A stretch of DNA of 64,000 nucleotides, from assembly GCF_032854445.1 (NCBI RefSeq), contig NC_088307.1, positions 19,714,001 to 19,778,000 of the forward strand, written 5' to 3'. A program made the translations under genes and the position numbers. Origin of the DNA: Liolophura sinensis (lineage: Eukaryota > Mollusca > Polyplacophora > Chitonida > Chitonidae). Below are positions 1-64,000 of this stretch, one piece after another. Under the pieces are notes generated by a model, which had not been told where the DNA came from, made no database searches, and was given only the letters and a program-made list of their open reading frames with translations. Numbering within the stretch: position 1 is the stretch's first letter; the number at the start of each line of letters is the position of its first letter.

Positions 1-763
1 TGAAAATAGTAACATGGTAACAAAACTGAAAATGTGCACTCATGAAAACATTAAAATGATGTCAGGTGAAAACAGTGAATGGAGACTAGTGAAAATAGTA
101 AAATGGTGACATTATTGAAAATGTGCACTCATGAAAACATTAAAATGATGTCAGGTGAAAACAATGAATGGTGGCCAGTGAAAATAGTAAAATGGTGACA
201 TTATTGAAAATGTGCACTCATGAAAACATTAAAATGATGTCAGGTGAAAACAATGAATGGTGACTAGTGAAAATAGTAAAATGGTGACATTATTGAAAAT
301 GTGCACTCATGAAAACATTAAAATGATGTCAAGTGAAAGCAGTGAATGGTGACTAGTGAAAATAGTAAAATGGTAACAAAACTGAAAATGTGCACTCATG
401 AAAACATTAAAATGATGTCAAGTGAAAGCGATGAATGGTGACTAGTGAAAATAGTAAAATGGTGACATTATTGAAAATGTGCACTCATGAAAACATTAAA
501 ATGATGTCAAGTGAAAGCATTGAATGGTGGCCAGTGAAAATAGTAAAATGGTGACATTATTGAAAATGTGCACTCATGAAAACATTAAAATGATGTCAAG
601 TGAAAGCAGTGAATGGTGATTAGTGAAAATAGTAAAATGGTAACAAAACTGAAAATGTCCACTCATAAAAACATTAAAATGGTGTCAAGTGAAAGCAATG
701 AATGGTGACTAGTGAAAATAGTAAAATGGTGACATTATTGAAAATGTTGACTTATGAAATAAT
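1..763. repeat. 89-bp tandem array, cut by window edge
   Basis: About 8.5 copies of an A-rich unit spaced 89 bp apart (the GTGAAAATAG word starts at 89, 178, 267 and 356). Copies differ at a few sites, such as GTGACATTATTG versus GTAACAAAACTG. The array begins before the window. It probably lies in an intron of the CaV2 gene, since CaV2 exons follow on the same strand. Confidence 0.9.
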
Positions 764-1340
764 TAAAACTGTATCTGGTGAAAATAATCAATAATGACAA
801 GTGAAAATATTAAGATGATGAATGCTATGGCAATGTTGAAAAATACTGGTGAATATGTTAAAATAGTAACCGTAGTGAAAATGATGAGAGCAATGAAGTT
901 AATGTAAATGCATGTTAAAACAGTAACCATTGTGAAAATGACAAGAGCAGTGAAATTAATAAATGGTGACCATAGTGATGATGCTAAAATGCTGACGGTG
1001 GTATATATGACATGGCGAGTGTCGTAGAAATATACAGGGGTGACCAGTAAAAATGTATACAGTAGTGATCAGTAAAAAATAAGCGTAGTGAACATATGAA
1101 AGAATGGTTATAAAATCCACAGACCAGTATTGAAATGCTGACTAGTGAAGATAGTATAAGGTGGACTATTGAAAATATGAAAATGATGTTATATTGCAGA
1201 TAAAAAGAGCATGGTAATGAAAATATGAAAATGATGTTATATTGCAGATAAAAAGAGCATGGTAGTGAAAATATGAAAACAAGGTTATTGTTAAAATTTG
1301 AGGAAATATTAAAATGATGACTGTAGAAGAACATAAAACT
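764..1340. repeat. degenerate extension of the 89-bp array with a 51-bp duplication
   Basis: The GTGAAAATR-type words continue at irregular spacing, so this looks like the decayed edge of the upstream array. Near 1164-1270 a unit of about 51 bp containing ATGATGTTATATTGCAGAT occurs twice in tandem. Confidence 0.6.
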
Positions 1341-2184
1341 AATTAGTAGTTAAGTAGGATATGAAAAGTCTGAGAGCATTAGGATATAGAAAAATGATGA
1401 CTTCTGTCTTCAGGGTGGTAAATTTGTGGTATAAGTGATAATTATACCATTGTGGTTCAGGTTTGTTAATGTCGGTGGTGGTATGCTTCAGCTTATTATC
1501 AGGACGGTCTATAATAATTTTGGTTAGGCAACTCAGTTTTGTGTAGGTGTATGGTTTAGTAAATGGTATGACCTGTGACAGTTGATTTGCAGGTGTTGGG
1601 AGCTTTTGGTGTCGGCCGTTTTAACAAATAGTGGTGATTAACATGAGAGCAGCTAATTCGATATATAGTTTACATGAATATCGAACTATTTGTGGTTATT
1701 TTGCATGATATTTGACAGCAAAAAGTTCCTCCATTTTTCACCCCTCCATCCCCTCTCCACACCGAAACCCTTATCTACACCCCTGCCTTGGTCACACCCT
1801 CCACTAAACCCCTGTGGTCCATGTACCTAGGGCTAGGAATGTTAACCATACAGATTTCTCTCATGACAGTTTCATGAGGGACTGCCATGTTAGTTATAGC
1901 AGTGATTTTGTCTTAGGAATGTGTGTCAATCATGAACCTCAAAGTAATGGCACACAGGGAGGCATTTGTTCAAGAAAAAAGATGAGTTGGGTATTTTTTT
2001 TTTTTCTAAATTCTGTGAACATCTATGAGATGTGTCCAGCCAAAAGAGAAGTGTTCATCACTTTTCCATAAAACCCACATTTTTACATCACTTACCCAGC
2101 CCCTATGCCCCCACTACATTGTATGATGTTTTTTTTTTTTTTCTGTTTTTTTTTTTTCACTTTGCACCATTTTTCCAATAACAG
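1341..2184 (+). other. intronic sequence before the first visible CaV2 exon
   Basis: I see no coding exon or known repeat here. There are T-runs near 1985-2005 and 2128-2160. The last part (TTTTTCCAATAACAG) serves as polypyrimidine tract and acceptor for the exon at 2185. Confidence 0.5.
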
Positions 2185-2310
2185 AGCCTCGAGCTGATGG
2201 ACTCACGGCGAATGTCCGTGGACAGCAAAGCCAGTGTAGATAACATGCTCCTCAGTCTAGCAGCCAATCAAATTACGGCTTCTATGAGCAAACTTAACGC
2301 GGATGATGAG
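2185..2310 (+). CDS. CACNA1 (CaV2): CaV2 exon a (42 codons)
   Basis: Acceptor AATAACAG ends at 2184 and donor GTACAC starts at 2311; the exon is exactly 42 codons. Only one frame is open: it begins SLELMDSRRMSVDSKASV and ends KLNADDE. RRMS resembles a basophilic kinase site, which is an inference. Phase 0 at both ends. Confidence 0.75.
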
Positions 2311-5300
2311 GTACACGTTACTGCCGTGACAGTGGTGATTTTGCTTGGGCTGTAGTTTGGACTTAATTGTGCCAGCCTGTCAACTGTTGTCAGCCTGTCA
2401 ACTGTTGTCATGTCCTGTGCTTTTGTGTAACCCTATAGAAACTCATCCATCTGTCTCTTTGCTGAATGAAAAGAAAAAGTGCAGTGAATTATCTGATGTG
2501 TTCTTTGCGAGTGCAGTCATGCGAGTGCGAGTTTCACCTGTCCTTAGTGCAGTGAATTATTGATGTATATATTAACTTCATAGTGCAGTGAATTAAAAAT
2601 GTTGTAGTGCAGTGAATTAAATATCATTGGACTGAAATGAATGTTGTCTCCCCTGCTAGAATATTCGTAATTGGCTCTATAACCCTTCTGTGTAATGAAA
2701 TAAAATTTTAACTAAGCATTCCTGCCATGATCATAGAGGATAATTATCAAACATAGATTTAAGCTCGGCTCCCATCCGGTGGAACTTTATAGACAAAATC
2801 TGAGCAGAAGAATAGAAATCATACATCAACTATTGACTTAGCTGTCAAATATTACATTTTCACAGTCGGAAGCATTGAATTCGTTTGGCTACACAGAATC
2901 TTCGAATATGGATGGAAGGAATTAAATTTCTGACCATTACAGTTTCTTAGTATTTTTCTTCAAATACTGTGCAAATACCTTTACCAGATCAAATTCAGGA
3001 CCAGCGAAGACTTGAAATCTAAAGAAACACATAACACATAACTTAACTATATGAGATATTATCTCACTAGAATTCATGAGCCTTATATTATTTGGCTTTG
3101 TGAGTCTCTGACACAGTCAGTGCAGTGCTGTAAACCCAAATCATGCACATCTGTTTTTGTGTCACTTTCTGTTACTTTCAGTAATGTAGCATTGGTTTGG
3201 CTATCTCCTGAAAGGGCATTTCATGTTTACAATTTGGATCTATGAATTCCCCCTTAGTATTCACCTTTTATCCTCCACATCTGTGCAGAACCCTCATTCC
3301 GAAGTCTAGCCCAGTTTGTGATTGGATTGTTTGTCTTTCTGTAATTCTTTATGCAGTGTGCTGCTGCTGCTACTAAGGTGTAAAATGAGATTGCTTGGGA
3401 AAAAAAAAGACATAAAAGTTTACTTCAAGATAATTTAAAAGTCAAATTGGTCAATAATTTCTTTTCTTGCATCTTATTGTGCTAAAATAAGTTTAAAAAC
3501 ATACCATATTTTACAATATTGTCTGAAGGAAGGTGATTCTACCATGGAGTGGACTTCCTGAGTTCACATGTACAAAGAGCAGAGGATTGTATTAAGTACC
3601 TCGTCAATATCAGCATTGTGTTCATTTTTGCTTTTTTGTTTTTCTCTGCAGTCTCTGGACAGACAGGACTTTTCACACGGTTTGAGGCCAGAACATGCCA
3701 CAATGTCCTCAACCCACAGCCCAGAGTTGGAGACAGGGATGGGAATGGTTTCCATTTTGCCCTCGGTATCGAGAAGTCCTTCACAGGTCCGGGCTTCCCC
3801 TCACTCTCCACGATCCCCACCCCACAGCCCTGTGTCTTCGCGAAATGTCTCACCCTTCCCAGCCCCCAGATCGCCCTCCCCAAGGAGGGACGTGGGCTTC
3901 TCGTCGGCTGTGGCCAATATTGTGGAGCAGGCACACAGTATTGCTGATCAAGAACGAAGGAAACATAAAGGTTTGTTTTTCCCAGTATTTCGAATCATGC
4001 CCATCAATGACAATTTTGGTGTGTAATTATTTGCAAAAATTGTTACAGAAACTTTTCCCCAATGGAATTCAATTACAAATACCAACATACTACATGTATA
4101 AGCATCTTTCTGATATGATGAGAAGAGCTCGTGGCCAAGCGATGAAGATATTTCTAACGAGGTACTGTTTGAACCCCACCATCCACCAATCTTCAGGGCC
4201 TCACTTAGAAGAAAGTAGTTCATCATACTCATGAACGTTAAAGTTTGATAAATGTGTAATATATAACACTACAGCCTGGAGAGTGAAACCAGAGCAGCGA
4301 TGACCGTGTGATAGTTGGCAAATAGCGACCATTGAAATCCAGATTATCTTGGCTACAGTTTTCTTGTGACTGTTCAGGTGAATGCTGAATGGTAGCAGCC
4401 CATACACAGTTGTAACAGTGTATATCACATCTGAATCTCATGTGGAAATGTTTATCAGTTGTTTACCAGAGGTACGGTGGTTTTCTTCAGCCATAAAACT
4501 GATTGATGCCTTGTGAAAAACTTCTTGATTACCCTAATTCCTTAATTTTTTTGCATTAAAAAAGCAACTTTCAGTCAAATTTATGCACATTTACATTTAG
4601 ATTTTGGAGACAAAACTACATTGGTTGGATTGGCTGCACAAAAAATGTACTTTTATCAGTCTGCACGGTCGCTGTGAGTTCAGGTCCAGCTCATGCTGGT
4701 TTCCTCTCCGGCCGTAAGTGAGAAGGTCTGACAGCAACCTTCAGATGGTTGTGGGTTTCCCACGGGCTTTGCCTAGTTTCCTCCCACCATAATGCTGGCC
4801 GCTGTCGTATAAGTGAAATATTCTTGAGTACGGCGTAAAACACCAATCAAATAATAAATAAATCTGCACAGAATAATTCTTTCAGAAATAAATAAATCAT
4901 GATGTACAAAATGATCTGATGTTACAGCAGCAAGACCAGGAGAGGATGTACTGAGTGTGCCCTCTTCACCTCAGCTGCGAGGTCGTTCCAAAACTCGGGG
5001 ACGGCCACCTCTGCAATCTCAACCGCCTATCATAAGTTCCCCTAGCCCCTCCCCCTACAGGAACCCACGGGATGCTCCATTGTACAGGTCTACATCACTG
5101 GAAACTCGATCACGAAGTCCGTCACCAAATCCTCCTACTCCAACGTCTCAGCAAGAGTACTACGGTTCTGCCAACTTGACGGACCGCTCCCGCAGCCCAA
5201 GCCCAATCCAGTCACCACCTCGTAAAGGTGGTCGTAGATTGCCGCAGGTGCCTCCCCCTGCCATGAAGCCGGCCAGTTTAAACCTGCATCCGCGTCAAAG

Positions 5301-5847
5301 CAGAGAGAACATGCCACGTGTAATGCCTTCCCCAAGTGTTCCACAGGCCCCGCGAAGCCCTGGCAACATCAACTTTCCCAAGCTGAATGCCTCACCTACT
5401 CATATGCCCAGACTGAACATCCCCCCGGTGGAGTCTTCCCCTGTCCCAGGCCGAATGGGCAAACCAGAACCCTATAGCCCCACCGAAAAGAATAATTTAA
5501 ACAAAATCAGTCCTGAGAAGTCCCCGTCAAAGCATCGAGACAGGGAACACAAACGGGACCGAGACCGAACGCGAGACAGGTCTCGTACCAGGGCTGAACA
5601 TAGCCCTCGAAGCAGGTCTTCAGACAGTAGGCAAAACGACAGAAGTCGATTAATTTCTAGTCAGTTTAGTGACTCTGTAGAAGGACCAGAGCTAAGCCGG
5701 GGAGTTGGCTTGGCGCCTAGGACATCTCCCACAGTGCCCAACGGGTACAAACCCAAGGGACATAAACCTGAAAAATTAGAAATGAGAACTGATAGCACTG
5801 CTCCACTTCATCATAGTGACTCTGAGGATGATGATGATTGGTGTTAA
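2185..5847 (+). CDS. CACNA1 (CaV2): CaV2-type voltage-gated calcium channel alpha-1 subunit, C-terminal part (3 exons)
   Basis: Exons 2185-2310, 3652-3970 and 4928-5847 join in frame (phases 0 and 1) to give the last 454 residues of a longer protein. The visible part is the disordered cytoplasmic tail, rich in Ser, Pro and Arg. No membrane segment is in the window. Identification rests on two short motifs at the places expected in CaV2 tails: RRLPQVP (5233-5253), which fits the RxLPxxP ligand of RIM-binding-protein SH3 domains, and the last four residues DDWC (5833-5844), the CaV2-type PDZ ligand known to bind RIM and Mint1. Both link presynaptic channels to release sites. CaV1 and CaV3 tails do not end this way. 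The pore-forming exons must lie before position 1. Which CaV2 paralogue this matches cannot be told, since most invertebrates have one. Confidence 0.85.
2311..3651 (+). other. CaV2 intron with small local duplications
   Basis: The intron between exons a and b. It holds a 17-bp direct duplication (CTGTCAACTGTTGTCAG type) near 2377-2410 and four spaced copies of GTGCAGTGAATTA between about 2479 and 2620. No SINE or coding exon was seen. The acceptor TTTTTCTCTGCAG at its end is strong. Confidence 0.6.
3652..3970 (+). CDS. CACNA1 (CaV2): CaV2 exon b (Ser/Pro-rich tail segment)
   Basis: The exon follows TTTCTCTGCAG. It reads SLDRQDFSHGLRPEHATMSS and ends AHSIADQERRKHK, 106 codons plus one base. 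It is dense in SP dipeptides (candidate proline-directed phosphorylation sites). Its donor is GTTTGT, a weak match to GTRAGT. The leftover G joins CA of the next exon to make Ala. Read-through would reach a stop at 4024. Confidence 0.8.
4528..4885 (+). mobile_element. MITE-like family C copy interrupted by a SINE
   Basis: The left part (4528-4666) contains ATTACCCTAATTCC, then an AGCAACTTTCAG word and GGAGACAAAACTACATTGG. The same order recurs near 38500, 40416 and 44158. After the nested SINE (4667-4862) it resumes with CTGCACAGAATAATTC. It lies in the last visible CaV2 intron. Confidence 0.6.
4667..4862 (+). mobile_element. SINE family A, 5'-truncated, with 7-bp target duplication
   Basis: It begins in the tRNA B-box region, runs through the shared body (TCCTCTCCGGCCGTAAG, CCACCATAATGCTGGCCG, TATTCTTGAGTACGGCG) and ends in an AAATA-type tail. 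TCTGCAC flanks both sides (4660-4666 and 4863-4869). It sits about 65 bp upstream of the last CaV2 exon. Confidence 0.85.
4928..5847 (+). CDS. CACNA1 (CaV2): CaV2 last coding exon with RIM-BP and PDZ ligands
   Basis: Acceptor GATGTTACAG ends at 4927. The frame, after the split Ala codon, reads ARPGEDVLSVPSSPQLRGRS and runs 305 codons to TAA at 5845. Order: an Arg/Ser/Pro-rich stretch with repeated SRSPSP words, RRLPQVPPP (5233-5259), a Pro-rich middle, a basic RD/RS block (about 5530-5660, KHRDREHKRDRDRTRDRSR), then an acidic end SDSEDDDDWC. The RS/RD block resembles splicing-factor tails, but the context and the terminal WC favour a channel tail. Confidence 0.88.
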
Positions 5848-8800
5848 GATGTCGATCGTGGTTTTCTTGTTTTTGATGGTTATGTACAGCGTTCCTTTGG
5901 GGGAATGATAGGTGTTCGGTCCAAATCAAAATGCAGATGTCATCAGAAAAAACCTTGCAAGGTTTGTGAAGAGTCTGTTGATAATTAGACAAGTCTTCGG
6001 TGTTCTGTTGGATTTTGGTAAGGAACAGCCAAAGCATGTATAAAAGACCCTTTGGCTGAGGATGGTTATTGGTCAGATGATATCGAAGGTGCAGAGACGT
6101 AGTCTCTAAGGTGCTAAGTGTATGGACTCATGTTCTGATGCTGGGGTGGAGAAGATCAGCTCACTCATGCTGAGCTTGGAATCGACTCAAAGGATTGCGA
6201 ATCAGAACCTGTGTGGTATATAGCCTGAAACCAAAGGTGAATGCCGTCTTGAAGAGAGAAGATCAAACTTAAAATTAACCATCAGGTAATCAGACTGTCG
6301 CGAGGGTGTTCCACCCTGCTAAGACAGACAACAATTGGGACCATCGGTGCAGACGTGTGCAAGTCATGATTGCCACGCCAAAAAGTCACCAAGGATTGTT
6401 TAGTGTTGAGTAAAACTTTAATGTTTCCTAATTGGAAAGCAAAGTTACGATCACCTAAACTGTGTAATGTAGCTACACAGAAAGCACAGCTTCCTTCTTC
6501 CTGTTTACTCTTGTGATAGGGGCTGGGAAGCCTGAAGCATGTGTTGGAAGAATGCTTTTGTCAGAAGATTGTGTTGGAAACCTACATCGGGACCACATGT
6601 GTTCAGCATCAAGCCCCATACAGACCGTTGTCAGTGAGAATATTTCTTGATTGACCCTTAGCTACTAGCTTTGCAGTCATTGACTCCCTAATCGGTTGGA
6701 CCTTTTGCAGTAGGACTTTTTGTGTATGTGGGACCAGAAATCTACGTTTGAAGACGCTAGTTTTTACTTGTGAAGAATCCTTCTGATTTTGCTAGGATGA
6801 CGTCATGGACTAGAGATATTGTAGATATTAGTATGACCATTCCATGCACAGGCGTTCAGTCTACATTTCTAGAAAGCGGTTCATATGTCGTGTTCCAAAA
6901 ACCACTTGTTTATAACTACTGATAGAAAGAAAATTGAGGAAATTATTCTCCCAGCCACAAACCTAACATGTTAAAAACCAATGTGTAAATGCTATATACA
7001 CTGGATGCCTCTTCTGCTTTGCAAAAATCATGTTTTTAGAATATACTGATTTGTAAAATAGCTGAAAATACTTTTTATGTTCGTTTCAGAGGCTTTCAAT
7101 TTGCATGGATTTAATGCTTTGCACGTCTTTGAAAAAAATCTGCCACTTGGACTGTGATATTTTTCTCCGTTTTTTTTTTTTTCGTTCTTACTTCTGTTGA
7201 TATTGATAAATCCTTTCTTAATCTGTATTCTCTTCAACTGTGCATTCTGTGTAGAAATGGACATGGTGTGAGACCTCTTCGCCATGTATTTTGCCTATTT
7301 TGTGCCAAACGATTGCATAGCAAGTGTGAAACACTTTATGAATCCGCAGTCTCATTGTAAAGTGCTTGAATTCACTAAGTCGGGGGCCTATCTGTTGTCT
7401 ACACCATTACCATTGTTCTTCAGATAGTGTAGATAAAGCTGTTGTGCTCTTTAACTATGAAGGGTGTAGTTTGGAATGGATCTAACCGAATGATGAATAT
7501 TTGGATATTGTTGATTATGAGTTGTGCAAAGATGTATATGTATGACCCTTTATAAAACTGGTTGTATTTAAGAAAAGGTGTGCCCAACTGCTTAGCAAAC
7601 TATTAAAAGCTGATAGGCTCCACCTTTTTTATGAAGGCACCTCTGTAGTGTACTGTTAAATATGAAAACCTTTATCCTTGAACCCTTTATCTTCTCTTTC
7701 TGATCTGAAGAATCAAAATGTCTAACAAGTGTAATATTGACTTTGTTAATTTTTGTTGTTCGTTGCAAATAGTCTCTGAAGGATTTTCTTCAGAATGAAG
7801 ATAAGGTTTGTGTATATAGTGTTATAACCACTTTCTTACCTCAGTGTTTCAGAGATCTCTAATGAGGGTAGATAACTGGTGTCAGTCGCGCTGGACGCAT
7901 GTCTGATGATGTTTTTTTTTATTTGCATTTGTTGTGATCCTTGTTTAAGTTTATTTCAACTACACACAAAGTATTATAGCCATTGTTGTATCTGTTGTTA
8001 TTGTTGTTCACAGTACTGATTTTTGTTGTGAATTGAGTTAAGAAATAATCTCTAACATTTTACTATTGGTCGAAGCATCATAACTTGAAATGTTTGAGCA
8101 CCGTATCCAATTTTCCAGCTGTTCTGTCTGATCGGTTCCTGGAAAGAGAATACGACCGAAAACGTGTTTTCTAATCACATCTATCGGTACGCATGCGTAT
8201 ATGTGTACATACATATACATCTCCGTGGTCGCTATTTGAGGCATTGTGAATGCAATCTATTGCGAAATCAGTTTTATCAACAGGAATTTCATAGGGTATC
8301 AGATTATAATAATAATGCACTGATGGTTGACGTAATGAATTGTCAGCGGGCTAATGTCATGGCGATCTTGACAGTTGTCTGTGTAACCCCGCTGAAGTGT
8401 CCGTTCTACCACCTGTCAGCCTCCACCATTGTCACACTGTCTCTACTGTTGGTTTGTCGATCGCTTTCGGCGGATGCCTGAAAGTGAGACACGCAGTGAT
8501 GAGTCGTCCTCTACCAGATATTCGCAGGGGACACGAACGAACACCCATGTATAGTCTATAGCAGACAATAAACGATGAATCCCGAAAAGTAATCGTGGAG
8601 ACCTTACGGTATCGTTTTGACAGGAGTTGTAGCATTTACAAGGAGTCATTTTTGCCTGAACATTTTCTTTGAGGCTTACAATTATTACGTACGGACTTGA
8701 AGTAAAAATGGGATTAATATATCACGTGAGATTTGCTGCTCACGTAACGTAACGGGAGCTATCGTTAATGTATTCTGAAGGATGGATAGTTAATGCATCC

Positions 8801-8930
8801 TGTCGGAGTCACTGTTAATTTATCCTATGCAATTTGTTCCATTGGACTGTCATGCATATTGTGAGTGAAGTTTTTCAGTACGGTTGAGCGACGTTGGACC
8901 CTGTGTAAATATAACTAAAATAAATATTTA
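5848..8930 (+). other. probable CaV2 3' UTR, repeat-free
   Basis: About 3.1 kb with no SINE, minisatellite or persuasive ORF. This contrasts with all other long non-coding stretches here and fits a long neuronal-type 3' UTR. It holds short T-runs and AT-rich words such as TATTTA. Its extent is an inference from the candidate poly(A) signal at 8919. Confidence 0.5.
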
Positions 8931-8958
8931 TTGAATCGGGCGCGTGCGTGTCTAAGTG
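8919..8958 (+). terminator. candidate poly(A) signal of the CaV2 gene
   Basis: AATAAA at 8919-8924 is followed 15-35 bases later by the GT-rich stretch GCGTGCGTGTCTAAGTGT, the usual layout of a cleavage and polyadenylation site. Other AATAAA or ATTAAA words exist (an ATTAAA near 7602), so shorter forms are possible. Confidence 0.4.
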
Positions 8959-10230
8959 TACATAGTCAAGATAAAAAAAAATATATTTATGGTGTGTTAC
9001 GGCGTCAAATATTCCCAACGCTCATTCCATCGCTTTTGACTAAAGCAAAGCGAACCCGACAAATGCTATATCGTTGGACGTTTATCATACTTGTTTTTGT
9101 ATTTTGTTGTTTTTTTTTTACTCACGAGATGCACATTGTGTTTTTTCGTGCAGTGTTACATCAACCTCACCGCCTTGTTACTTTACTCACGTGACTTGTG
9201 TGCTAAGTTCCATCTGTAGACGTATGTATCCGTTGTCAGTCACCTCTGATATTTCCCGTATGGTGCAAGATTAGTGAGCAAGCAAGCGCGAAATTAGCGG
9301 GAGGATTACATAACCAGAAAGGCATCGACAGTAAGGAAAAGAAAACGATGAAATGCCTCTTAGATCCACAACGCTCTACTTGACCTCCCCTCCCCTCTTC
9401 CAAACCACCTCTCAAACCCAGGCAAACGAGATGACATGTGCTTAGGGCATTCGACATTGTTTCTCGCTTTTCGTATACAAAGCCTTCTAGACAGAAGAAA
9501 GGCATAGATTTTTGAAGATACTTCCAGACTATCAATCTGGTTTTGCTCAAACCATTCTCTGTGTTACATGTACTATTCATTCAAGCACAGCCCTTCTGTG
9601 AAGTGCCGTGCAACGCGCAGGTTTACAAAACACAGCCTCACATCCGTATATTAGTCATTTTAACTCAATCTGCTTTTTGGGGCGTGTAAATGTGTTATTA
9701 TTCAATCATCGACCACCCAAAGAAAGAGGCATTTTACTTTCTACACCCATTTTCCAATTTTATCCCTTTAAGTAGGTAAAGAAAAATTATTCTGCAAATA
9801 GTTCCAACTTCCAAAGTTTTTCTCTCTACATATGATATTCCCTTAGCTTATTGTATGCACACTTACCAGTTCCACGGTCTCGCACGGAACACACAAACTT
9901 CTTTGTTGTTCTTGATATAACTCGACATATCTATGTTTGAATGGTGTACAATTTGAATGAAGTTACACAAAAATGAAAATGTTTCACTCCTGGGCAAATA
10001 TCTATAGTGCAGATCCTGGGCACAATATTACTATTATAACAATTCTTATTATTATGATTATTATTATTATTATCTCTGTCATTCTATGTTCAGGGCCTGA
10101 TCACGTGTTAACAATCTCTCCAAGGTGATCGCGTATCACTTGGGTTTATTTTTGGCTTTAATAAAAAGTGATATTACGAATTCCATATGTTTTCATTGTG
10201 TTCGGTCTTTATAAACGCACGAAGCAGTTT
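8959..10230. other. intergenic, no feature seen
   Basis: It contains a TTATTATTATTATTATT microsatellite near 10045-10072 and otherwise unique-looking sequence. Short ORFs on both strands (up to 114 codons on the minus strand, 9236-9580) show no recognisable family and no splice context. Confidence 0.4.
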
Positions 10231-10400
10231 GTATTGTTTTCTCTCAGTATTAAATAACATGTTAACTCGATAACTGCGGTCAGTATTCCTTATCTATAGA
10301 GGCTTATCGTGGAGCTATGACACGGTGATCACAGTTCGCGCTCTTCGTTATGCTAACGGTGGACACAATCGGTACTGAGTACTGTGAACTGTAATAGGTG
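10231..10400. mobile_element. degenerate foldback-element relative
   Basis: ATTGTTTTCTCTCAG and AACATGTTAACTCGA at the left, then GTGATCACAGTTCGCGCTC and GGTACTGAGTACTGTGAAC, match in order the left arm and centre of the long inverted repeat at 54773-55133. The intervening part and right arm are lost. Confidence 0.6.
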
Positions 10401-10460
10401 TGCCTAGAACATATACCTGCGCCTTTCCAGCATCATCTGACAAATACAAAATGAAACTGA

Positions 10461-10585
10461 GGATGGTTCTGGGTTTCCCCCGGGCCCTGCCCGGTTTCCT
10501 CCTACCATAATGCCGGCTGTCGTCGTATGAGTGAAATATTCTTGAGTACGGCGTGAAACACAAATCAAGTAAATGAATAAAAATC
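10461..10585 (+). mobile_element. SINE family A fragment (3' half)
   Basis: It starts at GGATGGTTCTGGGTTTCCC and keeps the 3' body (ATAATGCCGGCTG, ATATTCTTGAGTACGGCG) and an A-rich tail. The tRNA head is missing. Confidence 0.8.
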
Positions 10586-11460
10586 AAAGAGAAGATAGCT
10601 GGGAAAGTCTTCCAGCAACCTACTCCTTTTGTACCTTCTCCCCTCAAACCACAACCCCCCTAAAAAAAATGAATAAATATTTCACGTTTATTACGGTTGT
10701 CAGTTTTCCGAGTGGAAGAAAAAAAAGCAGAATCCGAAGTAAACAAATCCCCTAACCTTAAGTGTATTTTCCGAGGAAGAGTAACCCTGTTGGTTATGGA
10801 CTAGCCTTCTGAACAAAGGCACTCTAAACCACTTGGTCAATACATGAAGTATGACAACTGTGCAGTCTAATAAAGAATAATGTCTTTGACTTGTGACTTT
10901 TTCATATTTTTAGATATCCTTGTTTTCATGTTGTACGCATTCTACAGCGATGTCATTCGCATTCAATAGGCTACCTTCTGCTCTGGTGGTATAGAGAACA
11001 AAAGTGAACGCCTAAGCGAACTGGTTCTGAAGAAGCAGACGCAATGCGAAAAAGGTTGTGGACGAACAGACAGACGGATAAGCAAACGGACGGACAATAC
11101 CATATTAAAACACAAACTGCAATACGAAACTATCAAATGCACCAGAGTGTAAGTGTGTCATTAGTTTTTCAGGCAGTGCCATTCGATACCATGAATGGTG
11201 AAGAAGAGAAAAGTTACAGACTGCACAGAACACAGATTCTTGCTTCTTTATGGAGTTTCTACCATCCAAAAAATTATTGTATCTACAATATTAGCCACAT
11301 AATTAGCTAGACAGATTGATCGATGGACGGGTGCATGAACAAGTGCATAGACAGGCGCAAATTCACAATATGCCCGACGTCCTGCAAGTAGTCGGTGTAG
11401 TTTTGCACGAGGGCCCAGGCTACTAATATTGTCATCTTTTTGCAAGAATTGTTACTGTCA
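10586..11460. other. intergenic, no feature seen
   Basis: No exon, RNA gene or known repeat could be supported. Short open frames have no recognisable motif. Confidence 0.35.
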
Positions 11461-11474
11461 AATTCTTGTGAAGG

Positions 11475-11640
11475 TTGCTACATGTGGGGTCTACACTGGA
11501 GGAACTATTTAACAAATACAAAGCCTTTCTTAAAGAAAGACAGATAAAGATATCATATCAAGATACCTTACGATCACAATTTTATTGGATTCCTAAGAGA
11601 CACAAATCCCCATTCAAAGCTCAATCTATTGCTCAAGAAG
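11475..11640 (+). pseudogene. possible reverse transcriptase relic
   Basis: A 73-codon open frame contains LRSQFYWIPKRHKSPFKA. That resembles the FYW(I/L)PKLHK-P-KAR block I recall from retroelement reverse transcriptases, including Penelope-like and related elements. The similarity ends right after, where arginine and the following block would be expected. No catalytic FADD or YADD motif is in view. If real, this is a short dead fragment; the element type cannot be assigned. Confidence 0.35.
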
Positions 11641-12455
11641 ATATGACGCCACTGTATATGTTGCATACATGTATCGCTCAGTTGCATGTGCTTTAGAGCG
11701 TGTAACTATTAAAAATCGACGACTTCAGTCCACGTCGGCAACCTGCGGATGGTCATGGGTTTCCTCCAAAGAATTAAAAAGTAGCCCCTATCCCCCGGTT
11801 AAGCAGAATTAGACACAATGATGAAGCAGAGCTACCCCAGCTAGGGTTTCATTCTAACTGTTCATGAAAATGCTTAAGAAGCACTGAATTACACGCCCCC
11901 CCCCCCCCCCCCCCCACTCTCAGCACCATAGCATAAGCAGAATTGGGTAAAAACATATATGCAATGATGTTAATGTTGATATGGAAGGCGTCACACAACA
12001 CGCAATATATAACAAATGCTACAAGGCGAGATATACACACGCCATATGCAGGACCCTAGGGTATATTGCCGTCCAAGTAAGGACAATTTACAATGTCAAA
12101 ATTGAAACTACCCCGAGATGGGATGTTTACCTGATGTTTCACAGTTCATTGAATTGCTGGACTTGATCTTGAATAATAACAATGCATAGCCATCAACCAA
12201 AATGGACGTTCCTGGTCAACAATCAAAGCAACATCCCTCACAAACCAACAAAAAAGTAACAAGTATATAAAGAAACAGAAAATTAAAACGAATTCATGCA
12301 AAGAAAACCAGCCAACAGTAATAATTGAAAGACACAATGAATGTTCAAAGCAAATGGATTAAATCAGTATCCTACCATGCATGTTATTTTTAAAGCTGTC
12401 GATTATAGAGAAATGTATCTCAGTTGGGCTTGATTGCAACTATCCATATATCCAA
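11641..12455. other. intergenic, with poly-C run and element fragments
   Basis: A 20-base C run lies at 11896-11915. GGTTAAGCAGAATTAGACAC near 11801 belongs to a dispersed sequence that recurs near 12780 and, inverted, near 14889 and 16095. No gene was seen. Confidence 0.45.
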
Positions 12456-12467
12456 CGTGGCGATATA

Positions 12468-12733
12468 TTTATTTATTTATTTGATTGGTGTTTTACGCCG
12501 TACTCAAGAATATTTCACTTAAACGACGGCGGCCAGCATTATGGTGGGTGGAAACCGGGCAAAGCCCGGGGGAAACCCACGACCATCCGCAGGTTGCTGG
12601 AAGACCTTCCCACTTACGGCCGGAGAGGAAGCCAGCATGAGCCGGACTTGAATTCACAGCGACCGCATTGGTGAGAGGCTCCTGGGTCATTACGTTGCGC
12701 TAGCGCGCTAACCGACTGAGCCACGGAGGCCCC
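12468..12733 (-). mobile_element. SINE family A, full length, 12-bp target duplication
   Basis: Minus-strand copy from the AAATA tail (left) to the tRNA-like head (right: GCGCTAACCGACTGAGCCAC). On its own strand it has an A box (GTGGCTCAGTCGG) and a B-box-like region. CGTGGCGATATA occurs on both sides (12456-12467 and 12734-12745), showing retrotransposition. Confidence 0.92.
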
Positions 12734-12850
12734 CGTGGCGATATAAGTCAACACGATGATCACACAGCCCCTAGCCCAGGGTTAAGCGGAATTAGACACA
12801 GTTCACAGTTATGATATAATTAATTACGTACAGCATAAAGAGAAAACCAT

Positions 12851-14297
12851 AGCAGCGACAACAGTGTGATAGGTGGCAGATGGTCACACGTAACTGGTGA
12901 AATACGGCCTCTTGTCGACGACGACAGTGTGATAGCTGGCAAGTGGTCACACGTAACCAGTGAAATATGGCCTCTTGTCGACGACGACAGTGTGATAGCT
13001 GGCAATTGGTCACACGTAACCAGTGAAATATGGCCTCTTGTCGACGACGACAGTGTGATAGCTGGCAATTGGTCACACGTAACCAGTGAAATATGGCCTC
13101 TTGTCGACGACGACAGTGTGATAGCTGGCAATTGGTCACACGTAACCAGTGAAATATGGCCTCTTGTCGACGACGACAGTGTGATAGCTGGCAATTGGTC
13201 ACACGTAACCAGTGAAATATGGCCTCTTGTCGACGACGACAGTGTGATAGCTGGCAAATGGTCACACGTAACCAGTGAAATATGGCCTCTTGTCGACGAC
13301 GACAGTGTGATAGCTGGCAATTGGTCACACGTAACCAGTGAAATATGGCCTCTTGTCGACGACGACAGTGTGATAGCTGGCAATTGGTCACAAGTAACCA
13401 GTGAAATATGGCCTCTTGTCGACGACGACAGTGTGATAGCTGGCAATTGGTCACACGTAACCAGTGGAATATGGCCTCTTGTCGACGACGACAGTGTGAT
13501 AGCTGGCAAGTGGTCACACGTAACCAGTGAAATATGGCCTCTTGTCGACGACGACAGTGTGATAGCTGGCAAGTGGTCACACGTAACCAGTGAAACATGG
13601 CCTCTTGTCGACGACGACAGTGTGATAGCTGGCAATTGGTCACACGTAACCAGTGAAATATGGCCTCTTGTCGACGACGACAGTGTGATAGCTGGCAATT
13701 GGTCACACGTAACCAGTGAAATATGGCCTCTTGTCGACGACGACAGTGTGATAGCTGGCAAATGGTCACACATAACCGGTGAAATATGGCCTCTTGTCGA
13801 CGACGACAGTGTGATAGCTGGCAATTGGTCACACGTAACCAGTGAAATATGGCCTCTTGTCGACGACGACAGTGTGATAGCTGGCAATTGGTCACACGTA
13901 ACCAGTGAAATATGGCCTCTTGTCGACGACGACAGTGTGATAGCTGGCAAATGGTCACACGTAACCAGTGAAATATGGCCTCTTGTCGACGACAGTGTGA
14001 TAGCTGGCAATTGGTCACAAGTAACCAGTGAAATATGGCCTCTTGTCGACGACGACAGTGTGATAGCTGGCAAGTGGTCACACGTAACCAGTGAAATATG
14101 GCCTCTTGTCGACGACGACAGTGTGATAGCTGGCAAGTGGTCACACGTAACCAGTGAAATATGGCCCCTTGTCGACGACGACAGTGTGATAGCTGGCAAA
14201 TGGTCACACGTAACCAGTGAAATATGGCCTCTTGTCGACGACGACAGTGTGATAGCTGGCAAGTGGTCACACGTAACCGGTGAAATACGGCTTCTTG
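12851..14297. repeat. 63-bp minisatellite, about 23 copies
   Basis: Unit spacing is 63 bp (GTGTGATAG at 12927, 12990 and so on), with very little divergence in the centre and more at both ends. One unit near 13985 lacks 3 bp. Because 63 is a multiple of three and the unit lacks stops in several frames, open frames of about 490 codons arise on both strands (a 21-residue repeat such as VDDDSVIAGNWSHVTSEIWP on +). Openness in two minus-strand frames and one plus-strand frame argues against coding. Confidence 0.95.
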
Positions 14298-14985
14298 TCA
14301 TTCTTACCATAAAAGAGATATCCCGTTAGAAATAACTCGCGGAAAGTGCACTTTTGATCAAAGACGCGAATTTTGTGTTCAATGGAGGCACTGTGTTTTT
14401 AATTAACAGTAAGAAGATCGACGTCGACCACAAAAATATTTTTACTGAAGCTTTCATGTATGTATTTCTACGGGCTGTCATAGTTTCGTTTTGCTTAACG
14501 TTTGTCTTCATATGTAAAACATAGCTTTTTAATTTGATCACTTTTGTTCTATTTCAGTTTCAAATCCATATTTCTGCCAGAGTCTGTCAGGCATCCTTTA
14601 TAGTACGGCAAACAAACGAAGTCTCTTTGGAGAACTGGTAGCACCTCTAGGAAGAGTTTGGATCGTGGTGGTACTCTATCTTTTTTTCTATGGAAACATG
14701 CTTTTGTGTGAGTAAAGATATCGACCGTCATACCAGGATTCTGCTGGTGGATTAAGCATCCCCGAGGCCTGGTCCCTTTGCATTGTTTTATATTATCGTA
14801 TGTTAAATGTTCTGACAACACAGCATTCTGAGTAATCCCAGACCAGTGACGTCTAATAAATTGCCATTAACATCACTGTATTTTTTAAAACTAATTCTGC
14901 TTAAGTCATGGTGCTAGGGGGGCGTGTAATTTGTTGCTATCTATGCATTTACGTGAACAGTTAGAATAAAACCGTAACTGATGTA
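14298..14985. other. intergenic, element remnant
   Basis: CTAATTCTGCTTAAG near 14889 is the reverse complement of the dispersed TTAAGCAGAATTAG word near 11803. No gene could be supported in the rest. Confidence 0.4.
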
Positions 14986-14992
14986 AACTGAC

Positions 14993-15052
14993 AAGAGGTC
15001 GTATTTCACCGGTTACGTGTGACCATCTGCCAACTATCACACAGTGGTAGCT
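14993..15052 (-). repeat. single inverted copy of the 63-bp minisatellite unit
   Basis: ACAAGAGGTCGTATTTCACC, then GTTACGTGTGACCATCTGCC and AACTATCACAC, match the reverse complement of the unit at 12851-14297. This shows the monomer also exists singly inside a dispersed element. Confidence 0.8.
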
Positions 15053-15262
15053 ACTCTGGATTTACTCTCTATGCTGGACGTCTTTTATAGTATACATTAG
15101 ATGAGAGTTATTATAAATCAGAACGGATAATTATTAAGGTACGGTATACGTAAGATGTGGCAACTGTAGCTAAATAACACGTGAATCCTGCTTGAGAGCA
15201 GATTATAACGCTGAAAGTTACATTATACGTCATTATTTTTAGTAATTTGACTGATGCATAAC

Positions 15263-15490
15263 TTATTTATTTATTTATTTGATTGATGTTTTACGCCGTA
15301 CTCAAGAATATTTCACGTATACGATGGCGGCCAGCATTATGGTGGGAGGAAACCGGGCAGAGCCCGGCGGAAACCCACGACCATCCGCAGGTTGCTGGCA
15401 GACGTGTATGTATGAGTAAACCGGACACAGCTCGGGAGAAAACGACCATCCACAGGTTGCCGACAGACCTTCCCACGTACGGCCGGAGAG
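15263..15490 (-). mobile_element. SINE family A, partial, with internal duplication
   Basis: Minus-strand copy from the AAATA tail to CGTACGGCCGGAGAG; the tRNA head is gone. The CGACCATCCRCAGGTTGC region occurs twice (about 15378 and 15448), so part of the body is duplicated. Confidence 0.8.
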
Positions 15491-16345
15491 ATTGGTGCAT
15501 AACTGCGTGCTCAAGAATTTTTTCAGAAAGTTATACATTTGTGGTGCAATGATTTTCAGTCTACAGCAAAAATAGATATTTCATTGTGACTTTAGCAGGC
15601 TTCCACTTTTCGATTTGGTTTCGTTTGGGGCTTTATAAGTCGCATGCTTCATTTCCTGTATAACAGGAAAAAAGGCACGTAAAACAGAATTGAAAAATAT
15701 GTGGCCTTTCGAGTGTGTCAAGAGCTGTCACTCACACTTATAGTCAGTTTCGCTTCTTGGGTTGCACAGTTTTTTAGATTGGGGCCGATTTCTCACCTTA
15801 CCATACCGTGCCCTTAAAATTATTGTTCTTGTGATATTAATATGACGTAAGAGGAAACCGCTGTTATCTTTATGCAAATAAGAGTCCATGGAGGTATAAG
15901 ATGTACCCTCTGGAGAGTCAGTGGTTTTCTTTAAAATCCAGCGAATGTGGATATATATCTTCTACAAGCTTGGGCATATACCGATTGTTTAAATATAGCG
16001 GATAATAAATATACCGTCTTTTGGCATATACTGGTTGACAGAGCGTTCAAACCCGGCCTCTGGCAATCTGTTGCATGTAATTTACAGTTGTCAAAGTTAT
16101 AGCTAATTCCGCTTAACCCGGGGTCTATAGAGACCGTAAATATTCGCTCTTCTGAACAGTTTCAATCAAAGGGCGACTGAAATTCTTGTGTTTTGCAATT
16201 GAGTAGGACTTATTTAGTGCGAGTTTGGAATATGCATTCACTGCATGATCGAAAATGTTGACGGCCCCTCTCTCTTAAACGTTACCGGCTTTAGTTGCTA
16301 TTTATTTATTATTTCCTATTGAAAACTGTTGACTGCTTCTCGTTG
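15491..16345. other. intergenic, no gene seen
   Basis: Only a fragment of the dispersed AATTCCGCTTAACCC element near 16095 was recognised. No ORF of note. Confidence 0.35.
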
Positions 16346-16716
16346 CATGCACTGTAACAAATTTCACTGTAATTTTACAGTGGAAAGTCCTGGCAATTTT
16401 TGACCAGTACCTTCACTGTAGATTTACAAGATGCGCTGTTTAATATTTACACCCAAAATAGTAGTATATTTCCACATATACCATTGTAAATAATCAGTTA
16501 ATTCCATTGCAAATTAACAAAATCTACATATCTATCAAGAAAACCAGTGTATATTTACAGCAAAATGCACTGTAAATGATCAAACCCCTACAGTTTTACT
16601 AGAGTAAAATTACACCACATAAGTGAAAAATTGTGTAAAATATTTACAACATGATTTACTGTAACAATATACAGTGCTTCAGGCTGTAAATTTGCATTCA
16701 GCTCTTACAGTGTGAT
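16346..16716. mobile_element. CACTGTAA-ended non-autonomous DNA element
   Basis: It begins GCACTGTAACAAATTTCACTG and ends CTCTTACAGTGTG, so CACTGTAA and TTACAGTG form short inverted ends. TTTACAG or CTGTAAA words recur throughout. The start resembles CACTGTAAAA-type non-autonomous elements known from fish and other animals. No transposase is present, so the superfamily is not assigned. Confidence 0.6.
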
Positions 16717-17643
16717 TCCGTCATATTTTCGTACTTTATATACTTTCTTTGGTGGTTCATGTTATGGGACGTTTGGGGAGTCTGCCTTGCGATTATTGCC
16801 CTTATTAAGGAGGTATTCCTTGTTTGACGGTTGGCATACGAATGTCTGTTTCGGCGCATAGTTACATATTCCTTTGAGAACCTCTGTCATAGGTCGTTTT
16901 GTAAATGGGTCTTGCGTTTATCGAGATGGTATGCCCCTTTAACTGTTTATGGTTTACGAGTGACGAGTGGTATACGAATGTCGGACTTGGCGCTTAGCTC
17001 AAGTTTGATGAGGCAGGGAGTGATGCCAGAAAATAGAAAAACTCCATCCCCGCCTTTGTTTCTAATTATACTTTAAACATGTGTATAATCTCTTTATCTA
17101 AAGTGTGCGCAACATGATTCTAGCCAAAACCTGAAACAATTTTATTGATTAATGCTGATTAAATAGTTCCGCGCGAGGACATCCGTGGTGATGCTAAGCC
17201 AAAACAAGCCTATACGTGGATCACACAGTCTTCAAACATCAAGATAGCCTAGTGGTGGCAGTGATGTAAATCGTACGTTTAGAGAGCGGCACATGCGCTG
17301 TAAAGAGTATGAATACGACGACAACCAGCACTATTGTGGCAGGAAACCGGACAGAGAGCGACCATGATGATCTTTAGGTTTCCGTCACACCTCCCCAAGC
17401 AGCTAATAAATTAACTGTGACTACCAATCGTAAAATTCGACAACGCCGGTTCACGTTATAATTTTGGATGATAACCGAATATGGGCTTATGGACTTTCGA
17501 TCAGTTAAAACTTACGCAACATATAGAGTCTCCTTCAGAAGGTGCGATTGAATGGGTCATCTTGTCACACGCTTGCAACTAGGTGGTTGGAAAATATATA
17601 TTGTGCGTCATTTGTTTGAGTCGATTTGGGCGTTTGCGCATAT
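16717..17643. other. intergenic, no feature seen
   Basis: No exon, RNA gene or repeat could be supported. An 81-codon frame at 16831-17076 has no recognisable content. Confidence 0.35.
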
Positions 17644-17654
17644 TCAAAAATCGC

Positions 17655-17849
17655 GGGGCCCCCGTGGCCGAGGTGGTCAGCACGCCAGTCAGGCGTAGGC
17701 CTAACCCAGGAGCCTCTCACCAATGCGGTCGGTGTGAGCTCAAGTCCAGCAACCCGCTGATGTTTCCTCCCACCATAATGCTGGCCCTCGTCGTATAAGT
17801 GAAACATTCTTGGGTAGGGCGTAAAACAGCAATGAAATAAATGAATGAA
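17655..17849 (+). mobile_element. SINE family A variant with internal deletion, 11-bp target duplication
   Basis: Head GGGGCCCCCGTGGCCGAGGT and B-box region are kept, the middle body is deleted, and the 3' body (CCACCATAATGCTGGCC) and tail follow. TCAAAAATCGC flanks it at 17644-17654 and 17850-17860. Confidence 0.88.
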
Positions 17850-17860
17850 TCAAAAATCGC

Positions 17861-18430
17861 ATGTAGGCCTATGACTGATCACACATCATGACTTGGTGGA
17901 GTTAACACTATATGCATAGGCCTATACACGCGAACTGACCATGGGGCTGAAATCGCACGCGATACGAACTAATGAACAAAATACATCCTGAGGAAGTTAT
18001 GAATACACTGACTAGTATGCAATAATTTCAAAGTATAGATAACAAGATACACGGATATATAAGGGCCTGCGGACCTATAGTGGCCTATAACAGTAGGATA
18101 TGCTGATAGATTAAACCTACACAACAAAGGGTAACTTAAGTACACCTGAGAATATCCGTGAAGAAAATTAATAGAATAAATAAATAAATAAATAACCAAG
18201 TCTGTAAGACGAAATAAAGAATAAATTTCATCACTTAAAGAAATAGATAAAGCACTGTATTTTTAGAATGTCTATATAACGTCATTTTGTTGTAGCCTAT
18301 CCGGTCGTGTGACAGGTATATATTGTATTTATTACAATTTTTAATATTCCGTGATGAAGATATTGGATGATTTCAAACCTGTATGTTTTACATCAGTTGG
18401 CTTTATCATTTCCTGATGTTGAAGAGAGCA
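17861..18430. other. intergenic, no feature seen
   Basis: AT-rich, with an AAATAAATAAATAAATAA run near 18176-18195. No gene supported. Confidence 0.35.
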
Positions 18431-18671
18431 CTTCATAGCCAAACTTACTCGAATCGAGAAACGAATTTGCCCGTGTGGCGCTCAAGAGTTACGCCCCTTA
18501 CTAGCTAACTCTTAGTCAGTGCATTTCTCCTCAGAACGCAAAATAGGTCTGTGACATCGCCACTGGCCAGTGCGTAAAAATCATATCAACCAAGCAAGAC
18601 GTCATGCCGTGTTACCAAGGCATCGGATAGCTCCATCTTCAGACCAAGACTATGTACAGCTCAGCGAAACA
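18431..18671 (+). promoter_or_regulatory. 5' flank and leader of the MEGF9-like gene, with short uORFs
   Basis: A CRE-like GACGTCAT lies at 18598-18605. Two short upstream ORFs precede the main start: ATG at 18604 (8 codons, stop at 18628) and ATG at 18652 (10 codons, stop at 18682, overlapping the main ATG). No TATA box was seen. The transcription start is unknown, so promoter and leader cannot be separated. Confidence 0.3.
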
Positions 18672-18789
18672 ATGGGAAAACTAATCAAAATCTATTTCGC
18701 TTGTTTGTTGACGGCTTTTGTCAGTGGAACCAACGACTGTCAAACAGCGGCATCTCAACCTGAAAACAATAATGGGACAACAACAACGG
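18672..18789 (+). CDS. MEGF9-like: MEGF9-like exon 1: signal peptide
   Basis: The start is the first in-frame ATG, in a good context (ACAATGG). The exon encodes MGKLIKIYFACLLTAFVSG (signal peptide) then a short polar stretch ending NNNGTTTT. Donor GTGAGT at 18790 is consensus. 39 codons plus G; the G joins AT of exon 2 to make Asp. Joining across a 20-kb intron rests on matching phase and the need for a signal peptide, so it needs transcript proof. Confidence 0.72.
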
Positions 18790-19158
18790 GTGAGTGCGAT
18801 TTGCGTTTTGAAAATCAAGAACCCGCTTTAACTGATATGGGCCTTAAAACGTTTCATTCCTAATGCAATTTAGCTTTTGTCCCTACTGTAAACTTCAAAT
18901 TGGCATTATTTACTCGCCGTAGATGTTGACACTTCTATGTAGGTCAAGTGTTTTATGCGTGCACTGTCTGCTGTACATGTATGGGGCTAACTCCCTGCCC
19001 CAGGGTAGTGCCGTAAATAGTCAAAAGATAAAGGGGAGAAAGAACTGTCGCACTCACAGCGATGTAGTCAACAGCCCATCCTTTTGTTCTTTGCCCAAGG
19101 CTTATACGACTGTTTTTGTACATTTATAAGTATTCTTTGTTTGTGATTAGCACATATT

Positions 19159-19209
<51 letters not shown>

Positions 19210-22200
19210 TTTGAATATGGTGATTTATCAGACAGAATTAGATACTAACTAACCTTGTTCATGTTCAACATGAGCTGGCTGCAGGATGAGAATGTGTGTG
19301 ACAGATGGCGGTGGACTACTGTATGAGTATTGAAAACCTGATAAGAATAACTTCTCTTGAAATGTACAGCGTGTGATCATAAAATTTTGTGACAAGATGT
19401 TATCATTACATGTGTGTATTGTGAATTGTGTTCTTAAGATTAACATACAGTTTCTCGACTTAGATAACATTTTCACACAAACAATGACTGGTCTTTAAAA
19501 GGCCGATCCGACTGAATTTAATGCTTGACATCATTCTTAGCAACTACGTGTACACACTCACATGAACTATATAGACTATTGTTAGTTGCCCTTGGGTTAT
19601 TTGGGGGTAACTCTATATATTTTACGTACCTGGGAAAATAAATTCTTCCACAAAAGTTCCTCATTACTACACAAAAAAGTATTTCAGGTGGAATCAAATT
19701 GTTTGGAAAGATTAAGTTTTTTGTCTCTTGATTCAGAGTTTGTTACTCTGTGGAATCTTAAGTATGAAAAAAAAATTGTTAGTTGTTTTGGCCCATATTT
19801 TTTTTTATACGGTGTGTGACCCTCTTTCTTACATACTTCACATAACATTAATGCTCACTGGTTGTGCAGGGATTTTAATACCATGCATGATATTGATAAG
19901 TTTCTAATCAGTGAAGTGTTTTGTTTACATGACTTTTTGAGAAACTGGTCAATTAGTTTTGACAATACATGAATATATATATATTTTTTTTCACATTTAT
20001 CTGTACCTTTCCAATGATTGCCATGTATTAAACATTTTATTTACAACAAAGCCTAACTACATGTACTTCAGTAATTATGCATGTGCAAGGAAAATATATG
20101 ATATCAAAAATCAATAATAACTTGTCCAGGACAGAAATGGAGCCTTTCACGTCACATCACCATTATGGCATCTCCCATCGGCTTTGTCATGATTCCATAC
20201 TGGTGTTTTTGCATTATTTCACTAGGCATATCCAGGTTGAAAAAGTGTTGGAAACTGTAACATTTCATTGTAACTGCGAACAAAGGAAATATTATGTATG
20301 TGTTCAAGTAGAATGTTTTAAGGAAAATGGATGAGAGAAACAGTGGACAGGAATTTTAAGTGGGAAATCCTGCAATAAAAAACTGAGTTGCAGATTTTGC
20401 TGAATTCTGAGGTTTGTTGGGAAGGTATATGTAATATGTAAATGTACATGTACTCATGTAGTATGATTCTTTGGGGAAGGTGTTGATTTCATCACCAAAA
20501 GTGATATATAATGACATTTATTTGCTTATAAATGAAAGTGCGCTTTTTAGGGGCAAATTTTTTAGGTTATTTAAGGTAATACACGCACATATGTGAAATT
20601 GAAATAGGAAAAGGATTTCATAATGGAATTACCTTTATGCATACCTTATAGCTTTGAACAGTAACAGGAGATGCATTGTCCATGACAGATTGGTGTTAAA
20701 CCTCAAATCTGTGTACAAATACATGTAATCCATCTTTCATGTCTGTAAGCCATGCTTTATAATTAGCAATTCATTACTGAAGTCAAGATCAGGTAGCTGA
20801 TATACATATATGTATAAGAGAGTAATTGCAGACAGCAGCATTTTTCTGCATACATGTGTATGCATGTACGATTTATTTATTTATTTATTTGATTGGTGTT
20901 TTACGCCGTACTCAAGAATATTTCACTTATACGACGGCGGCCAGCATTATGGTGGGAGGAAACCGTGCAGAGCCCAGCGGAAACCCACGACCATCCGCAG
21001 GTTGCTGGCAGACGTGCATGGATGAGTACAGGTAATTCCATGTTAAAAGCAGGGGCCTCCGTCGCTCAGTTGGTTAGCGTGCTAGCGCAGCATAATGACT
21101 CAGGAGCCTGTCACCTATGCGGTTGCTGTGAGTTCAAGTCCAGCTCATGCTGACTTCCTCTCCGGCCGTACGTGGGACGGTCTGACAGCAACCTGCGGAT
21201 GCTCGTGGGTTTCCTCGGGCTCTGCTCGGTTTCCTCCCACCATAATGCTTGCTGCTGTCGTATAAGTAAAATATTCTTGGGTACAGCGTAAAACACCAAT
21301 CAAAATAAAATAAATAAATAAATCAATGTTCAAAGGTGTCAGTGAATAAGTCACACTGAAACGCTTTTAATTTTTCCCCAAGAAGGCTCCTCCTATTGTT
21401 GTATAAGATTGAAGTTTTCATTGTGATTATACATTCATGTAGAATTCATTGATTATTCAGAATGCCACAATTTAATTATTGGTGGTGCCTGTTATTCTTG
21501 TTAAACGAAAATCAGATATAATTTTTTTGTGACGTTATCGGTGCGCAGATGAATGAACCAGGGCTACTTTGATGACACACTATCACAATAATACAATAAG
21601 TCCACGGGCAGCATGATAAAAATATGTAACACAATCATCATCATCAGGAGGGTTATTAGAAGGCATTTACCAGCTGCCTGCTACTTGTTTTGAAAATTAA
21701 GCTATTAACTGTCTACGTTCACCAAAGCTCCTATTTTACTTCATTTAATGCTTGACATAAACGTAGCTACATAACTACTTTGCTACAGCGGATTTCTGCT
21801 CAAAAAGTAAAAGCGCTGCATCATGTATTTATTTTATGTACATAACTTCGTGTTTTTGATCAAAGACCTTTGCAGTTCACCTTTGAACATAGATTATACG
21901 TTTTATGGGTTTATGTTGAATTCTCCGATCAAGCTAAGCAGCCATTCTTAAGGTCAGCAAGAATAGTATTTTAAGTTCTGGCTGAGGGCATGGTGGGAAG
22001 AAATCAGTAAATGAGATCTTATCATCCGTGTAAGTGGCATGCTAGTATGTATGGGTGAAGATACCCTTTATGCGTTATGGTATAAGTAATGCATACATAT
22101 ATATGTAAAAGCTATATTTATAATCAGGTCAGTATTGTTATAGTATGTGTGTATTTGAGTGACAGGTATATGTAGTTTAGAACAGCATTGAACCGGTGAT

Positions 22201-25200
22201 AGCAATATGATAATTGATGCCGGTGACAATTAGGAGACTGTATACACTCGACAGTTGCATTGTTAAAGCATTAAGGACGTTGATGTGAGTCTAATACAAT
22301 GGCGACAACATTGATAGTTGATGGTCAATGTCAGAAAAACATAAGACGAGGCTGTTGAAGTACCACAGTGATGACAGTGTGATGGTCAGTGTTGAAAAGA
22401 AAACAAAAACATTGGATCCATTGTAACTTCAGCGGTGACGGACATCAGCACAATTGATAAACAGAATATGAGAGTTAGAGAAACAAATGTACACCTTAAG
22501 AAGACAGTTGAACCAAGTTAGTGACGGCAGAATAATGGCGATAACTGATATCTGTCCACTCGTAATCGAGTAGCAGAGCCCTAGAAAAGACATAGACAAT
22601 AGTTAAATTGTCAGACGTGTTTGTCTCAGTAAGAATCAGAGAAACGTTCTGAGTGAAGAGCCGATTGAACCAAATAAGTGATGAGAGTGATGATTGACAC
22701 CAGTGCATCCACACTGTGACATCCATGTACATGACATTAACCCACATTACAGATGTAGTCTGTTTAGTCTGTTCTTACATTGTGCTCATTGTACACATGT
22801 TTGTGGACAAAATACACAAGTGTGTACAGACAGGAACGTTTGTGTACACATCCTTGTAATAATTGTAGTCTAGACTGCTTCGGGTTTGACCCACTAACCA
22901 AGATATTAAATTGTCCAATGAGGTCACATGATTGGAATAGTTTTACCTGCAGCCTTCAGTCAGGAAGTTTGTTATAATTCTTAGGTATCCAGGACATAAT
23001 CAGCAGGAATATGTAGTTCTCTTTCTCTCACATGGTTAAACCATCAAATGAACAACATACATGTCTACATTTTCAAAAAGTTGGGAAAGATATGGAATAT
23101 TCTGCTATTAGCCCCAGTAATGTCTGTCCCAAAATTTAGAAGAATTAGGATATGCCCAAGAGGCTGATATTTGGTCGCACTTCCAGTAGTCTTTGTCTGA
23201 ATTTGCAGCCCAAACGTCCCATGAAGGGTATGATTTCCCAAAACAAAGACTTTGCAGATATGAACAACTCACTTTTATTGTTTGAACTGTGGGGGTAAAG
23301 TTTAATATGGGAAGTGAAGCTATGTGTTTTTGATTTAAGTTCACTTGATGATTCATTTTTATTCAAGGTGACCTTGGTTTAGGTACCAGTTGACTGTAAG
23401 GTACACAGCACTTAAAAATCCCTGCTCCTTGGTATGCTTCATTCCCTTTTTTCTCAAAAATTTTCTCAGTTGAGCGCACAGGCACCTTCCCAAAATCTGT
23501 GGATTATGCCCTGGGTAACTGAAGAGTCAGGTTGTTTGCCCTTGACACTGGTTGGTTTCCCTTGACACTGGTTGTTTGCCCTTGACGCTGGTTGTTTGCC
23601 CTTGACACTGGTTGGTATCCCTTGGCACTGTTTAGTTTCCCTTGGCATTGTTTGGATTCCTCCATTTGTATTGACAAACCTGCCAACACCATCTGATCTT
23701 AATTATTATACACATGTGCATACAGTATTCACCATTCGTGATATGGAACTTTGAAAACCTTGAAAAGCCTGGAAACTGAAAGTAACTTTTCCAGGCCCTG
23801 AAAAGCCAGGAAAGTCAGAGTTTGTTGTCATTAGGCCCTGAAAACATATTGAAGTTGAGGTGACAGACTCAACCTGGGTTTCCATTCGTATGGAGAAAGA
23901 ATTTCCAGTGTCTTTGAAATTGCTTAATACACTCCTGTGTACAAGTACATGTGTACTGTATGTGAAACATTGAAAGTCCAAGTATGTGTAATTATGATTG
24001 TTTTACATCAGTTGTATGTACATTGTAAATTGCTTTTGTAAGTGGGGACTATTTATTGCATATTTACCCTTTAAATTCTGGGCTGGGAAAAGCCTTGAAA
24101 AATCTGGAAATTTTCAATGTGTACAAACGGTGAAAAATTAAAGACAGTGTGGTTGAAACGTTGAGTTAATCACAAGTCATAGAAATACCTGTTAATCATA
24201 GAATACACCTGTATGTAGGGCTTCCGAGTATTGCATGTTCCGAGCTCAAAGGTGTGAAATTTTCATACATTGAAAGAAATATTACTGATAACTATCCTAA
24301 TAAAAACAGTAATTAAACATCCTGTGTTAAGTTTTGTGTAGACCTACAGGAAGTATGATTGGTTGGCATGTGCATCCATTTGCTTATCTGTCTACAGAAT
24401 TTAGCACATGCACATGTACCTGTAAAAATGTATAGTGTGAGGAGTTTGGCCAGATTGTGAAGTGATGTCCTGTTTATGGATTGATAAAGTCTGCCTGGCT
24501 CAGGCTGGCATGCCTGGCTGGGAACAGTTAAGAGACCAGTTATGAAAAGTTGTTGTCACTAGTTGTTGTACAAAAGTATAGCACAGTTGGTAGTGGCAGC
24601 GGTAGATCCAGGGTCAATCCTGGGACGAGTCAAACCTAAGACCTTAAAAGAGGAATTTCTAACTTCCTCGCTTGGCTTTCAGCATGAAGGGGATAGTGGG
24701 ATGACTGGTTGATCCGTATCAGTATAATGGCTCGGGCGGGGCGGCTTACTTGCCTTCGGTAAGGCGTCACAGTGAAGCAGCACTGGATAAAAGAGGAAAT
24801 CCATCCTGCAACAAGAAGGCACATTACTCGTACATGCACTCTAAGGATTCCTTCGTCGCCATATAGCTGAAAAATTGTTAAGTACGACGTTAAACACCAA
24901 GCTCTCACTCACATGTATGTACAATGTACATGTATTTATAGCTTTTCTAAAAGCGTTCATAAATTAACCTGATATAGTGAACAGCTTGGCCATCTTGTAA
25001 CTCGGCTGTGCTGATTAAAGTTTATTTAGTATGACGTTTTTTAACATGCCTTAGTAGCCTTAGTACTTGGTTCCTCCCTTAACCATTGTTGTTGCCTGGG
25101 TTAAAATTCAGCTTTAGCTGTGAGCTTCTGCATTCTAGAGGTTTGTCAGGTAGCCGGCGAAAGGTGGTACTTCTAGTTTACTCCACCCATGACTGATAAC

Positions 25201-28200
25201 TCTGACCATTGTAATATAAGTGAAAAATTCTACGTTATGTTTTTTGAACACTAAATCAAATAAGATTTACAATAGTTGACCTATTAGTTTTGAATATCAA
25301 AGGAACTAGTACATGTTTGTGTACAAAAAGCGTGATGGGTCTTTTGAGTTGTCTGAAAATTTACATGTATGTACAGGGGCCTCCGTGGCGCAGTCGGTTA
25401 GCGCGCTAGTGCAGTGTAATGACCCAGGAGTCTCTCACCAATGCGGTTGCTGTGAGTTCAAGCCCAGCTCATGCTGGCTTCCTCTCCGGCCGTACGTGGG
25501 AAGGTCTGCCAGCAACCTGCAGATGGTCGTGGGTTTCCCCCAAGCTGTGCCCGGTTTCCTCCCACCATAATGCTGGCCTCTGCCATATAAGTGAAATATT
25601 CTTGAGTATGGCGTAAACACCAATCAAATAAATAAATAAATAACATGTATGTACATGTAGAATTTTTAAGTCACTTAGGTTGGCCGTGTACACGGTACGT
25701 TTATATAGATGTATTTGTTGATGTGTATGGTTGCAGTTCATTGTGGTTTGCTGTGGTCAAAGCCAGAGTTGTTCTTGGAGTTCTATACATCATACAGGTA
25801 CATGTAGTACAATGTATGCCTTGGGGGCTTTTTAGTTTCTTAACCTGTAATACTGACCCAGTTCAAGTTGAATGGCAGGGCGTTATTTCGACAAGAATGA
25901 CTCTATATGCCAAATCTTCGTGAATGTTCTTGGAATCCTGTAAGAATAAGTAAGAAAAAATAATTTTCAAAATGCCTAAATGTTTTCAAAATTGCATTAA
26001 TTTGCATGTTAATCAGCTTGATTTGCATACACTATCAGCATTTTATGTCACAGCTGTATCTCTGAAACTACATGTGTGCAACTGTACTTATATTCACAGG
26101 TAATTCATAGAGATTTGCATATACACTGTACGTGTACTGTAAGATGATTGAACATTGTGTCTCTTAGTTGTGCATTTTCAAATCTATAATTGCATTAATT
26201 TGCGTAATTTGCAAACTGTCTTTTGAGCCACCATATCTGTGGATCTGTTGAAAGGACATTCAGGAAGTTTTGCCAAGATGTTCATATAAAGCTGCATGGA
26301 ATATGTAGGGTTAAAGATCTAGGGCTGCGGTTCTCTGACTGCTGGTTTTTTCTATAGCAGATGCTGACGTGCTGTCATTTCCGATAAGCCCTTGTTTCCT
26401 GAAGGGTGGGATTTCATGCCGACTGCACATGTTTTGAGTTTAGCATATGTCTGTGTATATCTATGTACTTGTAATACACACGTGTTCAAGTACATGTACA
26501 TTTGTGTGTATGTATGGTAGTTGTGTTAATCATTATCAAGGTCGACTTGAGATCTTTTTCTATCACATTTTGTACACATGTACAGGAACTGAATGTGCAT
26601 AAAAAAAAAATATAAGTGCAATAGATGTAAATTTACATGTACAGTCAGTCAGTTTCTATCTGTAAGGAAGTTGAGGGAAATAACACGTGCATGTATGTAG
26701 TGTACATGTATATCATTGTATGACATTTATATGTATTTATTTATTTGTTGATTTGATTGGTGTGTTATGCGGTACTCAGGAATATTTCACTTATACAACG
26801 GCGGCCAGCATTATGGTGGGTGGAAACCGGGCAAAACCGGGGGAAACCCATGACCATCCACAGGTTGCTGGCAGACCTTCCCACGTATCTCCGGAGAGGA
26901 AGCCAGCAAGAGCTGGACTTGAACTTACAGCGACCGCATTGGTGAGAGGCTCCAGGGTCATTACGCTGTGCTATCACGCTAACCAACTGAGCCACAGAGG
27001 CCTCGATATACACGTATATGTACAATGTTTGCATGTATGTTGATGTGAACACATGTACTGTATTTGTACATGATAAAATCCAGTAAGCATCAGTACACAG
27101 GGGCTATATTTACTGTACTATGCTAAAAATCCACATAATTTTTCTTTGTTGTTCATGTTGATGTATATTGTTTGTTTTTTTTTGGACTCCTGACATGTTG
27201 CCATGTCAGCTTCCCACCCTCAGTTTTAATACATACTTTTTATTACTTTTTTTCGTTTTTTGAGTGAATTTTTAGGGAAGGTAGATTATGTTCCAGAAGT
27301 CAGGGTACTAACACTGATAATGGCTATTCATACATACCTGATAAATATTATGGTTGAATTCTGAACAGAGGCATTTCATAAAAACAACAGTAACAAGTCC
27401 TTGTACATGTACATGAGGGCATTATCAAAAGATACCCACATGTACCCAGTATACCTCAGTCAGGGAAAGAAATTGAATATGTATGTACATGTACTTGTAA
27501 ACATGCAATGTGCTAGTACATTTAGGGTTTCTGTATCCCCCTTTCAGGGCCTCCATGGCTCAGTTGGTTAGTGCGCTAGCACAGTGTAATGACCCAGGAG
27601 CCTCTCACCAATGCAGTTGCTGTGAGATGGGCTTCCTCTCCGGCCGTACTAGGGAAGGTCTGCCAGCAACATGCACATACATGTAGTTGTGGGTTTCTCC
27701 AAGTGCTTTGCCTGGTTTCCTCCCACCATAATATGAAATATTCTTGTAAAACACCAAACAAATAAATAAATATATGCCCCATGTTCAAGGTTACATAATA
27801 CATGTGGAACTTGTATGCCAATTGTCCGACCAGCTGTCTGTCTGTCCGTAAAGTTTTTGGTGTCTACAGAACAACTTCTTCTAGAGTTATAATATTTTTT
27901 CCTCTTTTTGTCTCTACTACAGGATCGGAAGTGTACATGTATATATAGAAAATGTGCCACATTGCTATGAAAGAACCAGCATTCTATTGCTCTTGGTTTT
28001 TATTTGTATGCAAGCTTTGTATAAACAGCCAGCCAGTTATTGGCAGTTGTGATGAAGATTTGCTTTGTTATGCCGCTGTTGGTTGCCATGGCAACCAACC
28101 CATATTTGAATATCTGGATCATTTTTATGGATTGTAGTATTAAGCACACAATATTAGCATTCCAATATATAGCTGAGAACAAGTGGTCTTTGTTTATGTA

Positions 28201-31200
28201 GATTGAAAATGATTTGTAATCTTCTGTACATGGGATATTGGATAAAGTGTAACCAGTGCAGTTGCACACAAAATACAAGTAGAAAAAAGGTATTTGATTC
28301 AGGTCACCTTGAGAAGCTCTGTTTAAATCAAACGGTAAAACTGGTAGGTTGAATTATTCTTGAGTACGACATTAAACCTTAATTGATTTGATAGGTGTTT
28401 TACGCCATACTGAAGAATGTTTTAGTTATACAATGGTGGGCCACCATTATGGTGGCGGGAGGAAATAAACCTGTATCTAACAGTAGAAGAATAAATGTAT
28501 GGACATTTATGCATATCCCTTGATATCCTCCACAACTGTCTATTCATTAAACTTCTGCTGTACAGTCCCGGTGTATTAATTACTGAGGATCCAAAGAAGT
28601 ATAATATCGAGAGTTAAAAAAACTTGCATATAAATACATAAGCAAATTAGGCTGTCATGATGTCCACAAATGATCACGGCTGCCTCATTGGCCATCTGGT
28701 TCTCACAGTGCCTGCCTTGAAGTCAGGAGACCTGGGATCAAACCAAAGACTTTAAAAACGGTCCTGGTTGCTACCACACTTGGCAATTTTCATCACTCAG
28801 CACTGAGAGGCTTTATTTGCCAGACGTCAATATAATGTTGCTGGGTGGGGTATCATGTCTTGTGTGTTCAGCATAATACAGAGTTAGCACTGTGGCCACA
28901 TGGGCCCTGCCAGAAGTAGACACCATATGTGTACACACACCTGATGATCCCTCAGTATCATGTGACTGAAAAATTGCTAAGTACGATGTAAAAACCCAAG
29001 CATTCATATATATATATACATACCTAAATGTGTACATATATACAAATGAGCACTGCGCTGTGGTCAGATTTAATGTACAGGTAGCAAAGGAAACAGAGGA
29101 ATAAACAACAACAACAATCAGTAAGCATTTTATACATATACTGTAACATAAAACAGTATATTCAGAATTGCCAGTTTCACATTTAAATTTTGGGATGGGA
29201 CTGGCTGGAGGGGTGGGGGTAGCAAAAGATGTAATACATGTTACATGTACCTCTGAGACTGTGGTAAATCCTGAGATGCTACTAGCATGTGTGGGGCAGC
29301 TGCTTCCTTATAAAACAGTCAGTGGTGCACAAATTGAAATGCTTTGTATTCGCATTATTACAAGTTTTCAGCTTTAGACTTTCAGAGAAAAAAAGAAGCT
29401 CCCCCCCCCCCCCAAAAAAAATGGAAAAGTCCAATCATGTAGGTCAACAAAAGAAAGCTCTGTATGTGTACATATGTGTGAGGATTAAGTGGATTAAGCT
29501 AATTAGCTAAGTGCTCGTGTATATGTACACATATGTATTAAAAAAAAATCCAGTTTGTTGTTACATCCGTTCAATTTGTTCAGAAATTGTCTTAGTGCAT
29601 CAGAGAGGGAAGGATCTACGTGTATGTTGTAAAACCAGTTTCAAGTGTCAATGTCCTAAAGAATTAGCATTAATTATTACAGCAAACGTCAGGGAAGTAA
29701 ATATCATTAACCACATAGATCGCACAGTGCACTTTGTATGTATATTCCGGGAGACCAAAGTTCTATGGTTCACATGAAGTGAAAGCAAAATAAGTAAAAA
29801 TAAGTACATGTATTATATACAGATTTATATGACAATGGAAAGACCATTGAAAACTAAACAGCGCATCAAAAGTAAGTTCCCCCCAAAACAGTGTGGGACA
29901 TTTACCAAGATATTTGTCCAATGGTTGTGAAAGTTTGCACACTGCATCTCAGTCATCAAGTCAACACACTGAAGCAAGGATTACCCAGTCGATACAGATG
30001 TGCTACAATGAGCATGCGTAGAAGCATTATCGATCAGATTTTGAAAATTTGACTTGGTGTTCATTCGAACATATGCTGAAGGCGTTATTCTGTGTTGACT
30101 TATAAACTTACCCATCTTGTGAAGCCCTGAAATTGGCCAATCCAACCACTGGAGTTTTGTTTCCAAAATCAGATTCAAATTGGAGGCCCCTGTGGCTCAG
30201 TTGGTTAGCGCGCTAGCGCAGCGTAATGACCCAGAAGCTTCTCATCAATGCGGTCGCTGTGAGTTCAAGTCCAGCTCATGCTATCTTCCTCTCCGGCTGT
30301 AAGTGGGAAGGTTTGCCAGCAACCTGTGGATGGTCGTGGGTTTCCCCCGGGCTGTGCCTGGTTTCCTCCCATCATAATGCTGACCGCCATCGTACAGGTG
30401 GAATATTCTCGAGTACAGCGTCAAACACCAATCAAATAAATAAATAAATTAAAAATGTGCATGAATTGCACTGAAAGTTGCTCTTTCATATGGGAAAAAG
30501 TTAAGGAATTAAGTTAATACTGTTACTCTGTACTGTTGCGTGTAGTATACCAGTAGTTTAGCACCGTGAGATCCAAAGTTTATGAAAGAGAATGTCCCAG
30601 GGATCTTGGGTTTCCCTGTTAATATACTCCTGAAGTCTTCTTTTGTTAACTGTGCCTGCATGATGTAAACTTCCCAAATATCTCTCCCCCCCCCCCCCTT
30701 CCCATTTAAACCCTTAAAATACAACATGGCGGTTGGAGTTGGAATTTATCCGGTTTCCACTTTAGTTTCATACGTGTGTGGGTTTATGGTATGGAACACC
30801 TACCTGGAATTGATAGCTGAGATGACTGTGACTATGGACAGTCACCACATTATGTGGTGCCCAGGAGTAGGGTACTGAAGCCATCAAGTAGAAGTACAGA
30901 GGTGTTCAAAGTAAGCTTTTTGAACAAGACAGAGCTGTGATAGGATAGGCAATCACAGCCCTACAGGGCTAGGCACTTCCTAATTCTTGAATGTTGCGAA
31001 GTTTTGTACAAGAATTATTCTCAAACTTCGCATACAGATTTGAAGCTTACCATTCTATAGGACATGTACATGTAAATGGTGGTAAATTCTCGAAAGTTTC
31101 ATGTAGGCTAGGGCAGCGTAATGACCCAGGAACCTCTCACCAATGCGGACAAATGTGGTCACTGTTCAAGTCCAGCTCATGCTGGATAAGGTCTGCAGCA

Positions 31201-34200
31201 ACCTGCAGATGCTCGTGGGTCTCTCCCGAGCTCTGCTCGGTTTCCACCCACCATAATGCTGGCCGCCGTCGTATAAGTGAAATATTCCTGAGTATGTCGT
31301 AAAACACCAATCACAAAAATAAATAAATAAATAGTTTTATAACTTGGGTACAAATTATTATCATATTTACCATAGCTGATGTGAACGGCTGAGTTCAACT
31401 AGGCTGAACAGTATGTATTTGTCAGAGATAATTGGATTCCTGCCGGTCTCATGTTATCTTTACAGTTATCCTGACACGCTTTTTGTTAGACGACAGGAAC
31501 TAGTTTAAAACGATACAAAAGACATGTAGTGACATCCTACTCTTAATTTTGGTCATACCTGGATGATACGTTAGACACAGACATATGATGATGAGCTTCA
31601 CATGTTCAAATAGCGACGTACTTTGTCTTTAAAAGTGTAATTATCATGTTCTGGTTATTCAACTGTGGCAGTTTTCAGACAAACAGACATGCACTGTATG
31701 CCTCTTTTTTTTTTTCGGAGTGTGAGGGCCAATCCCAGAATTTAACAAGAGTTGAGCATACCTATTATCATTGTCTAGACATACAAGTGTACATGTGTTG
31801 AATGAAGTCATGGAGTGAAGTACAGTACTGTATTTACCTGGAAAGTTTGCCCATTGAAGCGCGTAGTTAATGGCAAATGAAGCTGCTGTACATCTTGAAA
31901 TATTAGTGCACGTGTTTGTAACCTACATGTGAATTCTTCCCATATCGTCCTATCTGTTTAAAAGAAACCTTTTAAAGGAAGGGGGAGCTGGGATACTACA
32001 TGTACACACAGATATGCACACCGGTTAGGGGCATGTGGTTACATGACTCAGTTAATACCGTATTCCACCTAAGATTTTTCTGAGCTCACTGACTCAGAAT
32101 CAGACAAAGTAAGTCACATAGCCAGTTTTAATCTTAGGAATTTTAGGTGGAATACGGTATTAACTGAGTCATGTAACCAGATGCCCCTAACCCATGTACA
32201 TATCTGTGTAGATGTAGTAGCCCAGCTTCCCACGCATTGCTGCGTGTATTTTGTGCTGAATTGACTCACACATAATGTTTCTTTGTTCTTGCAGCCATAA
32301 GTACATGACCTAAATTAGTTACATCTGGAAGTCAGGCAAATTAAGTAGCCTTAAGCTGAAATTGCAAAAGGAAGAGTTTTACGTTTTTTTAATTACTGTA
32401 TTACACCTAAAGTTTAGCATTTTCCTAGTGACCCATTCTGCTGGATTCTGATTGGGCACGTTAGAACACTTAAGTATGTGGGAAGGTCTGCCAGTAGCCT
32501 GCGGATGGTCGTGGGTTTCCCCGGGTCTGTGCCCGCTTTCCACCCACCATAATGCTGGCCGCCATGGTATAAGTAAAATATTCTCGAGTACGGCGTGAAA
32601 CACCAATCAAATAAATAAATAAATAAATAGAACACTCAAGTTTTTGGTGAAGTAATTTCTTACCTGAAAAATATAAGTGTTGGCATCTAAAGTATCAATT
32701 AAAAGGAGAAGAAAACAATAACATGATGCCAAAATCAGATGAAAGAGCATCAAAACTTATTTGCAAATAAGATATTTAAAATTTTTTTTTGGATTTTTTT
32801 TTTGAAGAGAAAAGGGTATTTGAAAATATTTTTGTATGGTGGGTATTTGGGACGAAATTTTGGTATTTATCGTTGTTGCATAATAACGTTCTAAATAAGG
32901 ATGTGATTCTTGTCTAGTAAATTTATTTGAATTTAAATTTGTTGTGTATATGGAAACATGCATTTAACCTATTTTGATAATATTTATGAACATATTAAAA
33001 TATAAATATGATCCAAGTGGAGGTTTAATACATTTGTTCGCTGAAAAGAACAAATTGTAGTGAAAAAATATTTATTAAACCTGTGTTACATCCTCAGTTT
33101 AGACATTATTAAACAAAGACTATAAATAGCAAAAAAGAGGCTCCCAAATACCCACCATGCAAAAATTATTTTCATGTGTCTTTTTTCTCCTCAAGAAAAA
33201 ATCAGAAAAAATATTGAAGACCACGTTTAGGAATAACTTTTCGCACTCTTTCATCTGAACTTTATGTCATTTTTTATGTTTTTTTCTCAACCTTTAAGGT
33301 TTTTGTGTGCTTCTGAAAATCTATTTTTACATTTACAAACATTAGGTGAGATACTGTATATATGTACAAGTTACATTTTGCAGGCTGTCTGTATAACAGT
33401 TGATTAGTGCACTAGCGCAGCATAATGACCCAGGAGACTCACCAACGTGGCTGTTGTGAGTTCAAGTCCAGCTCTTGCTGGATTCCTCTCCGGCTGTACG
33501 TCGGAAGGTGTGCAGCAACCTGCGGATGGTTGTGGGTTTGCCCCAGGCTCTGCTCGGTTTCCTCCCACCATAATGCTGGTCGCCGTCGCACAAGTGAAAT
33601 ATTCTTGAGTACGGCGTAAAACACAAATCAAATAAATAAATATATATATAACAAAACCTTATAGTGAAATGCTTTGCTTTACAATCTAGGGTTGTGATTA
33701 CAACTAGATATATGCATGTAGATACCAATTTGGTTGGCATTGTTGTTTGGCAGAGACTTAGCAGCTGACACAAAGTGAAAACCTCAACATTTCTCCACAC
33801 GCCTGAAGGTTTCAGAGCGTTACAATGTTGCAAGAAGAGGAAGCAATTTCACATTCAGCAGACCCTGTCCTTTTTTCTTCATGCTACATTTAACCTAATT
33901 AATGTGAGCTGATTTTCGCCATAGTTGGCGAAACAGCATCTTCCTGTCAGCAAGCTTGATACTCCGCTATAGGCTTCATAGATGATGTCAGACATCATTA
34001 GCCTAATTGAATGAAGATGGCATTACAGGCATGTATTATAACGTGGACTGTAGGAAGATAAAAAGTTGACGCATATTTTATGTTGTCATTTTTAGATGTT
34101 TTATTAAATCTGCCAACACTGTCATAATGGACTCAGGAGTGGGAGAAGAAGTGCTATGAGTGTCCTGGCTTTCACATACTGAATGAAAGAAATTCATTTT

Positions 34201-37200
34201 TTTAAGTTAATAATTTTTTTTTTATACATGGCCGACTAGTTGTGGCAGGTAATTAAGAGTGGCAAATCAATTATTCATGTATCCATACTCCTTATGACTA
34301 TATGTGATATGGAAATTTTCTTCTATATGCTTTTGGAAGTACACATGGCATTTTGAACTTTCAGGCCCTATTATGTATTGTGTGGTAGGTATTTCCATGT
34401 ATTTTCTTTGTCCAGGACGTTGTAGCATAAACTGGTATTTGAACTTTGCTAAACCACCACATAATGTGGCAGTGAGTCTGGTTTCCGAGACAAAAAAAAA
34501 TAATATAAAATAAAATAACCCATTAATAATGATTAATTAATCCCTGACTTAATAAAGTATTAATTAGTGGCCTACCAGGAAGAGCTCCTGATTTGTTTTT
34601 TTTCTTTCTGTACTTAATTATAAATAGTGATTGATTAATTGATGTACAAACCCTGGCTTTTGATTTCATCATACTGTAACTCATCAACCTTTTCAACCAC
34701 TATTTTCTCCACTTTTTTCCAGTGGAATCAGTGCATACAATTATTATAAAAATCGTGCTTAAAATGATGTGTTTGTTCTCATTAAAGACGTAACCTTCAT
34801 AAAACTGTGCTATTTATTTCTCTACACCCTGTAGTCCTTTGGAGAATGTTTCAAAATATTTGTTGTAGAGGGGTTTGAAAAAGTTGAAGAATTAGGCGTG
34901 CATGCACATGTAGATATGTATTAAGGTTACTAGAGCGTATTGCCACTTCAAACCTAAGAGACGCCAGGTTGAAATATTCAACTGATATGAAGATTACTCT
35001 ATGGAATATAGCTAGCACCACGGTTCAGAAAGAAAAAAAAAATTACCCTGAATTAGGCTGTTTAAAAGCTATAAATGAAGAGTGAGTGAGTGAGTGTTTA
35101 GGGTTTAACGTCGTACTCAACAATTTTTCAGTCATATGACGACGAAGGAATCATTAGGGTGCATGTACGTGAAATGTGCCTCCTTGTTGCAGGACGGATT
35201 TCCACCGCTCTTTTATTTAGTGCTGCTTCACTGAGAGGACTTACCGAAGGCAAGTAAGGCGCCCCGCCTGAGCCATTATACTGATACGGGTCAACCAGTC
35301 GTTGCACTATCCCCTTCATGCTGAACGCCAAGCGAGGAAGTTACAACTTCCTCTTTTAAAGTCTTAGGTGTGACTCGATCAAGGATTGATCCTGGATCTA
35401 CCGGTCCCGAAGCGGACGCTCTACCAACTGTGCTATCCGTATAAATGAAGAGACCTCAGAAACAAAATCTTTGGCACTTTATGTAAAATTTGTCTGATGT
35501 AACACAGTAATATTCCTTATTTGACCATGAATCAGGCAGGTAGGATGTTGAGAAAGACAGTTAGGCTGGAATGACGTCATGCGCTTTCGAAAGTATGATG
35601 TAGTTTGTTGCTGTAAGTCGGTGATGGTTGACGTCAAGTGTTCTTTGCATGACGTCATACCAGGCAAAATTAGAAACGGCCAGAAACTTTTGTTTTCGTC
35701 TTATCCTCCCAAACAAACAACCACTGCTTTAATACAATGCGTTTTTTTTTCTACAATTTAAGATAGCAATTCCGACTATCTCGATTCTTATCATTTAACC
35801 TTGCCTTTAAGACATACATGTACATGTCTTAACACTAAAGTAGCTCTTTAATGTAACTAGCTTTGTTCTGCTGTCTTGGATATGAACACACCTGTGCCTA
35901 GGTACATACATCCAGCGAAACTGACTGCCATTAATTTGTTTAAGTTAAATATCCTTTCAAGAGCAAAACCCCGAATAAATATTTATTTATTTATTATGAT
36001 TGGTGTTATTTTCACTTGTGCGACGGCGACCAGCATTATGGTGGGAGGAAACCCGGTAGGGCCCAGTGGAAACCCACGACCATCCGCAGGTTGCTGCCAG
36101 ACCTTCCCACGTACGTCCTGAGAGGAAGCCAGCATTAGAGGGACTTCAACTCACAGCCACCGCATTGGTGTGAGGCTCTTGGGTCATTATGCTGTGCTAG
36201 CATGCTAACCACCTGAGCCTCAAAGGCCCCCATAGGGAATATAAAAACATCCTTCAAATACCTTAAGTATGGATAGTGAGTTGATGCCCATTGAGTTAAT
36301 GATCCAAGTACATGTACAGGTATCAAAGCCTGACTGCGCCAGTGAACCAGATAAGCCGGTTTAATCTGGGATTACAGCCAAGCCACTGACAAACCCAACA
36401 AAGCATCCAGCTGACACATGTGCCATAGTTGCTCTAAAAATTCACCCGAAAACAATAAAAAATGCATTTTAAATGAAGGTCAAAAACACTATATTGTAAC
36501 TAAAGTTTAGTGTGTAAAAACGGACTTTCAGAAGCACATAAAAGGCCATAAAATGATATTTTTGATACCAGCACATAAGGTCATCTGATATTTATTTATT
36601 CATTTATTTATTTATTTATTTATTTGATTGGTGTTTTACACCATAGTCAAGAATATTTCACTTCTGTGACGGCAGCAAGCATTACAGTGGGAGGAAACCG
36701 GGCACAGCCAGGGGGGAACCCACAACCATCTGCAGATTGCTGACAGACCTTCCCACATGCGGGTCTTCTGATAAGGAGTTAATTTTTTAAAGGTCAAAAA
36801 AACTCCTAAAGTGTTCCTATAAAGGGGATGAACCAATGAGAATTAGGCCAGTTGGGTCACTTGAAAATTGCTTAACTCTAAGTGAAATACTTCTGATTAA
36901 TACCAGTAGAATATCATCCCATCTTTCATCTGGTTTCCTCCTACCAGAATGCTGGCTGCCGTCATATACGTGTTTACAAGTGAAATATTTGTGAGTACGA
37001 TGTAAACACCAATGAAATAAATTACACAAACGTATCCTACATTTGAAACAAAACAGTCCATGAATCAAGCAAACTGCATGTGACTGACTTAGTTCTGGTC
37101 AAAATTTTAGGGTAAATACAGTATACTCCATGTATTGAGGTACACATACCATATAACTGTCACACACTACCTGAACAATGGGCCAATGATCTGGGACCAG

Positions 37201-40200
37201 AGAGCATGGATTCACAGCCTGCAATCCTGAGCGAGGTCATTCAAGGTCGTCTGACCTGCTCTGTGTACAGTCTACCAGTGGGTCAAGTTCTCGGCTAGTT
37301 TAGTCTTCTTCTTCTTCTTGAGAAAATTTTAGTTACCCTAATTCTTCAACTTTTTCAACCGCCGCTGCAACCGATACATGTATATTTTGAAACATTCTGA
37401 GGAAACTATGAGGTACATGTAGAGAGAAATGATTTGAACAATTTTATGGATCTTGCATCTTTACTGGTCGACACAAGCAAAATCATTTTAGCCTTGTTTT
37501 CACGATAATTGTATGCATAAATTCCACTGAAAAAAGTGCTGAAGTAATTGAATAGGTTAAATATTTACTGTAAGTACATGATTGCCTACACTGATTCCTC
37601 ATCCTTATGATTATTTTATGTCTGTGTGGCACTATTGGCACAATTTGAACACAGGCTTTTTCATTGCAATTAACCCACAAAAATGCATATAAATGTAACT
37701 CTTAGTTAAATCTTCATTAAATGTATTTTTGCAGTTGGCAATTCGCAGAAGACATACCGTTAATTTCACTGTTACTAAATACAGTATGATGGAAATTAAT
37801 TTTAGTATGGTGGATTATTTTTTTAAAAAACCCAGCAACATCAAAGTGATGGTAATAATTTAATCATCAATGGTAATATAATTATGATTATAATACTATA
37901 ATGGGAATCGTCATTCTGTCTAATTAGCCGTGAATTAATCATTCTTAGTACCGCTAAGAGGTTTATCAGATCGGAATTCAAAGCTGCGTGTTTGAAGCTG
38001 GCAAAGTTGGCCTGGACAGCAAGCAGTAATGTGAAAAATATTTTCAAACCAAAGACCATTAAACATTGCCCACAGAAATAGTTCTGTTTAGTTTTCTTTT
38101 TTCTTAAAATTTTTGTCAATGTAGTAATATGCATTTGAATCTTTGGATGGAAAGCAGTGTCAAAATTTGCAGTTCTTTGTGATGAGCAAATAATACTGCA
38201 CCAATATGGTCACAGACTTGAAGCCAGCTCTTGTTCAACATGTTCAGGGCAGTCAGTGAAACCTGTCACTCCTGTGAGAAATGTGGAAGAGAAGCCGGAA
38301 ATTTGCTGATGTCGAGGTTCCTAGATAGGAAAAAAATACACCCTAAAAAATTGATACAGAATTGGATGGCTTAAATGCAATATGGTTTCTTTTTTGGCTC
38401 TTTCAATAATGACATTCCTTGTTCAGTAATTCGTGAAGAGTACATTAGATGGTAGATATAATGAAAATTTCAGCATTTGAAAGTTATTTATTTCTTTATT
38501 TACCCTATTTCCACAACCTCTTGGCATATGTAATAGCAACTTTCAGCTCAATTTATGTACATTTTTGATTTGATATTGGAGATGAAACTAGACTGGTTGG
38601 GTTGGCCAGTTTCAGGGTTTCTCAAAAAGTATAATTTTATTAGTCTAAACAGAATAATACCCAGAGAATATGCTTAATTAAACATCTTGCAAACATGCGA
38701 AAAATGTTGCTGAATTATAGTATTTATTTAGTGATTTATTTTTTTCCTTTTGTAGATTACATGTTTCTGAAGCCTCCCAGTAACGTGAGGGTGGCTTTAC
38801 TGGGAACAACGGATGTGGTCATAATCTGGTATGCGCCCCAAAATCAGAACATTTCCTTCGACGTTATGATCAGTGAGACTGCCCAGCAGACCCCCAGACT
38901 GGCCACCAATGAACCAGCCAATGGAACTGTGTTTTCCGTGACGGCATCAGTGACCAGTACAAATGGGACAGTGGAATACACCGCCCCGAATGACACTGTC
39001 AGGGAATCAGAAGATTCCAACACCACCCTGATACACTTGCCCACGGGCACCCCTGTGCAGGTGCCAGAAAACATTAACGATACCCAGAGTTCTCACTGGG
39101 TCAGGCCCCCTTGTGACAAAATTGAGCATTATTTGGTGATCTACCAAGAAAAGAACCAGTCAGGTTAGAATTTTATCTTCTCTCTAGTTGCCGTGTGAAC
39201 TATGAAAGCAGTATCACGAAATGCTAAACTATTTCCATTTAAATTGTTATTGAATTTATACACTTAAATGGAGTAAAGTATGTGTAAGTGCTGTGCTTCA
39301 CAAGTTTGGTTGAAAACAACACATTTACAGTATGGACTCACCCAGCCACAAGAAGACGTATACAGTACAGTGAATAAGCAAAGTAACTCTGAAGAAACTC
39401 ATTTTGTAATTCAGTTGTAATTATCCTGAGGATGACTGAATTAAAGTGAAAATGGTTGATATCGTCAAAATGAATTTCCTTGGTGTTACTTTATTTGGTA
39501 TGCTAACTGGATCAACTGAATTAAAGTAAATTAATTAATTAACTGAATTAAGTACATATATTCACCCCATCTTCCCCTTTTTGGTGTAATCACACCCATT
39601 CTTGTCTTGTATTTCACAGCACCCACCCCCACCCCATCTTCCCCTTTTTGGTGTTATCACACCCATTCTTGTCTTGTATTTCACAGCACCACCCCCACCC
39701 CATCTTCCCCTTTTTGGTGTTATCACACCCATTCTTGTCTTGTATTTCACAGCACCACCCCCACCCCATCTTCCCCTTTTTGGTGTTATCACACCCATTC
39801 TTGTCTTGCATTTCACAGCACCCACCCCGACCCATCTTCCCCTTTTTGGTGTAATCACACCCATTCTTGTCTTGTATTTCACAACACCCACCCCAACCCC
39901 ATCTTCCCCTTTTTGGTGTAATCACACCCATTCTTGTCTTGTATTTCACGGCACCCACTGCCACCCATCTTCCCCTTTTTGGTGTTATCACACTCATTCT
40001 TGTCTTGTATTTCACAGCACCACCCCCACCCCATGTTCCCCTTTTTGGTGTTATCACACCCATTCTTGTCTTGTATTTCACAGCACCCACCCGGACCCCA
40101 TCTTCCCCTTTTTTGTGTTATCACACCCATTCTTGTCATGTATTTCACAGCACCCACCCGGACCCCATCTTCCCCTTTTTGGTGTAATCATGCCCATTCT

Positions 40201-43200
40201 TGTCTTGTATTTCACAGGCACCCTTGTTGAGCTGACCACCCCCAGCAACCTGACAGAGATTAGACTCTCAAAGCTCACCCCTGGAACCGTGTACCAGCTC
40301 AGCGTCCAGGCGGCCTACAGCGGAGGGGTCAAGTTAAGGTCAAACTGGACAGAGTTTATCACCAATGGTTATGGTCGACACAGAAGTGAGTTTTAGGTCA
40401 TCAGCCCTGCCAGATTAACCCTGCCCTAATTTTTCAATCTTTTCACATATGAAAAGAGCAACTTTGAATGCAATTTATGCAAGTTTTTGATTCACAAGAA
40501 GTATAATTTGATCAGTCAGCACACACTAAGGCCTTCATAATATGCTTGAATAAACACCTGGCAAACATGCCAAAAGGTTGAAGAATTACAGTAATGCTAA
40601 ACAGTATAGTCTATAGGTGAGAAATACATTATTAAAATAATTTTACCAAAAATTTTTTATTTTTGGAGCATATTTAATGTCTCCAAAATTCCCCTCAGCC
40701 CCATTTGGAAATGACATCAGTGTTTAACTTTCCGATTTAGATTTTTTCTTTTGATTGGTGTTTTATGCCGTACTCACGAATATTTCACTTATTTCACAAC
40801 GGCGGCCAGCATTATGGTGGGTGGAAACCGGGTAGAGCCCGGGGGGAACCCACGACCATCCGCAGGGTGCTGGCAGACCTTCCCACGTACGGCCGGAGAG
40901 GAAGCCAGCATGAGCTGGGCTTGAACTTTCCGACTTAGAGGGATCAGCTTTAGTTGGCTGTTTAATTTCCTCACTGATGGCTTGGGTCTTTGGAAAACTA
41001 TAGGTTGAAGCCAGTTTTACATGGTAAAAACGAAAGCTGAGAATTTCTGTTATGTTTTTTTTTTTTTTGTACATTTATATGTTAGCACATACCTACCCTA
41101 AACTGCATGTCAAGAATTAAAACTTGCAATTAATCCATTTAGTCAGTATTTGAAAATACAAATTTACAAGTTATATTTGGGCCCTAAAAATGAACCTGTT
41201 GACCACCTCATAGTAAATGTTGTTTGCCAGTAGTGTGTCAAAATTTCAACTTTAATACAGTACCCAAAGCCAGACAGTGTAAATGAGGTCAGAAATGTTT
41301 CCACAAGTTTAAAGGTCATGTGGGATATCGTACTGATATATGTATATGTATACACTTCACCTGTGGGCAGCCTGGGACACAGTGAAGTATTTAGGAAGGT
41401 GAACAGATTATAAAAAGCAGAGGCAACACAAGACTAAATTTTATAGGCAGCGATAAGACATCCCACCTGAAGTTTAAAAAGCATTAATTTTTTTCTTTGT
41501 GATGTTGCATAGCTAAGATATTGGATTCCAAATAAAACAAAATCACTCACATTGAAAAATTGGAATGTGCCACCATGATATCAGTATTAATCAAACAGGC
41601 ACAAGTTATCTCTATAGCACAGGAATTTGGCTGTTTCTGTTTAGGTCACTCAAACACTTGCTTTTGTTGTGCAATGTATATTTTTGTCGCAAATTGCGAT
41701 GAAAGCGTGAAAAAGCGCAATTTTTCCCATTTTTACAGGTCACCTGACAGAGAACTGTTACAGCTGTACAGTGAAAATTGCTGTCTATTAAGGGCTATAC
41801 ATGCCTATATGGTGAAAATCTTTGACCTCTGACAAAAAACACAGGACATGTATACTTTTGAATAATGTCCAAAGGCAGATTTACCACATTTGGCACTTTT
41901 AAATACACATGTTATATAGGGTAATACAGTGTATGAATGGCTACGAAGAATAGGTATCATGTATATGTTCTCTTAATTATCTGGTTTGTACTGCAGTCGC
42001 AGTTAGCTCATCTTTAGCCCACACTGTAAAATTTCCATTCTAACCTGTATGGATTGTCTCCCTTTAATTTTGTTCATCCATCATTCACGCATATCCTTCT
42101 TTTCTGTGTTCAGCACTATGTAAATTATTATGAGTTTTTGGCCCCTTTTTACCAGCTCTGATCCGGTACCGTTTGCTTGTGAAGTCAGGAGTTCAAAACC
42201 CAGAGTGACCTCAGTCAGTTTATCCCACTAGAATTCGTGCTATACCCAGAAAGTGTCATCCAAATATTAGTACATAATTATGATTTTCCTGTGGGGTATG
42301 GAGAAAATTCTTTCAATGCTGGGCAACAGGAAAAGGAAAAACAAAAAAAAAGTAATAAGTGAAAAGCAAAGATTGTAAATAGGTAAATTTTTCTGTTATT
42401 ATTTCATGTTTAGCATATGCTTTCACACATTTGTGTTAATTCTTTCAGAGTGTAAGTGTAACCTCCATGGCCAGGATCCAGCAGATCAGGAGTGTGATCC
42501 GAACCGTTACAACTGGTGCAAATGTCGCCAGGGATATATGGGACTGTTTTGCGAGATGTGCAAAGTTGGGTTTTATCGCGTGTCTCCCACATTCCCGTGT
42601 CATCGATGTCCCTGTGCTAAAGTGCATTCGTCAGGAAGTTGTCAGTTTGGTAAGGAGTTAGCTTGCAGAGCTATGTCCCAGATTTTTTTGTTATAGATCC
42701 TGTTTAATTTTTTTTCTTTGTTCAAGAAATTATCCAAATTTTTCAATTGTTTAAAAAGATTACTCTGATTTTTTTCACAGTCAAATGTATCAAAAGAAAA
42801 AAAAAATTCAGAAGTTTATTGAAAAGGTAATCAAATTTTTTTCAACAAATTTTGAAACATAATCAAAACCTGGCTGAAAAACTAGATTCCATTGACAGTA
42901 TTATATCGACTTCTAGTCGAAAAAAAGTGTAAAATTTATATATGAACGGTTCGTGAAACGGAAAATAATTTCAGGCTGCAAAAATTAGAGAACTTAATGA
43001 TACTAAAATGTAAAATTTCATTTGGATCCTTCTGATTTTCGACACTTAATTTTTTTTTTTTTTTGGAAAAGTCATTTTGAAAAATACTTTGAGACGGTGT
43101 AAAATACAGGTTTAGGAGTATTGTATCAGATGCATTGAGCAGCTTGATTCATATTCATTACCCAGCTTGATTTATATTCAGTAGTGTGTAGAGGGAAAAG

Positions 43201-46200
43201 ATCCAAATCATGATTTAATCCCTCTACACGGTTACTTTTTACTATCTCCAGCCCGGTGAAGTGTGGCTACTGTTACACCAGTTAGCTTTTACACTTACAT
43301 TTGATCTTTCTATGTGTGTACATCTGTTTGGAGTTACCATCCAGGTGAAATGCTCTTAGTGCTATGCTGATTTACAGTTATATTTGATCTTTCTATGTGT
43401 GTATATCTGTTTGCAGTTACCATCCAGGTGAAATGTGTGTACATCTGTTTGGAGTTACCATCCAGGTGAAATGTGTGTACATCTGTTTGGAGTTACCATC
43501 CAGGTGAAATGTGTGTACATCTGTTTGCAGTTACCATTCAGGTGAAATGCTCTTAGTGATATGCTGGTTTATACACCAGTGACTTTTTCAATTTACAGAA
43601 ATCCCTCCTATTTGTTCCATGTGTTTACAGTGAGTGGCCAATTGAAATGTACCAACTGCCACACTGGTTACACCGGTAACCTCTGCCACAGGTGTGCTCA
43701 TGGTTACTATGCTGTAGACGGTCGCTGTCAGAGGTGTAATTGCCATGGCAACGAGGATGTGCGAAAGCTTCAAGTGTGTAGCCCAGCAACAGGTAAATCA
43801 ATTTAAGGCATTAGGCAGTCCGACTCCATTTGCATAATTTGCTAGTTCTGTTTGAACAAGTTGATCAGAAGATTTCACGGCAAACTGTTAGGAATCTTTG
43901 TACATGAAAAATGAATTCTGTGTATAGGTTGTGGGACAGATTCCGTATGCAAATTATACACAAATTCAGTTTATTATTTATATATACATTGTACTTGTAG
44001 GTGAAATGTTAGGATATCCGTCACTGGTAAAAGTGTTCTTTTGCATTTTTAGTGATCACTTGTGTTATTACATTTGAGTATTTCACTCCCAGATGCCATG
44101 ATGTCCAAAAAGGAACCTATCAAATTTGAAATGTTCCAATCTGAGCTCAGTTTGTCTACTCCTTAAATTCTCCACATTTTCGCATATGAAAGAGCAACTT
44201 TTTGTGCAACTTATCCAGGTGTTTAATTTAATTTGGGGGATAAAACAACATTGGGTGGAATGGCCAATTTCAGGGCTTCACAAAAAGTGTACCATTATCA
44301 GTTTACAAAGAATAATGCTTGAATAAACAGCTTGCTAATTGGTGGAAAGGTTGAAGAATTACAGTAATCCCATTTTAGTCAACTTAAACATCGCAGAACA
44401 ATATTAAATACCTCGCCCTCAAACAACACATCATATACAACACCCAAAAGTATTCATGTATGTACGAGTCAGTGCATTCATTCCTGTTTTTATTATTGCA
44501 TGCGTGGATTCATAATTCATGACATCATGGATTCATCCCTGTGTTTATTTCTAAACACATGAATGAATCGTATTACAAGCTTAATTATTTGTATAAATAA
44601 GTTATAATTACAAGCTTGCATTCTTTCATAACATTGTGTATTCATTCTTGACATGATGGATTCATTCTTGTATTCATTATTATATGCATGGTTCCACTCA
44701 TAACATCATGGATTCAAACTTGTATTCATTATTACATACATAGTTCCACTCATTAAATTATGGATTCATACTTGTATTCATTATTGCATGCATAGTTTCA
44801 CTCATCACATCATGGATTAATTCCCCTGTTTCCTAATATATTAACAGATTGCTTCATGACAGCGTGGATTCATTCCTGTGTTTACTATTACATGCTTGCA
44901 TTTATTCATGACATCATGGATTCATTCTTGTATTTATTATTACATACATGGTTCCTTTCATAACATCATGGATTCATTCCTGAGTTTATTTGCATCATAC
45001 AGGTCAGTGTATGGGCTGTCTCCACAACACTTCCGGGTTCTTCTGTGACATGTGTGCTGAGGGTTACAGAGGGGACCCCATCAAGGCCAAGAACTGCACC
45101 CTAATCTGTAAGTTGCTTACACACCTGGGGAAAATCTAATTTTTAAAAATTTTTACAAGTATATTTACTTTATTTATTTATTTATTTGATTGATGTTTTA
45201 CGTTGTACTCAAGAATATTTCACTTATACGACGGCGGCCAGCATTATGGTGGGTGGAAACCGGGCAGAGCCCGTGGGAAACCCACAAAAATCCGCAGGTT
45301 GCTGGTGGACCTTCCCACGTACGACCGGAGAGGAAGCCAGCATGAGCTGGACTAGAACTCACAGAGAGGTGAGAGGCTCCTGGGTCATTACGCTGCACTA
45401 GCGCGCTAACCAACTGAGCCACGGAGGCCCCATCAAGTATGTTTACTAGTACAAGAAAATATATCATTGCTAAAAATACATTTTTGTGTTCAGAAGCCAT
45501 TTGATATGCAAACAAAAATGTCACTTGTAAGTTCAGTCTGTAAATGTAACACACTTAGTGAAACTTGTGAAATACAGTATGTCTCAAAAAGAGTTTTAAT
45601 AGTAGCATAATTTGCTACTATTAAAACTCTTTTAATAATACGAAATATTACTCTTTGGGCCTGAGTTGAATATATTTTGTTTTCCTAGCAAACCTAAGAA
45701 CACGGAAGTTCTATAGAACTCTCAGAATAAAACAAAGTGAGTAACTTGTGGACGAAATTTTAGGTCAAATATGGTGTGTGTCTCCGTACCATGGCATGTG
45801 AGCCCCTGGTCTAGAAGGTTAATGGTGCAAATATAGTGTGGGTCTGCCCCAGACAAAGGAGGTTACTAGTGCAAATACAGTGTGGGTCTCCGTGCCACGG
45901 CATGTGAGCCCCTGGTCTAGAAGGTTAATGGTGCAAATATAGTGTGGGTCTGCCCCAGGCAAAGGAGGTTACTAGTGCAAATACAGTGTGTGTCTACGTG
46001 CCACGGCACGTGAGCCCCTGGTCTAGAAGGTTAATGGTGCAAATATAGTGTGGGTCTGCCCCAGACAAAGGAGGTTACTAGTGCAAATACAGTGTGGGTC
46101 TCCCTTCTACGGCACATGAGCCCCTGGCCTAGGAGGTTAATGGTGCAAATACAGTGTGGGTCTGCCTGCGATGACTGATGGCTGTGACGTACATATATGC

Positions 46201-47743
46201 AGGCCTTGATCTTTGTTTTTCAGGAGAGGTGTGATTATCATACCCCTTGTAAAAGACTAGGAGTGTGATTTGCACACTACGTGTAAATTAACACTATCAA
46301 GACTTTTGATAGTCAGGTGTGTTGTTATTTATTTGATTGGTTTTTTTTATGGCGTACTCAAGAATATTTCACTTATACAACAGCGGCTATCATTATGGTG
46401 GATGAAAACAAAGCTGAGTCCAGGGGAAACCCACAATCATCCACAGGTTGCTGGCAGACGTTCGGTATGAGCTAGACTTGAACTCACAGTGACAGGTGTG
46501 TTGTACTATGAAACCTAGGCTTTGTTTCAAGTGTAAGTTATGAGAGAGAGTGTGATTGCATGTCTCAAATTAATATACATGGATATGTATAGACAGCATT
46601 CAACACAAACCATGTCAGGGTACAGCATTCAACACAAACCATGTCAGAGTACAGCATTCAACACAACCATGTCAGAGTACAGCATTCAACACAAACCATG
46701 TCACAGTACGGCATTCAACATAACCATGTCACGGTACGGCATTCAACACAACCATGTCAGAGTACAGCATTCAACACAAACCATGTCAGGGTACAGCATT
46801 CAACACAACCATGTCAGGGTACAGCATTCAACACAAACCATGTCAGGGTACAGCATTCAACACAACCATGTCAGGGTACAGCATTCAACACAAACCATGT
46901 CAGGGTACAGCATTCAACACAACCATGTCAGGGTACAGCATTCAACATAAACCATGTCAGGGTACAGCATTCAACACAAACCATGTCTGAGTACAGCATT
47001 CAACACAACCATGTCAGAGTACAGCATTCAACACAAACCATGTCTGAGTACAGCATTCAACACAAACCATGTCTGAGTACAGCATTCAACACAAACCATG
47101 TCTGAGTACAGCATTCAACACAACCATGTCAGAGTACAGCATTCAACACAAACCATGTCTGAGTACAGCATTCAACACAAACCATGTCTGAGTACAGCAT
47201 TCAACACAAACCATGTCAGAGTACAGCATTCAACACAACCATGTCAGAGTACAGCATTCAACACAACCATGTCAGAGTACAGCATTCAACACAACCATGT
47301 CAGAGTACAGCATTCAACACAAACCATGTCAGAGTACAGCATTCAACACAAACCATGTCAGAGTACAGCATTCAACACAAACTAAATAAATAAGGGGTAT
47401 GTTTCTTGTTTCAGCTGAACTTCAGACCGCTCACGCCGGATCTCCAGGGGTCGGGATTATTGCTGCGGTCTGTGTGGTCATCATCCTCAGTTTGTCCGCT
47501 TTGGCGGGACTCGTCGTTTACCGAAAGTGGAACAATTTCCCCCACATGAAGCGGTTCTGGACGGTAGAATTGCGAGATAATCACGAAAGCGTCAGTTTCT
47601 GCGGAGTGCCAGCTGACGAGCGCAACGGGATAGCGTCTGACGCCAAGACCTTTGATGACATGGCATTTTATGAGAAGCAGTCGAGTCGAGATGCACGTAG
47701 AGGAAAGGACTCGAGTTATGCCCCTTTACGAGAAGACATCTGA
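18672..47743 (+). CDS. MEGF9-like: MEGF9-like type I membrane protein (FN3 + 3 laminin EGF + TM), complete, 7 exons
   Basis: Exons 18672-18789, 38756-39163, 40218-40385, 42449-42649, 43631-43792, 45003-45107 and 47415-47743 join without a break to 1491 nt, 496 residues plus stop. All introns are phase 1. Order: signal peptide (about 1-19); FN3 domain 46-225 with W64 and LTPGTVY (195-201), split over two exons; laminin-type EGF domains 233-282, 285-331 and 334-384, each with eight cysteines; membrane span about 400-422; tail 423-496 with FWTVEL (435-440), matching my recollection of the vertebrate MEGF9 tail. At least ten N-glycosylation sequons. It is probably a cell-surface adhesion or signalling receptor; the ligand is unknown. 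The FN3 domain, absent from the human MEGF9 I remember, makes orthology less certain than family membership. Confidence 0.88.
18790..20872 (+). other. MEGF9-like intron 1, first part
   Basis: It contains the (TA)n microsatellite at 19163-19207. No other repeat or exon was recognised. Short frames (such as 19586-19819) lack known motifs. Confidence 0.45.
19163..19207. repeat. (TA)n microsatellite
   Basis: Forty-five bases of uninterrupted TA dinucleotide repeat in MEGF9-like intron 1. Confidence 0.97.
20873..21021 (-). mobile_element. SINE family A, 3' half, minus strand
   Basis: Runs from the AAATA tail through TTACGCCGTACTCAAGAATA to GCAGGTTGCTGGCAGACG; the head is absent. It lies about 30 bp from the opposite-strand copy at 21052, forming an inverted pair. 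Confidence 0.85.
21052..21324 (+). mobile_element. SINE family A, full length
   Basis: Head GGGGCCTCCGTCGCTCAGTT, B-box-like GTGAGTTCAAGTCC, the shared body and an AAATAAATAAATAAAT tail. A possible diverged target duplication (ATGTTAAAAG / ATGTTCAAAG) flanks it. Confidence 0.9.
21325..23520 (+). other. MEGF9-like intron 1, part with degenerate GTGATGAC-type sequence
   Basis: Between about 22190 and 22740 words like GTGATGAC and AATGGCGATAAC recur irregularly and look like a decayed satellite. No exon supported elsewhere. Confidence 0.4.
23525..23655. repeat. short minisatellite, 21-23 bp units
   Basis: About six copies of GGTTGTTTGCCCTTGACACT-like units with small length changes. Confidence 0.85.
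23656..24579 (+). other. MEGF9-like intron 1, no distinct feature
   Basis: A loosely repeated TTGAAAAGCCTGGAAA word occurs near 23757-23815 and 24090. No gene supported. Confidence 0.35.
24580..24912 (+). mobile_element. SINE family B, plus strand
   Basis: The head near 24590 has a tRNA-like GGTAGATCCAGGGTCAATCC segment. The body includes CCTCGCTTGGCTTTCAGC and AAGGATTCCTTCGTCGCCAT, and the end is AAATTGTTAAGTACGACG plus TTAAACACCAAGC. It shares the body with the copies at 35083 and 63611. Confidence 0.85.
24913..25375 (+). other. MEGF9-like intron 1, with a decayed SINE-like piece
   Basis: GCCGGCGAAAGGTGG and TAAGTGAAAAATTCTACG near 25150-25230 suggest a very old SINE end. Otherwise nothing recognised. 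Confidence 0.3.
25376..25642 (+). mobile_element. SINE family A, full length, 13-bp target duplication
   Basis: Reference-quality copy. Head GGGGCCTCCGTGGCGCAGTC (A box TGGCGCAGTCGG), B-box region GTGAGTTCAAGCC, the shared body and an AAATAAATAAATAA tail. ACATGTATGTACA is present on both sides (25363-25375 and 25643-25655). Confidence 0.95.
25656..26735 (+). other. MEGF9-like intron 1, no feature seen
   Basis: Rich in TACATGTACATG-type words. No exon or element supported. Confidence 0.35.
26736..27003 (-). mobile_element. SINE family A, full length, minus strand
   Basis: Tail at left, tRNA head at right (GCTAACCAACTGAGCCACAG). Several small differences from the 25376 copy mark it as older. 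Confidence 0.9.
27004..27547 (+). other. MEGF9-like intron 1, no feature seen
   Basis: T-rich stretch near 27175-27260 and TACATGTACATG words only. Confidence 0.35.
27548..27773 (+). mobile_element. SINE family A, decayed
   Basis: The head GGCCTCCATGGCTCAGTTGG and the body are recognisable, with deletions in the middle and near the 3' end. A-rich AAATAAATAAAT tail. Confidence 0.85.
27774..28383 (+). other. MEGF9-like intron 1, no feature seen
   Basis: No exon or element supported, except a SINE-like end ATTCTTGAGTACGACATTAA near 28349. Confidence 0.35.
28384..28466 (-). mobile_element. SINE family A, short 3' fragment
   Basis: GATTTGATAGGTGTTTTACG through CCACCATTATGGTGGCGGG matches the reverse complement of the SINE 3' end. 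Confidence 0.75.
28685..28998 (+). mobile_element. SINE family B relative, diverged
   Basis: It ends ATGTGACTGAAAAATTGCTA then AGTACGATGTAAAAACCC, like family B, but the head (CATTGGCCATCTGGTTCTC) and middle differ. It is either a subfamily or a different tRNA-SINE sharing the 3' tail. Confidence 0.65.
28999..30076 (+). other. MEGF9-like intron 1, no feature seen
   Basis: A C-run followed by an A-run lies near 29401-29421. No exon supported. Confidence 0.35.
30077..30181 (-). mobile_element. MITE-like family C fragment, minus strand
   Basis: GAAGCCCTGAAATTGGCCAA and TCCAACCACTGGAGTTTTGT are reverse complements of the family C centre found near 44230-44285 and 38580-38625. Confidence 0.65.
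30182..30450 (+). mobile_element. SINE family A, full length
   Basis: Head GGAGGCCCCTGTGGCTCAGT, complete body and AAATAAATAAATAAATT tail. Confidence 0.9.
30451..31103 (+). other. MEGF9-like intron 1, no feature seen
   Basis: A 13-base C run lies near 30686. No exon supported. Confidence 0.35.
31104..31334 (+). mobile_element. SINE family A, partial
   Basis: Starts at GTAGGCTAGGGCAGCGTAAT within the head. There is a small insertion near 31147 and a deletion of the GGCCGTACGTGG region. Tail intact. Confidence 0.85.
31335..31978 (+). other. MEGF9-like intron 1, no feature seen
   Basis: T-run near 31706-31717. Nothing else recognised. Confidence 0.35.
31979..32232. mobile_element. foldback element, arms of about 100 bp
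   Basis: The left arm (GAGCTGGGATACTACATG, GGTTACATGACTCAGTTAAT, ACCGTATTCCACCTAA) is matched in inverted order by the right arm (TTAGGTGGAATACGGTATTA, ACTGAGTCATGTAACC, AGTAGCCCAGCTTCCC). The arms are separated by about 60 bp. No coding capacity; probably a MITE or foldback transposon. Confidence 0.8.
32460..32630 (+). mobile_element. SINE family A, 5'-truncated
   Basis: Starts near GTATGTGGGAAGGTCTGCC and has the full 3' body and a long AAATAAATAAATAAATAAAT tail. Confidence 0.88.
32631..33382 (+). other. MEGF9-like intron 1, AT-rich, no feature seen
   Basis: Poly-T and poly-A runs near 32779-32803 and 33180-33215. No exon supported. Confidence 0.35.
33383..33640 (+). mobile_element. SINE family A, nearly full length
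   Basis: Decayed head (GCACTAGCGCAGCATAATG), B-box-like GTGAGTTCAAGTCC, body and AAATAAATAAATA tail. Confidence 0.88.
33641..34671 (+). other. MEGF9-like intron 1, no feature seen
   Basis: AT-rich; no exon or element supported. Confidence 0.35.
34672..34900. mobile_element. MITE-like element with inverted ends
   Basis: Left end ACTGTAACTCATCAACCTTT; right end AAAAAGTTGAAGAATTAGGC, whose complement is GCCTAATTCTTCAACTTTTT. The right half matches, inverted, the segment at 37328-37412. The ends resemble those of family C. Confidence 0.55.
35083..35439 (-). mobile_element. SINE family B, full length, 13-bp target duplication
   Basis: Minus-strand copy: the 3' end at left (GTTTAACGTCGTACTCAACA) and the tRNA-like head at right (complement GGTAGAGCGTCCGCTTCGG). 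TATAAATGAAGAG flanks it at 35070-35082 and 35440-35452. It is nearly identical to the copy at 63611. Confidence 0.93.
35453..35977 (+). other. MEGF9-like intron 1, no feature seen
   Basis: No exon or element supported. Confidence 0.35.
35978..36228 (-). mobile_element. SINE family A, minus strand
   Basis: Tail at left, body (GCGACCAGCATTATGGTGGG), head at right (GCTAACCACCTGAGCCTCAA). A short deletion removes the ACGCCGTACTCAAG segment. Confidence 0.88.
36589..36762 (-). mobile_element. SINE family A, 3' part, minus strand
   Basis: Long (TTTA)n tail then GATTGGTGTTTTACACCATA and body to CAGACCTTCCCACATGC. Confidence 0.85.
36927..37024 (+). mobile_element. SINE family A, 3' fragment, plus strand
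   Basis: CTGGTTTCCTCCTACCAGAA through TGTAAACACCAATGAAATAA. It lies opposite to the fragment at 36589. Confidence 0.8.
37025..38499 (+). other. MEGF9-like intron 1, with a partial MITE-like segment
   Basis: 37318-37412 (TTACCCTAATTCTTCAACTT, TTTTGAAACATTCTGAGG) matches the right half of the element at 34672 in inverse orientation. No exon seen in the remainder. Confidence 0.45.
38500..38720 (+). mobile_element. MITE-like family C copy
   Basis: TTTACCCTATTTCCACAACC, then GCAACTTTCAGCTCAATTTA and GGTTGGGTTGGCCAGTTTC, ending at TTGCTGAATTATAGT. Same order as 40416 and 44158. It lies about 35 bp before exon 2. Confidence 0.65.
38756..39163 (+). CDS. MEGF9-like: MEGF9-like exon 2: first part of the FN3 domain
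   Basis: Acceptor TTTTCCTTTTGTAG ends at 38755; donor GTTAGA at 39164. It encodes residues 40-176: PPSNVRVALLGTTDVVIIWY, then a loop of about 90 residues with six sequons (N71, N95, N109, N118, N128, N147), then CDKIEHYLVIYQEK. W64 is the conserved FN3 core tryptophan. The loop is far longer than in a typical 90-residue FN3. Phase 1 at both ends. Confidence 0.88.
39562..40217. repeat. 66/67-bp minisatellite that carries the exon 3 splice acceptor
   Basis: Ten tandem copies of a pyrimidine-rich unit (CATCTTCCCCTTTTTGGTG ... TTGTCTTGTATTTCACAG). The last copy's CACAG is the acceptor of exon 3. AG is kept at 39619, 39686, 39752, 39818, 40017, 40083 and 40150 and mutated near 39884 and 39950. 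The unit spacing is 66 or 67 bp. Confidence 0.93.
40218..40385 (+). CDS. MEGF9-like: MEGF9-like exon 3: second part of the FN3 domain
   Basis: It encodes residues 177-231 plus split codons: TLVELTTPSNLTEIRLSKL, TPGTVYQLSVQAAYSGG and SNWTEFITN. LTPGTVYQLSVQA is the classic FN3 L-x-P-x-T-x-Y strand F motif. Donor GTGAGT at 40386 is consensus; phase 1 at both ends. Three upstream decoy acceptors would extend it in frame. Confidence 0.9.
40416..40597 (+). mobile_element. MITE-like family C copy
   Basis: Left end TTAACCCTGCCCTAATTTTT, right end GGTTGAAGAATTACAGTAAT (imperfect inverted ends), with AGAGCAACTTTGAATGCAAT between. It starts 30 bp after the exon 3 donor. Confidence 0.65.
40751..40924 (-). 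mobile_element. SINE family A, head missing, minus strand
   Basis: TTTGATTGGTGTTTTATGCC to CAGCATGAGCTGGGCTTGAA. The tRNA head is truncated. Confidence 0.85.
40925..42448 (+). other. MEGF9-like intron 3 remainder, no feature seen
   Basis: No tandem array, exon or element supported in this stretch. Its acceptor is AATTCTTTCAG. Confidence 0.45.
42449..42649 (+). CDS. MEGF9-like: MEGF9-like exon 4: laminin EGF 1 and start of 2
   Basis: It encodes residues 233-298: CKCNLHGQDPADQECDPN ... WCKCRQGYMGLFCEMCKVG ... CHRCPCAKVHSSGSCQF. The cysteines at 233, 235, 247, 255, 257, 266, 269 and 282 give the eight-cysteine laminin-type pattern. Donor GTAAGG at 42650. Phase 1 at both ends. Confidence 0.92.
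42650..43312 (+). other. MEGF9-like intron 4, AT-rich part
   Basis: Many T- and A-runs (for example 43049-43064). No exon or element recognised. Confidence 0.45.
43313..43552. repeat. 38-bp minisatellite upstream of exon 5
   Basis: GTGTGTACATCTGTTTGGAG followed by TTACCATCCAGGTGAAAT recurs at 38-bp spacing (43435-43550), with two longer-spaced copies before it. It ends about 78 bp before the exon 5 acceptor. Confidence 0.88.
43631..43792 (+). CDS. MEGF9-like: MEGF9-like exon 5: rest of laminin EGF 2, start of 3
   Basis: It encodes residues 300-352: SGQLKCTNCHTGYTGNLC, HRCAHGYYAVDGRCQRCNC, HGNEDVRKLQVCSPATG. Acceptor TTTACAG, donor GTAAAT, phase 1. EGF 2 has C-x2-C (305, 308) where many laminin EGF domains have C-x-C. 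Confidence 0.92.
44158..44372 (+). mobile_element. MITE-like family C copy
   Basis: AGAGCAACTTTTTGTGCAAC, then GGGTGGAATGGCCAATTTC, ending AGGTTGAAGAATTACAGTAA. The most complete family C copy in the window, in intron 5. Confidence 0.7.
44500..44998. repeat. 52-bp AT-rich tandem array ending at the exon 6 acceptor
   Basis: About nine diverged copies of ACATCATGGATTCATTCTTG plus TATTTATTATTACATGCAT, spaced 52-53 bp (44704, 44808, 44911, 44963). The last unit runs into GCATCATACAG, the acceptor of exon 6. Confidence 0.88.
45003..45107 (+). CDS. MEGF9-like: MEGF9-like exon 6: rest of laminin EGF 3
   Basis: It encodes residues 354-387: QCMGCLHNTSGFFCDMC, AEGYRGDPIKAKNCTLI. Cysteines 355, 358, 367, 370 and 384 complete the third eight-cysteine domain. 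Sequon at N361. Donor GTAAGT at 45108 is perfect. Phase 1. Confidence 0.92.
45170..45433 (-). mobile_element. SINE family A, full length, 14-bp target duplication
   Basis: Tail at left, head at right (GCTAACCAACTGAGCCACGG). A small deletion removes part of the B-box region. CAAGTATATTTACT (45156-45169) and CAAGTATGTTTACT (45434-45447) flank it. Confidence 0.92.
45588..45632. repeat. perfect hairpin, 20-bp arms and 5-base loop
   Basis: AAAGAGTTTTAATAGTAGCA at 45588-45607, loop TAATT, then the exact reverse complement at 45613-45632. In intron 6. Confidence 0.9.
45780..46170. repeat. 106-bp tandem array, about 4 copies
   Basis: GTGAGCCCCTGG-type words at 45798, 45904, 46010 and 46116 give a period of exactly 106 bp. 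Each unit has two related halves (GGTTAATGGTGCAAATA and GGTTACTAGTGCAAATA), so the array grew from an older half-unit of about 50 bp. Confidence 0.9.
46326..46492 (-). mobile_element. SINE family A, partial, minus strand
   Basis: TTATTTGATTGGTTTTTTTT, then GCGTACTCAAGAATATTTC and CAGGTTGCTGGCAGACG; the GGCCGTACG region is deleted and the head is missing. Confidence 0.8.
46597..47384. repeat. 28/29-bp minisatellite, about 27 copies, upstream of exon 7
   Basis: Units read CATGTCAGRGTACAGCATTC then AACACAAAC (29 bp) or AACACAAC (28 bp). Variants (GTCAGGG, GTCAGAG, GTCTGAG) are arranged in blocks. Ends 30 bp before the exon 7 acceptor. Each unit contains TACAG but no pyrimidine tract. Confidence 0.94.
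47415..47743 (+). CDS. MEGF9-like: MEGF9-like exon 7: transmembrane segment and tail
   Basis: Acceptor TTCTTGTTTCAG ends at 47414. It encodes residues 389-496. The membrane span is GVGIIAAVCVVIILSLSALA and on to about 422, followed by basic YRKW (stop-transfer). The tail has FWTVEL (435-440) and ends LREDI, a possible class III PDZ ligand (inference). TGA at 47741. Confidence 0.92.
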
Positions 47744-48211
47744 AAATGGACTGTGGTGGGTTTTTTTTTTTTCATGATGTTTTTTTCTTGCTGCCATCCT
47801 GGCAAGTAGTGAAGATTTATCAGCCTATGTCTTAGCTTGGCTGTCTCAAAGGAACAGTGTCTTTGTATACAGGGTACGTGTCATGTGTTAGCGTCCAGTG
47901 GAACAGGTACACTTGAGCCATGACTTGGTCATGGGTGTAATGATAATGTTATGACGTCCATTATTATAACACTAGCATTGTGGCATGGCCATTATGTTGT
48001 AGAGAGTTGGTCACCTTTGTAATGGTAATGATATGATGTTAAATGTAACAGCACCTGACAATAAGGTAATGACTTGGCGTAATGCGTAATGAGAATTATA
48101 TGTGGCCTATCCAGGTATATGATCTTATAAATTAATGATAGTGTCATGGAGTCAGATGTATCAGCATTGGCACTGTGTCCTTGTGGTATGTCATGGTAGT
48201 AATCAAGCTTC

Positions 48212-48745
48212 CAGTGTTATGGTAATGGCATGCTGTCCATCATAACAGCACTTGTATTGTGGCTTGGTCATTACATGTACTTCTGGTCTCCTGTGTAATG
48301 GTAATGGCATGCTGTCCATCATAACAGCACTTGTATTGTGGCTTGGTCATTGCATGTACTTCTGGTCTCCTGTGTAATGGTAATGGCATGCTGTCCATCA
48401 TAACAGCACTTGTATTGTGGCTTGGTCATTACATGTACTTCTGGTCTCCTGTGTAATGGTAATGGCATGCTGTCCATCATAACAGCACTTGTATTGTGGC
48501 TTGGTCATTGCATGTACTTCTGGTCTCCTGTGTAATGGTAATGGCATGCTGTCCATCATAACAGCACTTGTATTGTGGCTTGGTCATTACATGTACTTCT
48601 GGTCTCCTGTGTAATGGTAATGGCATGCTGTCCATCATAACAGCACTTGTATTGTGGCTTGGTCATTGCATGTACTTCTGGTCTCCTGTGTAATGGTAAT
48701 GGCATAGTGCACATTATAACAACACTATCATTGTGGCTTGGCTCT
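48212..48745. repeat. 79-bp tandem array organised as 158-bp dimers
   Basis: TGCTGTCCAT at 48231, 48310 and 48389 gives a 79-bp period, 6-7 copies. Units alternate CATTACATG and CATTGCATG, so the true repeating unit is a 158-bp dimer. It begins about 470 bp after the MEGF9-like stop and is probably in its 3' UTR. Confidence 0.92.
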
Positions 48746-50607
48746 TGCATCAGTAATGACCAGTCTCCTGTGTAGTGGAAGTGGCATGGTGCCCAGTGAC
48801 ATGTGAAAGCACTATAACTGTTGTCAATGTTACTCTCATGACTGTCTCAGTTGAATATACGGTATTACATTTGTGGCTTGATTAATGACCCTAATCTGGT
48901 TTTCAGTCTGAAGGTCATAACACATTCTGTGGTGCTCTTTTCATGACCTGGTCTCCAATGACTGTGACCACGACACACTCTTCACTGTAAAGTTCATGAC
49001 ATCGTGTCATGCAAGTGGATTGTCACACGGTCTGTAATGTAATGTTTATGACACCATGTGTAATCCCATGGACATGAGTTAATCATCATGATTAGATGTT
49101 CATTGTTAAACTTTGTGATCATCTCAAAAAGACTTCTGACAGTGGAACGCCTTGCATGGGCTGCAGTGTCCAGTATGATTATATGGCATGGTGTCCACAG
49201 TGTCATGATAAGAGTATAAAGTAGCAGCCCATGACATGGATTGCATGGTGCCTAGTCTAAACAGAATGACATGACTCCAACTCAAAGAGTCATGAGAATT
49301 GCTTACATGTATGTCAGATCACATGAGGAACAGCTGTTTTCTTTGATTAAGAAGGTGTTGTGAAATGCTGACACGCATTATTTATAGAATGCCATTTTTT
49401 TTAAGATGTCTGTGGATACTGTTGTGAAATTTGAATGTATTGTGGTTATTGAGGGCATATTATCTGCATATTTTTGTAGACCTTCCATATTTGAGGTGAG
49501 GGAAAATTGAATTTGTTGATTGAGTTGCCGTAAACTTCCAGTCGAAAGAAATGGAAACAGAGGACCTGTTATTCACAGCTTTAGTATTTAGAGGGTTAGT
49601 ACCGGCAGACCAGCAAAATTTGGAGGAATGCTTACTTGGTTTCTACTTCACAGTTCCATGTACAGTGTTATCTTCCCTTGAAAATGCTGGTACCACTACT
49701 TTAAAACAGAAGATAAATCATCAATTAGATGGAGAACATTTTTCATTTTCATACCTTTTCTACTCTCAATTTTGAAGAGTTCACAAAGAAAGGTAAACTC
49801 GCCAAATAGTTGAATGTGTGGCAAGAATAATACGTGTACGTCATCAGTCTTTGTGGCATCTATATTTGGCAGACTTACAGTGAGTATATTTACCAGCGTT
49901 TGTAGCTCAGAAAGTTGACGGAAAATTTCGTTTTATCCCCCCCAAAAAGCTTTTTGATTTCAAACTTCATGTAAAAAATGTTGACAAGTTTTATATAGAA
50001 AATCAGTCCTTTAAACAATTTTATTCCAGCTTGCAACTCTTAAATTAGGCTGTGAATGGAGTTTTTACATTATTTAACTACTTTGCACATAGTAGTATTA
50101 ATAACATAATAATCAATGTACATGTACAGTTTATGGTGTCAGTCAACTGTCCCTCAAATATAGACAATTTGATTACTGTATTATTTACTGTTAATTATCT
50201 TGTAAGGTTTCTACCTCTCTTCTGATTGATGACTTGTTTGTCTGTATTAGGGTTCTCTTCTCATGACAGGATTCAGACAGCATAAATCAATATATGCCCC
50301 ATGAATTCACACTGGTTATCTTTCCCATCTGATTGGTAGAGAATGTCAGACATCATTTCCAAGTTTGTAACAGCCTGTTTGATTGGATAGATTCTGTTTT
50401 GGCAGAGACTCGGCCATTGGTGGATTCCAGACTACATGGGAAATACCTTTTTGTATGTGTTCCTCTCAAATATTAGAGGTCTTGGGATTCCCTGTTTTGA
50501 TCAAAGGATATTGTTTGTTCTTTCTACCTAAACTGATCAGTGGTGAGATTATCTGTTGGGTGATCTTAGATTCAGGTTGTGAAAGCAATTGTATGAGTGT
50601 GAGGCAG

Positions 50608-50895
50608 CTTAATTAATACTGAAATTAAATGTAAGTGGCTTAAAACTGAAAGCAGCTCAATACTGAAAGCATCTTATCACAGAAGTGGCTTAAAATTGAA
50701 AGCATCCCAGTATTTAAAGCAACATAAAACTAAAGGTGGCTTTATAGTAAAAGCAACTCAGTAGTGACAGCAACATAATACTGAAAGTGGATTGATATTG
50801 GAGTATGCAGGAAAATTAAAAGCAGCTTAATTATGAAAATAGCTTAATACTGAAAGAAGCTCAATATTTAAGCAGCTTAATACTGAAAGACGTAA
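50608..50895. repeat. degenerate short tandem repeat (AGCTTAATACTGAAAG type)
   Basis: Roughly twelve diverged copies of AGCRRCTTAATACTGAAAG with irregular spacing of about 18-25 bp. Confidence 0.6.
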
Positions 50896-51636
50896 AATAA
50901 CTAAACTTTTCAATACTTCTCTTAACCTTGACATTTTTTAACATGACCTTGATATGCCAGATGGCCTTAACTTTGTCACAAGTGTAGAAAAAACTCTAAA
51001 ATTGTGGCTCAAATGTCGAAATTCTCGTAACTTACAACATATATTTTGTGTGTGATGTTTATCAAATACTCCCTAAATATTTCGTACTCTTTTGCTTTTT
51101 TTTTTAGTTTTATAAGCATGTGTATTTGACAATCCAACGTGTATTTTAATGGACTTTTTACACCATAGATATTACTATAGATTACTTGCCATACTTGTAC
51201 AGGTAGGGAAAAGGAACATTTATATTGGATCCAACATAATTTGTTCAGAATGTCACTTATTATGATACTTCACCATGTGAAATGAAAACTTACACACCTT
51301 TATCTAATGTAGGGTAGTTGGGTTTGGGGGAAAATCCTCTATCTGATATGTTTAAATGCGTGCTATACATAAGATAAATCCTTCCCTTTTTTTTTACCTC
51401 ATGTCACATGTGCATAGCTTTGTAATAAACAGGTTTGACCCCCACCCCCACCCACCCCTCCTTGCTAGAAAAGTGGATTGGTGACTTAAGACAAGTCCTT
51501 AAGAGTAAACAGTCTGCTACATGTCCTTGTACTAAACTCTTATAATTTTTAATTAATAGCTAACACATCAACAAATGTATGCAAAGGTCTGCATTTGATT
51601 TTATTTTATTATAAAATCGACTGATTTTTTTATTGA

Positions 51637-51808
51637 ACTTGCTGGCCTCCTCTTCGGCCGTACGTGGGAAGGTTTGACAGCAACCTGCGGATGGTCGTGG
51701 GTTTCCCTCGGGCTCTGCCCGGTTTCCCCCTGCCATAATGCTGGCCACTGATGTATAAGTGAAATATTCTTGAGTGTGGTATAAAACACCAATGAAATAA
51801 ATAAGTAA
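51637..51808 (+). mobile_element. SINE family A, 5'-truncated
   Basis: Starts at CTTGCTGGCCTCCTCTTCGG and runs to ACCAATGAAATAAATAAG. Tail short. Confidence 0.88.
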
Positions 51809-53109
51809 AATAAAATTTGATTGAACTAATTAGAAGATGGTAAAAATCTCTTTATTACGCAACACACAAATACAGCTGCACATTTTGTTGTAATATACAT
51901 CAACCACTTCATTGTATTTGTAATAATTGCGTCGTTAAAATCGTTTATGATTATAGTTATCTGTACTCACAGTAGTTTTTTGAATTGTGTCTGAAAAAAA
52001 TGGCATATGTTATTTTTTGCATAAGTACTCAGTACTTGTACCTGTAAACTGGCCCCATTTACATTAGCCATAGGACGGGGTGGTCTCAAGTGATGTAACA
52101 TTTAATACACAAATTTCCACTGGGAATTTTGTCTTCCTTGTTACCTAAAACCCAATACACAGCTAGTTTTTTGAATTTTTTAAACAGTTTTTTAAACAAC
52201 TTAAACAGTTGAATTTTTCTTTTTCAAGTAACAAAAACAAAAAGCCAGAAACATTGATATTCACGCTGTTTGTTTCTCAATACATTTTGCTGAAAATTTT
52301 AATCGTTTATTAACCTTTGACCTTTCAATTCGAAAAGCAGCGGTTTATGCATGACCTCTACATGTGCCTTAGCCTGCAAGTTTGCGACCCTCTCTACTAG
52401 TGGCCTTATATACATTTAGACTCTTTACCTCTTTGACCTTATATCTTTTATGTTGAAAGTTGTAATTGTGAAATGCTTTATGTGACGCTGAGAGACAGGA
52501 ATGTTGTAAATGTACATGCGACCCTAAAGCATTGAGACTAAAGTAGCCTCTCATCAGAACAAGTAACACAAGTCAGGTGAAAACTTCATGAAAACCTGAA
52601 AAAAACAAAAAAAAATTTTTGAGAGGTTCTGTCTTATTGTCGTTCAAAGAAAAAAAAAATATAAAGCTTAACAAGAGCAAAGTTGTGTACCATTTAGCAT
52701 ATGTCAAATGTTTCAATCCTATGGTGAAAAAAAAATATTAAAACAATGTTTATGTATGTTTAAGTTAGAATTTGGCCAAAATTTGTGTTGTATAAACATG
52801 TTGTTTTTGAACTGGAGAATACTCAATACGGTATATAGCTAGATTAGCTTTGTTATCTGCTGTTTGTCAGTATACACAGCTTGTACATTGTAATTTATGG
52901 TTTGCTGACACATTCACTCTACCAGTGTTTGTTTTATTCACCAAATGCAGTACCCCTGATGTCTTTTATAGAAAAAGGAAATCAGAGCTGAAATTATACA
53001 GAGTTACTTCCCTTGTTACACGCACATAAAACCAGTCTGCTGTTCTGAGAAACAATATGTATATATGTATGTACATGCAAATACGTAAAATTGGCTAAAC
53101 TTCTATCCA

Positions 53110-54640
53110 TGACAAAGTTACACACATTCTGTCTGATTCTGACAAAGTTACACATTCTATCTGATTCTGACAAAGTTGCACACATTCTATCTGATTCCGG
53201 TACATTCTGTCTGATTCTGACAGTTGCACACATTCTGTCTGACAAAGTTGCACACATTCTGTCTGATTCTGACAAAGTTGCACACATTCTATCTGATTTC
53301 GGTACACGCTGTCTGATTCTGACAAAGTTACACACACTCTATCTGATTCTGACAAAGTTACACACATTCTATCTGATTCCGGTACATGCTGTCTGATTCT
53401 GACAAAGTTACACACACTCCATCTGATTCTGACAAAGTTGCACACATTCTGTCTGATTCTGACAAAGTTGCACACATTCTATCTGATTCTGACAAAGTTG
53501 CACACATTCTGTCGGATTCCGGTACATGCTGTCTGATTCTGACAAAGTTACACACACTCTATCTGATTCGGACAGCTACACATTCTATCTGATTCTGACA
53601 GTTGCACACATTCTGTCTGACAAAGTTGCACACATTCTTTCTGATTCTGCCAAAGTTGCACACACTCTATCTGATTCTGACAAAGTTACACATTCTATCT
53701 GATTCTGACAGTTGCACACATTCTATCTGATTCCGATACATGCTGTCTGATTCTGACAAAGTTACACACACTCTATCTGATTCTGACAAAGTTACTCGTA
53801 TTCTGTCTGATTCTGACAAAGTTGCACACATTCTATCTGATTCTGACAGTTGCACACATTCTTTCTGATTCTGACAAAGTTACACACATTCTATCTGATT
53901 CTGACACATGCTGTCTGATTCTGACAAAGTTACACACATTCTATATGATTCTGACAAAGTTACACACATTCTATCTGATTCTGACAGTTGCACACATTCT
54001 GTCTGATTCTGACAAAGTTGTGCACATTCTATCTGATTCTGACACATGCTGTCTGATTCTGACAAAGTTATACACATTCTATCTGATTCTGACAAAGTTA
54101 CACACATTCTATCTGATTCTGACAGTTGCACACATTCTTTCTGATTCTGACAAAGTTACACACATTCTATCTGATTCTGACAAAGTTACACACATTCTAT
54201 CTGATTCTGACAAAGTTACACACATTCTATCTGATTCTGACAGTTGCACACATTCTTTCTGAATCTGACAAAGTTGCACACATTCTATCTGATTCTGACA
54301 GTTGCACACATTCTTTCTGAATCTGACAAAGTTGCACACATTCTATCTGATTCTGACACATGCTGTCTGATTCTGACAAAGTTACACACATTCTATCTGA
54401 TTCTGACAAAGTTACACACATTCTATCTGATTCTGACAAAGTTACACACATTCTATCTGATTCTGACAGTTGCACACATTCTTTCTGAATCTGACAAAGT
54501 TACACACATTCTATCTGATTCTGACAGTTGCACACATTCTTTCTGAATCTGACAAAGTTGCACACATTCTATCTGATTCTGACACATGCTGTCTGATTCT
54601 GACGAAGTTGCACAAATTCTGTTCGATTCTGACAAAGTTG
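53110..54640. repeat. 30-bp minisatellite with 28- and 20-bp variants, about 50 copies
   Basis: Main unit GACAAAGTTACACACATTCT plus ATCTGATTCT (30 bp). Shorter units read GACAGTTGCACACATTCT... (28 bp) and GACACATGCTGTCTGATTCT (20 bp). A block order of 30, 30, 28, 30, 20 (138 bp) recurs. The many apparent ORFs here (to 146 codons) are by-products. Confidence 0.93.
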
Positions 54641-54772
54641 CGAATTTTGCCACATTATGACAGAAAGATGTTTAGCAGTTTGTTTGTAATGTTCTACTGA
54701 CATGGAAGAATTTAGGCCTCAGTACCAAAAGCAGACTGAGCAAAAATAAAAAAACCAATGAGGCAATTTTAT

Positions 54773-55133
54773 GTTGTTTTCTCTCAGTTCTACATAACAT
54801 GTTAACTCAACAATTAGGGTTAGCAATCAGTATCAATTGTGGCTTCAATTTCCACCAGGTTTTCACATTTTAGGCCAATAATCCAGGAGATTTGGGAGCG
54901 TGAAAACAGAGTGGATGGTAATCACAGTTCACGTTCTTGTGATGCTAGTGGTGGACACACTCGGTACTGAGTGCTGTGAACAGTAATTACCATCCACTCT
55001 GTTTTCACGCTGCCATAGCTCCTGGATTATTGCCCTAAAATGTGAAAATCTGGTGGAAATTGAAGCCGCAACTGATAATGAAGACTTAACCAAATTGTTG
55101 AGTTAACACGTTACATAGAACTGAGAAAAAACA
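54773..55133. mobile_element. long inverted-repeat (foldback) element, arms about 150 bp
   Basis: Left arm: GTTTTCTCTCAGTTCTACAT, ATGTTAACTCAACAA, GCTTCAATTTCCACCAGG, AAAACAGAGTGGATGGTAAT. Right arm: the same in inverse order, ending GAACTGAGAAAAAACAAT. The centre holds TCGGTACTGAGTGCTGTGAA. The arms are near-identical in most places. No ORF. It shares sequence with 10231-10400. Confidence 0.88.
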
Positions 55134-56095
55134 ATATAAGATTGCTTCGTGCATTTGTATTTTTGTTGAGTATCGTATTGCATGAAATATGCGTTGCCTA
55201 TAAAAAAGCACTTTTTGAGACAAAATTTTAGGTCATTAGTGTACTTGTATTTTGAGTTCAAATATTCCCTGTATATCATCAATAGTTCTGGTTTGCAATC
55301 ATGCGTATCACTGTCGTGCTTATGCAGTTGGGTTATATAACAACATACATTTTCACTTCTATCCTTCTGTTTTTGTTTTGTTTTTTTGTTGTTTTTTTTC
55401 AAAAACAAAAATTGGGTATTTTATTTATTTTTTTGTGTCAGGGTAGGTTTTGTGTGTGTGTATTTGTGTAATTTGCACTGCTTGCCATTCCATGTATATT
55501 ATATTCATGTTTTTAGATTGCATACATATATATATATTTTTTGAAGCTCCGTATTTTGGAAAAGCAATTGTAATTCCTTTTAAAATTAGAAATAATTTTC
55601 ACACAAATGTGTCAAACTTTAATTGACTTTAATTATCCCATAATGAGAGTACTCATTTAACTGCTGCAAGACTGACAACAGTTTTGTAATACACAGATTA
55701 ATATTTGGTTTGGTTTGGTTTTAATATAATTAATAAAGATTTGGTTTATATAAAATTATTTTGTGAATTTTGTTACCAAAACTGAATACCATAAGTGAAT
55801 CCCTTTTTGTAGACAGATTGGAGTTTGTAGCTGCTTCTGACTTAATCAGTTTGATGACATCCATGGTGGATTAATTCAGGTGTTTTTTTTATGTTAAATG
55901 TGGCATGAAAAATACAGGGGCCTGAGATTTTTTCTGCGCAAAATATTTGAGGTGAAGGTTATTTTTGACATAACAGAAATACATAACTCATACATCCACA
56001 CCCACTTGTAAACTCTCAAACTCTGTATTTGACAAATATTCTACTGGTACTCAAAATTCACAATTTATAAATTTGCAGCTTGAGTATAAATTTAC
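55134..56095. other. intergenic, no feature seen
   Basis: AT-rich with T-runs near 55375-55400. No exon, RNA gene or element supported. Confidence 0.35.
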
Positions 56096-56345
56096 AAATC
56101 CACAGCTCACAAATACAAACCCACAACTCACGAGTAGAAATCCAGAACTCACAAATACAAGCCCACAACTCACAAATACAAACCCACAACTCACAAATAC
56201 AAACCCACAACTCACAAATACAAGCCCACAACTCACAAATACAAACCCACAACTCACAAATACAAGCCCACAACTCACAAATACAACCCCACAACTCACA
56301 AATACAAGCCCACAACTCACAAATACAAACCCAAAACTTACAAAT
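56096..56345. repeat. 21-bp minisatellite, about 12 copies
   Basis: Unit CCACAACTCACAAATACAAA plus one base, with single-base variants. Its period is a multiple of three, so several frames stay open, and these are not taken as coding. Confidence 0.93.
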
Positions 56346-57254
56346 CTACAACTCAGTTTATCCACTAATCTTACAAGTCCACAACTGGAATCTACAAGTA
56401 TCTTGAAACGTAATGTTGAAGAAATTTCTCACTGAATATCTTTGGAGAAAAAAAAAAAAGAAACTTCCACTAAATGATTCAGCTGTATTGCCACGGTAGG
56501 AGGTCCTCCCCCAGGGAGAATTAAATGACCTTGTGTTTCTAACAGTTCCTGAACACAGTTCAGGTTGTTTTTTGTTTACTTTCCTTCTGACATATACACT
56601 TCCTTTTTGTCATATTTATAAGGCAAAAGTGTTTGAAGGTAATTTTTGTCTTTTTATGGTGCTTATCTGTAAGCTTGGCCTTTAGCAGAATGTGAATATG
56701 GTGTGATACGCTTCACGTGTACCTGTATGTGACTGTAGATTGCTGCATGTTTATAATACAGTGATTTCATTGGGTGTTTATGGTTTCAGAATATATTAAT
56801 TGTTCAAGTAGCCCAATTTTATACATAACTAAAGTGTTATCAGATTGTAAAATTGTGCTGTATTCTTTACGTTGTTGTTTTTTTTTCCCCCATGTTTATT
56901 TTCATTTTTTTTTTTTCATCTTTATTAGTTGTACATCTACGTAATGATTGTATATATGTGTATATTTTGATGTACGCATATGTTAACATTGACCATGAGA
57001 CAAGCTTCATTGAACACACGTTAAAGCATTATAACTGTTTATTTTCCCCTTTGCTGTATTTTTGACTTCCACTGACGGCTGATTGTTTTTGCATCACCAT
57101 AACAGCATTTGTCACTTACGGGGGATGTGGGTAATTCGGGGTGATATTTTCACTTCAGAAATAAAAGGAAAATATTGTTTTTTTTTTTCCTGTGTATTTA
57201 ATGTAGATAAAACAAATAAATGTAATGTGATTTTTCCATAATACTCATATATGT
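56346..57254. other. intergenic, no feature seen
   Basis: Nothing beyond A- and T-runs. Confidence 0.35.
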
Positions 57255-57460
57255 GTGTATAAATATGTGTATGTACAATATGTGTAATGTTATACATACA
57301 GTCATGCTTTTTTTCCTTTTCCTTCCAATGTACATGTATTTATTGTGCATAAATATGTGTATAAATATGTGTATGTACAATATGTTTAATGTTATACATA
57401 CAGTCATGCTTCTTTTCCTTTTCCTTCCAATGTACATGTATTTATTGTGCATGTATTTTT
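57255..57460. repeat. tandem duplication, 102-bp unit
   Basis: Two nearly identical copies start with GTGTATAAATATGTGTATGT at 57255 and 57357 and differ by a few bases. Confidence 0.9.
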
Positions 57461-57769
57461 GTGCATTGATGAAATATTGGACTATTTTTAGTATTGAGAC
57501 ACCCATGGAAAAAATGAAAAAAAAAAAAATTGCTGGTCGAAAAACAAAACTGTAGGGAGGTTGGCGCCTTATGTGTTCTCGCATGGCTGGAATTCAAGTT
57601 TGTCTCACTGCCGTCAGTATTTTGGTAAACTGAATTAGTGTCTCTTCACAGTTCTGGGATTCAAAGCTGGCATCTTCCAAGTTTGTAATTGCCAGTTTAT
57701 TAATGCCTGGAAATATTTACTTTCACAGATTTGTTAACTGGTGAAGACTCTGCTGATTGCTAAGTATCC

Positions 57770-57982
57770 AAATTACTGTTTTTCACCTTAAGTTTCACAT
57801 TTTTCAGTTGACACATCATACTGCATTCTGACTGATTTTACCAGCTTATGGAGAGTTAAGTAAAGTTTTTTATAAAGTTTGAGTAAAATTCATTTACCAG
57901 AAACTTGAGTGTTTACAATCAAATTATCCAAAGGGCATTTTTGGATAACAAACTTAAGGTGAACTACAGTATTTTACTAGGG
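57770..57982. mobile_element. small MITE-like element with inverted ends
   Basis: Left end TTACTGTTTTTCACCTTAAG; right end CTTAAGGTGAACTACAGTAT, whose complement is ATACTGTAGTTCACCTTAAG. The interior is AT-rich and non-coding. Confidence 0.6.
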
Positions 57983-60225
57983 ATGTTTGGTTTCTCAGAT
58001 GTTCAGACAGTCTGGTCACAGAACAATTAAAAAGCTTCTGTTTAACTCCAACAACTCTCTGCTTTGATGAGGCCACACCAATGATTTTTGGCAAAAAAAT
58101 GACCCATGCAAATCCAGTAAGATTATCCCTATTTTTTTAGAATCTTGTCTGTGCACATGTTAAGTTAATGTTAAGTCAGTTATAAAGTTTCTAAGCGAGT
58201 CACTTTATATCTTTTTTGAAATTTGATATCATTTTATCGCTACACATAGCACAGGTATGAGTGGTAGGTTGATGCAGACATAAAAATAATTTGGAAATAA
58301 TTTGATTTACTCTTGTAAATAGAGAAGATTTGATTTGATTTAATAAGTAATTATGGATTTTTTATTTTTTTGCCCAAAAATCTCTGGTGTAACCCTGTAA
58401 AAAAACAAAAGCTAAGGTAAAAATATCACATCGGAGAGAGCCATTCAGAGTTCAGTGACACCATGTACATGGTGCTGGTGTACTTGGTACCATTCTGTTA
58501 CAGGACCAACAACTGTAGGTCAAGTCACGTCAGACATGTTGTGAGACTAAACCAGCTAATAGTTCTGTGTCAGAGTTGTCTCCCCTGTGGTTTTTCAAAA
58601 CAGTTGTGCTTTTACAGAAAACGTGCATTAAAGTGTACAGTAAATTAAAATATTCTGTGATTGGTATTAAATAGTTTTGTCGAAGGTGGTAGAATTGTCT
58701 CTGAACGTCAAAATGTTAGTCCTCAATAAATGCCATTTTCTTTGAATTTATTTTGTTGCAGTATTGTATTTCCTTGTGTTGCCTCAGATTGAGTTTAGCA
58801 CATTGAGAATCTGCTTTTGACTGGCTACACCTGATGTAAATGTCTATGATATTTAGAAATACTCAAGCAACTTTTCTTTATCAAATAAATAAATCAGTAA
58901 AACACAAAACCAGGAGAAAAGTATTGATCTTCACAATGTCCAAGCGCAAACTTAAGAACAGACTTGTTGCATGGTTGTGTCAGACAATTTCTCATTTGTC
59001 AAACAATAGGGGAGTAACCTGTTCAAACTCTTTTGTCATTGAAGGTAAAAACAGTCCTGTATAATGTTGACATTACCAATCACTTATCGTACCATGCTCC
59101 AGACGTGCAAGTGGCACCTCTTTCCTTCAGATATCTCTCAAGTTCACAGCTGTTCAGCTCCTCAGTTTTCTCTATCGTTTGTCTACTCTAAATAACTTTT
59201 TGCGAAACTTTTTTCACATGCCGATGTTATAGTGAACCTGATCACACAATAGTTGCCTAACATTTTTGACTGGTCACACAATACAGTTGGACTTTTTTTT
59301 TTTAGCTTTACTGTTAAAAGAGTTCAAACTCGACTCCCTTATTGCTCTCTCGCTCTAGCATGTACATATACATAAAAGCTTCGACTGCAAGCAATTAACC
59401 TCTTCTCAGGAGTGTGAATGGAATTTAGCTTCATTGAAAGCTGCCTTACTGGAAAAGCATGCCAAAGACACCAAAATGTGTGCCTCACAAATTCACAGTG
59501 CACTGACATTAATAGTATTTTGGCCTTGTAGTCTTCTAAGCTTGGCAGACACAGGATCTTTCGACCTAACTCGACTCAACTTGACTGTTGTGCTAGTCCT
59601 AGGCCGGTATTTTCAAACGTTTTAAGACTCCAGTCAAAAATTAGAACTCAGCTGCAGTTAAAATGCTGCGTTCTAGAAAGTCTAAAATTTATACGCTAAT
59701 TTTTTACTGCAGAACAATGTGCCAGTCACAACTTGAGTTCTTTTTTGTTCTGAGTTCAGCTTTTTAAGCACTTGAAATTTTTGTCTTAAGTCTAAAGCTG
59801 CCCTCAGCTTTAACATATGCTGATATATACTAAATAATGATAAAATTCAGATGGATTTGTACTCTTAGTCATTACATGTTGCTTCAATCCAAAGTCGTAT
59901 GGCCATCAAGGAATGGAGCCAACTTAGAGCGAGTTAAGTTGAATTGCATCTTAAGCTCACATGTGTATATAGTGTGACTCACTGAGGTGTTAGAGCATAA
60001 TGCTTGCAGTGAGACAGCACTGTGCAAATACCAAGATTGGAGAAAATGTTTGAATACGTAATCATTCATATTTAGGTATTCAGAAGCCACATACAGTTTT
60101 GTCTACGGCCCTAAAAAAGAAAGGCATGTAGTGTTTAAATTCAGTTCTCACTGGGAAGAGCTGTTTCAATGAAAGCAATATGGCTGAAATATTGCGGCCA
60201 TAGTGTTGAGACATGAACATTTATT
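57983..60225. other. intergenic, no gene seen
   Basis: Several short frames (58463-58648, 58840-59064, 59434-59625) have no recognisable domain or splice context. No repeat recognised. Confidence 0.35.
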
Positions 60226-61997
60226 CAGTCCATTCCCCCCACACTCTGCCTACATGGGCTCCCCCACCTGTATAAATCTAGTACCTGTTGAGTTGACAGT
60301 GGTTTCCCTCACATTCTGTCCACATGGGCTCCTCCACCAATATAACCCTGGTATCTGGTGAGGTTACAGTGGTTTCCCTCACAATCTGTCCACATGAGCT
60401 CCTCCACCAATATAACCCGGGTACCTGATGAGGTTACAGTGGTTTCCCTCACATTCTGTCCACATGGGCTCCTCCACCAATATAACCCTGGTATCTGGTG
60501 AGGTTACAGTGGTTTCCCTCACATTCTGTCTACATGAGCTCCTCCATCAATATAACCCTGGTATCTGGTGAGGTTACAGTGGTTTCCCTCACATTCTGTC
60601 TACATGGGCTCCTCCACCTGTATAAACCTGGTACCTGATGAGGTTACAGTGGTTTCCCTCACACTCTGTCTACATGAGCTCCTCCACCAATATAACCCTG
60701 GTGTCTGGTGAGGTTACAGTGGTTTCCCTCACATTCTGTCTACATGGGCCCCTCCACCAATATAGCCCTGGTATCTGGTGAGGTTACAGTGGTTTCCCTC
60801 ACACTCTGTCTACATGAGCTCCTCCACCAATATAACCCTGGTACCTGATGAGGTTACAGTGGTTTCCCTCACATTCTGTCCACATGGGCTCCTCCACCTG
60901 TATAACCCTGGTACCTGATGAGGTTACAGTAGTTTCCCTCACATTCTGCCTACATGGGCTCCTCCACCAATATAACCCTGGTATCTGGTGAGGTTACAGT
61001 GGTTTCCCTCACATTCTGTCTACATGGGCTCCTCCACCAATATAACCCTGGTACCTGATGAGGTTACAGTGGTTTCCCTCACATTCTGTCTACATGGGCT
61101 CCCCCACCTGTATAAACCTGGTACCTGATGAGGTTATAGTGGTTTCCCTCACATTCTGCCTACATGGGCTCCTCCACCTATATAAACCTGGTACCTGATG
61201 AGGTTACAGTGGTTTCCCTCACATTCTGTCTACATGGGCTCCTCCACCTGTGTAAACCTGGTACTTGGTGAGGTTACAGTGGTTTCCCTCACATTCTGCC
61301 AACATGGGCTCCTCCACCTATATAAACCTGGTACCTGATGAGGTTACAGTGGTTTCCCTCACATTCTGCCAAAATGGGCTCCTCCACCTGTATAACCCTG
61401 GTACCTGATGAGGTTACAGTAGTTTCCCTCACATTCTGCCTACATGGGCTCCTCCACCTGTATAAACCTGGTACCTGATGAGGTTATAGTGGTTTCCCTC
61501 ACATTCTGTCTACATGGGCTCCTCCACCTGTATAACCCTGGTATCTGATGAGGTTACACTGGTTTCCCTCACATTCTGTCCACATGGGCTCCTCCACCAA
61601 TATAACCCTGGTACCTGATGAGGTTACAGTGGTTTCCCTCACATTCTGTCCACATGGGCTCCTCCACCAATATAACCCTGGTATCTGGTGAGGTTACAGT
61701 GGTTTCCCTCACACTCTGTCTACATGAGCTCCTCCACCAATATAACCCTGGTATCTGGTGAGGTTACAGTGGTTTCCCTCACATTCTGCCAACATGGGCT
61801 CCTCCACCTGTATAACCCTGGTACCTGATGAGGTTACAGTAGTTTCCCTCACATTCTGCCTACATGGGCTCCTCCACCTGTATAAACCTGGTACCTGATG
61901 AGGTTACAGTGGTTTCCCTCACATTCTGCCTACATGGGCTCCTCCACCTGTGTAAACCTGGTAGTTGGTGAGGTTAAAGTGGTTTCTCTCACATTCT
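60226..61997. repeat. 70-bp minisatellite, about 25 copies, upstream of the TTLL11-like gene
   Basis: Unit GAGGTTACAGTGGTTTCCCT, CACATTCTGTCTACATGGGC, TCCTCCACC plus CAATATAACCCTGGTATCTG or CTGTATAAACCTGGTACCTG. Spacing is 70 bp (60362, 60432, 60502). The two 3' variants are mixed through the array. It ends about 840 bp before the TTLL11-like start codon. Confidence 0.95.
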
Positions 61998-62500
61998 AAA
62001 AAGTACAAAGCTATCTGGATATGCTTATATATGTATGTAGTTAGGAAACTACTGTTCTTGTTATAATTTTAAAGGCAGCTCCCTGTAAAATGCAGAAATT
62101 CATTTATTTTTTAACTGTGTTGGCAGTTCACTGTTTTAAACTTCCTGTTAAATTTTGCCTATACAAGTTGAAATGTAGAATATCCATTGTATTCTGACAT
62201 TTTTCTGAAATCTATTTGATGTGATATGAAGCATTAGTTCATTATTTAGGACTACAACTAAATTAAGTCATAAAAGAATGGCTTCGCAGTAAAGTGCAAA
62301 AATGCATAAAATATTTGTGCAATTTATGGCCCCCTATTAAAAAATTCATAGCCTGACAGATGGTAGGTCTTGTGACAAAAGAACTGTCGATCTATAGCCT
62401 GCCACCATATGTGCATTGTTTATTCCTCCGAAGCAAAGGCAAAATCCCATGGGATGTCAACGTCAAATTAACGTCACATTTATTATTCAGTTAGGTTCAA
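61998..62500. other. intergenic, no feature seen
   Basis: AT-rich unique sequence between the minisatellite and the more GC-rich first exon region. Confidence 0.4.
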
Positions 62501-62833
62501 GGTGCTCGTACCCCCTTCGCGCGCCTCAATTGACGCCAGTCCAATAAGCCTGTGGTGATGTGTTTGGATCTGTTTCCCGCGACGCTATCGGTTGTCACGC
62601 GGAAACAAACATGGCGGAATTGAAATCGACACCTAAGAATGACGAAGATTGACAGCCGCGCCGAAGACAACTGACAACTGACAACTTGGGTGACTGGTGT
62701 TGTAGGAATTGACACTGATAAACGAAAGCGACAGTGACGGATTTTGACAGATTTCAAGTAAACAATTTGGCCCAGACTCGAAATGAAGGATTTATATTTA
62801 AAAGAATTCCGATCCAAAGAATGACAGCCAGAC
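62501..62833 (+). promoter_or_regulatory. proximal promoter and 5' leader of the TTLL11-like gene, with uORFs
   Basis: GC content and CpG rise here. A CCAAT box lies at 62541-62545, and AACATGGCGG at 62608-62617 resembles a YY1 site. Three upstream ATGs precede the main start: 62611-62652 (13 codons), 62783-62824 (13 codons) and 62821-62991, which overlaps the main frame. The transcription start is unknown. Confidence 0.4.
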
Positions 62834-63118
62834 ATGAGCTCGTCTGCCGTCGTTCAACGGTACGGAAGTACCGGCCAAGTGCAAAGTATAGATCCGTACA
62901 ACGACAAAGGCCATGTCAGTATTTATCGCTCAGCGGAATTCCGACGGGAGATTCAGCAGAGGGAGCGGGAGGCCGCCCGGGCGAAGCGTGATCGACAGCA
63001 GGCGGCGAGGGGAGCAGCGAAGCCCGCTCCCCGCACGGTCATCACCGTTGACACGTCAAGGGCACGCTCCAACATTGACGTCGTGAGAATGTGTATCCGA
63101 GAGCTACGCTGGCGAGAG
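62834..63118 (+). CDS. TTLL11-like: first coding exon of a probable TTLL11-like tubulin polyglutamylase (partial gene)
   Basis: 95 codons, ATG at 62834 to donor GTACTT at 63119, phase 0. The protein starts MSSSAVVQRYGSTGQVQSID, has a charged helix-like stretch (EIQQREREAARAKRDRQQAA) and ends TVDTSRARSNIDVV, RMCIRELRWRE. The last block resembles, from memory, the segment just before the tubulin-tyrosine-ligase domain of TTLL11, an enzyme that lengthens glutamate side chains on tubulin in cilia and spindles. No catalytic residues are in the window; the ligase domain should follow downstream. The start is chosen because the frame opens here and both longer upstream frames differ. The family call is moderate; other TTLL members remain possible. 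Confidence 0.6.
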
Positions 63119-63610
63119 GTACTTTGGCTTCGTATGTTCATTTTACTTCCATTTCTGTCCTTGCAACATTTCATTTGGATTTTTTTTACGAATTACCACA
63201 TTTTTTCTACATATAGCATCTATAAGCGTTCAAGACAATTAAAAAAGGAAGTTTTGTATATATGGTCCTAAGCTTTAAAAACGAATAACAGTTCTTATTC
63301 AGTATCTTATGTAAATTTAGATAAACAGTTTGTCAGTAACACTGAGATATCTGGTGAATGAAATAATATATGGTGTGGCTGTATTACCAGCCAGTATACG
63401 TTGTATACTGGCTAGCCTCATTTTGAGGTCAACAGTATACTGGCCAATGATTTAAGTCAAAGTCCTAGCTTTTATCAGTCAGAATGCAAGGAAACTGAAT
63501 ACCAGTTAAGTTTGAATACAAATTTCAAGATGAACTTGAATTTGTGTGCAGTGTCATGCAGAGCAAGCACTTTGACAGCATTAACTTGCTCTGCCCCAAA
63601 CAAAAACAGG
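63119..63610 (+). other. TTLL11-like intron 1, with a small palindrome
   Basis: GCCAGTATAC, loop GTT, GTATACTGGC at 63390-63412, and a further AGTATACTGGCCA near 63430. No other feature. Confidence 0.5.
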
Positions 63611-63940
63611 AGTGAGTGAGTGATTGCTTGGGGGTTAACGTCGTACTCAACAATTTTTCAGTCATATGACGACGAAGGAATCCCTAGGGTGCATGTACGT
63701 GTAATGTGCCTCCTTGTTGCAGGACGGATTTCCACCACTCTTTTATTTAGTGCTGCTTCACTGAGACGACTTACCGAAGGCAAGTAAGGCGCCCCGCCCG
63801 AGCCATTATACTGATACGGGTCAACCAGTCGTTGCACTATCCCCTTCATGCTGAACGCCAAGCGAGGAAGTTACAACTTCCTCTTTTAAAGTCTTAGGTG
63901 TGACTCGATCAAGGATTGATCCTGGATCTACCGATCCTGA
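63611..63940 (-). mobile_element. SINE family B, minus strand, head truncated
   Basis: Nearly identical to the copy at 35083 over more than 300 bp, with about a dozen differences. It ends in CCTGAAAAAAAACAAG instead of the tRNA-like head, so it is 5'-truncated. It lies in TTLL11-like intron 1. Confidence 0.92.
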
Positions 63941-64000
63941 AAAAAAACAAGACACATACTTGTATATGTACACATACTGAATGAAAGACTTCAACACAAA

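Follow-up and report, generated by a model that had tools for sequence, protein, structure and literature searches.

An acceptor-bearing minisatellite in front of a fibronectin exon of a chiton is a likely molluscan case of the 'mirage' arrays of amphioxus

Minisatellites that duplicate an intron–exon boundary have been named 'mirages' in amphioxus, where they are described in Adh3 and in the globin genes BflGb6 and BflGb9 (PMC3087553). The BflGb6 mirages repeat the 3' end of an intron together with the 5' part of the exon, one haplotype having 6 units and another 3, and by RT-PCR they did not seem to disturb regular splicing; the splice signal is repeated in many, though not all, mirage units, and mirages were suggested to be possibly general in cephalochordates (PMC3087553). 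In human genes within segmental duplications, internal tandem repeats have on average four units of 30 bp, about half of them in coding sequence, and for 66% of the repeat-caused intron modifications there is also an alternative transcript in which the repeat is kept (PMC2812944). A potato gene is described as having gained an intron through tandem genomic duplication (PMC4974935).

The array analysed here lies in a 64-kb window, the whole stretch of DNA under analysis, of the chiton Liolophura sinensis. A lancelet origin of the genome was considered and rejected, as the genome has eight tandem matches to the mollusc haemocyanin beta-sandwich; the search for the GFP family gave nothing, but it is uninformative because the control genomes gave nothing either. 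Like the amphioxus mirages, it consists of tandem repeats over an intron–exon boundary with the true boundary at the array end, and many units retain the splice signal: AG is present at seven of the nine upstream unit ends, the number given by the first-pass annotation, while 39884 reads AA and 39951 reads GG. The unit size of 66/67 bp falls inside the 10–72 bp range of the Adh3 mirages. Set against the mirages described in PMC3087553, the host is a mollusc instead of a cephalochordate, no more than 5 nt of each unit are exonic whereas the BflGb6 units of 150–160 bp extend over the 5' part of exon 2, three decoy acceptors are in phase and stop-free, and splicing is judged from sequence and not by RT-PCR. 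The repeats of human genes resemble the chiton array as minisatellite expansions, sometimes at an exon–intron boundary, with alternative use possible, but they concern recent primate paralogs with transcript support (PMC2812944). The potato case likewise involves tandem duplication touching splice signals, although there a single duplication made the intron (PMC4974935). Mirages appear to be the best match, and the chiton array would add a mollusc case to those already known.

TRF reports the minisatellite with a period of 66, 9.9 copies and 93% matches (Table 1). Its units end at 39619, 39686, 39752, 39818, 39884, 39951, 40017, 40083, 40150 and 40217, spaced by 66 or 67 nt as the first-pass annotation had it; the accompanying statement that every unit ends in one string needs narrowing, as exactly TTGTATTTCACAG ends six of the ten. 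Over the last 50 nt of the intron side, upstream units differ from the real acceptor by 2–5 mismatches. The 609-Mb genome holds ten matches to the unit among the best-scoring candidates, all inside this array. By a simple script scan, the only donor-like motif in the units is GGTGTAA, a weak match in four of ten. A study of the human gene IFI6 reportedly concerns a minisatellite with short units, about 12 nt, that carry splice donors; splice sites are thus carried by the units of both arrays, but the chiton units repeat an acceptor and do not supply donors. An assembly artefact, by which the array was collapsed or expanded, has a negligible likelihood: the sequence comes from a single, purged assembly at 14x HiFi coverage, but the units are individually distinguishable and the mean HiFi read of 8,347 bp far exceeds the 661-bp array. 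The window is rich in minisatellites (48 TRF rows, some overlapping), so an array overlapping an acceptor is not improbable by itself; the repeat array at 39563–40223 is not due to chance.

Table 1. Features of the host gene and of the acceptor array (positions in the window; acceptors and insert as predicted from the sequence)
Feature	Position	Strand	Remarks
Upstream coding exon	38756..39163	+	Apparent sub-threshold first FN3 domain and first half of second
Donor GT of upstream exon	39164	+	One coding base G at 39163 carried over; phase-1 intron
Intron, 1054 nt	39164..40217	+	3' 655 nt are minisatellite
66/67-bp minisatellite	39563..40223	+	9.9 copies; each a polypyrimidine tract plus acceptor or acceptor remnant
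Decoy AG	39618..39619	+	Out of phase, 598 nt; runs into stops
Decoy AG	39685..39686	+	In phase, 531 nt; open; 177-aa insert
Decoy AG	39751..39752	+	In phase, 465 nt; open; 155-aa insert
Decoy AG	39817..39818	+	In phase, 399 nt; open; 133-aa insert; one T>C in tract
Lost acceptor AA	39883..39884	+	Would be in phase, 333 nt
Lost acceptor GG	39950..39951	+	Out of phase, 266 nt
Decoy AG	40016..40017	+	Out of phase, 200 nt; runs into stops
Decoy AG	40082..40083	+	Out of phase, 134 nt; runs into stops
Decoy AG	40149..40150	+	Out of phase, 67 nt; runs into stops
Longest hypothetical in-phase insert	39687..40217	+	177 aa, 1 charged residue, GRAVY 0.53
Canonical acceptor AG/GCACCC	40216..40217	+	Sole unit end of ten followed by G
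FN3 exon, 168 nt	40218..40385	+	Second half of second FN3 domain; donor GTGAGT at 40386

Joining 39163 to 40218 gives an FN3 domain (PF00041) of 46.9 bits (E 3.3e-12, cut-off 25), whereas its separate halves reach 19.2 and 20.6 bits, and none of the six fibronectin domain alignments listed has a gap at the join. Because this join restores the domain, the real acceptor is, on FN3 homology, 40217, which bears out the earlier assignment of the last unit as the real acceptor of the FN3 exon.

The array is likely to be a boundary-copy minisatellite of the amphioxus mirage kind, in which the last acceptor is used and the upstream copies are near-neutral. A segment of about 60 nt that included the phase-1 intron's polypyrimidine tract, its 3' splice site and probably the first few exon bases would have been duplicated in tandem and then amplified to ten copies. 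The spliceosome would pick the last acceptor via exon definition, presumably because a short exon body, closed by a donor 168 nt further on, adjoins this acceptor alone. The upstream copies may be near-neutral passengers that drift and are homogenised by unequal exchange. Occasional use of a decoy would mostly end in premature stops, which are reached from four of the seven AG decoys, all out of phase (a point absent from the first-pass annotation), or in a disrupted FN3 domain.

That the array is built of copies of the intron's 3' end, with the true acceptor in its last unit, is supported. By TRF, the right end reaches 6 nt into the FN3 exon, crossing the boundary 40217/40218. The string CACCC is common to the left edge (CACCCCATC, 39563) and the right edge (exon bases 40219–40223), and it follows six of the nine upstream unit ends, which favours an expansion that began beside the exon and copied the acceptor, as had been proposed. 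The shared exon sequence is CACCC only, and none of the nine upstream copies has the G that directly follows the acceptor at 40217, so duplication may have reached no further than the splice site. The same small overlap and missing G would fit a minisatellite that arose within the intron on its own and whose last copy later became the acceptor of the exon. We consider that order of events unlikely, given that the start of the exon agrees with the FN3 alignments, which have no gap there, that CACCC stands at both edges, and that similar arrays elsewhere in the genome contain clearer exon sequence.

Two such sister arrays, L058 and L048, were found among 20 acceptor-word arrays inspected; the L058 units carry 9 nt of exon and the L048 units some 20 nt in diverged form. 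In L058, three decoys equal the real site in 15 bases of intron and 9 of exon, and in the sole frame where the exon is open they read only 5 codons before a stop. Decoys that match the real site yet hit a stop imply that the site itself cannot be what tells real from decoy, and the choice of acceptor in L058 probably comes from elsewhere, from exon definition. This exon has no Pfam match within itself; a DOP1_C match 3.3 kb downstream, whose 27.0 bits (2.9e-6) fall just short of the cut-off of 27.3, makes DOP1 the probable host of the array. Rap_GAP was considered as the gene identity and dropped, as it has no match near L058. In L048, there are 24 AG/GATGAG acceptors including the real one, thus 23 decoys before the apparent exon, and the decoys run into stops in a frame that is presumed for an exon without gene identity.

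The first-pass annotation had noted that exons starting at 39687, 39753 and 39819 would be in phase (531, 465 and 399 nt longer) and stop-free, and all three do read through. It called the resulting insert Pro/His-rich, a fair label for 16–19% Pro and 11–12% His; the three possible inserts are also nearly uncharged and mildly hydrophobic (GRAVY 0.36–0.53). A transmembrane-like insert was rejected: one 19-residue window at 1.6 occurs in the longest insert and none in the other two. From these properties it had been proposed that the decoys make FN3 variants, with inserts of 133, 155 or 177 residues whose length would track array copy number. Besides the three open in-phase decoys with intron sides almost identical to that of the real acceptor, AG/C is seemingly accepted at the apparent exon 47415 of the same gene and occurs in 3 of 16 script-guessed acceptors of FN3 exons in the genome, and repeats of human genes can stay in alternative transcripts (PMC2812944). 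However, all in-phase decoys are open in 48% of the shuffled unit orders having at least three in-phase decoys, and we therefore rejected the open frame as coding evidence. The AG of the units shows no better preservation than its surroundings in the unit: 2 of its 20 letters have changed, compared with 11 of 490 letters elsewhere in the core (p = 0.07, toward loss), and of the two in-array acceptors already gone one was in phase. Loss of AG in the two TAA-variant units (ends 39884 and 39951) was considered as selection against strong decoys and set aside, the units being too few. The insert would sit within an FN3 domain that aligns without a gap, the amphioxus mirages were reported to leave splicing normal (PMC3087553), and the sister-array decoys hit stops in the presumed exon frame. 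The in-frame insert is thus weak evidence of an isoform, production of such FN3 variants is very unlikely, and we do not uphold the proposal.

It is also doubtful that low-level use of decoys gives mostly stop-containing transcripts, with array length tuning the amount of full-length mRNA. The four out-of-phase decoys and the stops behind the sister-array decoys would fit such a role, but the sequence carries no sign of selection for or against decoys. Most likely, the spare acceptor copies are bypassed and not used for new proteins.

By TRF coordinates, no comparable boundary array lies beside the FN3 exons of 30 FN3 loci (some overlapping) out of 148 matches; the only FN3 locus read in sequence, L016, has a 15-bp repeat of 2.5 copies at the donor. 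A rule demanding an acceptor, an open frame and a donor at array ends was applied to 35 loci and the window on both strands, and 4 of 169 array ends passed: the window array, L058, L043 and L064 on the minus strand, of which the last two are judged weak. L048 was missed because its last tract has 7/12 pyrimidines and the rule needs 8. Zero control-word arrays passed (13 of 15 counted on contig C1; scan alone). Three-copy matches numbered 1246 for TTTCAGG versus 532 for the reversed word, 3191 versus 2385 for TTTACAG, and 747 versus 198 for TTTCACAG, the last count raised by one or more very long arrays; matches within one array are not independent. Single-word counts in an exon-rich 152 kb were 36 versus 26 for TTTCAGG and 37 versus 44 for TTTACAG. 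Counted by eye in the first 61.4 Mb of C1, arrays stood at 23 versus 6 among the listed matches (binomial 0.014 relative to the base rate, for words picked by the analyst). That minisatellites are enriched in acceptor words across the genome is only suggested.

In this mollusc, one array is a clear case, another lies in a probable DOP1 gene and a third is a candidate, so boundary-copy minisatellites do not look confined to cephalochordates. The effect on the FN3 gene itself is probably small. That some transcripts use an in-phase decoy, making the array an evolving, copy-number-dependent set of alternative acceptors that add blocks of about 22 residues inside the FN3 domain, seems quite improbable; if true, a chiton with similar arrays in other genes would offer a series of natural experiments on the choice among identical splice sites. 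Rows of identical acceptors ahead of a single true exon put exon definition to a natural test, and new introns and exons could plausibly arise by way of boundary-copy arrays.

The minisatellite at 39563-40223, with 66/67-bp units in 9.9 copies at 93% matches (TRF, window), is built from a splice acceptor, and its last unit is the real acceptor of the FN3 exon, as the first-pass annotation had proposed. AG is kept at 7 of the 9 upstream unit ends, in agreement with the seven units named there; 39884 reads AA and 39951 reads GG. The terminal string that the annotation gave for each unit, TTGTATTTCACAG, is exact in six of the ten units and inexact in the remaining four. Compared with the real acceptor, each upstream unit shows 2-5 mismatches in the last 50 intron bases, and G follows the last unit end only, C following the other nine. 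A search of the chiton genome, scoring the best candidates, matched the unit nowhere outside the array (10 matches). An assembly artefact is unlikely because the 14x HiFi reads, reported in the assembly paper as excerpted (PMC11068029), average 8,347 bp against a 661-bp array with distinguishable units. Haemocyanin domains of mollusc type, eight in tandem, were also seen in this genome.

Positions of the acceptor array, its flanking exons and two sister arrays (window coordinates unless a locus or contig is named)
Feature	Position	Strand	Remarks
Upstream exon	38756-39163	+	donor at end, one coding base left over
FN3 exon	40218-40385	+	frame continued from 38756-39163; donor GTGAGT
Unit ends, cut at acceptor	39619, 39686, 39752, 39818, 39884, 39951, 40017, 40083, 40150, 40217	+	
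L058 array	L058 730-1021 = C1:48840429-48840720		54 bp x 5.4; runs 9 nt into an open exon
L048 array	L048 reverse strand 1-1079 = C1:5714722-5715800	minus	37 bp x 29

Unjoined, the two exonic sides score 19.2 and 20.6 bits against FN3, both sub-threshold, and the join 39163|40218 scores 46.9 bits (E 3.3e-12, profile positions 6-83). The six fibronectin domain alignments printed have no gap at the join, and in one alignment of marginal score (1.5 bits) a gap occurs a few residues ahead of it. From the joined score and the ungapped join, FN3 homology predicts 40217 as the canonical acceptor. The join presumably lies in the loop between FN3 strands C and C'. Further downstream, two ORFs match laminin-EGF, and another, with no Pfam match, contains a strongly hydrophobic stretch (2.84 over 19 residues) that looks like a membrane span. 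Two other arrays lie in the same gene. In the intron ahead of the second laminin-EGF exon, a 38-bp array of 6.1 copies (43312-43549) has units in which TTTG[C/G]AG and CAG|GTGAA flank an 11-nt stretch, resembling a repeated pseudo-microexon; a 29-bp array of 27.6 copies (46593-47382) stops 32 nt 5' of the apparent acceptor of the membrane-span exon (47414) without including it.

Three decoys, at 39686, 39752 and 39818, are in phase and stop-free as claimed (offsets of 531, 465 and 399 nt), and their use would add 177, 155 and 133 residues. One more unit, at an offset of 333 nt, is in phase but has lost its AG, and the other four AG decoys (598, 200, 134 and 67 nt) reach stops. When the eight internal units were permuted with the last fixed (20,000 orders), at least three open decoys arose in 11% of orders, and among orders with at least three in-phase decoys all were open in 48%. 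The AG letters are changed in 2/20 cells versus 11/490 elsewhere in the unit core (p = 0.07, toward faster loss), so there is no sign of the decoys being retained. The predicted inserts contain 16-19% Pro, 11-12% His and one charged residue, with a mean hydropathy of 0.36-0.53; placed inside an FN3 domain, they would probably break up the fold rather than create a variant of it. On these three grounds (frequency of open frames in shuffles, AG not favoured, insert composition), the suggestion that the decoys yield functional FN3 isoforms is unsupported.

The earlier proposal that expansion began beside the exon and copied the acceptor is favoured by the sequence CACCC, present at both array edges (the right-edge copy being exon bases 40219-40223) and directly after 6/9 upstream unit ends, although the overlap is thin, comprising five bases and lacking in the copies the exon's first G. 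This pattern fits tandem duplication of a segment that would have run from the intron tract to just within the exon. The last unit has private changes (ATG for ACA) and several inner units are closer to one another, which is what homogenising exchange in the centre of the array, sparing its edge, would produce.

Amphioxus mirages, minisatellites that duplicate an intron-exon boundary, offer the closest comparison: two structural features, a tandem repeat crossing the boundary and repetition of the splice signal, are shared by the chiton array, and a possible copy of exon sequence amounts to the CACCC overlap. According to the excerpted account (PMC3087553), BflGb6 carries 6 units in one haplotype and 3 in another, AG/GT is preserved in many but not all units, Adh3 data and RT-PCR suggest that regular splicing goes undisturbed, and the authors propose mirages as an origin of new introns. 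By analogy, the chiton array resembles a mirage and probably functions likewise. Against such bypass of the repeat, 66% of repeat-driven intron modifications in a human gene set also have a repeat-retaining transcript (PMC2812944, in excerpt). No mollusc boundary minisatellite was found in the literature searched, whose reach mostly excluded subscription papers; an intronic minisatellite is described from abalone, the available part of that source mentioning no boundary. The chiton array is placed in a kind already known from amphioxus, in a phylum where these searches yielded no earlier report.

Other repeats were also observed. At 12839-14329, a 63-bp x 23 array, its unit a multiple of 3, stays open for about 500 codons in three frames, one on the plus strand and two on the minus strand. 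A dispersed element at 40750-40950 and elsewhere in the window, which we take to be a probable SINE of MetaSINE type, has a conserved core and ORFs reading ...SIMVGGNR.... At another locus, L016 (1797-1833), a 15-bp x 2.5 repeat starts from the donor of an FN3 exon and may be either a very small boundary repeat on the donor side or a chance occurrence.

Spaced three-copy acceptor words exceed reversed words genome-wide in all three tests (1246:532, 3191:2385 and 747:198; hits non-independent). A genome-wide search for three spaced TTTCAGG copies gave 23 arrays counted by eye in C1:1-61.4 Mb, of which 22 were fetched and 20, being TRF arrays with the word at least three times, were inspected. 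Two of the 20, L058 and L048, adjoin apparent exons. The L058 exon has no Pfam match, and L079, a predicted same-strand exon lying 3.3 kb downstream, gives a DOP1_C match of 27.0 bits (2.9e-6; cut-off 27.3), making a DOP1 gene the probable host. All five L058 decoys read DIVFI-stop in the sole frame that leaves the exon open, and three equal the true site across 15 intron and 9 exon bases. In L048, 23 AG|GATGAG copies precede the acceptor that serves an apparent acidic exon of 48 nt, all eight in-phase decoys, read in the presumed frame, meet TAA at codon 8, and the array does not continue in the next 9 kb. TRF coordinates of 30 FN3-exon loci include no comparable array; with two sisters found, the structure recurs, though it seems not to be common. 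Because three L058 decoys cannot be told locally from the real site, choice among these identical sites must, provided that the DOP1 gene undergoes the correct splicing expected of a conserved gene, be set by the neighbouring exon and its donor, and the same logic would favour 40217 in the FN3 gene. As natural test cases for how an acceptor is chosen, these chiton arrays have some value.
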